Positions 1 to 64,000 of a DNA stretch of 64,000 nucleotides are shown here, piece after piece (position 1 is the first letter of the stretch; the number at the start of each line of letters is the position of its first letter). The DNA is taken from positions 1 to 64,000 of the forward strand of contig NZ_QITQ01000020.1 in the NCBI RefSeq assembly GCF_003260265.1. Direction: 5' to 3'. Under the pieces are notes generated by a model, which made no database searches, was not told where the DNA came from, and was given only the letters and a program-made list of their open reading frames with translations. This stretch comes from Roseovarius amoyensis. Its GTDB lineage: Bacteria > Pseudomonadota > Alphaproteobacteria > Rhodobacterales > Rhodobacteraceae. The translations under genes were made by a program, and so were the position numbers.

Positions 1-116
1 TGAAGTTCACCGCCGAGCTGATCGCGCCGATCGCGATGGAAGAGGGCCTGCGCTTTGCCATCCGCGAAGGCGGCCGCACCGTCGGCTCGGGCGTCGTCTC
101 GAAAATCATCGAGTGA
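1..116 (+). CDS. tuf: Elongation factor Tu, C-terminal end (partial)
   Basis: The first two bases finish a codon begun outside the window. The next 37 codons encode the last part of EF-Tu domain III, including the [18 protein letters not shown] signature that ends bacterial EF-Tu. EF-Tu is the GTPase that delivers aminoacyl-tRNA to the ribosome in the cytoplasm. Its place just upstream of rpsJ matches the usual join of the str and S10 operons. The 5' end is missing only because the window starts inside the gene. Confidence 0.96.
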
Positions 117-255
117 CGCTGAAGGCGTAAAAGAAAGAGGTCCCGGGCCCAGGCCCGGGGCATCCCCCGGCCCAGACCGGGGACAGGTTCGACGAGGGTG
201 GCCGGGCATTCCGGCCTTCCTCCTATCAACTCCAACGCCGTGAAAGGCTAGATAC
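117..255. other. tuf-rpsJ intergenic region with GC hairpins
   Basis: This gap holds two strong inverted repeats: CCCGGGCC at 142-149 with GGCCCGGG at 152-159, and CCCCGG at 165-170 with CCGGGG at 177-182. Neither is followed by a T tract, so they look more like palindromic repeat units or mRNA-processing hairpins than simple terminators. I see no convincing promoter. Confidence 0.5.
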
Positions 256-564
256 ATGCAAAGCCAGAATATCCGCATCCGGCTGAAGGCATTCGATTAC
301 CGCGTACTGGACGCCAGCACGCGCGAAATCGTCAGCACCGCCAAACGCACCGGGGCCGAGGTTCGCGGGCCCATTCCGCTGCCCAACAAGATCGAGAAGT
401 TCACCGTTCTTCGCGGTCCCCACGTCAACAAGAAATCCCGCGACCAGTTCGAGATCCGCACCCACAAGCGGCTTCTGGACATCGTCGACCCCACCCCGCA
501 GACCGTGGACGCGCTGATGAAGCTCGACCTCGCCGCGGGCGTGGACGTGCAGATTTCGGTCTGA
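256..564 (+). CDS. rpsJ: 30S ribosomal protein S10
   Basis: The 102-residue protein has the normal length and begins [19 protein letters not shown]. It carries the S10 loop region with [20 protein letters not shown] and the closing [20 protein letters not shown]-like end. S10 sits in the head of the small subunit and, as NusE, also joins transcription antitermination complexes. It is the first gene of the S10 block and is followed after 13 bases by rplC, whose Shine-Dalgarno GAGGAGGG overlaps the S10 stop region. Confidence 0.98.
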
Positions 565-577
565 GGAGGGCAAGCCA

Positions 578-1408
578 ATGTTGCGCTCTGGCGTTATCGC
601 AAAGAAAGTCGGCATGACCCGGCTTTTCATGGAGGACGGACGGCAAGTGCCGGTGACCGTTCTGCAACTCGACAAGCTTCAGGTGGTTGCCCAGCGCACC
701 CCTGACAAACATGGTTATTCGGCGGTCCAACTGGGCGCCGGTACGGCCAAGACCAAGCGCGTGAGCAAGGCCATGCGCGGCCATTTTTCGGCCGCAAAGA
801 CCGAACCCAAGCGCAAGATCGCGGAATTCCGGGTCGACCCCGAAAACCTGATCCCGGTGGGCGAGGAAATTATCGCCAACCACTATTTCGAGGGTCAGTA
901 TGTCGATGTCTGCGGCACCTCGATCGGTAAGGGTTTCGCCGGTGCGATGAAGCGGCACAACTTTGGTGGTCTGCGGGCCACGCACGGTGTGTCGATCAGC
1001 CACCGGAGCCATGGTTCTACCGGGCAGTGTCAGGATCCTGGCCGTGTGTTCAAGGGCAAGAAGATGGCCGGACACATGGGTGCTGCGCGGGTGACAACGC
1101 AGAACCTGCAGGTGGTGCGCACCGATGCCGAACGCGGCCTGATCATGGTCAAGGGCGCGGTGCCCGGCTCCAAGGGTGGTTGGGTGACGATCAAGGATGC
1201 GGTCAAGAAGCCGTTCCCCGAGAACGCCATCCTGCCGGCGGCCCTGAAATCGGCGGCTGAGGAAGCTGCTAAGGTGGCCGACGAGGCTGCGGCACAGGCC
1301 GCGGCCGAGGAAGAAGCCGCAGCGAATGCCGCCGCACAGGCCGAACAGGCCGCGCTCGACGCCGCTGACGCGGCGACTGACGCCGAGAAGAAGGACAGCG
1401 ACGAATGA
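578..1408 (+). CDS. rplC: 50S ribosomal protein L3
   Basis: The 276-residue protein starts [17 protein letters not shown]. It contains the central [20 protein letters not shown] stretch, which includes the glutamine that PrmB methylates in related bacteria. L3 is an early assembly protein near the peptidyl-transferase centre. It is longer than the roughly 210 residues of E. coli L3 because of a C-terminal tail of about 60 residues, nearly all Ala and Glu, from about residue 220. Such tails are known in alphaproteobacterial L3. The stop codon overlaps the rplD start as ATGA. Confidence 0.97.
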
Positions 1409-2022
1409 AACTCGACGTGATCAAACTCGACGGCGGCAAGGCCGGTTCGGTCGATCTGGGCGACGATATCTTCGGGCTGGAGCCGCGCGCCGACATCCTG
1501 CACCGCGTGGTGCGCTGGCAGCGCAACAAGGCGATGGCCGGTACCCACAAGGTCAAGACCCGGTCCGAGACCAGCTATTCGACCAAGAAGATCTATCGAC
1601 AGAAGGGGACCGGCGGCGCACGCCACGGCGACCGCAACGCGCCGATCTTCCGCAAGGGCGGCATCTACAAGGGTCCGACTCCGCGCAGCCATGCGCACGA
1701 GCTGCCCAAGAAGGTGCGCAAGCTGGGCCTGTGTCACGCGCTGTCGGCCAAGGCCCGCGCGGGTGAACTGGTGATCATCGAGGCCGCCGAGGGCGTGTCC
1801 AAGACCCGCGAACTGGCCCGCCAGGTCGCAAACCTGGGCTGGAAACGCGCGCTGGTCATCGACGGGGCAGAGGTCAACGGCGATTTCGCCCGCGCCGCTG
1901 CCAACATCGAAGGTCTCGACGTGCTGCCCAGCATGGGCGCGAACGTTTATGACATCCTGCGCCGGGATACGCTGGTGCTGACCCGCGCGGGTGTCGAAGC
2001 ACTGGAGGCTCGACTGAAATGA
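1405..2022 (+). CDS. rplD: 50S ribosomal protein L4
   Basis: The 205-residue protein has the L4 signature [21 protein letters not shown] in its extended loop, which lines the peptide exit tunnel. In enterobacteria L4 also represses its own operon; whether that happens here cannot be read from the sequence. The start overlaps the rplC stop (ATGA) and the stop overlaps the rplW start in the same way, which suggests translational coupling through rplC-rplD-rplW. Confidence 0.98.
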
Positions 2023-2315
2023 GCGCGAAACCGGAACATTACGACGTGATCCGCCAGCCGGTCATTACCGAAAAGGCGACGATGGCCTCGGATGCGGGCG
2101 CGGTCGTCTTTGAAGTGGCGATCGACAGCTCCAAGCCGCAGATCAAGGAAGCGGTCGAGGCGCTGTTCGGGGTCAAGGTGAAGGCGGTCAACACCACCAT
2201 CACCAAGGGCAAGACCAAGCGTTTCCGTGGCCGCCCCGGCGTCCGCAAGGACGTCAAGAAAGCCTATGTGACGCTCGAAGAGGGCAACACCATCGACGTG
2301 ACCACAGGCCTGTAA
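2019..2315 (+). CDS. rplW: 50S ribosomal protein L23
   Basis: The 98-residue protein starts [21 protein letters not shown], typical of L23. L23 lies at the exit tunnel and is the docking site for trigger factor and SRP. The ATG overlaps the rplD stop by four bases. Unusually, the next ribosomal gene, rplB, lies 586 bases downstream; in most bacteria these two are nearly adjacent. Confidence 0.97.
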
Positions 2316-2375
2316 GGCCCGTCCCGGGCATGTCCCGGGACCCCGCCGGTTTAGGCGGAACGGTTGAACGTCGAG

Positions 2376-2396
2376 GCCCCGGATCATGTCCGGGGC
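2376..2396. repeat. Palindromic repeat unit, copy 1
   Basis: GCCCCGGA at 2376-2383 and TCCGGGGC at 2389-2396 form a perfect 8-bp stem around the loop TCATG. Two similar units follow in the same gap, suggesting a small dispersed palindromic element. Confidence 0.55.
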
Positions 2397-2751
2397 GCGG
2401 GTGAGAGAACAGGAACCCCGGCTGCGAAAGCGGTCGGGGTTTTCTTTGGCGGTTTCGCCAGGTCAGTTCGGGTTGCTCCCGGCGCCGGTGGCCCGTCCTG
2501 CGCGAACAGCGGCCCACGGGCCGCCGCGCGATCGCCAGACCGCCCGGACGGGCTGGCGATTTGGCAACGCTGGGGGCAGCGGTCTAGGGCTTTTAGGGTG
2601 TGGCGGGGATAAAGCGCCTCGAACACATGGCGGATCGCCATCCCGCGGTCTGGCGATCACGCGGCTTGGGGCAGGGGCGTTTCGGCGCGGTTTTCAAGGC
2701 CAAAGCCCTTGACCCGGCAGTTGCTCTCTCCTAAGAGACCCCATCCGCAAG

Positions 2752-2779
2752 GCCCCGGATTCGTCCGGGGCTGTGCTTT
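2752..2779 (+). terminator. Palindromic repeat unit, copy 2 (possible terminator)
   Basis: GCCCCGGA (2752-2759) and TCCGGGGC (2764-2771) pair around a TTCG tetraloop, which is exceptionally stable in RNA. TGTGCTTTT follows, a weak T tract. It may end part of the transcription coming from rpsJ-rplW. Confidence 0.45.
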
Positions 2780-2855
2780 TGTTCGCTAGAACAACCCTAA
2801 CCGGGGACCTTCGGGGCCCTATACCCAGCGCCGGGAGAAACCCCGGCCTCACATA

Positions 2856-2876
2856 GTCCCGGATCGTTTCCGGGGC
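2856..2876. repeat. Palindromic repeat unit, copy 3
   Basis: GTCCCGGA (2856-2863) and TCCGGGGC (2869-2876) form an 8-bp stem with one G-T pair around the loop TCGTT. It is the third copy of the unit and lies about 25 bases upstream of rplB. Confidence 0.5.
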
Positions 2877-2901
2877 GTTTGCTAGACGGAAGACAGAAAG
2901 C

Positions 2902-3744
<843 letters not shown>

Positions 3745-3747
3745 AAC

Positions 3748-4026
3748 ATGGCACGTTCTGTTTGGAAGGGCCCCTTTGTCGACGCCTATGTGCTGAAAAA
3801 AGCCGAGGCCGCACGGCAGTCGGGGCGTAACGAAGTCATCAAGATCTGGTCACGCCGGTCGACGATTCTGCCCCAATTCGTTGGGCTGACCTTCGGCGTC
3901 TACAACGGCAAGAAACATGTCCCCGTCAACGTATCCGAGGACATGATCGGTCAGAAATTCGGGGAATATTCCCCCACCCGCACCTACTACGGGCATGCGG
4001 CCGACAAGAAAGCCAAGAGGAAGTAA
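3748..4026 (+). CDS. rpsS: 30S ribosomal protein S19
   Basis: The 92-residue protein starts [20 protein letters not shown] and contains the [22 protein letters not shown] core typical of S19. S19 forms a complex with S13 in the head of the small subunit and contacts bridge elements. It starts three bases after the rplB stop and is followed by rplV after three bases, consistent with one transcript. Confidence 0.98.
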
Positions 4027-4029
4027 GCC

Positions 4030-4410
4030 ATGGGCAAGGAGAAGAATCCCCGCCGCGTGGCGGACAACGAGGCGATGGCCAAACTGCGCATGCTGCGCAC
4101 CAGCCCGCAAAAGCTGAACCTGGTGGCGGCGATGATCCGCGGCAAGAAGGTCGACAAGGCCCTGAACGATCTGGCGTTTTCCAAGCGCCGCATCGCCCAG
4201 GACGTTCGCAAGTGCCTGCAATCCGCGATCGCCAACGCCGAGAACAACCACGGTCTTGATGTGGATGAACTGATCGTTGCCGAGGCCTATGTCGGCAAGA
4301 ACCTGACGCTCAAGCGCGGTCGCCCGCGTGCCCGCGGCCGGTTCGGCAAGATCATGAAGCCGTTCTCGGAGCTGACCATCAAGGTGCGTGAAATCGAGGA
4401 GCAAGCCTAA
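4030..4410 (+). CDS. rplV: 50S ribosomal protein L22
   Basis: The 126-residue protein has the L22 core [20 protein letters not shown] and the extended hairpin with [14 protein letters not shown] that lines the exit tunnel, the site where macrolide-resistance changes arise in other bacteria. The N terminus ([18 protein letters not shown]) is slightly longer than in E. coli. The stop shares one base with the rpsC start (TAATG), so the two genes are probably coupled. Confidence 0.97.
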
Positions 4411-5117
4411 TGGGTAACAAGGTAAATCCGATCGGCATGCGCCTGCAGGTCAACCGCACCTGGGACAGCCGCTGGTATGCTGACACCAAGGATTACGGCA
4501 ACCTCCTGCTGGAGGACGTCCGTATCCGCGAGTTTATTGCAGCAGAGTGCAAGCAGGCTGGCATCAGCCGCGTCATCATCGAGCGCCCGCACAAGAAATG
4601 CCGGGTCACGATCCACACCGCACGCCCCGGCGTCATCATCGGCAAGAAAGGCGCGGACATCGAAAAGCTGCGCCGCAAGATCGCCAACATGACCGACAGC
4701 GAGCTGCACCTCAATATCGTCGAGGTGCGCAAGCCCGAGCTGGACGCCAGGCTGGTTGCGGAATCGATCGCTCAGCAGCTTGAACGCCGGGTCAGCTTTC
4801 GCCGCGCGATGAAGCGGGCGGTGCAGAACTCGATGCGCATGGGCGCCCTGGGTATCCGGGTGAACGTGGCCGGCCGTCTGGGCGGTGCCGAGATCGCGCG
4901 TACCGAATGGTACCGCGAGGGCCGCGTGCCGCTGCACACGCTGCGCGCCGACATCGACTATGCCCTCGTCGAGGCGATGACACCCTACGGGATCATCGGC
5001 ATCAAGGTGTGGATATTCAAGGGCGAGATCATGGAGCATGATCCCAGTGCCCGCGAGCGCAAGGCCCAGGAGCTGCAGGATGGTCCCGCGCCTCGTGGCG
5101 CCGGCGGCCGTCGCTGA
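4410..5117 (+). CDS. rpsC: 30S ribosomal protein S3
   Basis: The 235-residue protein starts [22 protein letters not shown]. Its N-terminal KH domain includes the GXXG-type [10 protein letters not shown] loop at about residues 75-85, and the C-terminal domain includes [12 protein letters not shown]3 lies at the mRNA entry site and takes part in the ribosomal helicase activity. The tail ends [11 protein letters not shown]. rplP follows after 13 bases with GAGGA as ribosome-binding site. Confidence 0.98.
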
Positions 5118-5130
5118 GGAGGACTGACAG

Positions 5131-5544
5131 ATGCTTCAACCAAAGCGCACCAAATTCCGCAAGCAGCACAAGGGCCGCATCCACGGCCAGGCCAAGGGCG
5201 GATCGGATCTGAACTTCGGCAGCTGGGGTCTCAAGGCCGTCCAGCCAGAGCGCATCACCGCGCGCCAGATCGAGGCCGCACGTCGCGCCATGACGCGCCA
5301 CATGAAACGTCAGGGCCGGGTCTGGATCCGGATCTTCCCCGACGTTCCGGTGACGTCGAAACCCACCGAGGTCCGGATGGGTAAGGGCAAGGGTTCGGTC
5401 GATTTCTGGGCCGCCCGCGTCAAGCCTGGCCGGGTGATGTTCGAGATCGACGGCGTCAGCGATGCCGTGGCACAAGAGGCCCTGCGCCTTGCCGCCATGA
5501 AGCTGCCGGTCAAGACCCGCCTGGTGGCCCGCGAAGACTGGTAA
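5131..5544 (+). CDS. rplP: 50S ribosomal protein L16
   Basis: The 137-residue protein starts [19 protein letters not shown] and carries the R-rich core with [17 protein letters not shown] and the [18 protein letters not shown] loop. L16 organises the A-site region of the large subunit. It is the last gene of this subcluster: a strong terminator follows within 40 bases, and rpmC, normally adjacent, begins 385 bases later. Confidence 0.98.
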
Positions 5545-5579
5545 GCGGATCGGGGGAAACCCTGCTCTACGATATCTAA

Positions 5580-5610
5580 AGCCCCCGCCGAGAGATCGGC
5601 GGGGGCTTTT
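5580..5610 (+). terminator. Rho-independent terminator after rplP
   Basis: AGCCCCCGCCG (5580-5590) pairs perfectly with CGGCGGGGGCT (5597-5607) around the loop AGAGAT, and the T run TTTT follows. This is a textbook intrinsic terminator lying inside what is usually a continuous S10 operon. Confidence 0.85.
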
Positions 5611-5929
5611 GCATGGCTGTAGTGGGGGGAAATGCCGAAGTGCGCGTATTGGGCGGTGCTGCGCATGATGACATGCAGCCGCCGCGGCATTCGCCAAAAG
5701 CGGCCGTGCCAATAGCGGCCGTTATGGTGCGGGGCTGGTGTTCGATGATCTGCTGGCCGATAAATCCTGCATCTTTTCCTTGCCCCGCGCCGCTGCCTCG
5801 CTTATAGAGCCGCAATCCGCGCGGCTCGGTGTACCGGGATTCGCGCGCGTGCAATTCATCCACCAGGTCCCGGGTGACCCTGAGGCGAATGTCAGGGGCT
5901 CGCTGGTGTTTTGGGAAAGGAAGAGGCGA
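5611..5929. other. Gap between the rplP terminator and rpmC
   Basis: I see no convincing gene in these roughly 320 bases. Short open frames on both strands lack Shine-Dalgarno sequences or protein-like composition. The gap probably carries the promoter for the next transcript; a candidate lies at 5780-5807. A good ribosome-binding site, GGAAAGGAAGAGG, lies just before rpmC. Confidence 0.5.
5780..5807 (+). promoter_or_regulatory. Candidate promoter for the rpmC transcript
   Basis: TTGCCC (5780-5785) and TTATAG (5802-5807) are separated by 16 bases, a fair match to sigma-70 spacing. A promoter is expected here because a strong terminator lies upstream and essential genes lie downstream. It is sequence-only evidence. 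Confidence 0.35.
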
Positions 5930-6133
5930 ATGGACGCCGCCGAGCTGAAAGAGAAGAGCCCCGAGCAGCTGCGCGAGCAGCTGTTGGCGCTGAAGAAAGA
6001 GCAGTTCAACCTGCGCTTTCAGGCCGCTACCGGCCAGCTGGAAAACCCCGCACGCATCCGCGTGGTGCGTCGCGACGTCGCGCGCGTCAAGACCGTGCTG
6101 AACGAAAAAGCCGCGCAAGCGGCGGCAGACTGA
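5930..6133 (+). CDS. rpmC: 50S ribosomal protein L29
   Basis: The 67-residue protein starts [18 protein letters not shown] and has the two-helix coiled design of L29, including [20 protein letters not shown]29 lies beside L23 at the tunnel exit. The ATG at 5930 is chosen because it gives the standard length and follows GGAAGAGGCGA; the open frame extends upstream but without L29 similarity. rpsQ follows after 13 bases. Confidence 0.95.
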
Positions 6134-6146
6134 GGAGTCTTGAGCG

Positions 6147-6377
6147 ATGCCCAAACGTATTCTTCAAGGCAAGGTTGTCAGCGACGCCAATGACCAGACC
6201 GTGACGGTTTCGGTCGAACGCCGCTTCACGCACCCGGTCATGCAAAAAACCATCCGTAAGTCCAAAAAGTACCGGGCTCACGACGAAAAGAACGCCTACA
6301 AGGTGGGCGACATCGTGCGCATCACCGAATGCGCGCCGAAATCGAAGAGCAAACGCTGGGAGGTGTTGGAAGCCTGA
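6147..6377 (+). CDS. rpsQ: 30S ribosomal protein S17
   Basis: The 76-residue protein starts [19 protein letters not shown] and has the OB-fold features of S17, including [18 protein letters not shown] and [21 protein letters not shown]17 is a primary 16S rRNA binding protein. The gene follows rpmC closely (GAGGAGTCTTGAGCG before the ATG). A gap of 134 bases separates it from rplN. Confidence 0.97.
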
Positions 6378-6511
6378 GCGGCCGCTCGTCACGCCGCCCG
6401 GCCTGCCTCGAGCAGCCCGGACGGCACGAATGAGCGCCCCCGAACGCGGAAAACACATTCCGGTTTGAGCGAAACCCTGGGGTCGTTACCCCAAAGGTCG
6501 GGAGAAACCTA

Positions 6512-6880
6512 ATGATCCAGATGCAGACCAATCTGGATGTTGCTGACAATTCCGGTGCCCGGAAGGTTCAGTGCATCAAGGTCCTGGGCGGTTCCAAACG
6601 CAAATATGCCTCGGTGGGCGACGTCATCGTCGTTTCCGTCAAGGAGGCCATTCCGCGTGGTCGCGTGAAAAAGGGCGACGTGCGCAAGGCCGTCGTCGTT
6701 CGCACGGCCAAGGAAATCCGCCGCGAGGATGGCACCGCCATCCGCTTTGACCGCAACGCCGCCGTGATCCTTAACAATGCCGGCGACCCCATCGGCACCC
6801 GTATCTTCGGGCCGGTGGTGCGTGAACTGCGCGCCAAGAACTACATGAAAATCATTTCGCTCGCCCCGGAGGTGCTCTGA
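6512..6880 (+). CDS. rplN: 50S ribosomal protein L14
   Basis: The 122-residue protein begins [24 protein letters not shown] and matches L14 over its full length, ending [11 protein letters not shown]14 contacts 16S rRNA at an intersubunit bridge and is the binding site of the silencing factor RsfS. GGGAGAAACCTA precedes the ATG. One base separates its stop from the rplX start. Confidence 0.98.
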
Positions 6881-6881
6881 C

Positions 6882-7193
6882 ATGGCTGCGAAACTGAAAA
6901 AGGGCGACAAGGTCGTCGTCATCGCCGGCAAGGACAAGGGCCGCGAGGGGACGATCACCTCGGTCGACCCCAGTGCCGGCAAGGCCGTGGTGGAGGGCAT
7001 CAACATGGCCATCCGTCACACCCGCCAAAGCCAGCAGAGCCAAGGCGGTCGCCTGCCCAAGGCGATGCCGGTGGACCTGTCGAACCTCGCCATTCTCGAC
7101 AAGAACGGCAAACCCAGCCGCGTCGGCTTTCGCCTCGAGGACGGTCGCAAGGTGCGTTTTGCCAAGACCACGGGGGATGTGATCGATGCTTGA
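6882..7193 (+). CDS. rplX: 50S ribosomal protein L24
   Basis: The 103-residue protein has an N-terminal KOW motif ([21 protein letters not shown]), typical of L24, and ends in a short helical region. L24 starts assembly of the 50S subunit. The last eight bases overlap the beginning of rplE, so the two are likely coupled. Confidence 0.97.
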
Positions 7194-7749
7194 TACCGCA
7201 GCCTATGTACCGCGTCTGCGTCAGCAGTTCCGTGACGTCATCCGCCCGGCTCTGAAAGAAGAGTTCGGTTACAAGAATGACATGCAGATCCCGCGGCTCG
7301 AAAAGATTGTGCTGAACATCGGCTGTGGCGCCGAGGCGGTGAAGGACTCCAAAAAGGCCAAGTCGGCCCAAGAGGACCTGACCCTGATCGCCGGCCAGCG
7401 GGCGGTGATGACCATGGCCAAGAAATCCATCGCCGGCTTCCGCGTTCGCGAAGGCATGCCGATGGGCGCCAAGGTGACGCTGCGCGGCGACCGCATGTAC
7501 GATTTCCTTGATCGTCTGGTCACCGTGGCGATGCCGCGCATCCGCGACTTTCGCGGGGTGTCGGACAAATCGTTCGACGGACGTGGCAACTATGCTCTCG
7601 GCATCCGCGAGCACATCGTCTTTCCCGAGATCGACTACGACAAGGTAGACGAGGTCTGGGGCCTCGACATCGCCATTTCGACCACGGCGCCTACCGACGC
7701 CGAAGCCAAGGCGCTGTTGAAGCATTTCAACATGCCCTTCAACAGCTGA
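7186..7749 (+). CDS. rplE: 50S ribosomal protein L5
   Basis: The 187-residue protein contains the L5 signature with [20 protein letters not shown] and a later [21 protein letters not shown]5 binds 5S rRNA with L18 in the central protuberance and touches P-site tRNA. It begins within the rplX reading frame and is followed after 17 bases by rpsN, which has CCGGAGGAACTAGAAC as its ribosome-binding region. Confidence 0.97.
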
Positions 7750-7766
7750 GCCGGAGGAACTAGAAC

Positions 7767-8072
7767 ATGGCCAAGAAAGCAATGGTCGAACGTGAAAAGA
7801 AACGGCAGCGGCTGGTCAAACAGTACGCAGCCCGGCGCGCCGCGCTGAAAGAGATCATCAACGACCAATCCAAGCCGATGGAAGAACGGTTTCGCGCCTC
7901 GCTGAAGCTCGCCGAGCTGCCGCGCAACAGCTCTGCCACCCGTCTGCACAACCGATGCCAGCTCACCGGCCGGCCGCACGCCTACTACCGCAAGCTGAAA
8001 GTCAGCCGGATCGCCCTGCGCGAACTCGGTTCGGCAGGTCAGATGCCGGGCGTGGTCAAGTCGAGCTGGTAA
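7767..8072 (+). CDS. rpsN: 30S ribosomal protein S14 (zinc-free type)
   Basis: The 101-residue protein starts [19 protein letters not shown] and has the [16 protein letters not shown]-like motif near the C terminus. It is the long form of S14 without the two CXXC pairs, so it should not need zinc. S14 is in the head of the 30S subunit. It lies in the usual spc order between rplE and rpsH. Confidence 0.97.
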
Positions 8073-8084
8073 GGAGGATATGAG

Positions 8085-8477
8085 ATGAACGATCCTATCG
8101 GCGACATGCTGACCCGCATCCGCAACGCGGGTATGCGCGGCAAGTCCACCGTCATGGTTCCGGCCTCGAAGATGCGCGTCCGCGTGCTGGAGGTCCTGGC
8201 CAGCGAAGGCTATATCCGTGGCTTTGAACACGGCACCGACGTTCGCGATCACCCCACGATCGAGATCAGCCTGAAATACTTCGAAGGCGCCCCCGCCATC
8301 CGCGAGATGAAACGGGTCAGCAAGCCCGGTCGCCGGGTCTATGCGGGCGCCAAGGACTTGCCGTCGGTCCGTCAGGGCCTCGGCGTGTCGATTGTCTCCA
8401 CCCCGCAGGGTGTGATGTCGGACGCAAATGCACGCGCTGCCAATGTTGGCGGCGAAGTGCTCTGCACCGTATTCTGA
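8085..8477 (+). CDS. rpsH: 30S ribosomal protein S8
   Basis: The 130-residue protein begins [20 protein letters not shown], the standard S8 start, and ends [22 protein letters not shown]-like. S8 is a primary binder of the central 16S domain. In E. coli it also represses the spc operon; no comparable mRNA structure was examined here. AAGGAGGATATGAG before the ATG is an excellent ribosome-binding site. Confidence 0.98.
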
Positions 8478-8490
8478 GGAGGTCAGAAAG

Positions 8491-9024
8491 ATGTCCCGAA
8501 TCGGAAAAAGGCCGGTCCCCCTGCCTGCAGGCGTGACCGCCAGCCTGAGCGGCCAGACCATCGAGGTCAAAGGCCCCAAGCAGACCAAGACCTTTACCTT
8601 CACCGACGATGTCACGATCGAGATCGGCGACGATGCGATCACCGTGCATCCGCGCGGCAAGTCCAAGCGCGCACGCCAGCAATGGGGGATGAGCCGCACC
8701 GTCGTGGCCAACCTCGTGCAGGGTTCCAGCGAAGCCTTCCGCAAGGATCTGGAAATTCGCGGCGTTGGTTATCGTGCGCAGGTGCAGGGCAATGTGCTCA
8801 AGCTCAACCTCGGGCTCAGCCACGATGTCGATTTTTCCATTCCGGAAGGTGTGACTGTCACCGCGCCCAAGCCCACCGAACTGGTGGTCGAAGGCCATGA
8901 CAAGCAGCTCGTCGGCCAGGTCGCGGCGAATATCCGCGACTGGCGGCGCCCTGAGCCCTACAAGGGCAAGGGCATCCGCTACAAGGACGAGTACATCTTC
9001 CAGAAGGAAGGCAAGAAGAAGTAA
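8491..9024 (+). CDS. rplF: 50S ribosomal protein L6
   Basis: The 177-residue protein starts [19 protein letters not shown] and ends with the [24 protein letters not shown]-type tail of L6. L6 lies near the sarcin-ricin loop where elongation factors bind. The frame is open further upstream, but ATG 8491 is chosen because GAGGAGGTCAGAAAG precedes it and it matches the family N terminus exactly. Confidence 0.97.
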
Positions 9025-9035
9025 GGACGCGACAG

Positions 9036-9395
9036 ATGGCAAACAGCAAGAGACAACTGTTCCTCAAACGCCGCCTGCGCGTTCGGAGCAAACTTCGCAA
9101 GGTCAATTCCGGGCGTCCGCGCCTCAGCGTGAATCGCTCTGGCAAGAACATGAGCGTTCAGATCATCGACGACATCCGCGGGGTCACTCTCGCCGCGGCG
9201 TCGACGCTGGAAAAGGATTTGGGCTTTTACGGCAAGAACACGATCGAGGCGGCGCAAAAGATCGGCGCCACCATCGCCGAGCGCGCGCAGAAGGCTGGCA
9301 TCACCGAGGCCCAGTTTGATCGCGGCGGGTTCCTTTATCATGGCCGCGTAAAGGCGTTGGCGGATGCCGCGCGTGAAGCCGGCCTGAAGCTGTAA
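9036..9395 (+). CDS. rplR: 50S ribosomal protein L18
   Basis: The 119-residue protein has a basic N terminus ([20 protein letters not shown]) followed by [20 protein letters not shown] and the end [21 protein letters not shown]-like, which identify L18. L18 binds 5S rRNA. It lies between rplF and rpsE with spacers of 11 bases on each side. Confidence 0.97.
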
Positions 9396-9406
9396 GGAGA
9401 CGAGAT

Positions 9407-9982
9407 ATGGCAAGAGAAGCTAGCCGTCGGGGCGGTCGCGACCGCGACGAGGCACCGGAATTCGCCGATCGTCTCGTGGCGATCAACCGAGTCAGCAAGA
9501 CGGTCAAGGGCGGCAAGCGGTTCGGCTTTGCGGCGCTGGTCGTCGTAGGCGACCAGAAAGGCCGTGTCGGTTTTGGCAAGGGCAAGGCCAAGGAGGTGCC
9601 CGAGGCGATTCGCAAGGCCACCGAGCAGGCCAAGCGGCAGATGATCCGCGTGCCCCTGCGCGAAGGCCGCACGCTGCACCATGACGGCGAGGGCCGTCAC
9701 GGCGCCGGCCGTGTGGTGATGCGCACCGCTCCGCAAGGTACCGGCATCATCGCCGGTGGTCCGATGCGCGCGGTGTTCGAGATGCTGGGCGTTCAGGACG
9801 TGGTCGCCAAGTCGATCGGGTCGCAAAACCCCTACAACATGATCCGCGCCACGCTCGACGGACTGAGATTTCAGGCCAGCCCGCGCCAGGTGGCGCAGCG
9901 GCGTGGCAAGAAGGTGGCCGAGATCCTGCGTCGTGACGACGCGCCCAAGGCCGAGGCCCCGGCCGAAGCCGCAGAAGCGTAA
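9407..9982 (+). CDS. rpsE: 30S ribosomal protein S5
   Basis: The 191-residue protein has the S5 double-stranded RNA-binding domain with [20 protein letters not shown], followed by [21 protein letters not shown]5 is at the mRNA entry channel and affects decoding fidelity. A short Ala/Glu-rich tail (after about residue 180) extends beyond the E. coli protein. AAGGAGACGAGAT precedes the ATG. Confidence 0.98.
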
Positions 9983-9994
9983 GGAGAGCACGTC

Positions 9995-10183
9995 ATGGCA
10001 AAGACCATTGTCGTCCGGCAGGTGGGTTCGCCCATCCGTCGCCCGAAAGATCAGCGCGCCACGCTGGTGGGGCTGGGGCTCAACAAGATGCACAAGACCC
10101 GCGAGTTGGAGGATACCCCCTCGATCCGCGGGATGATCGACAAGATTTCGCATCTGGTCGAGATCGTCGAAGAGCGCGGATAA
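9995..10183 (+). CDS. rpmD: 50S ribosomal protein L30
   Basis: The 62-residue protein begins [20 protein letters not shown] and carries [17 protein letters not shown], typical of L30. It is a small large-subunit protein that is not present in every bacterium. AAGGAGAGCACGTC precedes the ATG. In most relatives rplO follows at once, but here about 750 bases holding two hairpins and a broken small gene intervene. Confidence 0.96.
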
Positions 10184-10187
10184 GCGC

Positions 10188-10213
10188 GCGGTGGGTTGAA
10201 AACCCACCCTGCG
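10188..10213. repeat. Palindromic repeat GGTGGGTT-AACCCACC, copy A
   Basis: GGTGGGTT (10190-10197) and AACCCACC (10201-10208) form an 8-bp stem around GAA. The 26-bp unit beginning GCGGTGGGTTG matches a unit after rpoA (15693-15718, opposite orientation) at 24 of 26 positions, as counted by eye. It looks like a dispersed intergenic repeat of REP type. Confidence 0.7.
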
Positions 10214-10222
10214 GCAGAATTG

Positions 10223-10255
10223 AAACGCCCCGGTCAGTGATGGCCGGGGCGTTTT
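10223..10255 (+). terminator. Rho-independent terminator after rpmD
   Basis: AAACGCCCCGG (10223-10233) pairs with CCGGGGCGTTT (10244-10254) across a 10-base loop, with TTTT at the 3' side. The run of A before and T after suggests it may work in both directions. Confidence 0.8.
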
Positions 10256-10311
10256 GCTGTTTGGGGAATTCACAATATCATATGTCAGGAGGCGATAGGG
10301 AGGACTGAGCG

Positions 10312-10611
10312 ATGACGATCGGGAACGTGGTAGTCGTTTGGATGCTGTGTGCGGGTTTGGCGTAGTTCATTGCCCGCGACAGAGTTCCATCCAGAGCTTC
10401 CTTGGCGACGCTATTAGGGTTTCTGTTCGGTCCACTCGGAGTTGCCGCAACGTTCTTTCTCAAGGATGAGAACGAGGCATGTTCTGAAGAATTCAGTTCG
10501 CAGTGTGATCGAGTTTCAGACAGCAGTCTTGAAAACATTACTGAACCCTCGCGGAGCATAGCGGAAATAACCGCGGATATTGAAAGAATGAAGAAGCGGT
10601 TGGATGAATAG
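10312..10611 (+). pseudogene. Small membrane-protein gene interrupted by an in-frame TAG
   Basis: ATG 10312 follows a good ribosome-binding site (GGGAGGACTGAGCG). It opens a 99-codon frame starting MTIGNVVVVWMLCAGLA, then a TAG at 10363-10365, then FIARDRVPSRASLATLLGFLFGPLGVAATFF and a charged tail ending ADIERMKKRLDE. Without the TAG it would be a two-helix membrane protein: the first hydrophobic helix runs through the stop, the second covers codons of about 31-45. A TGG-to-TAG change is the simplest explanation. Internal restart at TTG 10402 could give a 69-residue protein with only the second helix. The product is not recognised. Composition is less GC-rich than the ribosomal genes beside it, suggesting a late arrival. 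Confidence 0.6.
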
Positions 10612-10938
10612 CTGCCCTTGAACCTACCGATGTAAACGACTTTGAAGCATATGCCCGTGGCGCTTGCGGCACGGGCAGCGCCCGACCGCCCCCATGGGCG
10701 GGCGCTTTTCGCGCCCACCCGCGATCAGGCACTGCCCTGCGTCCCGTGATGACGCATCATGTGCCGTTGGCCTGCCAAGGCACCGTGCTGCCACCCCCTC
10801 TGGCCACTTGAACCGGCCCGCCATCCCGTCTATACGCCCCCGGTGGCCCCGGTGGGGCGACGACTCGATACTCATCACATGCCGTGGTTGGCCCCATCCG
10901 CTTCGGGGGTCACATCCGGCTTCAGGAGAAGTGGACAG
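10612..10938. other. Gap between the interrupted small gene and rplO
   Basis: The 327 bases hold no supported gene. They contain the hairpin TGCCCGTG/CACGGGCA (10652-10659 with 10670-10677) and a terminator at 10677-10709. The downstream half runs toward rplO and ends with TTCAGGAGAAGTGGACAG, a good ribosome-binding region. A promoter for rplO-secY-adk is likely here, but I could not point to convincing -35 and -10 boxes. Confidence 0.5.
10677..10709 (+). terminator. Likely terminator upstream of rplO
   Basis: AGCGCCCG (10677-10684) pairs with CGGGCGCT (10699-10706) and TTT follows. It would end transcripts that pass through the interrupted small gene. Confidence 0.6.
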
Positions 10939-11412
10939 ATGAAACTCAACGAACTGCGCGACAATCCGGGCGCGACGAAACCCCGCAAACGCGTCGGCCG
11001 CGGCCCCGGTTCGGGCACCGGCAAGACCGCCGGGCGCGGCATCAAGGGCCAGAAATCCCGTTCGGGTGTGGCGATCAAGGGCTTCGAGGGCGGGCAGATG
11101 CCGCTCTACCAACGTCTGCCCAAGCGCGGATTTACCAAGCCAAACCGCAAGAAATACGCCGTCGTCAACCTGGGCCTGATCCAGAAATTCGTCGACGCCG
11201 GCAAGCTGGACGCCAAGCAGCCCATCACCGAGGACGCGCTCGTTGCCAGCGGTCTGGTGCGGCGCAAGCTGGACGGTGTGCGCGTTCTGGCCAAGGGCGA
11301 AGTCGCCGCCAAGCTGGCGCTGGAAGTGACCGGCGCATCCAAGGCGGCAATCGAGGCGGTTGAGAAGGCGGGGGGCTCTCTGAGGGTCACAACCGCGCAG
11401 GCGGCCGAATAA
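10939..11412 (+). CDS. rplO: 50S ribosomal protein L15
   Basis: The 157-residue protein starts [20 protein letters not shown] and has the Gly-rich [20 protein letters not shown] stretch that defines L15. L15 is a late assembly protein of the large subunit. The ATG at 10939 follows AGGAGAAGTGGACAG and gives the normal length; an open frame upstream has no L15 similarity. secY follows after 110 bases. Confidence 0.97.
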
Positions 11413-11522
11413 GCGGTTGTGAGCGGCGTCCGCGCCGCTTACATAATCCGCAGTTTTCCTGATGACGCCGCCTTGGCCGGAAAACGGCTTGGGCGGCGTA
11501 TTCGCAATAGACGGGATCGCGC

Positions 11523-12893
11523 ATGGTATCCGCAGCAGAACAGATGGCGTCCAACACCAGTTGGGCCGCTCTTGGCAAGGCCACCGAGCTTCGCCGGCGC
11601 ATCATCTTCACCCTCGTGCTGTTGATCGTCTACCGGCTGGGCACATGGATCCCGGTTCCAGGCATCGACGGCGCCGAACTGCGCAATTTCATGGAAGATG
11701 CCAGCCAGGGCATCGGCGGCATGCTGAGCATGTTCACCGGCGGCGCGCTGGGGCGTATGGGCATCTTTGCGCTGGGGATCATGCCTTATATCTCGGCCTC
11801 GATCATCGTGCAGCTCATGGCGGCGATGGTGCCGGCGCTGGAGCAGCTCAAGAAAGAGGGCGAGCAGGGCCGCAAGAAGATGAACCAGTACACCCGCTAT
11901 GGCACGGTGGGGCTGGCGACGCTGCAATCCTACGGCCTGGCGATGAGCCTGGTATCGGGCGGGCTGGTTCAGCCCGACCTGCCGGCGCCGTTCTTTGTTG
12001 CCGCCTGCATGATCACGCTTGTGGGCGGAACCATGTTCCTGATGTGGATCGGCGAGCAGATCACCGCCCGGGGCGTCGGCAACGGCATTTCGCTGATCAT
12101 CTTCGTCGGCATTATCGCCGAGGTGCCGGCGGCGCTGGCTCAGTTCTTCAGCCAGGGCCGTTCGGGCGCGATCAGCCCGGCGGTGATCGTGGGCGTGATG
12201 ATCATGATGGTTGTGGTCATCGCCTTCGTCGTGTTCATGGAACGCAGCCTGCGCAAGATCCACATCCAGTATCCGCGCCGCCAGGTGGGGATGAAGGTCT
12301 ATGACGGCGGGTCCTCGCACCTGCCGGTCAAGGTCAACCCGGCGGGCGTGATCCCGGCGATCTTTGCCTCGTCGCTGCTGCTGCTGCCGGTGACGCTGTC
12401 GACCTTCTCGGGCAACCAGACCGGGCCGGTGATGTCGATGGTCCTGGCCTATTTCGGCCCGGGTCAGCCGCTCTACCTGCTGTTTTACGCAATCATGGTG
12501 GCGTTCTTCACCTACTTCTACACCTACAATGTCGCCTTCAAGACCGACGACGTGGCTGACAACCTGAAAAACCAGAACGGCTTTGTTCCCGGCATCCGGC
12601 CGGGCAAGCGAACCGCCGAATACCTGGATTACGTTGTCACACGGGTGCTGGTTCTGGGCGCGGGCTATCTGACGGCGGTTTGCCTGCTGCCAGAGGTGCT
12701 GCGCAGCCAGTTTGCCATTCCGTTCTATTTCGGCGGCACCTCGGTGCTGATCGTGGTGGCGGTGACGATGGATACTATTCAGCAGGTTCAGTCGCATCTC
12801 CTGGCCCACCAGTACGAGGGCCTTATCGAGAAATCGCAACTCAGCGGCAAGGGGCGGCGCAAGTCCCGAAGAAAGGGGACGGGACGGCGATGA
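11523..12893 (+). CDS. secY: Preprotein translocase subunit SecY
   Basis: The 456-residue protein has the expected ten hydrophobic segments of SecY, the channel of the Sec translocon in the inner membrane. Recognisable parts are [19 protein letters not shown] in helix 1, the [20 protein letters not shown] plug region, and the cytoplasmic loop [19 protein letters not shown]. The C terminus is strongly basic ([14 protein letters not shown]). The stop overlaps the adk start (ATGA), as in many bacteria where secY and adk form one transcript. Confidence 0.98.
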
Positions 12894-13531
12894 ACATTAT
12901 TCTTCTGGGGCCGCCGGGCGCGGGCAAGGGCACGCAGGCACATATCCTGGTCGAAAAGCGCGGGATGATCCAGCTTTCCACCGGTGACATGCTGCGCGAG
13001 GCCAAGGACAGCGGCACCGAGATGGGCAAGCGCGTGGCCGAGGTGATGGCGCGCGGCGACCTGGTGACTGACGAGATCGTGATCGGGCTGATCCGCGAAA
13101 AGATCAAGGGCGAAAACGGCGGCGGCTTCATCTTCGATGGCTTCCCGCGCACCCTGGCGCAGGCCGACGCGCTGGATGATCTGCTGGCCGAGACCGGGCA
13201 GAAGCTGGATGCCGTGATCGAGATGCGGGTGGATGACGACGCGCTGGTGAGCCGTATCACCGCCCGGTCTACCTGTGGCAGCTGTGGCGAGGTCTACAAC
13301 GACATCACCAAGCCCTGGCCGGCGGATGGGAAATGCGCCAATTGCGGCAGTACCGACGTCAAGCGCCGCGCCGACGACAACGAGGACTCGCTGCGCAACC
13401 GGCTGATGGAATACTACAAGAAGACATCGCCGCTGATCGGTTACTACCACGCCAAGGGCAAGCTGAGGCCGGTTGACGGGCTGGGCGAGATCGATCAGGT
13501 CGCGGCGTCGATCGACGAGGCGCTCGGATAA
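12890..13531 (+). CDS. adk: Adenylate kinase, zinc-binding LID type
   Basis: The enzyme interconverts ATP plus AMP and two ADP in the cytoplasm. The 213-residue protein starts [16 protein letters not shown] (P-loop at 7-15) and carries the FDGFPRT AMP-binding motif near 82. The LID holds two CXXC pairs, Cys129/132 and Cys149/152, a pattern known to bind structural zinc in other adenylate kinases; E. coli Adk lacks it. The start overlaps the secY stop by four bases. Confidence 0.97.
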
Positions 13532-13743
13532 CACCGGGCCGGCGGGCGGCGGGGGCTTGACGGCCCCCCGAATTGCTCCTAAGCACCACCATCTCTTGAG
13601 AGACGACGATTCGGTTCCCGGCTTGCCCGGGGCATACAATCGACACCCCGAAGTCCAACGTGGCCCGGGCGGGAACGCCGCGGGCCTGAGTTGTGAAAAA
13701 AGGTTCTGGCACTACGGAACCGCAACGTAAAGGAACGAGACAC

Positions 13744-14112
13744 TTGGCACGTATAGCCGGCGTTAACATCCCGACCAACAAACGGGTCCCCATCGCACTC
13801 ACCTACATAACCGGAATCGGCCATTCCTCGGCCAAGTCCATCTGCGAGGCGGTGAACATCGACCCGTCCCGCCGCGTCAACGAGTTGTCCGACGCCGAGG
13901 CTGTCGCGCTGCGCGAACACATTGACGCCAATTACAGCGTCGAGGGTGACATGCGCCGCGAAGTTCAGATGAACATCAAGCGCCTGATGGATCTCGGCTG
14001 CTACCGCGGTCTGCGCCATCGTCGCAACCTGCCCGTGCGCGGCCAGCGCACCCATACCAACGCCCGCACTCGCAAGGGCCCGGCGAGACCCATCGCCGGC
14101 AAGAAGAAGTAA
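13744..14112 (+). CDS. rpsM: 30S ribosomal protein S13 (TTG start)
   Basis: The 122-residue protein reads (M)[18 protein letters not shown] and ends [13 protein letters not shown], the usual S13 features. S13 contacts the P-site tRNA and forms bridges with the large subunit. The start is placed at TTG 13744 because this gives the exact family N terminus and because GTAAAGGAACGAGACAC lies just before. The frame stays open to an ATG-less extension upstream. Use of TTG may reduce initiation rate. Confidence 0.93.
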
Positions 14113-14127
14113 GGGAGGGCACAGGAC

Positions 14128-14526
14128 ATGGCACGAGATACCCGCAAGGCCACCCGCGGCAAGAAGAAAGTTTCGAAGAACATCGCCACTGGTGTGGCGC
14201 ATGTGAATTCGTCCTTCAACAACACCAAGATCCTGATCTCGGACGTGCAGGGCAACGCCATCGCATGGTCGTCGGCCGGCACCATGGGTTTTAAGGGTTC
14301 GCGCAAGTCGACGCCCTATGCCGCGCAGATGGCGGCCGAGGATGCCGGCCGCAAGGCCCAGGAACACGGCATGAGAACCCTCGAAGTAGAGGTTCAGGGA
14401 CCCGGCTCGGGCCGTGAAAGCGCACTTCGCGCGCTGGCTGCCGTCGGGTTCAACATTACGTCGATCCGTGACGTCACGCCGATTGCACATAACGGCTGCC
14501 GCCCGCCGAAACGCCGCCGGGTCTGA
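14128..14526 (+). CDS. rpsK: 30S ribosomal protein S11
   Basis: The 132-residue protein contains the S11 core with [18 protein letters not shown] and ends [18 protein letters not shown], as expected. S11 lies on the platform near the Shine-Dalgarno duplex. It follows rpsM after 15 bases with AAGGGAGGGCACAGGAC before the ATG. Confidence 0.98.
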
Positions 14527-14639
14527 TCGCCGGTCAACTGAACGGGGCCGCACGCCATTGCGGACCCGTTCGTGCACTAGAAAACCTCGGGCGTTCCGGA
14601 CCTTTGGACATGAGGCCGGGACAGGAATGGAGGCACTGC

Positions 14640-15656
14640 ATGATCCATAAAAATTGGGCCGAACTGATCAAGCCGACGCAGCTGGAGGTGAAGCCGGGTA
14701 ATGACCCGCTGCGCCAGGCGACGGTTGTGGCCGAACCGCTTGAGCGCGGCTTTGGTCTGACGCTGGGCAATGCCCTGCGCCGGGTGCTGCTGTCCTCGCT
14801 GCAAGGCGCGGCGATCACCTCGGTGCAGATCGACAACGTGCTGCACGAGTTCTCGTCCGTCGCGGGTGTGCGCGAGGATGTCACCGACATCGTCCTGAAC
14901 CTCAAGGGCGTGGCGCTGCGGATGGAAGTCGAAGGGCCCAAGCGCCTGTCGATCTCGGCCAAGGGGCCGGGCGTCGTGACCGCCGGGGACATTTCCGACA
15001 GCGCGGGTATCGAGATCCTCAACAAGGAACATGTGATCTGCCACCTCGACGAGGGCGCGGACCTGTTCATGGAACTCACCGTCAACACCGGCAAGGGATA
15101 TGTCGCGGCCGACCGCAACAAGCCCGAGGATGCGCCGATCGGCCTTATTCCGATCGACGCGATCTATTCGCCGGTGATCAAGGTCAGCTATGACGTTCAA
15201 CCCACCCGTGAGGGCCAGGTGCTGGACTATGACAAGCTGACCATGAAGGTGGAAACCGACGGGTCGATCACCCCCGATGACGCGGTCGCCTATGCCGCGC
15301 GCATCCTGCAGGACCAACTGTCGATCTTCGTCAACTTCGAAGAGCCGGAAGCGGCCGGGCGCGAGTCCGAGGATGACGGGCTGGAATTCAACCCGCTGCT
15401 GCTCAAGAAGGTCGACGAACTGGAACTGTCGGTCCGTTCGGCAAACTGCCTGAAGAACGACAACATCGTCTATATCGGCGACCTGATCCAGAAGACCGAA
15501 GCCGAAATGCTGCGCACCCCGAACTTCGGGCGCAAGTCGCTTAACGAGATCAAGGAAGTGCTCTCGGGCATGGGGCTGCATCTGGGCATGGACGTCGAGG
15601 ACTGGCCGCCTGACAACATCGAGGATCTGGCCAAGAAGTTCGAAGACCAGTTCTGA
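14640..15656 (+). CDS. rpoA: RNA polymerase alpha subunit
   Basis: The 338-residue protein starts [20 protein letters not shown]. The N-terminal domain includes [21 protein letters not shown]-type residues that dimerise and bind beta and beta-prime. The C-terminal domain (from about 255) includes [20 protein letters not shown] and [14 protein letters not shown] for contacts with UP DNA and activators. ATG 14640 gives the normal alphaproteobacterial length. A palindromic repeat separates it from rplQ. Confidence 0.98.
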
Positions 15657-15692
15657 GAAATGGTGGAGTGAAACCCCACCCCGCGCTGTCGG

Positions 15693-15718
15693 CGTAGGGT
15701 GGGTTTCCAACCCACCGC
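15693..15718. repeat. Palindromic repeat GGTGGGTT-AACCCACC, copy B
   Basis: GGTGGGTT (15698-15705) and AACCCACC (15709-15716) pair around TCC. The unit is the reverse complement of copy A at 10188-10213 with two differences. A further GGTGG/CCACC stem lies just upstream at 15662-15680. Confidence 0.7.
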
Positions 15719-15800
15719 ACCCGGGCATACCCGCCCCAAGGAGAGCCGGTGACACGCATCGCCGGCCGGACAAAGCAAAACACGTCAAGGAGACAAGAAA

Positions 15801-16226
15801 ATGCGTCACGCAAGAGGCTACCGCCGCCTGAACCGCACCCATGAGCACCGTAAGGCGCTGTGGGCGAACATGGCCGGCTCGCTGATCGAACACGAACAGA
15901 TCAAGACCACGCTGCCCAAGGCCAAGGAACTGCGCCGGGTGGCGGAAAAGCTGATCACGCTGGGCAAGCGCGGCGACCTGCACGCCCGCCGCCAGGCCGC
16001 GGCACAGCTCAAGCAGGATGCCCACGTAGCCAAGCTGTTCGAGGTGCTGGGCCCCCGCTACAAGGAACGCAACGGTGGTTGTGTCCGCGTTCTCAAGGCC
16101 GGCTTCCGCTATGGTGACATGGCGCCGATGGCCATCATCGAACTGGTCGATCGCGACACCGACGCCAAGGGTTCCGTCGACCGCGCCCGCGTTGCCGCCG
16201 CAGAGACCGCAGGCGAAGAGGACTGA
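15801..16226 (+). CDS. rplQ: 50S ribosomal protein L17
   Basis: The 141-residue protein starts [20 protein letters not shown] and contains [18 protein letters not shown], both classic for L17. It ends in an acidic tail ([10 protein letters not shown]). L17 lies near the tunnel exit. The gene closes the alpha operon: a terminator follows about 40 bases after its stop. AAGGAGACAAGAAA precedes the ATG. Confidence 0.97.
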
Positions 16227-16263
16227 ACCCGAAAGGGTCCGCCCCGCGACATAACGCATTCAC

Positions 16264-16297
16264 AAAGCCCTCGCCGGTCATATCCCGCGGGGGTTTT
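16264..16297 (+). terminator. Terminator after rplQ
   Basis: AAAGCCCTCGC (16264-16274) pairs with GCGGGGGTTTT (16287-16297), including two G-T pairs, across a 12-base loop. It marks the end of the ribosomal cluster. Confidence 0.7.
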
Positions 16298-16374
16298 GCC
16301 GTTTCAGGCGTGGCGCTTGCATTCTGCGCCGCCGCCCCGCATATCGCTTGGGCAGCCACGACCGGAGACCGCCC

Positions 16375-17751
16375 ATGCGACTGGCGCTCATCCTATTCAT
16401 GTTCCTTGCCGGCCTGCCGGCGGCGGCAGAGATGCAGGTGCCCCAGACCCGCACCGACATCCAGACGGGCTTTGTGCCCGTGGTCAAGCGTGCCGCGCCG
16501 GCGGTGGTCAACATCTACGCCCGCCGCGTGGTCAGCGTGCGCAGCCCGTTCAGCAATGACCCGTTCTTTCAGGACCTGTTCCGCGATTTCGGCACGCCGC
16601 GACAGCGGGTCGAAAATTCGCTGGGGTCGGGCGTGATCCTGGGCGCCGACGGTATCGTTGTGTCGAACTATCACGTCGTGGGCGAGGCGACAGATATCCG
16701 CGTCGCCCTGAACGACCGGCGCGAGTTTTCGGCGCGCGTCCTGCTGGCAGACGAGGAAAGCGACCTGGCCATCCTGCAGATGGAGGACGCTCACGACATG
16801 CCGGCGCTGGAACTGCGCGACAGCGACAGCGTCGAGGTGGGCGAGCTGGTGCTGGCCATCGGCAACCCCTTCGGCGTCGGGCAGACAGTCTCGAGCGGGA
16901 TCGTGTCGGGGCTGGCGCGTTCGGGCACGGCCACCGGTAACGCGCGGGGCTATTTCATCCAGACCGATGCGCCGATCAATCCGGGAAACTCGGGCGGTGC
17001 GCTGGTTGATATCAACGGCCGGCTTATCGGGATCAACACCGCCATCCTCAGCCGTTCGGGCGGGTCGAACGGGATCGGTTTCGCCATCCCCTCTGCGCTG
17101 GTGGCGCAATTCGTCGAACAGGCGCGCGCGGGGCATGACAGCTTTCAGCGGCCCTGGGCGGGGATCGACGGCCAGCCCGTCACCGCCGACATGGCCGAGG
17201 GGCTGGGGCTGGATCGCCCTGGCGGGGTGGCGATCGTGCAACTGCATCCCAAAAGCGCACTTCTGGCCGCCGGTTTCCAGCCGGGTGATGTGATCATCGC
17301 CGTTGACGGGCACCCGGTGAACACCCCGGCCGAAATGATCTATCGTATGTCCGTGACCGGGATCGGTGCCACGGCGCGCATCACCGGTATCCGGCAGGGT
17401 CGCGAACGCACGGTCGAAGTCGCGCTTATCGCCGCGCCCGAGGTGCCACCGCGCGATACTCGCGTGACAGGCCGACGGTCGGCCATCCCCGGCGTGCAAC
17501 TGTCCAACATAAATCCGGCGGTGATCGGCGAATACGGCCTGCCGCTGAGCGCGCGCGGCGTGGTGGTCGAAGACCCCGGTGACGTGGGTCGACGCGCCGG
17601 GCTGCGGGCGGGCGATTTGCTGCTTTCGGTCAACGGCGCCGAGGTCGGCGACGCCGGCGATGCGGTCCGGCTGTTGAGTAACGCGCGGCGCTGGCTGAGC
17701 CTCGAGGTGCAGCGCGGCGGCCGGCGCGTGACCATGCGATTCAGGCTATAG
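16375..17751 (+). CDS. DegP/DegQ-type periplasmic serine protease with PDZ domains
   Basis: The 458-residue protein has a Sec signal peptide (MRLALILFMFLAGLPAAAE), a trypsin-like domain and two PDZ-like regions (about 265-350 and 375-455). The catalytic triad is visible: His100 in SNYHVVG, Asp130 in ESDLAILQ, Ser206 in NPGNSGGAL. Proteins of this type degrade or refold damaged envelope proteins. ATG 16375 is preferred because it gives the signal peptide directly. rarA starts nine bases after the stop, suggesting a joint transcript. It could equally be named Do-like or HtrA. Confidence 0.9.
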   Translation: MRLALILFMFLAGLPAAAEMQVPQTRTDIQTGFVPVVKRAAPAVVNIYARRVVSVRSPFSNDPFFQDLFRDFGTPRQRVENSLGSGVILGADGIVVSNYHVVGEATDIRVALNDRREFSARVLLADEESDLAILQMEDAHDMPALELRDSDSVEVGELVLAIGNPFGVGQTVSSGIVSGLARSGTATGNARGYFIQTDAPINPGNSGGALVDINGRLIGINTAILSRSGGSNGIGFAIPSALVAQFVEQARAGHDSFQRPWAGIDGQPVTADMAEGLGLDRPGGVAIVQLHPKSALLAAGFQPGDVIIAVDGHPVNTPAEMIYRMSVTGIGATARITGIRQGRERTVEVALIAAPEVPPRDTRVTGRRSAIPGVQLSNINPAVIGEYGLPLSARGVVVEDPGDVGRRAGLRAGDLLLSVNGAEVGDAGDAVRLLSNARRWLSLEVQRGGRRVTMRFRL

Positions 17752-17760
17752 GCGGGCGCG

Positions 17761-19080
17761 ATGGCTGATCTTTTTGACAACCAACCCGATGCGCCGCCGC
17801 CCGATGGTGCGCCGCGCCCGCTGGCCGACCGCCTGCGCCCGCGCAAGCTGTCAGAGGTGGTGGGCCAGGAAAAGGTCCTGGGACCCGACGGGCCGCTGGG
17901 GGCGATGCTGGCGGCGGGCAGCCTGGGGTCGCTGATCTTCTGGGGGCCGCCGGGGGTGGGCAAGACCACCATCGCCCGGCTGCTGGCGGACGAGACAAAG
18001 CTGAATTTCGTGCAGATCAGCGCGATTTTCACCGGCGTGGCCGACCTGAAAAAGGTGTTCGAGGCGGCCCGCCACCGCCGCGCCAACGGGCAGGGAACGC
18101 TGCTGTTCGTCGACGAAATACACCGCTTCAACAAGGCCCAGCAGGACGGGTTTTTGCCGCATATGGAGGATGGCACCATCCTGCTGGTGGGCGCCACCAC
18201 CGAGAACCCAAGTTTCGAGCTGAACGCCGCGTTGCTCAGCCGGGCGCAGGTGCTGGTGCTGGAGCGCCTGTCGCTGGCCGAACTGGAACGCCTGGCCCAG
18301 CGGGCCGAGGCCGAGCTGGGCCGCGCGCTGCCGCTGGACGGGCCGGCGCGCGAGGCGCTGCTGGAAATGGCCGATGGCGACGGGCGGGCGCTGTTCAACC
18401 TGATCGAGCAGGTGGCGGCGTGGAAGATCGATGGTAAACTTGACGCGCAGGCGCTGGCGGGGCGGCTGATGCGGCGCGCGGCGCAATACGACAAATCGGG
18501 CGAGGCGCATTACAACCTCATCTCGGCGCTGCACAAGTCGGTGCGCGGATCTGACCCCGACGCGGCGCTATACTGGCTGGCGCGGATGCTGGAGGGGGGC
18601 GAGGACCCGCGCTATCTGGCCCGCCGCCTGACCCGCATGGCGATCGAGGATATCGGGCTTGCCGACACCAACGCGCAGGCCATCTGCCTGCAGGCCTGGG
18701 AGGTGTACGAACGTCTCGGCAGCCCCGAGGGCGAGCTGGCGCTGGCGCAGGCGGTGATCTTTCTGGCGCTGGCGCCGAAATCGAATGCGGGCTACGCCGC
18801 CTACAAGTCCGCCCGGCGCGAGGCCAAGTCGACCGGCAGCCTGACCCCGCCTGCCCACATCCTGAACGCGCCTACCAAGCTGATGAAGGAGCAGGGCTAT
18901 GGCGCGGGCTACCAGTACGACCATGATGCAGATGACGGGTTTTCCGGCCAGGACTATTTCCCCGAAGGGATGAAACGGCCGGTGCTTTATCAACCTGTCG
19001 AACGCGGATTCGAGCGCGAATTGAAGAAGCGTCTCGACTTCTTTACGAATCTGCGAATGCGGCGCAGCACTAGGCGCTGA
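17761..19080 (+). CDS. rarA: Replication-associated recombination protein A
   Basis: The 439-residue AAA+ ATPase matches the RarA/MgsA/WRNIP1 family. Walker A is GPPGVGKTT (62-70), Walker B is LLFVDEIHRFNK (about 115), and the C-terminal tetramerisation region is present with YAAYKSARREAK. RarA acts at stalled replication forks with the clamp and SSB. The neighbour upstream is the DegP-like protease, a pairing seen in other Rhodobacteraceae from memory. The gene is full length. Confidence 0.93.
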   Translation: MADLFDNQPDAPPPDGAPRPLADRLRPRKLSEVVGQEKVLGPDGPLGAMLAAGSLGSLIFWGPPGVGKTTIARLLADETKLNFVQISAIFTGVADLKKVFEAARHRRANGQGTLLFVDEIHRFNKAQQDGFLPHMEDGTILLVGATTENPSFELNAALLSRAQVLVLERLSLAELERLAQRAEAELGRALPLDGPAREALLEMADGDGRALFNLIEQVAAWKIDGKLDAQALAGRLMRRAAQYDKSGEAHYNLISALHKSVRGSDPDAALYWLARMLEGGEDPRYLARRLTRMAIEDIGLADTNAQAICLQAWEVYERLGSPEGELALAQAVIFLALAPKSNAGYAAYKSARREAKSTGSLTPPAHILNAPTKLMKEQGYGAGYQYDHDADDGFSGQDYFPEGMKRPVLYQPVERGFERELKKRLDFFTNLRMRRSTRR

Positions 19081-19367
19081 GTGCGCGATTTGCGGTGAAC
19101 AACGTCGTTTTTTGAACAGTTCCAACCCCGTGGAGCCTGTTGTCGGGGTCTGTGCTGGGGTGAGGAGACCCTCATATCCCCCCGCCGGGACACAGAATTT
19201 CGCAGTGCGCGCCAGATCGGGGGTGGAAGCTGTGTCTATTTCGTGTTTTGATCAGGACATGTCGTTTCCAGGCCACTCGCGCGATCCCAACAGGGACAAG
19301 CATAGGCGGGTACCGCCGAACAATGATGCGGTATATCCGACATAATTCACGAAAGCGGGGAGATATC

Positions 19368-20978
19368 ATGAACAAGTTCACCGACCAGGCTCTGGTAGAC
19401 AGGCTGGCTGAGGCTGCCCGCGAAGGCAGGATTTCACGACGGTCCTTCATGCACTATTCGCTGGCGGCGGGGATGACTGCAGCGGCGGCGACGGGTCTTT
19501 GGACCACCAGCGCCCGGGCCGAGCCCAAGCGCGGCGGCACCTTCCGCATTGCCCAGCATGACGGCAACACCGTTGACTCGCTCGATCCCGCAACGTTTCA
19601 GTCGAACGCGCAGATCCTGCTGGCCCACACCCACCGCGCGTTCCTGACGCTGATCAATCCCGACCAGACGCTAGGCCCGGATGTTGCGACCGAATGGTCG
19701 GCGACGCCGGATGCGTCGGAATGGACCTTCAAGCTGAACGACAAGGCGACCTTCCACAGCGGGCGCAAGGTGACAGCCAACGATGTCGTCGCCTCGCTCA
19801 ACTATCACCGTGGCGAGGACACCACCTCGGCCGCGGCGGCGCTGTTGGCCGATGTCGTCGATGTCACCGCCAACGATGACTCCTCGGTCACGGTCAAGCT
19901 GGCCTCGGGCAACGCCGATCTCCCCTGGCTGATGACCGACTATCACCTGGTGATCTGCCCGGCCAAGGATGATGGCGGCATCGACTGGGAATCAGGCGAT
20001 GGCTGCGGCCCCTACAAGCTGACCGATTTCCAGCCTGGCGTGAATGCGTCGCTGGTGCGGCACGAAGACTGGCACCTTGAAGGTGCCTATTTCGATGCGG
20101 TCGAGGTCACCTTCATCAACGATCCCAACGCCCGCCAGACGTCGCTGGTAACGGGCGACGTTGACGCCACCAGCCTGCTGGAAGCCAAGACGATGGCGCT
20201 GCTGCAGCGTAGTGGCGATGTCGTGATCGAGAACGTGCCCTCGGCACAGGCGATCACCATGCCAATGTTCTGCGATGTTGCTCCGTTCGACAATGTCGAC
20301 GTGCGCAACGCGCTGAAGCTGTCGATCGACCGTGCCGACCTGATCGAAAAGATCACTTTTGGCGCGGCCACAATGGCCAACGATTTCCACCACTCGCCGG
20401 CCATGCCCTATTGGCCCGACGATATTCCGCAGCGCGAATACGATCCCGATCAGGCCAAGTCGCTGCTGAAAAAGGCCGGTATGGAAGGGCTTTCGGTAAC
20501 GCTCAGCACTGCGGATTCGATCGCCACGGGTGCGGTTGACGTTGCCGTGCTCTATTCCGAACACGCCAAGGCCGCGGGCATCGACATCCAGGTCAAGCGC
20601 GAGCCGAACGATGGCTACTGGTCGGATGTGTGGCTGAAAAAACCTTGGTGCATGGTCGCATGGGGCGCGCGCCCGACGCCGGACGTGATGTATTCGCTGG
20701 CCTACAAGGCCGGCGCGGCATGGAACGAGTCGCACTGGGAGAACGACCGCTTCAACGAACTTCTGGTTGCGGCCAAATCCGAGCTGGACGACAGCGTGCG
20801 CGCCGAGATGTACCGCGATATGGCAATGCTGGCGCGCGATGACGGCGGAACCATCCTGCCGTACTTCCCGAACTTCCTTTACGGGCGGCGCAGCAACGTC
20901 AAGACGTCTGGCAAGGTTGCCGCAAGCTGGCAGCTGGACGGCTACCGTGCGGCCAGCCGCTGGTGGTTTGAAGATTGA
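19368..20978 (+). CDS. ABC transporter substrate-binding protein, family 5, Tat-exported (copy 1)
   Basis: The 536-residue protein is a periplasmic binding protein of the dipeptide/opine family (SBP_bac_5). A twin-arginine signal lies at residues 23-27 (SRRSF), followed by a hydrophobic stretch and cleavage after ARA. The mature start KRGGTFRIAQHDGN is typical. ATG 19368 follows GGGGAGATATC. It is followed by a close paralogue, so two receptors may feed one membrane channel. The ligand cannot be named from sequence; peptides, opines or other cationic compounds are possible. Confidence 0.88.
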   Translation: MNKFTDQALVDRLAEAAREGRISRRSFMHYSLAAGMTAAAATGLWTTSARAEPKRGGTFRIAQHDGNTVDSLDPATFQSNAQILLAHTHRAFLTLINPDQTLGPDVATEWSATPDASEWTFKLNDKATFHSGRKVTANDVVASLNYHRGEDTTSAAAALLADVVDVTANDDSSVTVKLASGNADLPWLMTDYHLVICPAKDDGGIDWESGDGCGPYKLTDFQPGVNASLVRHEDWHLEGAYFDAVEVTFINDPNARQTSLVTGDVDATSLLEAKTMALLQRSGDVVIENVPSAQAITMPMFCDVAPFDNVDVRNALKLSIDRADLIEKITFGAATMANDFHHSPAMPYWPDDIPQREYDPDQAKSLLKKAGMEGLSVTLSTADSIATGAVDVAVLYSEHAKAAGIDIQVKREPNDGYWSDVWLKKPWCMVAWGARPTPDVMYSLAYKAGAAWNESHWENDRFNELLVAAKSELDDSVRAEMYRDMAMLARDDGGTILPYFPNFLYGRRSNVKTSGKVAASWQLDGYRAASRWWFED

Positions 20979-21226
20979 TCCGGGGATAGCCGGTTCGTGC
21001 GTGTGCCCCGCGGCCAGATTCGCGGGGCGCATCCGCCATCGGTCGAACGAAATACCCATCGTTGGGTGAAGACAACTGAAAGAGGGACGAAAGGAAACGG
21101 GCAGACGGCCGCCACGCGACGAGGGTGTAACATTACCCCTTTGACAATGTCCGCACGGACGGATCGCAGGACAGCCGCATTCCGGCGAAGACCGGATAAC
21201 CGAACCAACACAGCCAGGGAGGCATC

Positions 21227-22834
21227 ATGAAAATGACTACGAATACGATCCTGATGAAACGACTGGCCGAGGCAGCACGCCACGGCAAGGTGTCACGCCG
21301 CTCGTTCATGAGCACGGCCATTGCGGCGGGGATGACGGCATCGGCCGCGACCGGACTCTGGACCGGATCGGCCCGCGCCGAACCCAAGCGTGGCGGTACC
21401 TTCAAAGTCGGCATGCATGACGGCAACTCTTCGGATACGCACGACCCCGGGCAGTATGTCTCGCGCCAGCAGATCTATCTGGCGCACCAGTATCGCAGCT
21501 ACCTGACGATGATCGAATCCGACGGCACGCTCGGACCTGACCTTGCGACCGAATGGTCGGCCAACGACACGGCGTCGGTCTGGACCTTCTCGCTCAATCC
21601 GAACGCGTCGTTCCATTCGGGCCGGCCGGTCATGGCCAAGGATGTCGTGGCCTCGCTCAACCATCACCGCGGCGAAACCACCTCGGCGGCCAAGGCGCTG
21701 TTGACGACGGTGACCGACGTGCAGGCCGATGGCGATCACACGGTCGTGGTGACGCTGGAAAACGGCATCGCCGATCTGCCCTGGTTGATGACCGACTATC
21801 ACATGGCGATCTGCCCGGCCAACGACGACGGCAGCATCGACTGGGAGTCGGGCGATGGTTCGGGCCCCTACAAGATCGACGATGGCGAATGGGGCGTCGG
21901 CTGGAAGCTGAGCCGCCATGACGGCTGGCACGGGACGGGCGCCTATTTCGACAAGGTCGAGATGCTGGTTCTGAACGACCCGAACGCTCGCCAGACGGCG
22001 TTGGTGACGGGCGAAGTGGATGCGGTCTCGCTCATCGACCTCAAGACCTCGGCGCTGTTGCAGCGCGATCCCAACATCGTGGTGGAAAACGTGCCCTCGG
22101 CGGCGGCGATCACCATGCCGATGTTCTGCGACACCGCGCCCTATGACAATGTCGACGTGCGCAACGCGCTCAAGCTGGCGATGAACCGTGACGAGATCAT
22201 CGAAAAGATCGCCTTTGGCGCAGCCACCAAGGGCAACGACTTCCACCATTCGCCGGCCATGCCGTACTGGCCCGACGATATTCCGCAGCGCGATTACGAC
22301 CCGGACCAGGCCAAGTCGCTGCTGAAAAAGGCGGGCGCCGAGGGGCTGTCTGTCAGCATCTCGACCGCCGATAGCCTGTTTTCGGGCGCGGTAGACATGT
22401 GCGTGCTTTATGCCGAACATGCCAAGGCAGCCGGGATAGACGTCAAGGTCGTGCGCGAGCCGAACGATGGCTACTATTCCGAAGTCTGGCTGAAAAAGTC
22501 GTTCTGCGCCGTTTCATGGGGGGCACGCCCGACACCGGACGTGATGTATTCCCTGGCCTACAAATCGGATGCGGCCTGGAACGAGAGCCACTGGCAGAAC
22601 GAGCGGTTCAATGAACTGCTGGTCAAGGCCAAGGCAGAGCTGAACAACGAACTGCGCGCCGAGATGTACCGCGAGATGGCGATGCTTTCGCGCGACGATG
22701 GTGGCACCATCATCCCGATGTTCAACAACTTCGTCTATGCACGGCGCAAGAACGTGATGCGGGGCGAACACCTGGCCGCCAGTTGGGAAATCGACGGCGC
22801 CCGCGCCCCGAGCCGCTGGTGGTTCGACGGTTGA
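21227..22834 (+). CDS. ABC transporter substrate-binding protein, family 5, Tat-exported (copy 2)
   Basis: This 535-residue protein is a tandem paralogue of the one upstream. Well over half the residues agree by eye, including the twin-arginine SRRSF at 23-27, HHSPAMPYWPDDIPQR and WGARPTPDVMYSLAYK. Differences cluster in the first 100 mature residues and around residues 215-235, which could alter ligand choice. It lies just before the permeases and has AGGGAGGCATC before its ATG. The duplication is probably old, since codon positions have diverged. Confidence 0.88.
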   Translation: MKMTTNTILMKRLAEAARHGKVSRRSFMSTAIAAGMTASAATGLWTGSARAEPKRGGTFKVGMHDGNSSDTHDPGQYVSRQQIYLAHQYRSYLTMIESDGTLGPDLATEWSANDTASVWTFSLNPNASFHSGRPVMAKDVVASLNHHRGETTSAAKALLTTVTDVQADGDHTVVVTLENGIADLPWLMTDYHMAICPANDDGSIDWESGDGSGPYKIDDGEWGVGWKLSRHDGWHGTGAYFDKVEMLVLNDPNARQTALVTGEVDAVSLIDLKTSALLQRDPNIVVENVPSAAAITMPMFCDTAPYDNVDVRNALKLAMNRDEIIEKIAFGAATKGNDFHHSPAMPYWPDDIPQRDYDPDQAKSLLKKAGAEGLSVSISTADSLFSGAVDMCVLYAEHAKAAGIDVKVVREPNDGYYSEVWLKKSFCAVSWGARPTPDVMYSLAYKSDAAWNESHWQNERFNELLVKAKAELNNELRAEMYREMAMLSRDDGGTIIPMFNNFVYARRKNVMRGEHLAASWEIDGARAPSRWWFDG

Positions 22835-22845
22835 ACGCAGGAAAA

Positions 22846-22869
22846 ACCCCGGCGCCCACGCGCCGGGGT
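22846..22869 (+). promoter_or_regulatory. Stable hairpin between binding protein and permease genes
   Basis: ACCCCGGCG (22846-22854) pairs perfectly with CGCCGGGGT (22861-22869) around CCCACG, with no T tract. A second GC-rich stem follows at about 22878-22908. Such hairpins often protect upstream mRNA so that receptors are made in excess over the membrane parts. That role is inferred. Confidence 0.5.
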
Positions 22870-23034
22870 ATCGCGTCCGGCCCGGCGGCAGGACCGCCGG
22901 ACCGGGCCAACAGCACAGGCAGGGACCATGCGTGATTTTCGTGGTCTCGGCTGAAGCAATAACAATTGTTTGGCCGCACGGTAGGCGGGATCGACCCGGT
23001 CGGGGCGCGGTGGTCACAACAGCAGGAGGGACGG

Positions 23035-23991
23035 ATGGGAGACATCCTTGGGCTGGTTGGAAAACGGCTCGGATTGGGGCTGATCATTCTGCTGGTCATC
23101 TCGATCATCATCTTTTTCATGGTAGAGCTGCTGCCGGGCGATATCGCCCAGGCGGTTCTGGGCCAGGGCGCGACCGAGGAAAACCTGCGTGCCCTGCGAG
23201 AGGAAATGGGACTCAATCAGCCCGCCATCGTGCGCTATCTCGACTGGTTGCGCGGCGCTGTGATGTTCGATTTCGGCAACTCGATCGTCACCGGCGAATC
23301 GGTGGCCAACACCATCAGCGAACGATTCATAAACACGCTCTTCCTGGCGGCCTACGCGGCGATGATCGCGGTGCCGGTCTCGATTGTTCTCGGCGTTCTC
23401 GTCGCGCTGCTGCGCAACTCGATCTTCGATCGGGTGGCCAACGTGGTTTCGCTGTCGTTCATCTCGTCGCCCGAGTTCTTTCTCGGGTACATCCTGATCC
23501 TTTATTTCGCAGTCAAGTGGAGCATGTTCCCTGCGATCGCAAGCCTGAGCAACGACATGAGCTTTCTTGAGCTGCTGCAGCGCGCCTTCCTTCCGGCGCT
23601 GACGCTGGTGCTGGTGGTGATGGCGCACATGATGCGGATGACGCGAGCGGCGATCATCAACCTGCTGGCCTCGCCCTATATCGAGATGGCCCGCCTCAAG
23701 GGCACACCTCCGTGGAAGGTGATCGTAAGGCACGCCCTGCCCAATGCCTGGGCGCCAATCATCAACGTGGTGGCGCTGAACCTGGCCTACCTCATCACCG
23801 GCGTGGTGCTGGTCGAGGTAGTGTTCGTCTACCCGGGTATCGGACAGGCACTGGTCGATGCGGTCTCGAAACGCGACTTCCCCGTGGTGCAGGCCTGTTG
23901 TCTGATCTTCGCGGCAACGTTCATCCTGCTCAACCTGGCTGCGGATGTGGGGGCTATCCTCACCAATCCGCGCCTGCGGCACCCCAAATAA
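23035..23991 (+). CDS. ABC transporter permease, DppB type
   Basis: The 318-residue protein has six predicted membrane helices. It carries the DppB/OppB hallmarks: FMVELLPGDIAQAVLG in the first periplasmic loop and the cytoplasmic EAA loop EMARLKGTPPWKVIVRHALPNA. It would form one half of the inner-membrane channel for the peptide-type importer. ATG 23035 follows AGCAGGAGGGACGG. The DppC-like partner begins 12 bases after its stop. Confidence 0.92.
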   Translation: MGDILGLVGKRLGLGLIILLVISIIIFFMVELLPGDIAQAVLGQGATEENLRALREEMGLNQPAIVRYLDWLRGAVMFDFGNSIVTGESVANTISERFINTLFLAAYAAMIAVPVSIVLGVLVALLRNSIFDRVANVVSLSFISSPEFFLGYILILYFAVKWSMFPAIASLSNDMSFLELLQRAFLPALTLVLVVMAHMMRMTRAAIINLLASPYIEMARLKGTPPWKVIVRHALPNAWAPIINVVALNLAYLITGVVLVEVVFVYPGIGQALVDAVSKRDFPVVQACCLIFAATFILLNLAADVGAILTNPRLRHPK

Positions 23992-24003
23992 GGAGGCGAC
24001 TGA

Positions 24004-25068
24004 ATGACCTGGTTTGTTATCGGTTATTATACCGTTCTTCTCGCCGCCTCCTGTCTTGCGGCCTATTTCAACAAGCGCTCGCTCTTTTTGCTGCTCTTTT
24101 CGCTGACACTGGTTTCCTTCGTGTTGGGCATCGTCGGCGGCACTGGCGCGCTGAAGTTCGTGGCAATAAGCGCGGGCGTTCTGGCGCTTGCAGGCATGGT
24201 TGCCTACGGGTTCCGCGAGTTCCTGATCGTGCTTGCCTCGGACGATCTGGCCAAGGAGCTTCGCACTGCGCCGATGACTGCGGCCTTCGGCATGTTCGTG
24301 ATCTTCACCTACGCGGTGATGGGGATATTCGCGCCCCTGATCGCGCCGCATGGCGAGGCAGAGATCATTGCCTCGGCCTTTGCGCCGGCGGATGAGAACA
24401 TGCTGCTGGGCGCCGATCAGCTGGGCCGCGACATGTTCAGCCGCATCGTCTATGGCACCCGCAACTCTGTCGGGCTGGCACTGACGGCGACGCTCATGGC
24501 CTTTATCCTCGGTGCGCTGGCAGGGCTTCTGGCGGCCACCAAGGGCGGCTGGTTCGACCAGTTCATGGGGCGGCTGGCGGACGTGATCATGTCGATCCCG
24601 TCGCTGATCTTTGCGTTGCTGATGCTGTCGATCTTTGGTCCGCATGTGCATGTCATCATCATCGCCGTGGCAATCATCTATGCGCCGCGCGTCTTCCGCC
24701 TGACACGGGCGGTGGCGGGCAACATCGTGGTGATGGATTACATCGAGGCCGCCAAGCTGCGGGGCGAAGGCACCTGGTACCTGATCCGCAAGGAGATCCT
24801 GCCAAACTCGATGGCGCCGCTGATCGCCGAGTTCGGGCTGGAATTCTGCTTTGTGTTCCTGCTGGTCGCGGGCCTGTCGTTCCTTGGCCTTGGCATCCAG
24901 CCGCCCACCGCCGACTGGGGGTCGATGGTGCGTGAAAACGCAACCCTGATCTCGTTCGGTGATATCACTCCGCTCATACCCGCCGCCGCTATTGCGCTGT
25001 TGACCGTCGCGGTCAACTTCGTGGTGGACTGGATGCTGTGGCGGTCTGCAGGCCTGAAGGAGACTTGA
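24004..25068 (+). CDS. ABC transporter permease, DppC type, with N-terminal extension
   Basis: The 354-residue protein contains the DppC/OppC region from about residue 90 (MTAAFGMFVIFTYAVMGIFAP), the LLGADQLGRDMFSRIVYGTR motif and the EAA loop EAAKLRGEGTWYLIRKEILP. The first 80 residues add about three extra hydrophobic segments not seen in the usual 280-300 residue DppC. Their role is unknown. It pairs with the DppB-type permease; the ATPase gene begins one base after its stop. Confidence 0.9.
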   Translation: MTWFVIGYYTVLLAASCLAAYFNKRSLFLLLFSLTLVSFVLGIVGGTGALKFVAISAGVLALAGMVAYGFREFLIVLASDDLAKELRTAPMTAAFGMFVIFTYAVMGIFAPLIAPHGEAEIIASAFAPADENMLLGADQLGRDMFSRIVYGTRNSVGLALTATLMAFILGALAGLLAATKGGWFDQFMGRLADVIMSIPSLIFALLMLSIFGPHVHVIIIAVAIIYAPRVFRLTRAVAGNIVVMDYIEAAKLRGEGTWYLIRKEILPNSMAPLIAEFGLEFCFVFLLVAGLSFLGLGIQPPTADWGSMVRENATLISFGDITPLIPAAAIALLTVAVNFVVDWMLWRSAGLKET

Positions 25069-25069
25069 G

Positions 25070-26758
25070 ATGGGAAAGACATTCAAAAAATCTGATGTAC
25101 TCCTGAAAATCCGGAACCTGAAGATCCAAGGCTATTCCGACGAGACATGGATCGACATCATCAAGGGTGTCGATCTGACCCTGCACCGGGGCGAGGTGAT
25201 GGGACTGATCGGCGAATCGGGTGCCGGCAAATCGACCATCGGCGCCGCCGCGATGGGGTATGCCCGCGACGGCACCCGCATTTCCGAGGGCTCGATCGAG
25301 TTCGACGGAATGGAGCTGACCACCGCCAGTGAAAGCGAGAGGCGCGCACTGCGGGGCTCGCGGATCGCCTATGTTGCCCAATCGGCGGCGGCGTCGTTCA
25401 ACCCGGCGCACAAGCTGATCGACCAGCACACAGAGGCGCCGGTGCAGTACCGCATCAAGAAGCGGCTGGAGGCGCAGGAAGACGCTATCGAACTCTATCG
25501 CCGTTTGCGCCTGCCCAACCCCGAGGAGATCGGCTTTCGCTATCCGCACCAGGTCTCGGGCGGGCAGCTGCAGCGGGCGATGACGGCGATGGCAATGTCG
25601 TGCCGTCCGGACCTGATCATATTCGACGAGCCCACGACCGCGCTGGACGTGACCACCCAGATCGAAGTTCTGGCCGCGATCCGCGACATCGTCGATCAGT
25701 TCAACACCGCCGCGATTTACATTACCCACGACCTGGCGGTGGTGGCGCAGATGGCCGATACCATCAAGGTGCTGCTCAAGGGCGAAGAGGTCGAAGAGGC
25801 CCCCACCGCCGAGATGCTGGACAACCCGCAGGAGGACTATACCAAGTCGCTGTGGGCCGTGCGCAGTTTCAAGAGCCCGCAAAAGCGCCGCCCCAAGGAT
25901 GGTGTGCCGCTGATCTCGGTGCAGAACGTGGATGCCTCGTATACCGGTGGCGCCAAGGTGCTCGACGATGTGTCGTTCGACATCTACGAGGGCATGACCG
26001 TGGCGGTGGTGGGCGAATCGGGGTCGGGAAAATCGACCACGGCGCGGGTCATCACCGGGCTGCTGCCGCCGTCAAAGGGGCAGGTGCTGTTCAAGGGCGA
26101 ACCGTTTCCGCCCAGCTACAAGGACCGCACCCGCGACCAGCTGCGCCAGTGCCAGATGATCTATCAGATGGCCGATACCGCGCTCAATCCCAAGGTCCGC
26201 ATTTCTGAAATCATCGGCCGGCCGGCGCGGTTTTATAGCGGTTTGCGGGGGGCGGCGCTGAAGAACCGCGTCGACGAACTGCTGGATCTGATCGAGCTGG
26301 AGCCGTCGCAATACTACAACCGCTACCCGCCAGAGCTGTCCGGCGGCCAGAAACAGCGCATCGGCATCGCCCGTGCGCTGGCGGCCGAACCGACATTCAT
26401 CATCTGCGATGAGGTGACGTCGGCGCTGGATCAGCTGGTTGCCGAGGGGATTTTGCGGCTGCTGGACCGGCTGCAGAATGAGCTGAACCTGGCCTATATG
26501 TTCATCACACACGACTTGGCGACGGTGCGTTCAATCGCCGACGAGGTGGTGGTGATGCAGCACGGCAAGGTGGTCGAGCAGGGACCCAAGGACGAGATGT
26601 TCACCCCGCCGCACCATCCCTACACCGATCTTCTGCTCAGCTCGGTCCCCGAGATGGACCCCAACTGGCTGACCCAGTTGTTGGAAGAGCGTGGTATCGA
26701 CAATGTCGGCGATGCCGCCGCAGCCCGGATCGACCCCAACGACGAAAAGGTGGTCTGA
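25070..26758 (+). CDS. Fused double ABC ATPase (DppD-DppF type)
   Basis: The 562-residue protein holds two full nucleotide-binding domains. The first has Walker [10 protein letters not shown] (48-56), signature VSGGQLQRA and Walker [13 protein letters not shown]. The second has Walker [10 protein letters not shown] (315-323), signature LSGGQKQRI and Walker [12 protein letters not shown]. In this family the two ATPases are often separate genes; here they are fused and would supply both power units for the two permeases. The operon ends in a long hairpin at 26779-26809. Confidence 0.93.
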
Positions 26759-26778
26759 CCCGATACGCCGCATGATTA

Positions 26779-26809
26779 CGGGGCGGGGACGCATTGCGTT
26801 CCCGCCCCG
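26779..26809. terminator. 14-bp hairpin between convergent genes
   Basis: CGGGGCGGGGACGC (26779-26792) pairs with GCGTTCCCGCCCCG (26796-26809) around ATT, with one G-T pair. There is no T tract, but its place between the ABC operon and the minus-strand small genes suggests a stop or mRNA-stabilising element for the ABC operon. Confidence 0.55.
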
Positions 26810-26830
26810 AGGTGTTGGGCGTGCCTCGCT

Positions 26831-26950
26831 TTACAGAATGGCTATTGCCGACAATACCATCGTTGCGACGATCAAGGCATAGATGATCGCGGCCGCCTGC
26901 CATGTCCCGCCGCGGACGTACCGCTCGCGAATCCATTGATCTCGGTTCAT
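26831..26950 (-). CDS. 39-residue single-helix membrane protein (paralogue 2)
   Basis: The predicted protein starts MNRDQWIRERYVRGGTWQAA and continues with a hydrophobic helix of about 19 residues ending LSAIAIL. GCGAGG lies nine bases before the ATG. It aligns without gaps with the 40-residue protein encoded just upstream: M-x-R-D at the start, R-E at 8-9, WQA at 17-19, Y24 and LSA-x-AI at the end are shared. Paralogy between two tiny frames is strong evidence that both are real. The short charged N terminus should face the cytoplasm. Function unknown; a small subunit or regulator of a membrane complex is possible. Confidence 0.6.
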   Translation of the reverse strand: MNRDQWIRERYVRGGTWQAAAIIYALIVATMVLSAIAIL

Positions 26951-27084
26951 GGTTTCGTGCCTCGCAGAAAGGGCGCCGCGCGCCTTTGGGTCAAACTGCA
27001 AACGCCGCACGGGTTCTGACCGTCCGGCGTGTTCCAATCTGATAAAGAGCGTGGAAAGGGCGTGCCTTGCATGCCCGGCCTTCG

Positions 27085-27207
27085 TCAGGCGGTGATCGCC
27101 ATGGCCGACAGCAGCAGCGTGCCGATGATCACCGAATACATGAATGCCACAGCCTGCCAGCTGGCACTGTGCATACGCAGTTCGCGGTTCAGTTCGTCGC
27201 GTGTCAT
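27085..27207 (-). CDS. 40-residue single-helix membrane protein (paralogue 1)
   Basis: The predicted protein starts MTRDELNRELRMHSASWQAV and ends in a hydrophobic helix with TLLLSAMAITA. GGAGG lies seven bases before the ATG, and a promoter-like pair lies at 27265-27292. It is the first of two related minus-strand genes separated by 134 bases. The only neighbours are the ABC importer (convergent) and carB (same strand, downstream of nothing shared). I do not recognise the family. Confidence 0.62.
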   Translation of the reverse strand: MTRDELNRELRMHSASWQAVAFMYSVIIGTLLLSAMAITA

Positions 27208-27264
27208 ATTCGGCCTCCATCCACTGAAGGTTGCGGTGTGGGCATTGCCCTGTGTCTTGAGCCG

Positions 27265-27292
27265 CATATAGGTGGGCAGGGCAATCAGGCAA
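27265..27292 (-). promoter_or_regulatory. Candidate promoter for the small membrane proteins
   Basis: On the minus strand TTGCCT (27292-27287) and TATATG (27270-27265) are 16 bases apart. The expected start of transcription is about 50 bases before the first small gene. Confidence 0.4.
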
Positions 27293-27405
27293 GAGAAATC
27301 GTGCGCGAAATTCATGTGCTGTGCGCATAGCGGGAAAGACCGCAAAGCATGTCTGCACGCAATCCGGTAAATTCGAAAGCATTTCAATGCGTTGGCCCGG
27401 GGCCG

Positions 27406-30753
<3,348 letters not shown>

Positions 30754-30905
30754 TCCCCGGTCAGCGCAAATTGGTGGCGGTTATATCTATCACGCGGGCC
30801 TGTGCAAGGGGGATCGCAAAGCACCGCGATGGCGACGTTTTTGGGGCTGCACCGCGCGGCCGGAGCGATTAGGCACCGGCAAGACGGCAATTGGGACAGA
30901 ACGCT

Positions 30906-32030
30906 GTGCAGATTCGTTTCGATCATGGTCCGGGCGGCGCGGCCTGCCGGTTCGACCGGCCGGAATGGCTGATCGTCGCTCAAACGCCAAGCGAGGTTCC
31001 TGCCGCGCTCGACGCGCTTGACGCGGCGCGGGCTGGGGGGCGGTGGCTGGCGGGTTTCGCCAGTTACGAGCTTGGCTATGCGCTGGAGCCGCGCCTGACC
31101 CCCTTGATGCCGCCTGACCGCCGTCTGCCGCTGCTCTGTTTCGGCGTCTATGCCGACCCGGGGGACGCGCCGCCCCTGCCATCGGCCCCGGCCGCGCTGC
31201 ATGATTTTTGCCCGCGCTGGTCAGAGGCCGATCATGCCCGCGCCTTTGAACGGGTGCATCGCTATATCGGTGCGGGCGACATCTATCAGGCCAACCTGAC
31301 CTTTCCAGCGGATATGGTGGCAGAGGGGGGCGCAGAGGCGCTCTATGCTGCGCTTGCCGCCGTTCAGCCGGTCAGCCATGGCGCGCTGGTACAGGGGCTG
31401 GAGGGCCCCGATATCCTGTCGCGTTCGCCCGAGCTGTTTTTTCGCACCGATGCGGATGGCGGCATCGAGACCCGGCCGATGAAGGGCACCCAGCCGCGCG
31501 CCGACGACGCGGCAGAGGATGCCCGCCGCCGGGCGTTCCTGGAGGGGGATGAAAAGAACCGGGCCGAAAACCTGATGATCGTCGATCTTTTGCGCAACGA
31601 CATCAGCCGCATCTGCATTCCCGGCAGCGTCAAGGTGCCAGAACTTTTCAGCATCGAAAGCTATGCCACCGTGCATCAGATGACCTCTTGCATCGTCGGG
31701 CGGATGCGCGAAGGCGTGGGGCTGGGGGACATCTTTCGCGCGCTTTTTCCCTGCGGCTCGATCACGGGCGCGCCCAAGGTGCGCGCGATGGAGATCCTGG
31801 CAGGGTTGGAGCCCGCCCCGCGCGAGGTGTATTGCGGCACCATCGGCTGGGCCGCGCCGGACGGGCGGGCGGAATTCAGCGTTGCGATCCGGACGCTGAT
31901 GGTCGAGGCCGGTCGTGCCGTGCTGAATGTCGGCGGCGGCGTTGTCCATGACAGCACCGCCGCCTCGGAATATGAGGAGGCGCTATGGAAGGCCCGCTTT
32001 GCCCGCCGGCTGACCCCGGTTTCCGCCTGA
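30906..32030 (+). CDS. pabB: Aminodeoxychorismate synthase component I
   Basis: The protein of about 374 residues converts chorismate with ammonia to aminodeoxychorismate for folate. The chorismate-binding domain is clear: RPMKGTQPRADD, KNRAENLMIVDLLRNDISRI, and CGSITGAPKVRAMEILA. The start is uncertain. GTG 30906 (MQIRFDHGPGG) fits relatives best; TTG 30891 adds five residues. Neither has a strong Shine-Dalgarno. The end overlaps pabC by 46 bases, so the two enzymes of the pathway are probably coupled. Confidence 0.88.
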   Translation: MQIRFDHGPGGAACRFDRPEWLIVAQTPSEVPAALDALDAARAGGRWLAGFASYELGYALEPRLTPLMPPDRRLPLLCFGVYADPGDAPPLPSAPAALHDFCPRWSEADHARAFERVHRYIGAGDIYQANLTFPADMVAEGGAEALYAALAAVQPVSHGALVQGLEGPDILSRSPELFFRTDADGGIETRPMKGTQPRADDAAEDARRRAFLEGDEKNRAENLMIVDLLRNDISRICIPGSVKVPELFSIESYATVHQMTSCIVGRMREGVGLGDIFRALFPCGSITGAPKVRAMEILAGLEPAPREVYCGTIGWAAPDGRAEFSVAIRTLMVEAGRAVLNVGGGVVHDSTAASEYEEALWKARFARRLTPVSA

Positions 32031-32623
32031 TCGAAACCTGTCGCTGGACCCCCGAGGGGGGCGTTCACCTACGCGACCGTCACCTTGCGCGGCTGAACGC
32101 CTCTGCCGCGCGGTTGGGGATCGTGCCGCAGGGGGTGGTGCCGGCGCTTGACGCGGTGACGGGGCAGGGGCCGCAGCGATTGCGGCTCACGGTCGATGCG
32201 CGCGGCCGGGTCGAGGTGACAGCGCAGCCCTTTGCGCCGCTGCCCCCGGGCACGGTCTGGCGGCTAGCCCTGGCCGGCGAGCGGGTGCGCGCCACCGACC
32301 CCTGGCGCCAGGTCAAGACGACCGAGCGGGCGATCTATGATCGCGCCCGCGCCGATATGCCCGAAGGGATCGACGAGATGGTGTTTGTCAACGAATACGG
32401 CGAGTTGTCCGAAGGTACGATCACCAATCTGTTCATCGACATAGGGCAGGGACTGCTGACGCCGACGCTTTCGTGCGGGGTGTTGCCGGGCGTCCTGCGG
32501 GCCGAAATGCTGGCCCGCGGACAGGCACGAGAGGCCCTGCTGACACTTGCCGACCTGCGCGCCGCGCGGGCGATCCATGTCGGCAACGCGCTGCGCGGCC
32601 TTATCCCGGCGCGATTCTGCTGA
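31985..32623 (+). CDS. pabC: Aminotransferase class IV, probable aminodeoxychorismate lyase
   Basis: The 212-residue PLP enzyme has the class IV pattern. The Lys of VKTTERAIYD (about residue 110) is the likely Schiff-base residue, and NEYGELSEGTITNLF holds cofactor contacts. It is shorter than E. coli PabC (269). It begins 46 bases inside the end of pabB, so a role as lyase releasing p-aminobenzoate is the most economical reading. A branched-chain or D-amino-acid aminotransferase cannot be excluded. Confidence 0.8.
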   Translation: MEGPLCPPADPGFRLIETCRWTPEGGVHLRDRHLARLNASAARLGIVPQGVVPALDAVTGQGPQRLRLTVDARGRVEVTAQPFAPLPPGTVWRLALAGERVRATDPWRQVKTTERAIYDRARADMPEGIDEMVFVNEYGELSEGTITNLFIDIGQGLLTPTLSCGVLPGVLRAEMLARGQAREALLTLADLRAARAIHVGNALRGLIPARFC

Positions 32624-32629
32624 CCGCGA

Positions 32630-33862
32630 TCATTCCGCCGCTTGCTGCAGTGTCTCGCTCTTGTCCGGGCGATAGAGATAGTCGCGCGTAAGCGGCACCG
32701 CGTCCTGCTTTTTGGACAGTTGCAGCTGGAATACCACCTGGCGGTTGTAGCGAAAGGTCAGTTCGCAGGCGACCAGATAGTACCGCCACATCCGGCAGAA
32801 CCGTTCGTCATAAAGCGCATGCGCCTTGTCGATGTTGGCCATGAACCTGTCGTGCCAGTGGCGCAGGGTCTCGGCATAATGCAAACGCCAGACCTCGATA
32901 TCGGTGGCGAACAGGTCTTGTCTCTCGATTGGCTCCATCGTTTCCGACAGCGCCGGCACATACCCGCCCGGAAAGATGTACTTGGTGATCCAGGGGCTGG
33001 TCGTGCCCGGCGGATCGGACCGGCCGATCGTGTGAATGAGCGCGATACCGTCGTCGTTCAGCAGCCGGTGAACGGTACGGAAATACTCGTCGTAATGCGG
33101 CACGCCCACATGTTCGAACATGCCGACCGACACGATCCGGTCAAAGCTGCCGGTGACCTGCCGGTAGTCCATCAGCTCGAACCGGCAGCGGTCGGAAAGT
33201 CCGGCCTCCCTGGCGCGCTTTTGCGCCAGGGTGTGCTGTTCGCTGGACAGGGTCACGCCCAGAACGTCGGCGCCATAGTCGCGCGCCAGCGTCAGCGCCA
33301 TGCCGCCCCAGCCGCAACCGATGTCCAGCACGCGCATCCCGGGCTTCAGCAGCAGCTTGCCGGCGATATGGGCCTTTTTGGCCGCCTGCGCATCCTCGAG
33401 CGACATGTCCGGGTTGCGGAAATAGGCGCAGGAATACTGCCGGTCGCTGTCGAGAAAGAGATCGTACAGCTCGCCCGACAGGTCGTAGTGATGCGCCACG
33501 TTGGCCCGTGCCCGCGGCGCAGGGTTGAACTGTCTCAACTGGCGCAGTGCATAGCGGCCCCATTCCAGCGGCCGGCGGAACCACGGGTTGCCCTGTGCCG
33601 CGATGTTGCGGATGGCGAGGGTGAGAAAGCCGTAAAGATCGTTGTTCTCGATCATGAGCCGGCCATCCATATAGGCCTCGCCCACGGCCATGTCGGGCGA
33701 CAGTATGATCTTGCGCGGCAAGTCCGGGTCGTGCAGCGTCACCGAAACGGATGTGCCGCTGCCGTCGCCATAGCGCCGCCTCGTGCCGTCGGGAAACGTC
33801 AGGTTCAATTCACCGTCACGAAAGAGGTGGGTCAGGAACCTATCAAACGCTTTTTGCCACAT
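32630..33862 (-). CDS. cfa: Cyclopropane-fatty-acyl-phospholipid synthase family protein
   Basis: The 410-residue SAM-dependent enzyme adds a methylene group to unsaturated acyl chains of membrane lipids. The SAM motif VLDIGCGWGGMALTLAR and the downstream FDRIVSVGMFEHVGVPHYDEY are present, as is the C-terminal YLVACELTFRYNRQVVFQLQL region. Length fits the family. It faces pabC with only six bases between their stops. It is divergent from aspS. Confidence 0.9.
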   Translation of the reverse strand: MWQKAFDRFLTHLFRDGELNLTFPDGTRRRYGDGSGTSVSVTLHDPDLPRKIILSPDMAVGEAYMDGRLMIENNDLYGFLTLAIRNIAAQGNPWFRRPLEWGRYALRQLRQFNPAPRARANVAHHYDLSGELYDLFLDSDRQYSCAYFRNPDMSLEDAQAAKKAHIAGKLLLKPGMRVLDIGCGWGGMALTLARDYGADVLGVTLSSEQHTLAQKRAREAGLSDRCRFELMDYRQVTGSFDRIVSVGMFEHVGVPHYDEYFRTVHRLLNDDGIALIHTIGRSDPPGTTSPWITKYIFPGGYVPALSETMEPIERQDLFATDIEVWRLHYAETLRHWHDRFMANIDKAHALYDERFCRMWRYYLVACELTFRYNRQVVFQLQLSKKQDAVPLTRDYLYRPDKSETLQQAAE

Positions 33863-33977
33863 GTCTTACCCCATCTGTTCGCGCCGCTCCCAAGGGCGCC
33901 ACTGTCTGATGATGCAAAACCTGCCTAATGGTTTTCTCTGCTCGCTGCGGGGCATTCTTGCCGAAAAACCTTTGTCT

Positions 33978-33991
33978 GTAAACGATTTTAC
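33978..33991. promoter_or_regulatory. Inverted repeat in the cfa-aspS divergent region
   Basis: GTAAA-CGAT-TTTAC is a perfect short palindrome in the 256-base region between the cfa and aspS starts. It could be an operator or chance. Confidence 0.2.
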
Positions 33992-34118
33992 ATCCTCAGG
34001 CCGGCAGCAGCGGCCAGCCGCCTCTTGACTTTGCGGTCTGCCGCATGTGTATCGGCGCGGGACGGGGCCTTTTGCCCGGAAATCCGCGCCGCCGAGCCCG
34101 CGCCAGACGAGGACAGAC

Positions 34119-36110
34119 ATGCACGCATATCGCAGCCACACCTGCGCCGAGCTGACGAAATCCAATGTCGGCGACACCGTCCGCCTGTCGGGCTGGGTAC
34201 ATCGTATCCGCGACCATGGCGGGGTGCTTTTCATCGACCTGCGCGACCATTACGGCGTCACCCAGGTCCTGTGCGATTCCGACAGCCCGGTCTTTGACAA
34301 GGTCGAGGCGCTGCGCAGCGAATGGTGCGTGCGCATCGACGGCGACGTCAAGGCGCGCGACGACAGCCTGATCAACCCCAAGCTGCCCACCGGCGAGATC
34401 GAGGTTTATATCCGCGATATGGAGGTGCTGGGCGCCGCCGCCGAACTGCCCCTGCAGGTGTTCGGCGATCAGGAATACCCCGAGGAAACGCGCCTGCGCT
34501 ATCGTTACCTCGACCTGCGCCGCGAGGCGATGCAGCGCAACATGACACTGCGTTCGGACGTGGTGGCCAGCATCCGCCGGCGGATGTGGGACAAGGGATT
34601 CCGCGAATTCCAGACCCCGATCATCACCGCCTCCAGCCCCGAGGGCGCGCGCGACTTTCTGGTGCCGTCGCGGCTGCATCCGGGCAAGTTCTATGCCCTG
34701 CCGCAGGCGCCGCAGCAGTTCAAGCAGCTGATCATGGTGTCGGGCTTTGACCGCTATTTCCAGGTCGCGCCGTGTTTTCGCGACGAAGACCCTCGCGCCG
34801 ACCGCAGCCCCACCGATTTCTACCAGCTCGACATGGAAATGAGCTTTGTCGAACAGCAGGACGTGTTCGACACCATCCAGCCGGTGATCGAAGGCGTGTT
34901 CGAGGAATTCGGCGATGGTGCAAAGGTCGACAAGCACTGGCCGCAGATTTCCTATGCCGACGCGGCGCTGTGGTACGGCACCGACAAGCCCGACCTGCGC
35001 AACCCGATCAAGATGCAGGACGTCAGCGAACATTTCCGCGGCTCGGGCTTTGCCATCTTTGCCAAGCTGCTGGAACAGGACGGCACCCAGATCCGCGCCA
35101 TCCCCGCGCCCGGCGGCGGCAGCCGCAAGTTCTGCGACCGGATGAACGCATTCGCCCAGAAAGAGGGCCTGCCGGGGATGGGCTATATCTTCTGGCGCGA
35201 GAGACAGGAACCAAACTCCACTGCGGACGCTTTGAAGAGCTGGATTGGTGATCGCAACGTTGATGAGGCAATTCTAGCCGAAATTCGCAATACAATCGCT
35301 GATGAGCCGAAACACCAAGGAACACTTCAACCTATTGAAAGAATTGCTGAATTGGTTGACAGCGGTGACCCGCTAGATCTGAAGATAGCTGCCGATATAC
35401 AGCGGCTACACTTCCCGGGTCGTGGCGAACTTGAAGCCGCCGGCCCGCTGGCCAAGAACATCGGCCCCGAACGGACAGAGGCGATCCGCCAGCAACTGGG
35501 CCTTGGCAAGGGTGACGCGGCGTTCTTTCTCGGCGGCAAGCCATCGGCGTTCGAGCGCGTGGCGGCCAAGGCGCGCGACGTTATCGGAACGGAGCTGGAC
35601 CTGACCGAAAAGAACCGCTTTGCCTTTTGCTGGATCGTCGATTTCCCGATGTACGAGCGGGACGAGGAAACCGGCGCCATAGATTTCAGCCACAACCCGT
35701 TTTCGATGCCGCAAGGCGGGCTGGAGGCGCTGGAGGGCGACCCGCTACAGGTGCTGGGCTACCAGTACGACCTGTCGTGCAACGGCTACGAGCTGGTCTC
35801 GGGCGCGATCCGGAACCACCGCCCCGAGATCATGTTCCGCGCGTTCGAGCTGGCCGGCTATGACGAGGCCGAGGTCCGCCGCCGCTTTGGCGGGATGGTC
35901 AACGCGTTCCAGTTCGGCGCCCCCCCCCACGGCGGCTGCGCGGCCGGCATCGACCGCATCGTCATGCTGCTGGCGGGGACCTCGAACATCCGCGAGGTGA
36001 TCATGTTCCCCATGAACCAGCGAGCCGAAGACCTGATGATGAACGCCCCGAGCGAGCCGACCAGCGACCAGCTGATGGAACTGGGGCTGAGGGTGATCCC
36101 GCAGGAGTGA
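34119..36110 (+). CDS. aspS: Aspartyl-tRNA synthetase with an extra internal segment
   Basis: The class II synthetase charges tRNA with aspartate. The N-terminal OB domain ([20 protein letters not shown]), motif 2 ([20 protein letters not shown]), the bacterial GAD insertion domain and motif 3 ([14 protein letters not shown]) are intact. At 663 residues it is about 73 longer than the usual 590. The surplus lies at residues 362-434, between GYIFWRE and [17 protein letters not shown], which are normally almost adjacent. The extra part is in frame, low in GC and has no aspS similarity. The enzyme is presumably active because it is essential. Confidence 0.94.
35202..35420 (+). other. In-frame insertion of about 73 codons within aspS
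   Basis: The segment encodes [19 protein letters not shown], then an acidic, helix-prone stretch, and ends QRLHFPGRG. By hand count 85 of 180 bases at 35221-35400 are G or C (47 percent), against 70-72 percent in the 60-base lines on either side. Removing it leaves a normal 590-residue AspRS. It has no stop codon and no intein splice motifs that I can see. The origin is unknown. Confidence 0.75.
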
Positions 36111-36159
36111 TGTCAGCGGGGTTGTCGATGCAGGACTCCCACTTCGCTGGCCTGCGTCT

Positions 36160-36636
36160 TCAGTCTTCGAGGCTGTCCTCGCGCTTTTTCGCGATCAGGC
36201 TGCGTTCCTCGGCCTTGCGCTTGAGAAAACGGTCGCCGAAGGCGTCGTTCTCTTCTGCGCCGATCACCTCTCGGGCGCGGGTGAAAACCTCGTCTTCCTC
36301 TTCGTCGATATGATGCTCGTAGTCGTGCCTGAGCGTCTCGAACCGCTGCAACCAGCCGGGCGAGGACATGTCCTTGTCGTTCAACTCCTCAAGGATGTCA
36401 TCCATCTGCTGGTGTTCATGTACCGAGTGACGGGCGGCATCCTGTCCCCAGGTTTTGCTCATCAGCTTGGAATAAAACGTCTCTTCTTCGGCGGCAGCGT
36501 GTGATTTCACGTCTTGATAGAACGTTGCCCAGGCCTTGCGCCGGGCCTTGCTGTCGCCCGAGGTATCGGCGATTTCCTTCAGCAGGCTGCGGTGGCGCTG
36601 GTGGTCTTCCTGGATGGCATCATAAATCGACGGCAT
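36160..36636 (-). CDS. Hemerythrin-like HHE-domain protein
   Basis: The 158-residue helical protein has the HHE cation-binding pattern: DHQRHR near residue 11, HAAAEEETFY near 50, HEHQQMDD near 77 and HDYEHHIDEEEDEVF near 108. These would hold a di-iron site. Such proteins bind oxygen or help repair iron centres under stress. ATG 36636 is chosen because it gives the family start MPSIYDAIQEDHQ and follows GGGAG. It converges on aspS. Confidence 0.85.
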   Translation of the reverse strand: MPSIYDAIQEDHQRHRSLLKEIADTSGDSKARRKAWATFYQDVKSHAAAEEETFYSKLMSKTWGQDAARHSVHEHQQMDDILEELNDKDMSSPGWLQRFETLRHDYEHHIDEEEDEVFTRAREVIGAEENDAFGDRFLKRKAEERSLIAKKREDSLED

Positions 36637-36815
36637 GTCATGGCTCCCATAGTGGTTGCGATATCCGTAAACGCGGGAAGGATCGGCAAAGTTCCGTGCG
36701 CCGGCCAAGATATGCGCCCGCTATTCAGGCTGGCGACCTGGCGTGATTTTGCGGTTCAAATTGGCGGGGCATGGCCTATTGTGGCGGCGATGACCGAGGG
36801 CAAGGCGGCGATTTC

Positions 36816-37532
36816 ATGACAGACGAACGCCCGCAGGGCGCGCCCGTACCGGGCTGGACACCGCCGCCGCGCCCCGCCGGCGAGGCGATGCAGGGCGGCT
36901 ATGCGCGGCTGGAACGGCTGGATGCCCAGCGTCATGCGGCGCTGCTGTACCAGGCGTTCGACGAGCATGATGAGGTATGGGATTATATGCCCGATGGCCC
37001 CTTTGCCTCGGCCGCGCAGTTTCACCGCTGGGTGCGCACGGCCACCGCGCGCGACGACATCCTGTTTCACGCCATCCAGAATCTCGATAGCGGCGAATTT
37101 GGTGGCTTTGCCTCTTACCTGCGGATCAAGCCCGACGCGGGGTCGATCGAGGTCGGCTATATCGCGCTGTCACCGCGCCTGCAGCGCAGCCGCGCGGCGA
37201 CCGAGGCGATGTACCTGATGATGAAATGGGCGTTCGAGGCCGGCTATCGCCGCTATGAATGGAAATGCAACGCGCTCAACCTTGCCTCGCGTCGCGCGGC
37301 GCAGCGGCTTGGGTTCAGCTACGAGGGGGTTTTCCGGCAGGCGACCGTGGTCAAGGGCCGCAACCGCGATACCGCCTGGTTCTCGGTGATCGACAGCGAA
37401 TGGCCGGCGCTGGACGAGGCGTTTCGCCTGTGGCTCAGCCCGGCGAATTTCGACGCGCGTGGCCAACAGCGCGAACGGCTGAGCGATCTGACCCGCCTGG
37501 TGCGCGCCGCCGGCGATCCGGCGCTGGGCTGA
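36816..37532 (+). CDS. GNAT family N-acetyltransferase (RimJ/RimL-like)
   Basis: The 238-residue protein matches the acetyltransf_3 group. Seen are RLERLDAQRHAALLYQAF in the N-terminal part, EVGYIALSPRLQRSRAATEA with the acetyl-CoA loop, and the end NLASRRAAQRLGFSYEGVFRQ. Relatives acetylate N termini, amino acids or small amines; the substrate here is unknown. ATG 36816 follows AAGGCGGCGATTTC. The protein is somewhat long, with a Pro-rich start (PVPGWTPPPRPAG). Confidence 0.85.
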   Translation: MTDERPQGAPVPGWTPPPRPAGEAMQGGYARLERLDAQRHAALLYQAFDEHDEVWDYMPDGPFASAAQFHRWVRTATARDDILFHAIQNLDSGEFGGFASYLRIKPDAGSIEVGYIALSPRLQRSRAATEAMYLMMKWAFEAGYRRYEWKCNALNLASRRAAQRLGFSYEGVFRQATVVKGRNRDTAWFSVIDSEWPALDEAFRLWLSPANFDARGQQRERLSDLTRLVRAAGDPALG

Positions 37533-37557
37533 CGCCATCCGTTGCACGCGCTGACGC

Positions 37558-37586
37558 TTGCACCGCTCTGCGCGGGCGTTCATAAC
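37558..37586 (+). promoter_or_regulatory. Candidate promoter for the epimerase gene
   Basis: TTGCAC (37558-37563) and CATAAC (37581-37586) are 17 bases apart, 30 bases before the start codon. A second TTGCAC lies 16 bases upstream. Confidence 0.4.
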
Positions 37587-37615
37587 GGGGCCGATTCAGC
37601 CAGCGAGGATGACCC

Positions 37616-38020
37616 ATGATCGGACGCCTGAACCACGTCGCCATCGCCGTTCCCGACCTGAACGCCGCGGCAGAGCAATATCGCAGCGTTCTGTGTGCCA
37701 AGGTCGGCGCGCCGCAGGACGAGCCCGACCACGGGGTTACCGTCATCTTCATCGAACTGCCCAATACCAAGATCGAGCTGCTTTACCCGCTGGGCGAGGA
37801 CAGCCCGATCAAGGGGTTTTTGGAAAAGAACCCCGCAGGCGGTATCCACCATATCTGTTACGAGGTCGATGACATCCTCGCCGCGCGTGACCGGCTCAAG
37901 GCGTCCGGCGCGCGGGTGCTGGGATCGGGTGAGCCAAAGATCGGCGCCCACGGCAAGCCGGTGCTGTTCCTGCATCCCAAGGATTTTCAGGGCACGCTGG
38001 TGGAACTGGAACAGGTCTGA
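37616..38020 (+). CDS. mce: Methylmalonyl-CoA epimerase
   Basis: The 134-residue glyoxalase-fold protein begins MIGRLNHVAIAVPDLNAAAEQYR and carries IELPNTKIELLYPLGEDSPI and GIHHICYEVDD. The His8, His (HHICYEV) and Glu (LVELEQV) metal ligands are present. It interconverts the two methylmalonyl-CoA forms in propionyl-CoA breakdown. Its stop shares one base with the next start (TGATG), so the DUF1467 protein is co-translated. Confidence 0.93.
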   Translation: MIGRLNHVAIAVPDLNAAAEQYRSVLCAKVGAPQDEPDHGVTVIFIELPNTKIELLYPLGEDSPIKGFLEKNPAGGIHHICYEVDDILAARDRLKASGARVLGSGEPKIGAHGKPVLFLHPKDFQGTLVELEQV

Positions 38021-38307
38021 TGAGCATCGCCTCTGCCATCGTCCTGTTCATCGTCATCTGGTTCATGACCTTTCTCACGGTGCTGCCGATCCGTATCCAG
38101 ACCCAAGGCGAGGCTGGCAAGGTGGTGCCGGGCACGCATTCGGGTTCGCCCGAACACCATCACATCAAGCGCAAGATGCTGATCGTCACCGGCCTTGCGG
38201 CGGTGCTGTGGGGAATCGTCTTTGCGATCATCGTCACCGGCACCGTGACGGTGCGTGATATCGACATGTTCGACCGCATGGGTCCGGCGACCGAAGAAGG
38301 GTCCTGA
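38020..38307 (+). CDS. DUF1467 family membrane protein
   Basis: The 95-residue protein has two hydrophobic helices (about 5-22 and 52-72). The DUF1467 signature FMTFLTVLPIRIQTQGEAG lies between them with HHIKRKML. It is an alphaproteobacterial family of unknown function that commonly sits beside methylmalonyl-CoA epimerase, as here, where the start overlaps the epimerase stop. Confidence 0.85.
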   Translation: MSIASAIVLFIVIWFMTFLTVLPIRIQTQGEAGKVVPGTHSGSPEHHHIKRKMLIVTGLAAVLWGIVFAIIVTGTVTVRDIDMFDRMGPATEEGS

Positions 38308-38323
38308 CCGCCTTTCGCCAGCC

Positions 38324-38659
38324 TTAGTGGGTAGCGGTGGTCGAAAAGACGTTGATCACCAGGATGCCGGCGATGATCAGGCCCATGCCCAGCAGCGCCG
38401 CCATGTCGACACCTTGCCGGAATACCGCCCAGCCCAGGAACGCGGTCAGGCAGATGCCCAGCCCCGACCAGATGGCGTAGGTGATGCCCAGAGGCAGGTA
38501 TTTCAGCACGATGGTGAACAGGTAGAAGGCCATGCCGAAACCGATGACGACGCCGAGGGACGGCCAGAACCGGGTGAATTGCTGGCTGGCCTGCAGCGAC
38601 ATCGAGCCAAGCCCCTCGAAGAGCACGGCAAGGATGAGAATCGCATAGACATTGAGCAT
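38324..38659 (-). CDS. Small multidrug resistance (SMR) family transporter
   Basis: The 111-residue protein has four membrane helices and the SMR pattern: the essential Glu15 in helix 1 (LAVLFEGLGS), LPLGITYAIWSGLGI in helices 2-3 and a Gly-rich helix 4. EmrE-type proteins exchange cationic compounds for protons. ATG 38659 matches the family length. It could also be a quaternary-ammonium or guanidinium exporter. Confidence 0.88.
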   Translation of the reverse strand: MLNVYAILILAVLFEGLGSMSLQASQQFTRFWPSLGVVIGFGMAFYLFTIVLKYLPLGITYAIWSGLGICLTAFLGWAVFRQGVDMAALLGMGLIIAGILVINVFSTTATH

Positions 38660-38768
38660 CGGGTCCCCCTTCGGCTTGAATAGCGATGAGGGCATAACGC
38701 CCAAGGCGTCTTGCCGGGTCAAGACGGATTACGGGAAACCGGGCGATGGCGTCATCTGCGGTGCCGCC

Positions 38769-39230
38769 CTACCTGATGTACGCAAGGAACGTTTCTCGCG
38801 TGATTTCGGCCAGATACAGCGTCGTTTCCGTGATCGTGACCACGATCATCGGGACCATCTTGAAGTCCTGCTTCACGATGAAATAGTAAGGCCTCTTGGC
38901 GTCGACCGTGAGTTGCATTGTGACAGGTCTGAAGGCCGTGCCGATATTCGTTGCATAGCCGACCTCGATCATGTGGGCGCCTGCCGGAAGCGTGAATTCC
39001 AGCGCCTCGCGGTTGGCGATCCGGCCGACGGACGTGCCGTCGACACGAACGTCCATCCGGCCGACGGACCCGGCAAAGCCGGTGTCGCGGTATATATAGG
39101 CCGAGCCCGGATTGACGTCCTTGACGGATTGGAGGATCGCGTCGGTGCCCTGTACGCCATCCCCGGCGCAGGCTGTCAGAAACAGAAGACATGCGGCATA
39201 CGCCACGAAGATGCGTGCAGGTCGGAACAT
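38769..39230 (-). CDS. DUF2846-like lipoprotein
   Basis: The 153-residue protein has a lipoprotein signal with lipobox LTAC (Cys21). The mature part is beta-rich, with SAYIYRDTGFAGSVGRMDV, LPAGAHMIEVGYATN and PYYFIVKQDF. This pattern fits DUF2846, membrane-anchored proteins of unknown function. ATG 39230 is preferred since it directly precedes the signal and has GAGG eight bases before. It is followed on the same strand by the SMR gene. Confidence 0.7.
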   Translation of the reverse strand: MFRPARIFVAYAACLLFLTACAGDGVQGTDAILQSVKDVNPGSAYIYRDTGFAGSVGRMDVRVDGTSVGRIANREALEFTLPAGAHMIEVGYATNIGTAFRPVTMQLTVDAKRPYYFIVKQDFKMVPMIVVTITETTLYLAEITRETFLAYIR

Positions 39231-39301
39231 CGGGGCCTCTCTGGCTGCAAGAAGACAGGCGCAGGTAGTTGCGCCCGCCTGTCTTGCTACCATGAGGTGT
39301 G

Positions 39302-40516
39302 TCAGCCAGCCAGCGCCTTGTTGAGGTTCTCTTCGATCTTCTCGAGGAAGCCCATCGTCGTCAGCCAGCCCTGATCAGGGCCCACCAGCAGTGCCAGGTC
39401 CTTGGTCATGTGGCCCGATTCGACAGTATCGACGATGACGCGTTCCAGGGTATCGGCGAAATGCATCAGCTTGTCGTTGCCGTCCAGCTTGGCGCGGTGC
39501 TTGAGCCCGCCAGTCCAGGCATAGATCGAGGCGATCGAGTTGGTCGACGTTTCCTCGCCCTTCTGGTGCTGGCGATAGTGGCGGGTGACGGTGCCGTGGG
39601 CCGCCTCGGCCTCGACGACCTTGCCGTCGGGCGTCATCAGCTGGCTGGTCATCAGCCCGAGGCTGCCAAAGCCTTGCGCCACGGTGTCGGACTGAACGTC
39701 GCCATCGTAGTTCTTGCACGCCCAGACAAAGCCGCCGTTCCATTTCATCGCGCAGGCGACCATGTCGTCGATCAGCCGGTGTTCATAGGTGATCCCGGCT
39801 TTTTTGAACTTGTCGGCGAATTCCTCGTCAAACACCTTCTGGAAGATGATCATGAACTGGCCATCATACTGCTTGAGGATGGTGTTCTTGGTCGACAGGT
39901 ACAGCGGCCAGCCCATGTTGAGCGCATAGTTCATCGAGGCGCGGGCGAAATCGCGGATCGAATCGTCGAGGTTGTACATGCCCATGTAGACGCCCGAAGA
40001 GGGGGCCTTGAACACTTCTTCCTCGATCACGGTGCCGTCTTCGCCGACGAATTTCATGCTCAGCGTGCCGGCACCGGGGAATTTCATGTCGGTGGCGCGG
40101 TACTGGTCGCCATAGGCGTGACGGCCGATAACGATGGGCTGGGTCCAGCCCGGCACCAGGCGCGGCACGTTCTTGCAGATGATCGGCGCGCGGAACACCA
40201 CGCCGCCCAGGATGTTGCGGATGGTGCCGTTGGGGCTGCGCCACATCTTCTTGAGGCCGAATTCCTCGACCCGGGCCTCGTCGGGGGTGATGGTGGCGCA
40301 TTTGACGGCGACGCCCACCTCTTTGGTTTTTTCGGCGGCGTCGATGGTGATCTGGTCGTCGGTCGCGTCACGGCTTTCGATGCCGAGATCGTAATACAGC
40401 AGATCGACATCGAGATAGGGCAGGATCAGCTTTTTCTTGATGAAGTCCCAGATGATCCGGGTCATCTCGTCGCCGTCCATCTCGACGATGGGGTTTTCTA
40501 CCTTGATCTTGGACAT
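39302..40516 (-). CDS. icd: NADP-dependent isocitrate dehydrogenase
   Basis: The 404-residue enzyme is the homodimeric, eukaryote-like type, turning isocitrate into 2-oxoglutarate in the TCA cycle. Signatures include the start [40 protein letters not shown] and the [22 protein letters not shown] region with the metal-binding Asp residues. It is full length. A 133-base upstream gap separates it from the MFS gene and probably holds its promoter. Confidence 0.97.
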
Positions 40517-40649
40517 GGGCGTGGCCTCTTGGGTTTGGGTACGTCTATCGAGGCACGCCGTATCCCAAAAAGACGGCGTTGAAAAGTGCTGTATACTGTT
40601 GCATGCGAAAACTTGCGCAGCTTTTTCGGTGCCGGCCGCAAGGCCCGCG

Positions 40650-41870
40650 TCAGTACCGTTCCAGTCGCCGCAGCACCAGCATCAGGGCAAAGGCGATGAC
40701 CGCCATGACCTCGATGCCGATGGCCAGCGGCAGCGGTGTGCCGTCGAATGCCAGGCCGACCGGCACAGCCAACAGCACCGACAGCACAGTCGAGGCGGCG
40801 CCGATGGCGCTGGCGGCCATGCCGGCGACATGGCCCAGCGGCTCCATCGCCATGGCGTTGAGGTTGCCGATGGTCAGACCGACATGGTAGAAAATGCCGA
40901 CCTGCCAGGCAAAGAACAGGTAGAACAGCGCATCACCGCCAAGCCCCGAGAGCAGCACTGCGATCATGCCGCATGACAGCGCGATCTGGATTGCCAGCAT
41001 TGTCGTCACCAGAAACCGCATGCCCAGCCGCATCACCAGCGTCGCGTTCAGAAAGCTCGACGTGCCGGCGATGATCGCGCAGACGCCGAACCAGGCCGGA
41101 AAACTGTCGCCACGGCCAAAGCTGATTTCGTAGACCTGCTGGACCGACGAGAGCATGGAAAAGAGCATTCCATAGCAAAGCGCCTGCACCAGGATCGAAA
41201 TGCGCACCGAAGCGTGGGAAAACACCTCTGCTATGGCCGAGATCAGCGCCCCGGGCATGAACGGGCGGCGCATGTCGCGCGGCAGGGGTTCCGGCAGACG
41301 CAGCATCACCCACAGCGTCGAAATCGCCGAAAACACCGCGAACGACACGAATATGCTGCGCCAGCCGCCCGCCGCCATGATCGCCGCGCCAAGCAGCGGG
41401 GCCAGCGCCGGCACCAGCGTGAACACGATCATCACGAACGACATCAGCCGGGCCATTTCGCGGCCCGAATACAGGTCGCGGATGATCGCCAGTGTAACGA
41501 TGCGCGGACCGGCGGCGCCGATCCCCTGTATCAGCCGCGCTGCCAGGATCAGTTCGAGCGACGATGATGCCCAGGCCAGCGCCGCCGAGGCGATGTAGAT
41601 GGCCGCCCCGGCGACGATCACCGGCTTGCGCCCGAAGGTGTCGGAAAGCGGCCCGGAAATGAACGTGCCCAGCCCCATCCCGAGAATGAAGGTGGTGATG
41701 ATCAGCTGCGCCTCGTTGCGGTCCTCGGGCACCAGCTCGCCACCGATGGTGTGCAGCGCGGGCAGCATCGCGTCGATGGAAAAGGCGATGGTGGCGAACA
41801 TCATCGCCATCATCGCCACGAATTCGACGGGTCCTGGGCCGTTGGCGCGACCGGCGCGGGGCGGGGTCAT
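40650..41870 (-). CDS. Bcr/CflA family MFS drug exporter
   Basis: The 406-residue protein has twelve predicted helices. The Bcr/CflA start features [24 protein letters not shown] and motif [19 protein letters not shown] are clear, as is motif C-like [15 protein letters not shown]. Members export chloramphenicol-like drugs, bicyclomycin or metabolites. Its start overlaps the end of the potassium-channel gene by four bases. Confidence 0.9.
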
Positions 41871-42217
41871 GAGGGTGGCGTATCCTTGCCGTGGTCCTGC
41901 CCGGAACGATGGATCTTTGGTTCGTTGTCCTTTGCCCCGTGCGGACGGTGCAGCCGTCGGGCGACCGCATAGGCGGCGAATTGCTGGATCACCAGCGCAA
42001 AGACACCGAGACCCAGAAAGATCATCACCGTGGTGCCGATCTTGCCGATCGCGGTGGCCGGCACGAGGCTGCCGTAACCGACGGTCGAAAGCGTCACCAC
42101 GGTAAAGAAATAGGCGTCAAGCCAGCTCCACCCCTCGACGTACCGGAAAAACGCCGTGCCGCCGGCGATGATCAGCACCAGCGTAGCCAGCAGGGCGATG
42201 CCACGACCCGGCTTCAT
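41867..42217 (-). CDS. Two-helix potassium channel protein
   Basis: The 116-residue protein has helix 1 (about 7-24), a pore loop with the selectivity filter TVGYG at 45-49, and helix 2 (about 58-80). It fits the Ion_trans_2 family, which forms tetrameric K+ channels. It lacks a regulatory RCK domain; the tail is charged (RLHRPHGAKDNEPK). Starts of the neighbours overlap on both sides, so it is in a tight group of minus-strand genes. Confidence 0.87.
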   Translation of the reverse strand: MKPGRGIALLATLVLIIAGGTAFFRYVEGWSWLDAYFFTVVTLSTVGYGSLVPATAIGKIGTTVMIFLGLGVFALVIQQFAAYAVARRLHRPHGAKDNEPKIHRSGQDHGKDTPPS

Positions 42218-42870
42218 GCCCCTGCCGTGCCGCCCTGGGCCAGTTGTTCGTTGATCTCGTCGATCACCTTTATCCACAGCTCTGGCGGCTGACAGCCGGG
42301 CACTGCGTGTTGGCCCGCGACGATAAAGGTCGGCACGCCGGTTATCCCCATTTCACGAAATTTCTGGTCCTGGCTGCGGATATCTTCGGCATCCACATCG
42401 GATTCGAGCAATTTCGTCACCACCGCCGCATCCATGCCGGCACTGTCGGCTATGTCGGCCAGGACCTCTTTATCCCCAATGTCGCGCGCTTCCTGGAAAT
42501 AGGCCCGAAACAGTGCCATCGCCACCGGCATCTGCCGGCCCTCGATGCCGGCCCAGTGGATCAGGCGGTGGGCGTCCAGGGTGTTGGGCGTGCGCTTGAT
42601 GGCGGCGAAGTCGATGTTCAGCCCCGCCTCTTCGGCGCGTTCCAGCACCGGGGCATAGGCGCGCGCGGCGGCCTCTTTCCCGCCGAACTTGGTTTCCAGG
42701 TAGGTGTGGCGGTCCATGCCTTCGGGCGGCATGTCGGGGTTCAGCTGATAGGGGAACCAGCGAATGGTGAACGGGTGGCGCGGACGTTCGGCGATCGCCC
42801 GGTCAAGCAGTGTCTTGCCGATATAGCACCAGGGGCAGATCGGGTCGGAGATGATGTCAAGAGTGACCAT
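42214..42870 (-). CDS. DsbA-family oxidoreductase (FrnE-like)
   Basis: The 218-residue protein has a thioredoxin fold with active site CPWC (Cys12, Cys15) in DIISDPICPWCYIGK. The conserved cis-Pro region GITGVPTFIVAG is near residue 170. It has no signal peptide, so it is a cytoplasmic member such as FrnE or 2-hydroxychromene-2-carboxylate isomerase-like proteins. ATG 42870 gives the family start. Overlaps on both sides tie it to the acyl-CoA ligase and the K+ channel genes. Confidence 0.88.
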   Translation of the reverse strand: MVTLDIISDPICPWCYIGKTLLDRAIAERPRHPFTIRWFPYQLNPDMPPEGMDRHTYLETKFGGKEAAARAYAPVLERAEEAGLNIDFAAIKRTPNTLDAHRLIHWAGIEGRQMPVAMALFRAYFQEARDIGDKEVLADIADSAGMDAAVVTKLLESDVDAEDIRSQDQKFREMGITGVPTFIVAGQHAVPGCQPPELWIKVIDEINEQLAQGGTAGA

Positions 42871-44383
42871 GAAGCGCCTTGTAGATGGGCCGCAATGCGC
42901 GGCGCAGGATTTTGCCGTTGGCGCCGGTGGGCAGCGCGTCGAGATGAAAGTAACCGCGCGGGCACTTGTAGCTTGCCAGGCGTTCGGCGGCAAATGCGGC
43001 CAGCTCGGCCTCGGGCACGGGCTCGGGGCCGGTGTAGAAGGCCATGATCAGGCGCGCATCCTGCTTGACCTCGACATCGGTCACGGCGGCCAGCGTGATG
43101 CCGGGATGGGTGTTGAGCACCGCCTCCACCTCCAGCGGCGAGACGCGATAGCCGCCGGCATTCATCATGTCGTCGGACCGGCCCAGATAGGTGATGGCGC
43201 CGTCGGGGCCCATTACCCCCTGGTCGCCGGTCAGGAACCAGTCGCCGCGAAAGCGGGCGGCGGTGGCCTCGGGCGCGCCCAGGTATTCCAGCATCAGGCC
43301 GGGGTCGGTGCGATGCACCGCGATGGTGCCCTCTTCGCCCAGCGGCACGGGGCCGTCATCGCCCAGGATAGCAATTCGGCGGCCCGGTTGCGGAAAGCCC
43401 AGGCTGCCCTTGGGGGCTGGCCGGTCCGGCGCGGCGGAAATGAAGGTCGAGCATTCCGACATGCCATAAGCCTCGAAAATCGGGGTGCCTGTGGCCTGTT
43501 CCCACGCTGCGCGGATTGTGTCTAACAGCTTTTCCCCGGCCGAAAGCCCGTGCCGCAGGCGCGGCAGGTCAAACCGCTCGCCAGGTTTCAGGAACTTGCG
43601 GTAAACCCCCGGCGCGGCGGCGAAAATCGTGACGTCGTGACGCTTTAACAGCAGCGGCAGCTGGGTCGGGTCCAGCCCTGCCTGAGGGATCAGCGCGGTG
43701 GCGCCGGCGGTCCACGGGTCCATCAGCCCGGTGCCCAGCGTGTAGGTCCAGTTGAACGCGCCGGCATGCAGCAGGCGGTCGGACTGGCCCAGCCCGTGCC
43801 AGCCCTGCATCATCATCTGCCGTGCCCAGATGGCGCGATGGGCATGCACCACCGCACGCGGTGTGCCCGAGGTGCCGGAGGTATAGATGATATAGGCGGG
43901 GCGGTTGGGGTCGCCCATCACGAAATCGGTGGGCGGCAGATCGTGCATCGCCTGCAAGGTGTCCGGGTTGATCATCGGAATGTCGGTCGGCGGGCAGGCA
44001 ATGGCCGGATCGCGCAGGATGGCGCCGGGCTTGATGGTGGCGATGATGGCCGCGACCTCGGGCTCGGTCAGCGCGGCCGAGGTCGGCAACGGCACCAGCC
44101 CGGCGGCGATGGCGCCGAGATAGGCGATGGGGAATTCCACCGTGTTGCCCAGCCGCATCAGCACCTTGTCGCCCGGTTTCAGCCCGGCCCGGCGCAGACC
44201 CGTCGCCGTGCCCATAACAGCAGCCTTGAGGCGGCCATAACTCCACCTTTCGGCGCGGGTGAGCCCCAACACCGCCAGCGCGATCTTGTCGGGGTCGTCA
44301 TCGGCGCGCGCCAGCACATGCGCGGCCAAGTTGAAGGGCGCAGGGCAGGGGGCGAACGGTTCGGGTGTGGTCTGGGACAGCAT
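42857..44383 (-). CDS. Acyl-CoA/benzoate-CoA ligase type AMP-binding enzyme
   Basis: The 508-residue enzyme activates a carboxylic acid with ATP and joins it to CoA. AMP-binding motifs are present: YIIYTSGTSGTPRAVVHAHR, AYGMSECSTF, TGDQGVMGPDGAITYLGRSD and the catalytic Lys near the end in GANGKILRR. The set resembles benzoate-CoA or acetyl/acyl-CoA ligases; the acid is unknown. ATG 44383 is chosen as the first Met after a non-homologous upstream stretch. It is divergent from an XRE-cupin regulator that may control it. Confidence 0.88.
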   Translation of the reverse strand: MLSQTTPEPFAPCPAPFNLAAHVLARADDDPDKIALAVLGLTRAERWSYGRLKAAVMGTATGLRRAGLKPGDKVLMRLGNTVEFPIAYLGAIAAGLVPLPTSAALTEPEVAAIIATIKPGAILRDPAIACPPTDIPMINPDTLQAMHDLPPTDFVMGDPNRPAYIIYTSGTSGTPRAVVHAHRAIWARQMMMQGWHGLGQSDRLLHAGAFNWTYTLGTGLMDPWTAGATALIPQAGLDPTQLPLLLKRHDVTIFAAAPGVYRKFLKPGERFDLPRLRHGLSAGEKLLDTIRAAWEQATGTPIFEAYGMSECSTFISAAPDRPAPKGSLGFPQPGRRIAILGDDGPVPLGEEGTIAVHRTDPGLMLEYLGAPEATAARFRGDWFLTGDQGVMGPDGAITYLGRSDDMMNAGGYRVSPLEVEAVLNTHPGITLAAVTDVEVKQDARLIMAFYTGPEPVPEAELAAFAAERLASYKCPRGYFHLDALPTGANGKILRRALRPIYKALHGHS

Positions 44384-44411
44384 GCCCCCGATTAGGCATC
44401 GGCGCCTCATG

Positions 44412-44440
44412 TTGCAAGGGGGCCGCGGCCAGCGTATAGC
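44412..44440 (+). promoter_or_regulatory. Promoter of the XRE-cupin regulator
   Basis: TTGCAA (44412-44417) and TATAGC (44435-44440) are separated by exactly 17 bases. The start codon at 44448 lies where transcription should begin and has no Shine-Dalgarno, so the mRNA may be leaderless. Confidence 0.5.
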
Positions 44441-44447
44441 ATCGGCC

Positions 44448-45071
44448 ATGAAAGAGACGCTGCCGGGAAACCTTATCCGTATCGCGCGGCAGGACGGCGG
44501 CGGGCACGAGCCCGAACCGCTCAACCTGGGCGAACGGGTGCGCGGGCTGCGAAAATCGCGCGGCTGGACGCTGGAACAGGCCGCGCGGCAGGCCGGGCTG
44601 GCGCGCTCGACCCTGTCCAAGATCGAGAACGGCCAGATGTCGCCCACCTACGAGGCGCTGAAAAAGCTGGCGGTCGGGTTGCAGATCTCGATCCCGCAGC
44701 TTTTCACCCCGCCCCAGCGCGACCAGATCAGCGGCCGGCTGGCCGTGACCAAGGCGGGCGAGGGTACCCATCACGCCACCGCGACCTATGAACATGAATT
44801 GCTGGGCGAGGCGCTGAGCCGCAAGCGCATGCTGCCCTATCGCGCCCGCATCCGCGCCCGCTCGGTCGAGGAATTCGACGGCTGGGTGCGCCATGACGGC
44901 GAGGAATTCCTTTACGTTCTGACCGGGGTGATCCGGCTTTTTACCGAGTTCTATGAGCCGATCGAGATGCGTCGCGGCGACAGCGCCTATTACGACGCGG
45001 CGATGGGCCATAACGTGGTCTCGATCAGCGAAGAGGACGCGACGATCCTTTGGGTGACATCCCTGGTCTGA
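44448..45071 (+). CDS. XRE-family regulator with cupin domain
   Basis: The 207-residue protein has an N-terminal helix-turn-helix (about 25-82) with WTLEQAARQAGLARSTLSKI and a C-terminal cupin (about 130-200) with DGEEFLYVLTGVIRLF. Such regulators sense a small molecule in the cupin. The divergent acyl-CoA ligase 64 bases away is the likely target. ATG 44448 follows a well-placed promoter but no ribosome-binding site. Confidence 0.9.
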   Translation: MKETLPGNLIRIARQDGGGHEPEPLNLGERVRGLRKSRGWTLEQAARQAGLARSTLSKIENGQMSPTYEALKKLAVGLQISIPQLFTPPQRDQISGRLAVTKAGEGTHHATATYEHELLGEALSRKRMLPYRARIRARSVEEFDGWVRHDGEEFLYVLTGVIRLFTEFYEPIEMRRGDSAYYDAAMGHNVVSISEEDATILWVTSLV

Positions 45072-45137
45072 GGCGGGGTATGTTCGATCCAGCGCCCTAT
45101 TCAGGTGGATAAACGTCGGTCCGACATTGGAATTTCG

Positions 45138-45824
45138 TCAGCTCGGCAGTCGGTGATAGATGTGGGTAAAGGTCGCCGCGCCCAAGATCGGGATGACCAG
45201 GTTCAGCAGCGGCACCGACAGTGGCAGTGCCATCAGGATGCCCGCCGCCCAGATCGTGAGCAGGTGCCGGCGCCGGGCCTTGCGCGCCTCGACCCGTCCG
45301 ACGCGGCGAATGGCGACAAGGGTGAAATACTCCATGCCCAACAGATACCCGTTCAACCCGTAGAATATGAACGGTGCCAGCGGGGCAAAGGCGACATAGA
45401 GAAAGATCGCCACCAGGTTGGCGGCGATGATGATGCCGAGGAAATTGATCGTATCGCGCACCGCCTCTGACAGCGGCGTGCGGCGCGCGGGGCCGAGGCG
45501 GCTGTAATGGCGATCCTCGACCGCCTGCGCCACCTCGTCGAGGAACATCGAGGTGATGGCGGATGCCACCGGCACCATCAGCAGCGCCGACAGCACGATC
45601 ATGAACAGCAGTGACCCGAAGCCCAGCAGATCGCCCAGCCATGTGATCTCTCCGACCACTGGCAGGGTCACGCTTTCGCCGGTCAGCATCTCGATCAGGA
45701 ACAGCAAGCCCGCATAGGCCGCCACCAGCAACGCCAGTGTCAGCCCGATGCCGATAAACAGCACCTTGCGGAAACGCGGGTCGCCGATCTGGCCCAGGGC
45801 CAGGAAGAAACTGCTAAAGATCAT
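45138..45824 (-). CDS. EI24/CysZ-like membrane protein
   Basis: The 228-residue protein begins MIFSSFFLALGQIGDPRFRK and has four to six hydrophobic segments. The central part SMFLDEVAQAVEDRHYSRLG and the end NLVIPILGAATFTHIYHRLP fit the EI24 family, which includes the sulfate transporter CysZ. Whether it moves sulfate cannot be told. Its ATG overlaps the nitroreductase stop by four bases. Confidence 0.85.
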   Translation of the reverse strand: MIFSSFFLALGQIGDPRFRKVLFIGIGLTLALLVAAYAGLLFLIEMLTGESVTLPVVGEITWLGDLLGFGSLLFMIVLSALLMVPVASAITSMFLDEVAQAVEDRHYSRLGPARRTPLSEAVRDTINFLGIIIAANLVAIFLYVAFAPLAPFIFYGLNGYLLGMEYFTLVAIRRVGRVEARKARRRHLLTIWAAGILMALPLSVPLLNLVIPILGAATFTHIYHRLPS

Positions 45825-46399
45825 TCGCTCATCCACTCGGTGATGCTGTCCAGATCGGGACGCGGGCGTTCGGGCGGGGCGGCGGACTCGGTCCCGATAT
45901 GAATCATCCCGGCGACGCGTTCGTTTTCGGAAAGGTTCAGCGCCCGGGCGACGAAGGCGGGGTCGTGCACCGGCCAGCCGCTGAGCCAGTTGGCGCCCCA
46001 GCCAGAGGCAAGCGCAGCATTCAGCAGCGCCAGGCACACCGCCCCGGCCGAATAGGTCTGTTCGATCGGCGGGACCTTGTCAGAGGGTTTTTGCACCTCG
46101 ATCACCGCCACGGCGAGATGGGCGTCAGCATATTGCGCGCGTGCCTTGGCAACCTCTTCGGCGGTTCGGCCCAGTTCCGGCCCCATCTGTGAAACCAGTT
46201 CGGCCAGACGCAGCAGCGCCTTGCGCTCCAGCACGATGAAACGCCACGGCTCCAGCTTGCCGTGATCGGGGCTGCGCGCGGCGGCGGTCAGGATGTCGCG
46301 CAGCGCGGCCCGGTCGGGCACCGGCGCCGTCAGGGTCTTGGCCGGGCGCGACCGCCGGGTCAGAAGGAATTCCATTGCGGCGGGGTTGGGTGCGGGCAT
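45821..46399 (-). CDS. Nitroreductase family protein (YdjA-like)
   Basis: The 192-residue FMN enzyme has EFLLTRRSRPAKTL at the N terminus, with the Arg residues that bind the FMN phosphate, then AARSPDHGKLEPWRFIVLE and GWGANWLSGWPVHDPAF. These match the YdjA type. Natural substrates are usually unknown. ATG 46399 gives a short leader before the conserved Met9. It starts a two-gene unit with the EI24 protein. Confidence 0.88.
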   Translation of the reverse strand: MPAPNPAAMEFLLTRRSRPAKTLTAPVPDRAALRDILTAAARSPDHGKLEPWRFIVLERKALLRLAELVSQMGPELGRTAEEVAKARAQYADAHLAVAVIEVQKPSDKVPPIEQTYSAGAVCLALLNAALASGWGANWLSGWPVHDPAFVARALNLSENERVAGMIHIGTESAAPPERPRPDLDSITEWMSE

Positions 46400-46514
46400 G
46401 GGCGGTGTCCTGTCGTTCTGGTCGGTTTTTGGCTGCCCAGAGGTGTCGGATGCCTGATCGCGCGGGTCAAGCCCGGATCTTTCCTGCCCGGGCCGGACGC
46501 GCTAGGCAGGGTGC

Positions 46515-46769
46515 ATGAATCTGCCCGATCTGTCACACTTGGCCCAACCCGGCACCACGATCGCGGTGCGCGCCACGCCCAAGGCCGCAAGAAACGCCAT
46601 CGTCCTGCGCGATGGTGCGATCCGCGTGAATGTCACCGTCGCGCCCGAGGGCGGCAAGGCCAACGCGGCGGTGCAAAAACTGCTGGCCAAGGCGATGGGC
46701 GTGCCGAAATCGCGGTTGCGCCTCATCCGGGGCGAAACCGCGCGCGACAAGGTTTTCAGCGTGGATTGA
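46515..46769 (+). CDS. DUF167 (YggU) family protein
   Basis: The 84-residue protein has the DUF167 core AVRATPKAARNAIVLRDG, VNVTVAPEGGKANAAVQKLL and MGVPKSRLRLIRGETARDK. The family is widespread and of unknown function. The end overlaps the convergent minus-strand gene by 14 bases. No strong Shine-Dalgarno precedes ATG 46515, so a leaderless message is possible. Confidence 0.85.
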   Translation: MNLPDLSHLAQPGTTIAVRATPKAARNAIVLRDGAIRVNVTVAPEGGKANAAVQKLLAKAMGVPKSRLRLIRGETARDKVFSVD

Positions 46770-47004
46770 GGGTCTTGCCGCCCAGCGAATACACCCCCTC
46801 GGGCAGGTTGAGCGCCGCGCCAAGGTCGCGCAGCTGCGACGGCGACAGGGTGACGCGCGCCACGCTGTCGGTGCGGGGGTCGTATTGCTCGACCGTCACG
46901 CATTCGGCAAAGGCGTTGATGATCACGTCCTCGCCCAGGGGCGCGGCGCCCTCGTCGACAAGGGTGATCACGGTGCAGTCGAATTCGTGTTCGATGGAAA
47001 ACAT
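46756..47004 (-). CDS. Conserved hypothetical small protein
   Basis: The 82-residue acidic protein begins MFSIEHEFDCTVITLVDEG and includes VEQYDPRTDSVARVTLSPSQ. It looks well folded but I cannot name the family; similar proteins occur in roseobacters as far as I recall. GTG 47013, which adds three residues and has AAGGGATAG before it, is an alternative start. It overlaps the DUF167 gene at its end. Confidence 0.65.
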   Translation of the reverse strand: MFSIEHEFDCTVITLVDEGAAPLGEDVIINAFAECVTVEQYDPRTDSVARVTLSPSQLRDLGAALNLPEGVYSLGGKTLNPR

Positions 47005-47124
47005 GGGGTTCACCCTATCCCTTTGGCGGGTCTTTGCAAGCGCGGGTGCGGATCGCGCATCAATGCTGGCGCCGGCGCGTCAGCCTGCTAGATATTGGGT
47101 CAGAGAGTTTTGCGGAGGCTGCTC

Positions 47125-47826
47125 ATGCGTCTGTTTGCTTTGGCGGTGTTCATCGCCCTTGTTTTGCAGGGCTGCACGGTTGCGACCGAGCCGGCGGAGG
47201 CCCCGGCGACAGCACCGCGCCCGGTGCCGGCCGCCGATGCGGCGGATATCTCGCGGTTCCGTACCATCGCCGCGCGGGTCGAACCCGTGGCCGAACGTAT
47301 CTGCCGTGAACACGCCAACAGCCCCAACTGCGATTTCAACATCGTCATCGACGACCGGCCGGGTCTGCCGCCGAACGCCTATCAGACGCTCGACAAGAAC
47401 AACCGCCCGATCCTGGCCTTTACCCTGTCGATCCTCGCCGATGTCGAGAACGCCGATCAGCTGGCGTTCGTCATGGGGCACGAGGCCGCGCATCACATCG
47501 CCGGCCATATCCCCCGCCAGCAGCAGAATGCGATGACCGGGGCGATCCTGCTGGGCGGACTGGTGTCGCTGACCGGGATGGGGTCGTCGGCGGTGGATGC
47601 GGCGGTCGATCTGGGCGCCGGCGTCGGCGCGCGCAGCTATTCCAAGGATTATGAGTTGGAGGCCGACGCCATCGGCACAGTGATCGCACATCATGCCGGG
47701 TATGACCCGGTGCGGGGCGCGGCCTATTTCACCCGCATCGCCGATCCGGGCGACAGGTTTCTGGGCAGTCACCCGCCCAATGCCAAGCGCATAGAAACCG
47801 TCCGCCGGGTGGCGGCCGGGCTCTGA
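47125..47826 (+). CDS. M48-family metalloprotease lipoprotein
   Basis: The 233-residue protein has a lipoprotein signal with LQGC (Cys17). The zinc protease motif HEAAH is at 119-123 with Glu120 catalytic, and the third ligand is in YELEADAIGTVIA. It resembles the BepA/LoiP group, which cleaves or helps assemble outer-membrane proteins. It lacks the TPR part of BepA. GCGGAGGCTGCTC precedes ATG 47125. Confidence 0.9.
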   Translation: MRLFALAVFIALVLQGCTVATEPAEAPATAPRPVPAADAADISRFRTIAARVEPVAERICREHANSPNCDFNIVIDDRPGLPPNAYQTLDKNNRPILAFTLSILADVENADQLAFVMGHEAAHHIAGHIPRQQQNAMTGAILLGGLVSLTGMGSSAVDAAVDLGAGVGARSYSKDYELEADAIGTVIAHHAGYDPVRGAAYFTRIADPGDRFLGSHPPNAKRIETVRRVAAGL

Positions 47827-47901
47827 CCTGCGGCGAAATCTGGGTCAATGAATTGATTATAAACGAATAAAATCGACCTGTCCGCAGGCTGCGGGGCAGG
47901 G

Positions 47902-47915
47902 TTGATTCAAGTCAA
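47902..47915 (+). promoter_or_regulatory. FNR/FnrL-type binding site
   Basis: TTGATTCAAGTCAA matches the FNR palindrome TTGAT-N4-ATCAA at nine of ten fixed positions. Its centre lies about 72 bases before the first DUF6455 gene. A weak -10 (TACGCT, 47939-47944) would put the site near -42, the usual activating place. Confidence 0.6.
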
Positions 47916-47979
47916 GGACCCGCCGGCCCACCATGACGTACGCTGTCACAACAGGGAGCGAGGAAAAGGGGAGGCGAAC

Positions 47980-48246
47980 ATGCCGGCCTCGGGAATACAG
48001 CGGCGCCATGCAGAATTGATGGAGCGGATGGCGAATGCGCTTGGCCTTGATCTGGATGAAAAGATCATGGAGGGCCAGCTGGACATCGAGACGCTGGACG
48101 ATGCGGTCTTGTGCTGCACCGGCTGTACCGATCCGGATGGCTGCGACCATTGGCTGAAAGCCCAGCAGGGCATCGCACCGGCAGCGCCAGGTACCTGCCG
48201 TAACATGACCCTGTTCGAGATGCTCAAGCGGGGCACGCGGATATGA
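47980..48246 (+). CDS. DUF6455-like cysteine-motif protein (first of pair)
   Basis: The 88-residue protein has an acidic helical N terminus and the cysteine set Cys46-X2-Cys49-X5-Cys55-X17-Cys73, with WL following the third Cys and N two residues after the fourth. The next gene has exactly the same spacing. Four cysteines at fixed spacing suggest a metal, Fe-S or redox site. An FNR-type box lies upstream, and AAGGGGAGGCGAAC precedes the ATG. Function unknown. Confidence 0.75.
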   Translation: MPASGIQRRHAELMERMANALGLDLDEKIMEGQLDIETLDDAVLCCTGCTDPDGCDHWLKAQQGIAPAAPGTCRNMTLFEMLKRGTRI

Positions 48247-48277
48247 TGCCGCTGCACCCCGTAAAGGAGGTTTCAAG

Positions 48278-48565
48278 ATGACCGCGATACTTGCGCGCCT
48301 GGGTGATCCGAACCGCGCCTTCTGGCTGACCCGCTCGGTGGCGCGTGCCATCGACGTGAATCTGTCCGAGGCCATGCAGCAGGGCGACCTGTCTGCGGCC
48401 GATTACAGCGCCATGGTCACCCGTTGCCGAAAGTGCATGCATGCCGACGACTGTGAGGCATGGCTGGCAACCAATGGCGCCGGTGCCGAACGGGCGCCTG
48501 AACATTGCGCCAATGCTGACCTGCTGAACACCCTGCCGGCGGGGCGGCGTTCGATCCGGGTCTAG
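48278..48565 (+). CDS. DUF6455-like cysteine-motif protein (second of pair)
   Basis: The 95-residue protein carries Cys50-X2-Cys53-X5-Cys59-X17-Cys77, the same spacing as its neighbour 31 bases upstream, with WL and N at matching places. Outside the motif the two differ strongly, so the duplication is old. AAAGGAGGTTTCAAG before the ATG is an excellent ribosome-binding site. It likely shares the FNR-controlled transcript. Confidence 0.75.
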   Translation: MTAILARLGDPNRAFWLTRSVARAIDVNLSEAMQQGDLSAADYSAMVTRCRKCMHADDCEAWLATNGAGAERAPEHCANADLLNTLPAGRRSIRV

Positions 48566-48685
48566 GTCCATTCCGCCCGAAAGGGGCTTGTATTCCCGGC
48601 CTGCGGGGGTTGCGGGCCTCGCCAAGTCGTGCCTTGATGCCGTGCGGCGGCAATGGCTGTGGCAGGTGAAAAGGGATAATCGGAT

Positions 48686-50365
48686 ATGGCCAGAACCGGC
48701 GGGCAGCTCTTGGTGGAATGTCTCGAGGCGCTGGGGGCGCAGCGGTGTTTCGGTGTCCCCGGGGAAAGCTATCTTGCCGTGCTCGACGCGCTGCACGCCT
48801 CTGCCGGGCGGCTGGACTATGTGCTTTGCCGGCACGAGGGCGGCGCCGCATTCATGGCCGCCGCGCATGGCAAGCTGACCGGTCAGCCGGGGCTGTGCCT
48901 GGTTACCCGCGGGCCGGGCGCCACCAATGCGTCGATCGGGGTGCATACGGCGATGCAGGACAGCGTGCCGATGATCCTGCTGGTGGGGCAGGTGGGCACC
49001 GACATGAAGGGGCGCGAGGCGTTCCAGGAACTCGATTACCGCGCGGTGTTCGGCAGCATGGCGAAATGGGTGACCGAGATCGACGATGCCGCGCGCATAC
49101 CGGAAATCATCGCCCGCGCCTGGACGACCGCCATTTCCGGGCGCCCGGGGCCGGTCGTGCTGGCATTGCCTGATGACATGCTGACCGACACCACGGATGC
49201 GCAGCCGGTATCGGGGGCGGCCGAGATCGCCGAGCCACACCCCGACCCGGCGGCGGTGGTGCGGGTGCGTGACATGCTGGCGGCTGCCGAACGGCCGCTG
49301 ATCCTTTACGGTGGCAACGGCTGGGATGCGGCGGGCAGCGCCGCCTTGCAGGGCTTTGCCGAAGGGTCCGACATCCCGGTCGTGTCGGCGTTCCGCTATC
49401 AGGATCGGTTCGACAACCATTCGCCGGTGTTTTGCGGCGAGGCGGGGGTGGCGATGGCCCCGCATGTGCGTGACCTGATTTCCGGGGCAGATACGATCCT
49501 CGCCATCGAGACCCGCTTTGGCGAGAATGTCACCGGCGGCTATGAATTGCTGTCGGTGCCGGAACCTGTGCAGCAGATCATTCATGTGCATGGCTCCGAC
49601 CGCGAGTTGGGCAAGGTCTATCGCCCGGCGCTGGGCATCCATGCCGGGCCCAACGCCTTTGCCGCCGCGCTGGCCGCGACGGGCGCGGTCAGCGCCAGCC
49701 GGGGTGGCTGGCGGGCCGATGCGCGCCAGGCGTACGAGGCCGCCTTTGACCTGCCCGATCTGCCCTCGCCGGTGGATATGGGACATGTCATGGCGCATCT
49801 GCGCGAGGTTCTGCCCGAGGATGCAATCGTGACCAACGGGGCGGGTAATTTCGCCATCTGGTCGGGACGGTTCCTGAAATACGGGCCGGCGGCGCGTCTG
49901 CTGGCACCGCAGTCGGGGGCGATGGGCTATGGTTTGCCCGCCGCCATAGCGGCCAAGCTGGCCCATCCCGACCGGTTGGTGCTGTGTTTCACCGGCGACG
50001 GCGATTTCCAGATGACCGCGTCAGAGCTGGCCACCGCCGCACAGGCCGGGGCGCAGCCGGTGGTGCTGGTGCTCAACAATGGTATCTACGGCACCATTCG
50101 CGCACACCAGGAACGCACCTATCCCGGCCGTGTCTTTGGCACCTCGATGACCGTGAACCCCGATTTCGCCGCGCTGGCGCGAGCGCACGGATTTCACGCC
50201 GAGCGTGTCGAAAAGACCGCCGATTTCGCCGCCGCGTTCGAGCGCGCCCGCACCTCTGACAGCGGTGCGGTGCTGGATCTGGCAATCTCTCCCGAGGCGC
50301 TGAGCCCCCGCGCCACGCTGAGCCAGATGCGCGCAGCAGGACAGGCCGCAGCGGCAGGCCGCTGA
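48686..50365 (+). CDS. Thiamine-diphosphate enzyme, acetolactate-synthase-like
   Basis: The 559-residue protein has the three-domain layout of the acetolactate synthase family. The catalytic Glu51 is in CRHEGGAAFMAA, and the ThDP motif starts GDGDFQMTASELATA (about residue 437). No small-subunit gene is next to it, so it may be a catabolic enzyme such as a sulfoacetaldehyde, benzoylformate or oxalyl-type relative rather than IlvB. Context with a TRAP-TAXI carrier suggests an acid substrate, an inference only. Confidence 0.85.
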   Translation: MARTGGQLLVECLEALGAQRCFGVPGESYLAVLDALHASAGRLDYVLCRHEGGAAFMAAAHGKLTGQPGLCLVTRGPGATNASIGVHTAMQDSVPMILLVGQVGTDMKGREAFQELDYRAVFGSMAKWVTEIDDAARIPEIIARAWTTAISGRPGPVVLALPDDMLTDTTDAQPVSGAAEIAEPHPDPAAVVRVRDMLAAAERPLILYGGNGWDAAGSAALQGFAEGSDIPVVSAFRYQDRFDNHSPVFCGEAGVAMAPHVRDLISGADTILAIETRFGENVTGGYELLSVPEPVQQIIHVHGSDRELGKVYRPALGIHAGPNAFAAALAATGAVSASRGGWRADARQAYEAAFDLPDLPSPVDMGHVMAHLREVLPEDAIVTNGAGNFAIWSGRFLKYGPAARLLAPQSGAMGYGLPAAIAAKLAHPDRLVLCFTGDGDFQMTASELATAAQAGAQPVVLVLNNGIYGTIRAHQERTYPGRVFGTSMTVNPDFAALARAHGFHAERVEKTADFAAAFERARTSDSGAVLDLAISPEALSPRATLSQMRAAGQAAAAGR

Positions 50366-50412
50366 CCCCCGCCGAAGCCCCGGGATGCCGCAAGGGCAAA
50401 GCGGCAAGTCCC

Positions 50413-50451
50413 GTCACATGGGTTGCAATGTGACCCGGTTCTAAGTCTACT
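50413..50451 (+). promoter_or_regulatory. Palindrome over a candidate promoter before the TAXI gene
   Basis: GTCACAT (50413-50419) and ATGTGAC (50428-50434) form a 7-bp inverted repeat with an 8-base spacer. TTGCAA (50423-50428) lies in it and TCTACT (50446-50451) is 17 bases further. This looks like an operator covering the -35 region. Confidence 0.4.
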
Positions 50452-50498
50452 AGGGCATCGGGGCTTTGCCAAAAAGCTCGTCAACAAGGGAGAATGCC

Positions 50499-51458
50499 AT
50501 GAGAAACGTCATTTTTGGCGCATTTGCAGCAATGGCCATTGGAGTGGCCGGCGGTGCCTCGGCGCAGCAATTCATCTCGATCGGCACCGGTGGCGTGACC
50601 GGCGTATACTATCCCACCGGCGGCGCCATCTGCCGTCTCGTGAACAAGGACCGCAAGGAACACGGTATCCGCTGCGCGGTCGAATCGACCGGCGGATCGG
50701 TCTACAACATCAACACCATCAAGGCTGGCGAGCTGGAATTCGGCGTGGCTCAGTCCGACTGGCAGTATCACGCCTATCACGGCACCTCGAAATTCGCCGA
50801 CAACCCGTTCCCCGAGATCCGCGCCGTCTTTTCGGTGCATCCCGAGCCCTTTACTCTGCTGGTGCGCGCCGACAGCGGCATCGAGAACTTTGAGGGTCTC
50901 AAGGGCAAGCGCGTGAACGTGGGCAACCCCGGCTCTGGCCAGCGCGCCACCATGGAAGTGGTGATGGACGCCTTCGGCGTCACCATGGATGATTTTGCCC
51001 TTGCCACAGAATACAAGGGCTCGGAAATGGCCAAGCAGCTGTGCGACGGCAACATAGACGCCATGATCTATACCATCGGCCACCCGGCCGCGGCGATCAA
51101 GGAAGCCACCACCACCTGTGATGTGAAACTCATCGACGTGGCGGGCGAGCCGATCGAAAATCTGGTAGGGGAAAACCCCTATTACCGCGTCGCCACCATT
51201 CCCGGCGACATGTATGACGGCAACCCGCAGGACACCACCACCTTTGGTGTCGGCGCGACCTTCGTCACCTCGGCCGACGTCCCCGAGGATGTTGTTTATG
51301 TGGTCGCCAAGGCGGTGATGGAAAACATCGACGATTTCCGGCAGCTGCACCCGGCATTCGCCAATCTCGATCCGTCCGAGATGGTGGCCGAGGGGCTTTC
51401 GGCGCCGCTCCATCCCGGGGCCGAGAAGGCTTACAAGGAACTCGGTCTGATCGACTGA
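50499..51458 (+). CDS. TAXI-family TRAP transporter solute-binding protein
   Basis: The 319-residue periplasmic receptor has a Sec signal (MRNVIFGAFAAMAIGVAGG, cleaved after ASAQ-like). The mature TAXI signature is FISIGTGGVTGVYYPTGGAI, with GGSVYNINTIKAGELEFGV later. TAXI receptors bind glutamate, 2-oxoglutarate or other acids and feed a fused TRAP permease. AAGGGAGAATGCC precedes ATG 50499. The permease gene lies 75 bases downstream, across a terminator-like hairpin. Confidence 0.93.
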   Translation: MRNVIFGAFAAMAIGVAGGASAQQFISIGTGGVTGVYYPTGGAICRLVNKDRKEHGIRCAVESTGGSVYNINTIKAGELEFGVAQSDWQYHAYHGTSKFADNPFPEIRAVFSVHPEPFTLLVRADSGIENFEGLKGKRVNVGNPGSGQRATMEVVMDAFGVTMDDFALATEYKGSEMAKQLCDGNIDAMIYTIGHPAAAIKEATTTCDVKLIDVAGEPIENLVGENPYYRVATIPGDMYDGNPQDTTTFGVGATFVTSADVPEDVVYVVAKAVMENIDDFRQLHPAFANLDPSEMVAEGLSAPLHPGAEKAYKELGLID

Positions 51459-51469
51459 GCCGCAGAATG

Positions 51470-51504
51470 ACAGGCGCCCGGATGAACCGGGCGCCTGTTT
51501 TCCT
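51470..51504 (+). terminator. Intrinsic terminator between TAXI receptor and permease
   Basis: CAGGCGCCCGG (51471-51481) pairs perfectly with CCGGGCGCCTG (51487-51497) around ATGAA, and TTTTCCTT follows. It would let most transcripts stop after the receptor gene and only some run into the permease. Confidence 0.8.
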
Positions 51505-51533
51505 TGACGTCAACAACATCGGGGAGGGGGACA

Positions 51534-54164
51534 GTGAGCGATAACCCGCAAGAGGTACGCAGTGCTGACGACATGGTTGCAGAGGCCGATATCGGCGCCC
51601 GCAACCCAACATCCGCATGGCAGTCACAGCTGATCGTCGGCACCTGTATCGTCTGGTCGCTGTTTCAGCTTTACATTGCATCCAAGGTGCCCAGCCTCGT
51701 GGCCGAGGCGACGGGCATGTCCGTCTTTGCCAACATTGTCGCACAGGCCCGTTATGTGCACCTGGCCTTTGCCATCATGCTGGCGACGCTGGCGTTTCCG
51801 CTGTTTCGAAATTCGCCGCGCGACCGCATCCCGGCCTATGACTGGGCGTTGCTGCTGCTGGGCCTGGCGGCATGTCTTTACCTGGTTGTTTTCCGGTTCG
51901 AGATCGCCGACCGCCCGGGTCTGTGGACGACGACGGACGTGGTCATGTCGGCCATCGGCATGATGGTTCTGATGGTGTCGGTCTACCGCTCGCTGGGGCT
52001 GCCGCTGGTGGTCATCGCGTCCTGTTTCATCCTGTTCGCGTTCTTTGGCGGCTATTCGGAATGGGCGCGCAATATCACCAATTTCGGCGGCGCGTCGCTG
52101 TCAAAGGCGCTGGGGCATTACTGGATGCAGACCGAAGGCGTCTTTGGCGTGGCGCTGGGCGTGTCGACCACGATGATTTTTCTATTCGTGCTGTTTGGCG
52201 CGCTGCTGGACCGCGCCGGCGGCGGCAACTGGTTCATCAAGGTGGCGATCGCACTCTTGGGCGCGCTCAGGGGCGGGCCGGCCAAGGCGGCGGTGCTCAG
52301 CTCGATGATGACCGGGATGATCTCGGGGTCGTCCATCGCCAACACCGTGACCACCGGCACGTTCACCATCCCGCTGATGCGGCGGATCGGTTTTCCCGCC
52401 GAAAAGGCCGGCGCGGTCGAGGTTGCATCCTCGACCAATGGCCAGCTGACCCCGCCCGTGATGGGCGCGGCGGCCTTTCTGATGGTCGAATATGTCAACA
52501 TTCCCTACATCGATGTCATCAAGCACGCCTTTCTGCCGGCGGTGATTTCCTACATCGCGCTGCTTTACATCGTGCACCTGGAAAGCCTGAAGATGGGGCT
52601 GAAGGGGCTGGAAAAGCCGGGTCGCCGCATCGGAGTGCTGATGATCCTGGTGCTGTTCCTGTCCGGGTTCATCTTTCTGGGCATCTGCGCCTTCCTGATG
52701 ATCGGGCTCAGGGTGCTGCTTGACCCGGTTCTGGGTGACTCGGTTTATGCCGCGGTGGCGGTGCTGGCGCTGGCCTATGTTGTCCTTGTCGCGGTGGCAG
52801 CCCGCTATCCCGACCTGGAGGATGACAGGGATCAGACCGGCCCGCCGGTGGCGCCGCGGCTGACGCCGACGCTGATCGGCGGGCTCTATTTCGCCATCCC
52901 GATCTTCGTGCTGGTGTGGAACCTGATGGTGCGCACCGACAGCCTGGACCGGCTGTCGCCGGCGCTGTCGGCGTTCTGGGCCACGATCTTTATGATCGTG
53001 ATCGCGCTGACGCACCGCCCGCTCAAGGCGTTTTTCCGCGGCCGGGCATTGTCGGCGGAGACGCGGCAGGGCTGGCATGATTTCGTCAACGGGCTGATCC
53101 TGGGTGCGCGCAACATGATCGGCATCGGCGTCGCCACCGGCGCGGCCGGCATCATCGTCGGCACTATCAGCCTGACCGGCGCGCACCAGGTCATCGGCCA
53201 GGTGATCGAGGTGGTGTCGGGCGGCAACCTGATGGTGCTGCTGTTCCTTGTCGCGGTGCTCAGCCTGATCCTGGGGATGGGGCTGCCGACCACCGCCAAC
53301 TATATCGTGGTCTCCAGCCTGATGGCGCCGGTGATCGTATCGGTCGGGGCGCAGGCCGGGCTGGTGGTGCCGCTGATCGCGGTGCACATGTTCGTCTTTT
53401 ATTTCGGCATCCTGGCCGATGACACGCCCCCCGTTGGGCTGGCGGCCTATGCCGCCGCAGCGATCAGCCGGGGTGACCCGATCATGACCGGGGTGCAGGG
53501 GTTTACCTATGACATCCGCACCGCGCTGCTGCCGTTCCTGTTCATCTTCAATACCGACCTGCTGCTGATTGATGTCGGGCCGGTCAAGGCGGTGATCGTG
53601 TTCGTGGTAGCACTGCTGGCGATGCTGCTGTTCGCGGCGGCGACGCAGGGCTATTTCATCGCCAAGTCCCGGAAATGGGAAAGCGCGGTGTTGCTGCTGG
53701 TCGCCTTCATGCTGTTCCGGCCAGGGTACTTTCTCGACCAGATCAGCGAGCCGTTCGCCACCGTCGAGGGGCCGGCGGCGCTGGCAATGATCGAGGGCGT
53801 GCCCGAGGGGCAGGACATCCGCCTGGCCATCGAGGGACCTGATTTCGACACCGGTGAGACGCGCTCGACGGTGATCGTGATCCCGGCCGTTCCCGGCGAT
53901 GCGATGGCGGCGCTGTCGGAACAAGGGCTGACCGCGGTGGAGGAGGACGGCAAGCTGCTGCTGGAAGAGCCGTTCCCCGGCACGCCGCATTTCGAAACCA
54001 TCGGCATCGAGTACGACTATTACGGCGACGCGCCGGTGGTCATCGCCCAGGCCCAGGTCGAAAACGACCGCATGCCCAAGGAAATCTTTTTCATCCCGGC
54101 GCTGTTGCTGCTGGCGGGGATCGTCCTGATCCAGCGTCCGCGTGCAACGCAGCCGGCGTTCTGA
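51534..54164 (+). CDS. Fused TRAP transporter permease (DctQM type)
   Basis: The protein of about 876 residues joins the small (4-helix) and large (12-helix) TRAP subunits. Motifs of the large part include SGSSIANTVTTGTFTIPLM, TNGQLTPPVMGAAAFLM and GMGLPTTANYIVVSSLMAP. A C-terminal soluble region of about 110 residues (DUF3394-like) precedes a last helix. GTG 51534 is chosen because GGGGAGGGGGACA precedes it. It would use a sodium gradient to import the acid captured by the TAXI protein. Confidence 0.93.
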   Translation: MSDNPQEVRSADDMVAEADIGARNPTSAWQSQLIVGTCIVWSLFQLYIASKVPSLVAEATGMSVFANIVAQARYVHLAFAIMLATLAFPLFRNSPRDRIPAYDWALLLLGLAACLYLVVFRFEIADRPGLWTTTDVVMSAIGMMVLMVSVYRSLGLPLVVIASCFILFAFFGGYSEWARNITNFGGASLSKALGHYWMQTEGVFGVALGVSTTMIFLFVLFGALLDRAGGGNWFIKVAIALLGALRGGPAKAAVLSSMMTGMISGSSIANTVTTGTFTIPLMRRIGFPAEKAGAVEVASSTNGQLTPPVMGAAAFLMVEYVNIPYIDVIKHAFLPAVISYIALLYIVHLESLKMGLKGLEKPGRRIGVLMILVLFLSGFIFLGICAFLMIGLRVLLDPVLGDSVYAAVAVLALAYVVLVAVAARYPDLEDDRDQTGPPVAPRLTPTLIGGLYFAIPIFVLVWNLMVRTDSLDRLSPALSAFWATIFMIVIALTHRPLKAFFRGRALSAETRQGWHDFVNGLILGARNMIGIGVATGAAGIIVGTISLTGAHQVIGQVIEVVSGGNLMVLLFLVAVLSLILGMGLPTTANYIVVSSLMAPVIVSVGAQAGLVVPLIAVHMFVFYFGILADDTPPVGLAAYAAAAISRGDPIMTGVQGFTYDIRTALLPFLFIFNTDLLLIDVGPVKAVIVFVVALLAMLLFAAATQGYFIAKSRKWESAVLLLVAFMLFRPGYFLDQISEPFATVEGPAALAMIEGVPEGQDIRLAIEGPDFDTGETRSTVIVIPAVPGDAMAALSEQGLTAVEEDGKLLLEEPFPGTPHFETIGIEYDYYGDAPVVIAQAQVENDRMPKEIFFIPALLLLAGIVLIQRPRATQPAF

Positions 54165-54177
54165 GGGAGGGACGGAG

Positions 54178-54609
54178 ATGTTCAAACGGATACTTCTTGC
54201 CGTCGATATCAACGCGATGGAAGGGGCCGAAAGGCTGGCCGAGGCGACCCGCCTGTTGGCGGGGACATCCGGCGCGGAAATCCACGTCGTCAACGTGGTG
54301 CCCACCGTCGGCATGCCGATGGTCGGTGCCGCCTTTGGGGCCGACCACAACAAGGCGATGCTGGCAGAGGTAAAGACCGCGCTGGAAGAGTGGACCGCGC
54401 GCGCCCTGCCCGAAGGGGCCAGGGCGCACCTGTTGCAGGGCACGATCTATGACTGCGTGATCCGGCTGTCGAAACAGATCGGCGCCGATGCCATTGTGGT
54501 GGGCGCGCACCGCCCCGAACTGCGCGACTACCTGGTCGGGCCGAACGCGGCGCGCATCGTGCGCCACGCCGAGCAATCGGTACTGGTGGTGCGTCAGGCC
54601 GGGTCGTGA
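54178..54609 (+). CDS. Universal stress protein family protein
   Basis: The 143-residue UspA-fold protein begins MFKRILLAVDINAMEGAERL. The nucleotide-binding loop reads GAHRPELRDYLVGPNAARIV instead of the usual G-2x-G-9x-G(S/T), so ATP binding may differ. It follows the TRAP permease by 13 bases and is presumably co-expressed, an arrangement known for other TRAP operons where Usp proteins (TeaD) tune the transporter. AGGGAGGGACGGAG precedes the ATG. Confidence 0.9.
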   Translation: MFKRILLAVDINAMEGAERLAEATRLLAGTSGAEIHVVNVVPTVGMPMVGAAFGADHNKAMLAEVKTALEEWTARALPEGARAHLLQGTIYDCVIRLSKQIGADAIVVGAHRPELRDYLVGPNAARIVRHAEQSVLVVRQAGS

Positions 54610-54822
54610 ACCGCTAACGCGTCCTGCGCCGGGTCAGATCCGTTGCCCGCCCCGCCCCCCGAGCGGCGTCTCTTCTCTGGCAGGCCGGGCGAGGTGCCAG
54701 GTCAGGCCTGGGGCGCGGACTTTTCCGATTGAACGAGACATGTTCCGGCGCACGGATCGCGACGATTGGTGATGCGGTACTTGACCCCGGTTGCGCCATC
54801 AAATATTCGTCGGCGCGAACGG
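54610..54822. other. Gap before tRNA-Gly
   Basis: No gene is supported here. The only clear signal is the tRNA promoter at 54781-54809. The region is GC-rich without notable repeats. Confidence 0.5.
54781..54809 (+). promoter_or_regulatory. Promoter of tRNA-Gly
   Basis: TTGACC (54781-54786) and TATTCG (54804-54809) are spaced by 17 bases and end 13 bases before the tRNA, a very good fit. Confidence 0.6.
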
Positions 54823-54896
54823 GCGGGCGTTGTGTAGTGGTAAGACCTCAGCCTTCCAAGCTGATGACGCGGGTTCGATTCCCGCCGCCCGCTCCA
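54823..54896 (+). tRNA. tRNA-Gly (anticodon TCC)
   Basis: The 74-base gene folds as a cloverleaf. The acceptor arm is GCGGGCG (54823-54829) with CGCCCGC (54886-54892), discriminator T and an encoded CCA. The anticodon loop CTTCCAA carries TCC. The T arm reads GCGGGTTCGATTCCCGC. It closely matches E. coli tRNA-Gly(UCC) and reads GGA and GGG codons. Confidence 0.97.
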
Positions 54897-55007
54897 ATCT
54901 TTCCGCGCAGGATCGCGGGCCGCGCCCATTCGCCGCGCGGATCCTGCCCTTGACCCTTCGGTGCCGGGCGGTCATGAAGCGCCCGACAGCATGACCGGGG
55001 TGACACG

Positions 55008-56804
55008 ATGGTGCGCAGGGCGGACGCGGGCGCGGAGATCGAGGACAGGCAGAAGGCCAGTAAGGTCAACGCGCTGGCCGAGTTGTGGCCTTTTGTCAGG
55101 CCCTACCGGTTGCTGGCGCTGGCGGCGGTTCTGGCGCTGATCCTGACGGCGACCGTTTCGCTGGTGCTGCCGATGGCCGTGCGCCGGGTGATCGACAATT
55201 TCGGCACCGAAGACGGCGCCCTGCTGGATCAGTATTTCATTGCCGCCATTGCCATTGCCGGGCTATTGGCGCTGGGAACGGCGCTGCGCTATGCGCTGGT
55301 ATCCAAGCTGGGCGAACGTGTCGTGGCCGATATCCGCAAGGCGGTCTTTGACCGGGTCATCGGCCTGAGCCCTGCGTTCTTCGACAACGTGATGACGGGC
55401 GAGGTTCTCAGCCGCATCACCACCGATACCACCCTCATTCTCAGCGTTATCGGCTCGTCGATTTCGGTCGCGCTGCGCAACGTGCTGCTGTTCATCGGCG
55501 GGCTGGGGCTGATGCTGATCACCTCGCCCAAGCTGGCGGCGCTGGTGCTGCTGATCGTGCCGGCGGTGATCATCCCGATCCTGACGCTGGGGCGCCGGCT
55601 GCGGGTGCTGAGCCGCGAAAACCAGGACTGGATCGCGGTCAGTTCCGGCAACGCGTCAGAGGCGCTGTCGAGCGTGCAGACGGTACAGGCCTTTACCCAC
55701 GAGGTCGCCAGCCGCGCCCGATTCTCCGAGGTGACCGAGGAAAGCTACTCCGCCGCCAGCCGGCGTATCCGCACCCGCGCGGTGATGACGGCGATCGTGA
55801 TCTTCCTGGTATTCACCGGCATCGTCGGCGTGCTGTGGATCGGGGCACGCGACGTGCGCGCCGGCGAAATGAGCGTCGGCATGCTGGTGCAGTTCGTGAT
55901 CTATTCCGTGCTGGTGGCCGGCGCGGTGGCGGCGCTGTCGGAAATCTGGGGCGAGCTCTTGCGCGCCGCCGGGGCGACCGAGCGGCTGATCGAGCTGCTC
56001 AATGCCGAGGATCGGGTGCAGGACCCTGCGCATCCGCGCCCATTGCCTAGGCCGGTGCGCGGCGAAATCGGGTTCGAGGATGTGCATTTCGCCTATCCCG
56101 CGCGGCCCGGCGCGCCGGCGCTTGACGGGTTCGATTTGCACATCGCGCCGGGTGAAACCGTGGCCCTGGTGGGGCCGTCGGGGGCAGGCAAGACCACGAT
56201 CATCCAGCTTATCCAGCGCTTTTACGACCCCGATCAGGGGCGTGTCACGCTGGACGGCGTGGCCTTGAACGAAATGGCGAGGGCCGATTTCCGGCAGGCG
56301 ATGGCGCTGGTGCCGCAGGACCCGGTGATTTTTGCCGCCTCAGCGCGCGAGAACATCCGCTTTGGCCGGCTCGATGCCTCCGATGCCGAGGTCGAGGAAG
56401 CCGCGCGAGCCGCTGCCGCGCATGATTTCATCGCCGCGCTGCCCGAGGGGTATGACACCTACCTGGGCGAACGCGGCGTGATGCTGTCGGGCGGGCAGAA
56501 ACAGCGCATCGCCATCGCGCGGGCAATCCTGCGCGACGCGCCGGCGCTGCTGCTGGACGAGGCGACATCGGCGCTCGACGCCGAAAGCGAACGCGCGGTG
56601 CAAGAGGCGGTCGAGGCGCTGGCGAAAACCCGCACCACCATCATTGTCGCCCATCGCCTGGCGACGGTGAAAAAGGCCGACCGCATCGTGGTGATGGACC
56701 AGGGGCGCATCGCCGCGCAGGGCACCCATGACAGCCTTGTGGCCGAGGGTGGGCTTTATGCCCGCCTGGCGCGGCTGCAGTTCACCGACGGGCAGGTCGC
56801 CTGA
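55008..56804 (+). CDS. ABC exporter half-transporter (MsbA/multidrug type)
   Basis: The 598-residue protein fuses a six-helix membrane domain (about 25-320) with an ATPase domain (about 350-590). Walker A is [20 protein letters not shown], the signature is [16 protein letters not shown], and Walker B is [12 protein letters not shown]. It works as a homodimer exporting lipids or drugs. It is not obviously lipid A MsbA, as no lpxK is adjacent. ATG 55008 has only a weak GGGGTG before it. Confidence 0.9.
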
Positions 56805-56865
56805 CGCGCACGCCGCCGGTGACGGGCCTTTTAAATCGAAATACCAAGGGAAAGCAGAGGCAGGT

Positions 56866-57204
56866 ATGATCGAACGCATCGGAACCGGCACCAGGATGAG
56901 CAAGATCGTCAAGCATGGCGGCGTTGCCTATCTGTGCGGGCAGGTCGGTGACGGCGCCACCGTGGCCGAGCAGACCCGCGACTGCCTGGCCCGCGTCGAT
57001 GCCTTGCTGGATCAGGCCGGATCGTCGCGCGAACGTATCCTGCAGGCCGTGATCTGGCTGGCCGACATGGACGATTTCGCCGAGATGAACGCCATCTGGG
57101 ATGCCTGGGTGCCCGAGGGCCACGCCCCCGCCCGCGCCTGCGGCGAGGCCAGGCTGGCCAACCCCGAGCTGAAGCTCGAGATCATCATCACGGCCGCCTG
57201 CTGA
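56866..57204 (+). CDS. RidA family protein
   Basis: The 112-residue protein has RidA/YjgF features: [22 protein letters not shown] near the start, [20 protein letters not shown] in the middle and [19 protein letters not shown] near the end, with the Arg that binds carboxylates. RidA removes reactive enamine intermediates. ATG 56866 gives the usual length; upstream reading overlaps the ABC gene. It is 61 bases after the ABC exporter. Confidence 0.88.
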
Positions 57205-57214
57205 TTGCCAGTGA

Positions 57215-58270
57215 TCAGGTGGCGGCCTCAATCGCCGCCGCGATGCGCCCGGCCAGCGTGTCCTGCGCCGCATCGTCCAGCGTATCGGTCGTCAGTCGGG
57301 CAATCACCTGGCGTTCCCGTCCCTTGCGCGAGCGTTCATAGGCCGGGTCATAATGATCTGCCGCCAGCGAGCGGCACAGCGCCACCCGTTCGCCTGCGGC
57401 GATCAGCTTTTCCCAGTCATCGACCAGCGCGTGACCGCGATGATGGCGCAGCGGCGCCAGCCGGGTGCGCAGGGTTTCGGCATCGGACAGGATGTCGTCA
57501 TAGGCCCGCGCCAGGTAGTGCGCCCGCGCCTCTATCGGGGCGGCGATCTCGATCCAGGGCGCGAGTTTCATCCCCTCCCACAGCGACGGGGGCAGGATCA
57601 GCGTACCGATCTTGCTGCTTTCGGCCTCGACGATGACGGGGCGGGCAGGGTCGAGCCGGTGCAGGGCAGCGGCAAGGCGGGTTTCGAACCCCTTTTGCGA
57701 GGGCTGCCCGCCGGGCATCTGCCCCAGCAGCGAACCGCGATGGTTGGCCAGCCCTTCGAGGTCGAGCACCTGCACGCCCCGTTCTGCCAGCCGCGGCAAC
57801 AGCGCCGTCTTGGCGGTGCCGGTGTGCCCGCCAAGCTGGATCAGGCGGTGGGGCAGGGGGTTTTCATACAGCAGTCCCGTCACCAGCCGGCGATAGGTGC
57901 GCCAGCCGCCGGGCACGACCTCGGCCCGCCAGCCGATCTGTTGCAGCATCCAGGCAAAGCTGCCCGACCGCTGCCCGCCGCGCCAGCAATAGACCAGCGG
58001 CCGCCAGCCACCGTCATGGCCCGCAAGCGGCCCCTCGATATGCGTGGCGGCATTGTGAAAGACCAGCGCGGCGCCGATCTTGCGCGCGAGAAACGGCGAT
58101 TGCTGCTTGTAGATGGTGCCGACGCGGGCGCGTTCCTCGTCGTCGAGCACCGGCAGGCTGATCGCGCCGGGGATGTGATCCTCTGCGTATTCCGACGGGC
58201 TGCGCACGTCGATCACGGTGTCGAAACCGTGGTCGAGGAAATCGTCAAGCGTATCGAAACGGCGGGTCAT
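57215..58270 (-). CDS. mnmH: tRNA 2-selenouridine synthase
   Basis: The 351-residue enzyme replaces sulfur with selenium at wobble 2-thiouridine of certain tRNAs, using selenophosphate. The N-terminal rhodanese domain has its active Cys95 in VYCWRGGQRSGS, and the P-loop domain has GGHTGTAKT at 147-155. Its neighbour selD, 114 bases away and divergent, makes the selenium donor. Both may be controlled from the shared intergenic region. Confidence 0.95.
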   Translation of the reverse strand: MTRRFDTLDDFLDHGFDTVIDVRSPSEYAEDHIPGAISLPVLDDEERARVGTIYKQQSPFLARKIGAALVFHNAATHIEGPLAGHDGGWRPLVYCWRGGQRSGSFAWMLQQIGWRAEVVPGGWRTYRRLVTGLLYENPLPHRLIQLGGHTGTAKTALLPRLAERGVQVLDLEGLANHRGSLLGQMPGGQPSQKGFETRLAAALHRLDPARPVIVEAESSKIGTLILPPSLWEGMKLAPWIEIAAPIEARAHYLARAYDDILSDAETLRTRLAPLRHHRGHALVDDWEKLIAAGERVALCRSLAADHYDPAYERSRKGRERQVIARLTTDTLDDAAQDTLAGRIAAAIEAAT

Positions 58271-58384
58271 GACTGCGGTGTAGCGCCGGCGGGCCTGAGG
58301 GGGAAGGGGCAGCCCTGTCAGCGACGTTGCCGGGGATGCGCTTTGGCGCTAAGACCGGCACGCCACCCGTGACAGGAGACAGCC

Positions 58385-59440
58385 ATGAGCGCCGATGAAT
58401 CCGCCACCGTTCCGCTGACGCAACTCGCCCATGGCGGCGGCTGCGGCTGCAAGCTGTCGCCGGCGGTTTTGCGCGAACTTATCGCCGCCGCCCCGGCAAC
58501 GGCGGCCTTTCCGCAGCTTCTGGTCGGCAACGGGTCCAGCGACGATGCCGCCGTCTGGCGCCAGCCTGATGGCACCTGCATCATCGCCACGACCGATTTC
58601 TTCATGCCGATGGTCGATGACCCGCGCGAATTCGGCCGCATCGCCGCCACCAACGCGCTGTCGGATATCTATGCGATGGGCGGCAGCCCGGTGATGGCGT
58701 TGGCGGTGCTGGGGATGCCGCTGGGCAAGGTGTCGGTCGCGGACACTCGCGCCATCCTCGAAGGCGGGGCAGAGATTTGCACGCAGGCGGGCATCCCGGT
58801 CGCCGGCGGTCATTCCATCGACTCGGCCGAGCCGATTTATGGCCTTGTCGCCATCGGCACCGCACCCGAGGCGCGCATTCGCTGCAACGATGCCGCCCGG
58901 CCGGGCGATGCGCTGATCCTGACCAAGGGGCTGGGGGTCGGCCTTTATTCCGCCGCCTACCGGCGTGGTCTGCTGGATGCGGGCGATTATGACGAGATGA
59001 TCGGCTCGATGACGCGGCTCAACCGCGTTGGCGCGATGCTGGCAGAGCGTACCGAGGTGCACGCCATGACCGATGTGACCGGGTTCGGCCTGGGCGGTCA
59101 CGCGCTGGAAATGGCGCGCGGTTCGGACCTTTCCATCTGCCTTGAGACCGGGCGGTTGCCGCTGCTAGCACGCGCCGCCGAATTCGCACGTGACGGCGTG
59201 GTGACCGGCGCGTCAGGCCGCAACTGGGAGAGCTTTGAGGGCGCGGTGACGCTTGATGCCGGATTGCCGGATGAATGGCGGGCTATTGTCACCGATCCGC
59301 AGACATCTGGCGGGCTGCTGGTCGCGGTCGCGCCCGACGCGGCGGAAGAGACCCGCGCCATGCTGCATGATCAGGGTTTCGGCATGGCCGAGATCATCGG
59401 CCACGCCGAGCCGGGCGAGGGCACGGTGCGGATCGCCTGA
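58385..59440 (+). CDS. selD: Selenophosphate synthase (cysteine form)
   Basis: The 351-residue enzyme makes selenophosphate from selenide and ATP. The catalytic motif is [11 protein letters not shown] with Cys20 and Lys23; the codon is TGC, so no selenocysteine is needed. Further motifs are [29 protein letters not shown] and [30 protein letters not shown] precedes the ATG. Pairing with mnmH points to tRNA selenouridine as one use; selA and selB are not in the window. Confidence 0.96.
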
Positions 59441-59764
59441 GCGGCCCTGTCAGCGTTCAGAACCGCGATCCCGCGGGACGTTTTCGATCTTGGCCTTGGT
59501 TTCGGTCATTGGGCGCGCCTCAGCTGTCCGGGTGAAGGCGGCGCTATGCCCGGCCGAACAAACAGATGAGCGGGCATAGCGATATTTAACAGCGCAACGC
59601 ATCCTGTCCCCTTCGCAGCGAAGTTCGGGCGCGGCGAGGTTCGGGTTCGAGCCCATATCGGTTCGTCATGCCATACGCTGCGAAAGCGCGCTCCGACTCC
59701 GCTTTTCTGGATGTGACAACGCGGGTGTAGCGGACATCGCAGTACGGCACCGCCACTGCGGTGA
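59441..59764. other. Gap between selD and pmtA with a long hairpin
   Basis: No gene is convincing in these 324 bases. GCTATGCCCG (59543-59552) and CGGGCATAGC (59571-59580) form a perfect 10-bp stem with an 18-base loop, but no T tract follows. The stem may separate the convergent selD and pmtA transcripts. A T-arm-like GGGTTCGAGCCC occurs at 59640-59655 without the rest of a tRNA. Confidence 0.5.
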
Positions 59765-60388
59765 TCAGTGATCCAGTTTTCGCAGCGCCAGGAACGTCAT
59801 CATTTTCATGGGTGGCAAGGACCGTTGTTCTATCACGGCAAGCCCCGGTTGCTTGAGAACGGTGCCGATCTTGAAATCGGAATGCCAGCCAAGAAGATTG
59901 GCAAAGGGCGCGCTCATGCGCTCAATCCAGGCAAGGGCGCCCGTTTCCCTTGCAAAGTGATTGGTGATCACGATCAAACCGCCCGGTTTGCAGACCCGCA
60001 CCATTTCAGCCATGACGCGTTCGGGTTCGGGGACAACCGATATGATGTGCATCGCAGCAATGGCATCGAACGATGCATCCGGAAAATCCAGTGTCCTTGC
60101 GTCCATCTGCCTGAGCTGCCGTACATGATCGAGGCCTTGCTGTTTAACCTTGGCCTGCGCCTTGGCCAGCATATCCTCGCTGAAATCAATGCCGGTGACT
60201 GACAGGTCTTCGCGGTAGTTCGGCAAAGCCAGACCGGTGCCGACACCAACCTCGAGGACAGTCGTGACATCCTGCGAGTTGATGTATTCGACGGTCTTGC
60301 GCCGCCCAATATTCGTGATGGCACCGAATGTGTTGTCGTAGACCGGAGCCCAACGTGCGTAAGAGGTCTTGACGGCTTCTGGTTCCAA
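59765..60388 (-). CDS. pmtA: Phosphatidylethanolamine N-methyltransferase
   Basis: The 207-residue SAM enzyme methylates PE toward phosphatidylcholine. The start EAVKTSYARWAPVYDNTFG, motif I VLEVGVGTG (44-52) and the middle DASFDAIAAMHIISVVPEPE match the Rhodobacter-type PmtA. The start is placed at TTG 60388 because GAAGGATAGCGCC precedes it and the family begins there; an upstream reading would run into pssA. It ends a three-gene unit after psd and pssA. Confidence 0.9.
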   Translation of the reverse strand: MEPEAVKTSYARWAPVYDNTFGAITNIGRRKTVEYINSQDVTTVLEVGVGTGLALPNYREDLSVTGIDFSEDMLAKAQAKVKQQGLDHVRQLRQMDARTLDFPDASFDAIAAMHIISVVPEPERVMAEMVRVCKPGGLIVITNHFARETGALAWIERMSAPFANLLGWHSDFKIGTVLKQPGLAVIEQRSLPPMKMMTFLALRKLDH

Positions 60389-60392
60389 GGCG

Positions 60393-61148
60393 CTATCCTT
60401 CGGCTTTCGCGGATTTTTGGGATGAACGGTACGCCCAGATGAGGCACAGCACATAGGCGGCGGAGAGCAGTGTCAGTGTCACCCAGAGAAACGTCAGCAG
60501 GGCTGCAGCCAAGGACACAGCGCCCAACAAATAGTATTTCGCCTTGGCGCGATCGATTGTCATGCGCTTGAACGAATATGTCGGGATACGGCTGATCATC
60601 AACAAGCCTATGAGGCAAGTATGCAATGCAACAAGGGTGGGCGGCAAAAGCGGCAGGTCCGACACGGCGAACGAAAGGACCATCGGAAACAGCACGAGGA
60701 CAGCACCGGCGGGGGACGGCACGCCCACGAAGAAATCAGAGCTGGTCTGCTCCGTCGCCAAGCGGCTGCTGACATTGAACCGTGCCAATCGCAGGACGCA
60801 GCAGATCGCGTAGATCAAGACGGCGATCCAGCCGACATTTGGCATATCCTGAAGCGCCCAGTTGTGCAGTATCAGAACCGGGGCAACGCCGAAATTCAGG
60901 AAATCCGCCAGTGAGTCCAGTTCTGCCCCCACGGCGGTCGGCCGCTTGATCAGGCGGGCGAGACGACCGTCGAGACCATCCAGAACACAGGCCGCCAGCA
61001 CGAGGTGAACGGCCATTTCATAGTCGTTTTCATAGCCGAACCGGATCGCGGTAAGCCCTGCACAGATCGCCGAGATCGTCAGCAGGTTCGGCAGCAGATA
61101 GATGAGGCGCACATCCGACTTGCCCGGTTTGTCAGAGCCATCAGGCAT
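60393..61148 (-). CDS. pssA: CDP-diacylglycerol-serine O-phosphatidyltransferase
   Basis: The 251-residue integral membrane enzyme makes phosphatidylserine. The CDP-alcohol motif DG-X2-AR-X8-G-X3-D-X3-D is complete at residues 60-82 (Asp60, Gly61, Ala64, Arg65, Gly74, Asp78, Asp82). Several helices follow. It lies three bases after psd and four bases before pmtA, so the three lipid genes form one unit. Confidence 0.96.
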   Translation of the reverse strand: MPDGSDKPGKSDVRLIYLLPNLLTISAICAGLTAIRFGYENDYEMAVHLVLAACVLDGLDGRLARLIKRPTAVGAELDSLADFLNFGVAPVLILHNWALQDMPNVGWIAVLIYAICCVLRLARFNVSSRLATEQTSSDFFVGVPSPAGAVLVLFPMVLSFAVSDLPLLPPTLVALHTCLIGLLMISRIPTYSFKRMTIDRAKAKYYLLGAVSLAAALLTFLWVTLTLLSAAYVLCLIWAYRSSQKSAKAEG

Positions 61149-61151
61149 GGG

Positions 61152-61844
61152 TTAACTCAGCCTCGCTTCGCGTCTCGGTTCCATTCCCGCCAGATCGGCA
61201 AGAACAGTTTCTCCGGCGATCATGGTCTGACCCAGGCTCACCAATGGCTCGACCCCATCGGGCAGATAGACATCCAGACGAGACCCGAAACGGATCAGTC
61301 CAAACCGCTCTCCCGTCAGGAGTGTGTCGCCTTCGCCTGAAAAACACACGATCCGCCGCGCGACAAGCCCGGCAATCTGTACGACGGCAAGTTGCCGTCT
61401 GTCGTCGATCTCGATGCAAAGACTGTTTCGCTCGTTGTCGGCGCTGGCCTTGTCCAGTGAGGCATTGAAGAATTTGCCCGGCCGATACGCAATCGCCGAG
61501 ATCCGGCCCTTGATCGGGGCCCGATTCACGTGACAGTTGAAGACACTCATGAATACGCTGACGCGAGTCAGGGCCATGTCGGGCATGCCGAGTTCGGCAG
61601 GTGGCACCGCCTTTTCGATCAGCGACACGATGCCATCGGCGGGGCTTACGATCAGGCCATCGCGTGTCGGTGTGGCACGGACAGGATCGCGAAAGAAATA
61701 GTAGCACCAGACCGTCAGTCCGACCCCAAGCCATCCGAGCGGGGACCAGACAAGAAAAAGACCGAGCGTGATGACAGCGAAAATACCGACGAATTTGCGC
61801 CCTTCCGGGTGCATCGGTTTCAGGAATGTGTCGCGCATCTTCAT
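61152..61844 (-). CDS. psd: Phosphatidylserine decarboxylase proenzyme
   Basis: The 230-residue protein is the short type of Psd. It turns phosphatidylserine into PE. The self-cleavage pair Gly187-Ser188 in [13 protein letters not shown] yields the pyruvoyl group. [14 protein letters not shown], with a catalytic His, is also seen, and the N terminus has two hydrophobic segments. GAGGGTCCGTC precedes ATG 61844. It heads the psd-pssA-pmtA unit. Confidence 0.96.
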
Positions 61845-62099
61845 GACGGACCCTCAATGCAGGTTTGGATAGCTGCTGCATATCCGGTAAATTGTACCGC
61901 TGAAAGCGACTATACGGCGGTGTCAGACCAATTCGAACCGTCTCAGTAAGGGCAGAATGGCTGTCCCTTATGCTGCGCAGAGACCGCGCCACTCATCGCA
62001 TGGGCTGCTGACGCCGGGCGAGGCATATGATAGCCGGGCCCCGAACCTGAAAGCCGCCGCCTGAAATGAAACCAATGCGATAGCTTGACCCGGCGGCAA

Positions 62100-62241
62100 A
62101 TTGGTCGAAAATTCAGGACCACCTCTGTAGGACCGCCAGTTCTTGATCTTGTAGGTCGGGGCGATGATCTGTTCATGTCCCAAAGCTATCACGCTGGATT
62201 CACTGAATGAATCCCAAACTCGATTTGCGCAACAGAGCCCC
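62100..62241 (-). mobile_element. IS5-like insertion sequence remnant, left end
   Basis: Read on the minus strand, GGGGCTCTGTTGCGCAAAT (from 62241) resembles the terminal repeat of IS5-group elements. A GGATTCA/TGAATCC stem follows (62196-62214). Then comes a reading frame with QIIAPTYKIKNWRSY, which resembles the first residues of IS5 transposases. After RSY the similarity stops. No matching right end is seen, so only a fragment remains. Confidence 0.5.
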
Positions 62242-62522
62242 TTTTGCCTGCAAGCGACAGGTCTGGCATTGTCAGAGGAAAGCATCGGCCGCAACGTGGC
62301 CCAGGTATTGGGCAAGGTGAAGCATACCAGCGTCGGCAAGAGCTATTATGTGGATGTGGCGGAAATTACGTGCTTGATGTCGGCAAGCGGCTTACCTTGA
62401 AATGCGGACAAAGTGTCATCGTACTCGACGCCAGTGGTGACGTGTCGATCAATGGCAAGGTGGGGCAGATCAATATGGATCAGCTTTTGAAGCTGCTGGC
62501 GGATATGGTGAGGATAAACTGA
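62242..62522 (+). pseudogene. VgrG-like tail fragment, truncated and frameshifted
   Basis: The fragment encodes VAQVLGKVKHTSVGKSYYVDV in one frame and then NYVLDVGKRLTLKCGQSVIV in the next frame. The H-x-x-V-G and D-V-G-x repeats and DASGDVSINGK are like the beta-helix tail of VgrG/gp5 spikes. Adding one G near 62357-62360 would join both frames as VDVGGNYVLDVG. The front is missing at the IS5-like remnant. The end, TGATG, overlaps the ankyrin gene start. Confidence 0.6.
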
Positions 62523-63448
62523 TGGCGCGGCGCGGGCGCATCATCGGTTCGATCGCCGTCGCCGCGGTCATCGGTACATTTCCGCTCTACCTTTACATTG
62601 ACAGGACGTTCATGGCGGAACCGACCTATCGCGCCGACCGGCTGTTTCGGGATCAGACCCCGGATTTCGACCGGAAAATCTATGTGATCGCGCAAGATAT
62701 CGAACGCGGTGAACGGCCATCGGAGAGTGCGCTGGATCGGCTCGGGGATGACATCGACGCACGGCAGGGCGAAGGCATCACGCTACTGTTCCATGCCGTC
62801 GCCTCAGCCAATATCGAGGCGGTAGATGCGCTTCTCGCGGCCGGTGCCGATCCGAATATCACCGATCGGCCGACCCGGTCCGACCGCAGCTTCGCCTATC
62901 TGCTGACACTGCCCGGCGGACCGTTGATGGGTGAGGAAAACATCAACAGGATGCTCGCCTCCTACCTGCGTCATGGCGGCGATCCGAACGCGACCTTCGG
63001 CGACAAAGCACGTTCCCAGGGCAATCTGATGCAGGGGGTCGCTGTGGCCGGAAACATCGAGGGCCTGAACATGCTTCTGGAGGCCGGAGGGGATCCGTGG
63101 AAACCCACTTTCTCGAACGGTAAGGCAGAGGGTAACGCGATGACGGCGCTCGCTTTCGAAATGCGCTTCACCATTTTGGACAGCTTGATAGATCGTGGGT
63201 ACTTTTCCGATCAACCACAGCGGAAAATCTATGATTTTCTATCTGCTCTCGGCGGATATGCCCAGCGTCGTGACGAGGAAAGCGGAGAAATTCAGCGTAT
63301 CGCAAAGCGCGTGCTCAAGCGCAATCCTGACTATGTCGAAATGGCGATCTACGACACCGCTACACGCCGTATCTTCAAGGATCACTGGAAAGATCCCGAG
63401 CCGGGCGTGATACCTTGGGATGAAATCTTGTCGGACGCGGTCCGATAA
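62522..63448 (+). CDS. Membrane-anchored ankyrin-repeat protein
   Basis: The 308-residue protein has an N-terminal hydrophobic segment (about 8-24) and then ankyrin-like repeats: GITLLFHAVASANIEAVDAL with LLAAGADPNITD, LRHGGDPNATFG and IEGLNMLLEAGGDPWKPTF. Its start overlaps the VgrG-like fragment stop (TGATG), the coupled arrangement often seen for type VI effectors or immunity proteins. Lower GC than the core genes suggests transfer. An immunity or adaptor role is inferred only. Confidence 0.75.
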   Translation: MARRGRIIGSIAVAAVIGTFPLYLYIDRTFMAEPTYRADRLFRDQTPDFDRKIYVIAQDIERGERPSESALDRLGDDIDARQGEGITLLFHAVASANIEAVDALLAAGADPNITDRPTRSDRSFAYLLTLPGGPLMGEENINRMLASYLRHGGDPNATFGDKARSQGNLMQGVAVAGNIEGLNMLLEAGGDPWKPTFSNGKAEGNAMTALAFEMRFTILDSLIDRGYFSDQPQRKIYDFLSALGGYAQRRDEESGEIQRIAKRVLKRNPDYVEMAIYDTATRRIFKDHWKDPEPGVIPWDEILSDAVR

Positions 63449-63630
63449 CGTCATACCGACGATCACAAAAGGTAACGCGAAATGAAATGCCTCTTGGCGG
63501 TAAGCCTGTTATCTGTGGATAATATATCTACAAAGATTCGGCCGGCCCGGACGGATTCAAAACGCGTTTTCTGGACCAAATGGCGCGGTATCCACTTACA
63601 TCTCTGAAAAACAGATGGATATTCATCATA
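63449..63630. other. AT-richer gap at the end of the accessory patch
   Basis: No gene is seen in these 182 bases, which include the T/A-rich stretch ATCTGTGGATAATATATCT. It separates the ankyrin gene from a convergent membrane protein. Confidence 0.4.
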
Positions 63631-64000
63631 TCAGGGCCGAACGGCAGATCCTGCGGGGGATTCCTGTCTGCCGCACAACATGGCCCGGGCGAGCCCCGCA
63701 GCCATCACCAGAACTGCGAGCGCCAGAAGCGCGAGGCCGAGTTGGCGCTGATCGCCAAGCAGATAGCGGTTGCACAGCCGCGTCGGCACTGCGAGTTGCA
63801 GCCAGCCCATCACCGCCAGCATGGAAATTGCATTGGCCCAGGCGAAGCCGCGCAGCACCGGCCCGGCCTGTATCCAACCCCAGCCGAGCGGCAGCCCGAC
63901 CAAGGCGACGAGGCAGCCGGCCTTCACCATATCCGGCAGACGCGCGGCGAGCGCTGTGTCGATCCAGCGCGGCAGCAGCCAGAACCCGAGCGCAAGGGCT
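63631..64000 (-). CDS. Multi-pass membrane protein, C-terminal part (possible CtaG-like)
   Basis: The frame is open to the window edge, so the 5' end is missing. The visible 123 residues hold about four hydrophobic helices and the stretch GWGWIQAGPVLRGFAWANAI, then PTRLCNRYLLGDQ. This recalls the caa3-type CtaG cytochrome oxidase assembly family, but from memory only. It ends LCGRQESPAGSAVRP. Confidence 0.55.
   Translation of the reverse strand, partial: ALALGFWLLPRWIDTALAARLPDMVKAGCLVALVGLPLGWGWIQAGPVLRGFAWANAISMLAVMGWLQLAVPTRLCNRYLLGDQRQLGLALLALAVLVMAAGLARAMLCGRQESPAGSAVRP

Follow-up and report, generated by a model that had tools for sequence, protein, structure and literature searches.

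A predicted FNR-activated tandem pair of DUF6455 proteins with a conserved four-cysteine site in Roseovarius amoyensis

Two small genes in tandem in Roseovarius amoyensis raise the question of when they are expressed and what their products bind. They lie in the window analyzed here, a stretch of 64,000 nucleotides, for which a preliminary description made from the sequence had noted an FNR-type box upstream of the pair and an identical spacing of four cysteines in both products, and had suggested an oxygen-responsive pair binding a metal or an Fe-S cluster. We found the box and the two genes where that description had placed them (Table 1); the box, TTGATTCAAGTCAA, agrees with the pattern TTGAYNNNNRTCAA (TTGAY-N4-RTCAA) with zero mismatches, and both genes have good ribosome-binding sites (GGGGAGG for the first, AAAGGAGG for the second). 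A reading frame listed from a TTG at 47902 overlaps the box; translation more probably begins at the ATG at 47980, which is preceded by a ribosome-binding site.

Table 1. Positions of the DUF6455 genes, their promoter elements, and adjacent features in the window
Feature	Position	Strand	Remarks
M48 metallopeptidase gene	47125..47826		lipoprotein-like; directly 5' of the DUF6455 promoter
Second, weaker site TTGATTATAAACGA	47853..47866		two mismatches to TTGATNNNNATCAA
FNR/FnrL-type box TTGATTCAAGTCAA	47902..47915	+	exact TTGAYNNNNRTCAA; conserved 5' of relatives
Predicted -10 element TACGCT	47939..47944	+	weak TA--CT in relatives; offset 37 here
DUF6455 protein 1 gene	47980..48246	+	88 aa; "first" paralogue type; CX2CX5CX17C
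DUF6455 protein 2 gene	48278..48565	+	95 aa; "last" paralogue type; CX2CX5CX17C
Thiamine-pyrophosphate enzyme gene	48686..50365		acetolactate synthase group

Both proteins are full-length members of the Pfam family PF20056 (DUF6455), whose title gives no function. Protein 1 matches with 99 bits and protein 2 with 83.7 bits, against a gathering cut-off of 23.7, and the matches cover positions 1–84 and 4–83, respectively, of the 85 positions in the model. Neither protein has a model in NCBIfam. The 3.8-Mb genome contains no DUF6455 match besides these two, and a plasmid collection searched with protein 1 only gave no match. In the accessible part of the literature, the family appears by name for one Azospirillum gene, in a table row of an ethylene study (PMC11819568), and nothing was found on its cysteines, structure, or function in open-access articles, with subscription journals mostly outside this search. 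As to a fusion of DUF6455 to a known domain, the one candidate, a 489-aa frame, looks by eye like a frame with an over-long start instead.

Because both proteins belong to PF20056 and 23 of 75 aligned positions are identical, we regard them as diverged paralogues. The common spacing of their cysteines (C46/C49/C55/C73 in protein 1, which has one cysteine beyond these four, and C50/C53/C59/C77 in protein 2) is thus not a chance likeness of unrelated proteins, and the earlier remark that the rest of the two sequences differs holds for their divergence but not for the identities and the domain that they share. DUF6455 clusters in relatives contain up to four paralogues, and the tandem order is conserved. 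In a tree of 168 rows, which has few columns and mostly weak forks, protein 1 falls into a set of 39 rows, 31 of them first genes and 7 of them genes that stand singly; the set with protein 2 has 50 rows, of which 37 are last genes. Each set has a support of 97. As far as this tree can tell, the two would be an old first-last couple, with a third type between them in some genomes, and such an old pairing would speak for distinct functions of the two or for a hetero-complex.

The genome of R. amoyensis contains 30 perfect TTGAYNNNNRTCAA sites and one site matching the reversed control pattern. The narrower pattern TTGATNNNNATCAA finds four sites with one mismatch in the 64-kb window, and the DUF6455 box is among them, so that by itself in the window the box would not be decisive; we consider it more than chance because of the genome count of 30 versus 1 and its conservation 5' of relatives. 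The weaker site listed in Table 1 starts 49 bp before the main box. The genes beside the other boxes in the genome, named by eye, we take to be ccoN/uspA, ccoG, hemN, fnrL, cydA, and dksA/TraR, and further neighbors, also by eye, are presumably ompW, phaC, a nosR-like gene, and the gene for an aa3 oxidase subunit. A profile search confirmed the identity of ccoN beside one of the boxes. On contig C22 (6149–12826), four perfect FNR boxes, at 6149, 10982, 11038, and 12813, surround genes that we read as ccoG, ccoN/uspA, hemN, and fnrL, two of the boxes lying between ccoN and uspA. Overall, this set of boxes looks like a classical FNR regulon with DUF6455 among its sites.

Of 198 genomes from the same family, 115 have DUF6455, and in most of these the box accompanies it. 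Our main scan took in the 250 bp that precede the first domain in each of 97 gene clusters, drawn from 91 loci of 86 genomes and the window. The best box had no mismatch in 72 clusters, the window included, one in 19, two in 2, and at least three in 4. At most one mismatch was therefore seen in 91 of the 97 clusters, as against 2.6% of 1795 control ORFs and 1.0% of shuffled sequences. The control ORFs (≥250 aa, from the same stretches, drawn from all six frames and so including spurious ones) had a box with no mismatch in 1.0% of cases and with one in 1.6%, and of the shuffles (20 per upstream sequence), none had a perfect box and 1.0% had one mismatch. Of the 28 remaining genomes, which have weaker DUF6455 members, 21 show a box within 300 bp that deviates from the pattern at no more than one position, 17 of these being perfect; here, one genome without an HMM match (L289) was scored as box-less, two repeat genomes (L290 and L291) were excluded, and three of the counted boxes lie 224–273 bp before a matched part whose start may be intragenic. 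Counted per genome, a box with no more than one mismatch precedes DUF6455 in 106 of 115 (85/87 and 21/28) and was not found within the scanned stretch in 9. The box is thus conserved upstream of relatives, a point on which the preliminary description had staked its reading.

In 80 named loci from Roseovarius, Ruegeria, Shimia, Thalassovita, and others, selected with a class-B peptide pattern and in part from the same genomes as the main scan, 79 boxes were perfect and one had a single mismatch. Second, single-gene DUF6455 loci in five genomes have their own box, perfect in three (L119–L121) and with one mismatch in two (L122 and L123). As a benchmark, ccoN had a perfect box in 20 of 20 cases within 700 bp, a wider search range than for DUF6455; these 20 came from the best-scoring ccoN matches among the 114 genomes having both genes. 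A sample of the phylum yielded DUF6455 in 29 of 398 genomes, 11 of them outside the family. Upstream of these 11 loci, the box was perfect in 9, with one mismatch in 1 and two in 1, in a scan of 400 bp before the Pfam match, for which the control rates come from the 250-bp scan. Two of the 11 belong to another class, and one of these (L149) scores below the Pfam cut-off. The 16 same-family loci of the phylum sample, among them one with two mismatches (L144), were kept out of the totals. A four-gene cluster at L029, and likewise at L059, has perfect boxes before its first and before its second gene; from the two boxes at L029, it follows that a cluster may comprise more than one transcription unit.

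When 91 promoters were aligned on the box, GGC appeared just after it, together with a weaker T-A-n-n-C-T that occupies positions +36 to +41, counted from the start of the box. TANNNT occurs at offset 35–37 in 36 of the 91 promoters and at each other offset from 15 to 74 in 0 to 2. If this element, weak as it is at 36/91, is read as a -10 element, the box center would lie at -41.5 in relatives, the class II FNR position. For the window, TACGCT at offset 37 predicts a box center at -42.5 and a transcription start at about 47951. The distance from box center to chosen start codon has a median of 67.5 bp. In Escherichia coli, 19 of 23 directly FNR-activated promoters with known start have the class II position (PMC3688515). 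Class II FNR/FnrL promoters, such as that of ccoN in Rhodobacteraceae, have the same kind of box, and the geometry predicted here (-41.5/-42.5) would match theirs; unlike the targets of such promoters, however, the DUF6455 product is no known respiratory, heme, or stress protein. Taken from the promoter sequences, activation of the DUF6455 operon by some FNR/Dnr-type regulator is very probable.

A reading in which the box arose by chance and DUF6455 transcription comes from read-through of the M48 peptidase gene before it could draw on the neighborhood: in about 62 of 92 loci, an M48 peptidase gene on the same strand is found no more than three genes upstream (in one of these cases, the match is downstream), and in 41 it adjoins the DUF6455 cluster. 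Conservation of the box, its -10-like companion, and the separate single-gene loci in five genomes that have a box of their own speak so strongly against read-through that we give it hardly any credence. Downstream, no conserved partner gene was seen among the 92 loci, and a same-strand gene with a gap of <80 bp follows in 16 of them. The thiamine-pyrophosphate enzyme encoded 3' of the pair in the window (NCBIfam PRK08199, 760 bits) is absent from the recurrent DUF6455 neighbors among those listed for the 92 loci; its gene is followed by genes for a TAXI-type TRAP solute-binding protein and then a fused TRAP permease. In 14 of the 92 loci, for example at L072, a small opposite-strand gene, whose CDGSH iron-sulfur motif was recognized by eye, lies within three genes downstream.

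The preliminary description had proposed checking DUF6455 for co-occurrence with denitrification or cbb3 oxidase genes. The oxidase was borne out, with ccoN in 114 of 115 DUF6455 genomes versus 64 of 83 without DUF6455 (Fisher 2e-7, phylogeny ignored), and denitrification less so, with nosZ in 44 of 115 versus 11 of 83 (Fisher 1e-4, phylogeny ignored). Because 71 of the 115 DUF6455 genomes are without nosZ, the family is not tied to denitrification, and because 64 of the 83 genomes without DUF6455 have ccoN, it is dispensable, an optional element of low-oxygen life. Presence of either gene was assigned by hand from profile-search results at E ≤1e-50. For ccoN, 178 genomes were counted, 169 of them scoring above the cut-off. 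For nosZ, the curated threshold of the model TIGR04246 is passed by only 3 of 198 genomes; another 52 were counted below it, at 404–472 bits except for a fragmentary match at 186 bits (G119), and are taken to be NosZ of another clade. A completeness-filtered rerun of the co-occurrence used a hand-made list of 175 genomes, 174 by the program's own count. With the box in 106 of 115 genomes, the predicted -10 position, and the company of ccoN, the oxygen-responsive control proposed earlier is strongly supported in silico.

Which regulator binds is a separate matter, since the box alone fits FnrL and Dnr/FixK-type regulators alike and cannot tell them apart. The activator could be Dnr/NnrR or FixK rather than FnrL, the signal then being nitric oxide or a kinase relay instead of oxygen. 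FnrL and DnrD have common targets in D. shibae (PMC5398030), and one extra-family DUF6455 locus lies between two genes that, named by eye, encode a cation P-type ATPase and a protein with a CBS domain; a CBS-domain protein also appears in a published FixK list. Against this, ccoN, a standard FnrL target, has the same kind of box (20/20), although the pattern served as the query and other regulators can share it, and most DUF6455 genomes are without nosZ. We therefore consider a regulator other than FnrL rather unlikely. FnrL target lists, in the portions available, include unnamed hypothetical proteins (PMC4634722, PMC4263372, PMC5398030, PMC2908626); we looked among published FnrL ChIP targets, including RSP_2573, RCC00435, and RCC00424, for a link to DUF6455, and none was established from those portions. 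A scan of 394 genomes for the ccoN double box of Rhodobacter sphaeroides gave two matches, both without the pair of sites published for that species. A predicted alphaproteobacterial core FNR regulon published in 2010 contains an ortholog set, #2905, annotated as a "hypothetical protein", for which the part seen gives no locus of R. sphaeroides (PMC2908626). This set may be the DUF6455 family, and the regulatory link may thus have been seen earlier without a name.

We turn to the cysteines, whose lack of conservation had also been named as a point that would overturn the preliminary description. In an alignment of 176 domains, the four columns hold cysteine in 176, 164, 176, and 175, and both window proteins have all four. 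Other well-kept residues in these 176 domains are a tryptophan after the third cysteine (142), a proline before the fourth (167), and an asparagine after the fourth (167). Among 394 domains, 346 have CX2CX5C, 43 have CX4CX3C, in which the second cysteine is shifted by two, and 5 have neither, including 2 short fragments and 1 domain without the third cysteine. The exact spacing CX2CX5CX17C was accordingly ruled out as a family signature; what is conserved is a four-cysteine site, not one exact spacing. The shifted second cysteine was seen in a subset of last-type paralogues, the last genes of their clusters, at L051, L064, L084, and L101.

AlphaFold models both proteins with confidence and as all-helical, with a pLDDT of 92.4 and a pTM of 0.81 for protein 1 (96-sequence alignment) and of 88.7 and 0.78 for protein 2 (60-sequence alignment). 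Foldseek against the PDB gave best E values of 0.58 and 7.3 for the two models, with no convincing match, and VIA-align, applied to the Foldseek candidates only, reached a best Z of 2.6 over 57 residues for protein 1 and none ≥2 for protein 2. Two profiles run against the sequences in the PDB were no more convincing, with best E values of 0.14 and 0.056. The modeled fold is thus without a convincing relative in the PDB, which does not prove a new fold; it may still be a known one.

Four near-invariant cysteines in a compact domain probably form one metal site. As to the metal, we lean modestly toward an Fe-S cluster, with zinc a possible but less probable occupant. E. coli FNR has the CX2CX5C cysteine spacing, and the lean rests on the low-oxygen control together with this spacing, which is common to Wbl proteins and E. 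coli FNR. Speaking against a [4Fe-4S] cluster is the movement of the second cysteine in 43 of 394 domains, which a strict motif need not tolerate. The same FNR-activated operon could instead encode small adaptor or scaffold proteins whose four cysteines bind structural zinc and that carry out no redox chemistry. A four-cysteine site with CX2C suits zinc and Fe-S equally well, the shifting second cysteine fits a structural site, and single members weakly match zinc ribbon, B-box, and Yippee families in Pfam. Those matches are at chance level (E 0.03–0.09), however, and a zinc protein has no special reason for such tight low-oxygen control, so that we hold the zinc reading to be credible but on the unlikely side. 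More doubtful still is that the cysteines act as thiols with no metal, either as a thiol switch or in scavenging nitric oxide, sulfane sulfur, or copper, for which there would be a need at low oxygen. The enrichment of nosZ (44/115 versus 11/83) hints at nitrogen-oxide respiration, and up to four copies per cluster could fit buffering, but 71 of the 115 DUF6455 genomes are without nosZ, and the joint near-invariance of the four cysteines and the compact helical fold point to a single site.

A known system with some likeness is that of the Wbl proteins, which PMC7363131 describes as [4Fe-4S] proteins found only in actinomycetes, about 80–140 aa long, helical, and with four cysteines including CX2CX5C in the motif CxnCx2Cx5C. 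DUF6455 proteins are likewise small and helical with four cysteines including CX2CX5C, but the fourth cysteine follows CX2CX5C in DUF6455 and precedes it in Wbl. The Wbl motif G[V/I]WGG occurs in 0 of 399 DUF6455 domains. No Wbl Pfam family was matched by DUF6455 among the matches listed (25 of 37 families in the member search), and no Wbl chain was among the Foldseek PDB matches listed for the two AlphaFold models, a listing that would be compatible with a Wbl fold all the same. A bolder idea is that DUF6455 is a convergent proteobacterial counterpart of actinobacterial Wbl: multi-copy Fe-S proteins, made while FNR is active, on a fold that has no relative of solved structure. Their clusters would sense oxygen or nitric oxide, and the proteins, with first and last paralogues paired, would adjust the low-oxygen program by binding to RNA polymerase or to other partners. 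We consider this improbable as a whole and put it forward as speculation.

The account that we favor, by a modest degree, is an FNR-activated operon for small four-cysteine metal proteins, with Fe-S likelier than zinc and an accessory or regulatory role, the latter suggested by the small size, the lack of a recognized catalytic domain, and the multiple copies. At low oxygen, an FNR-type activator (FnrL, possibly also Dnr) would bind about 41.5–42.5 bp upstream of the transcription start and switch on the two-gene operon. The products would be two long-diverged DUF6455 paralogues, small helical proteins of one domain of 80–95 aa, in which four near-invariant cysteines would form one metal site, for which an Fe-S cluster (presumably [4Fe-4S]) is favored over zinc. 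Rather than being enzymes, the pair would serve in sensing, or in electron transfer to partners, in microaerobic life.

From what the sequences suggest, the DUF6455 pair is likely a part of life at low oxygen that has so far gone unstudied. The family has an FNR-type box in most of its bearers, a near-invariant four-cysteine site, and often at least two diverged paralogues per genome. If Fe-S binding proves true, DUF6455 would be an overlooked family of oxygen-controlled Fe-S proteins, and its role at low oxygen would be directly testable in marine model strains.
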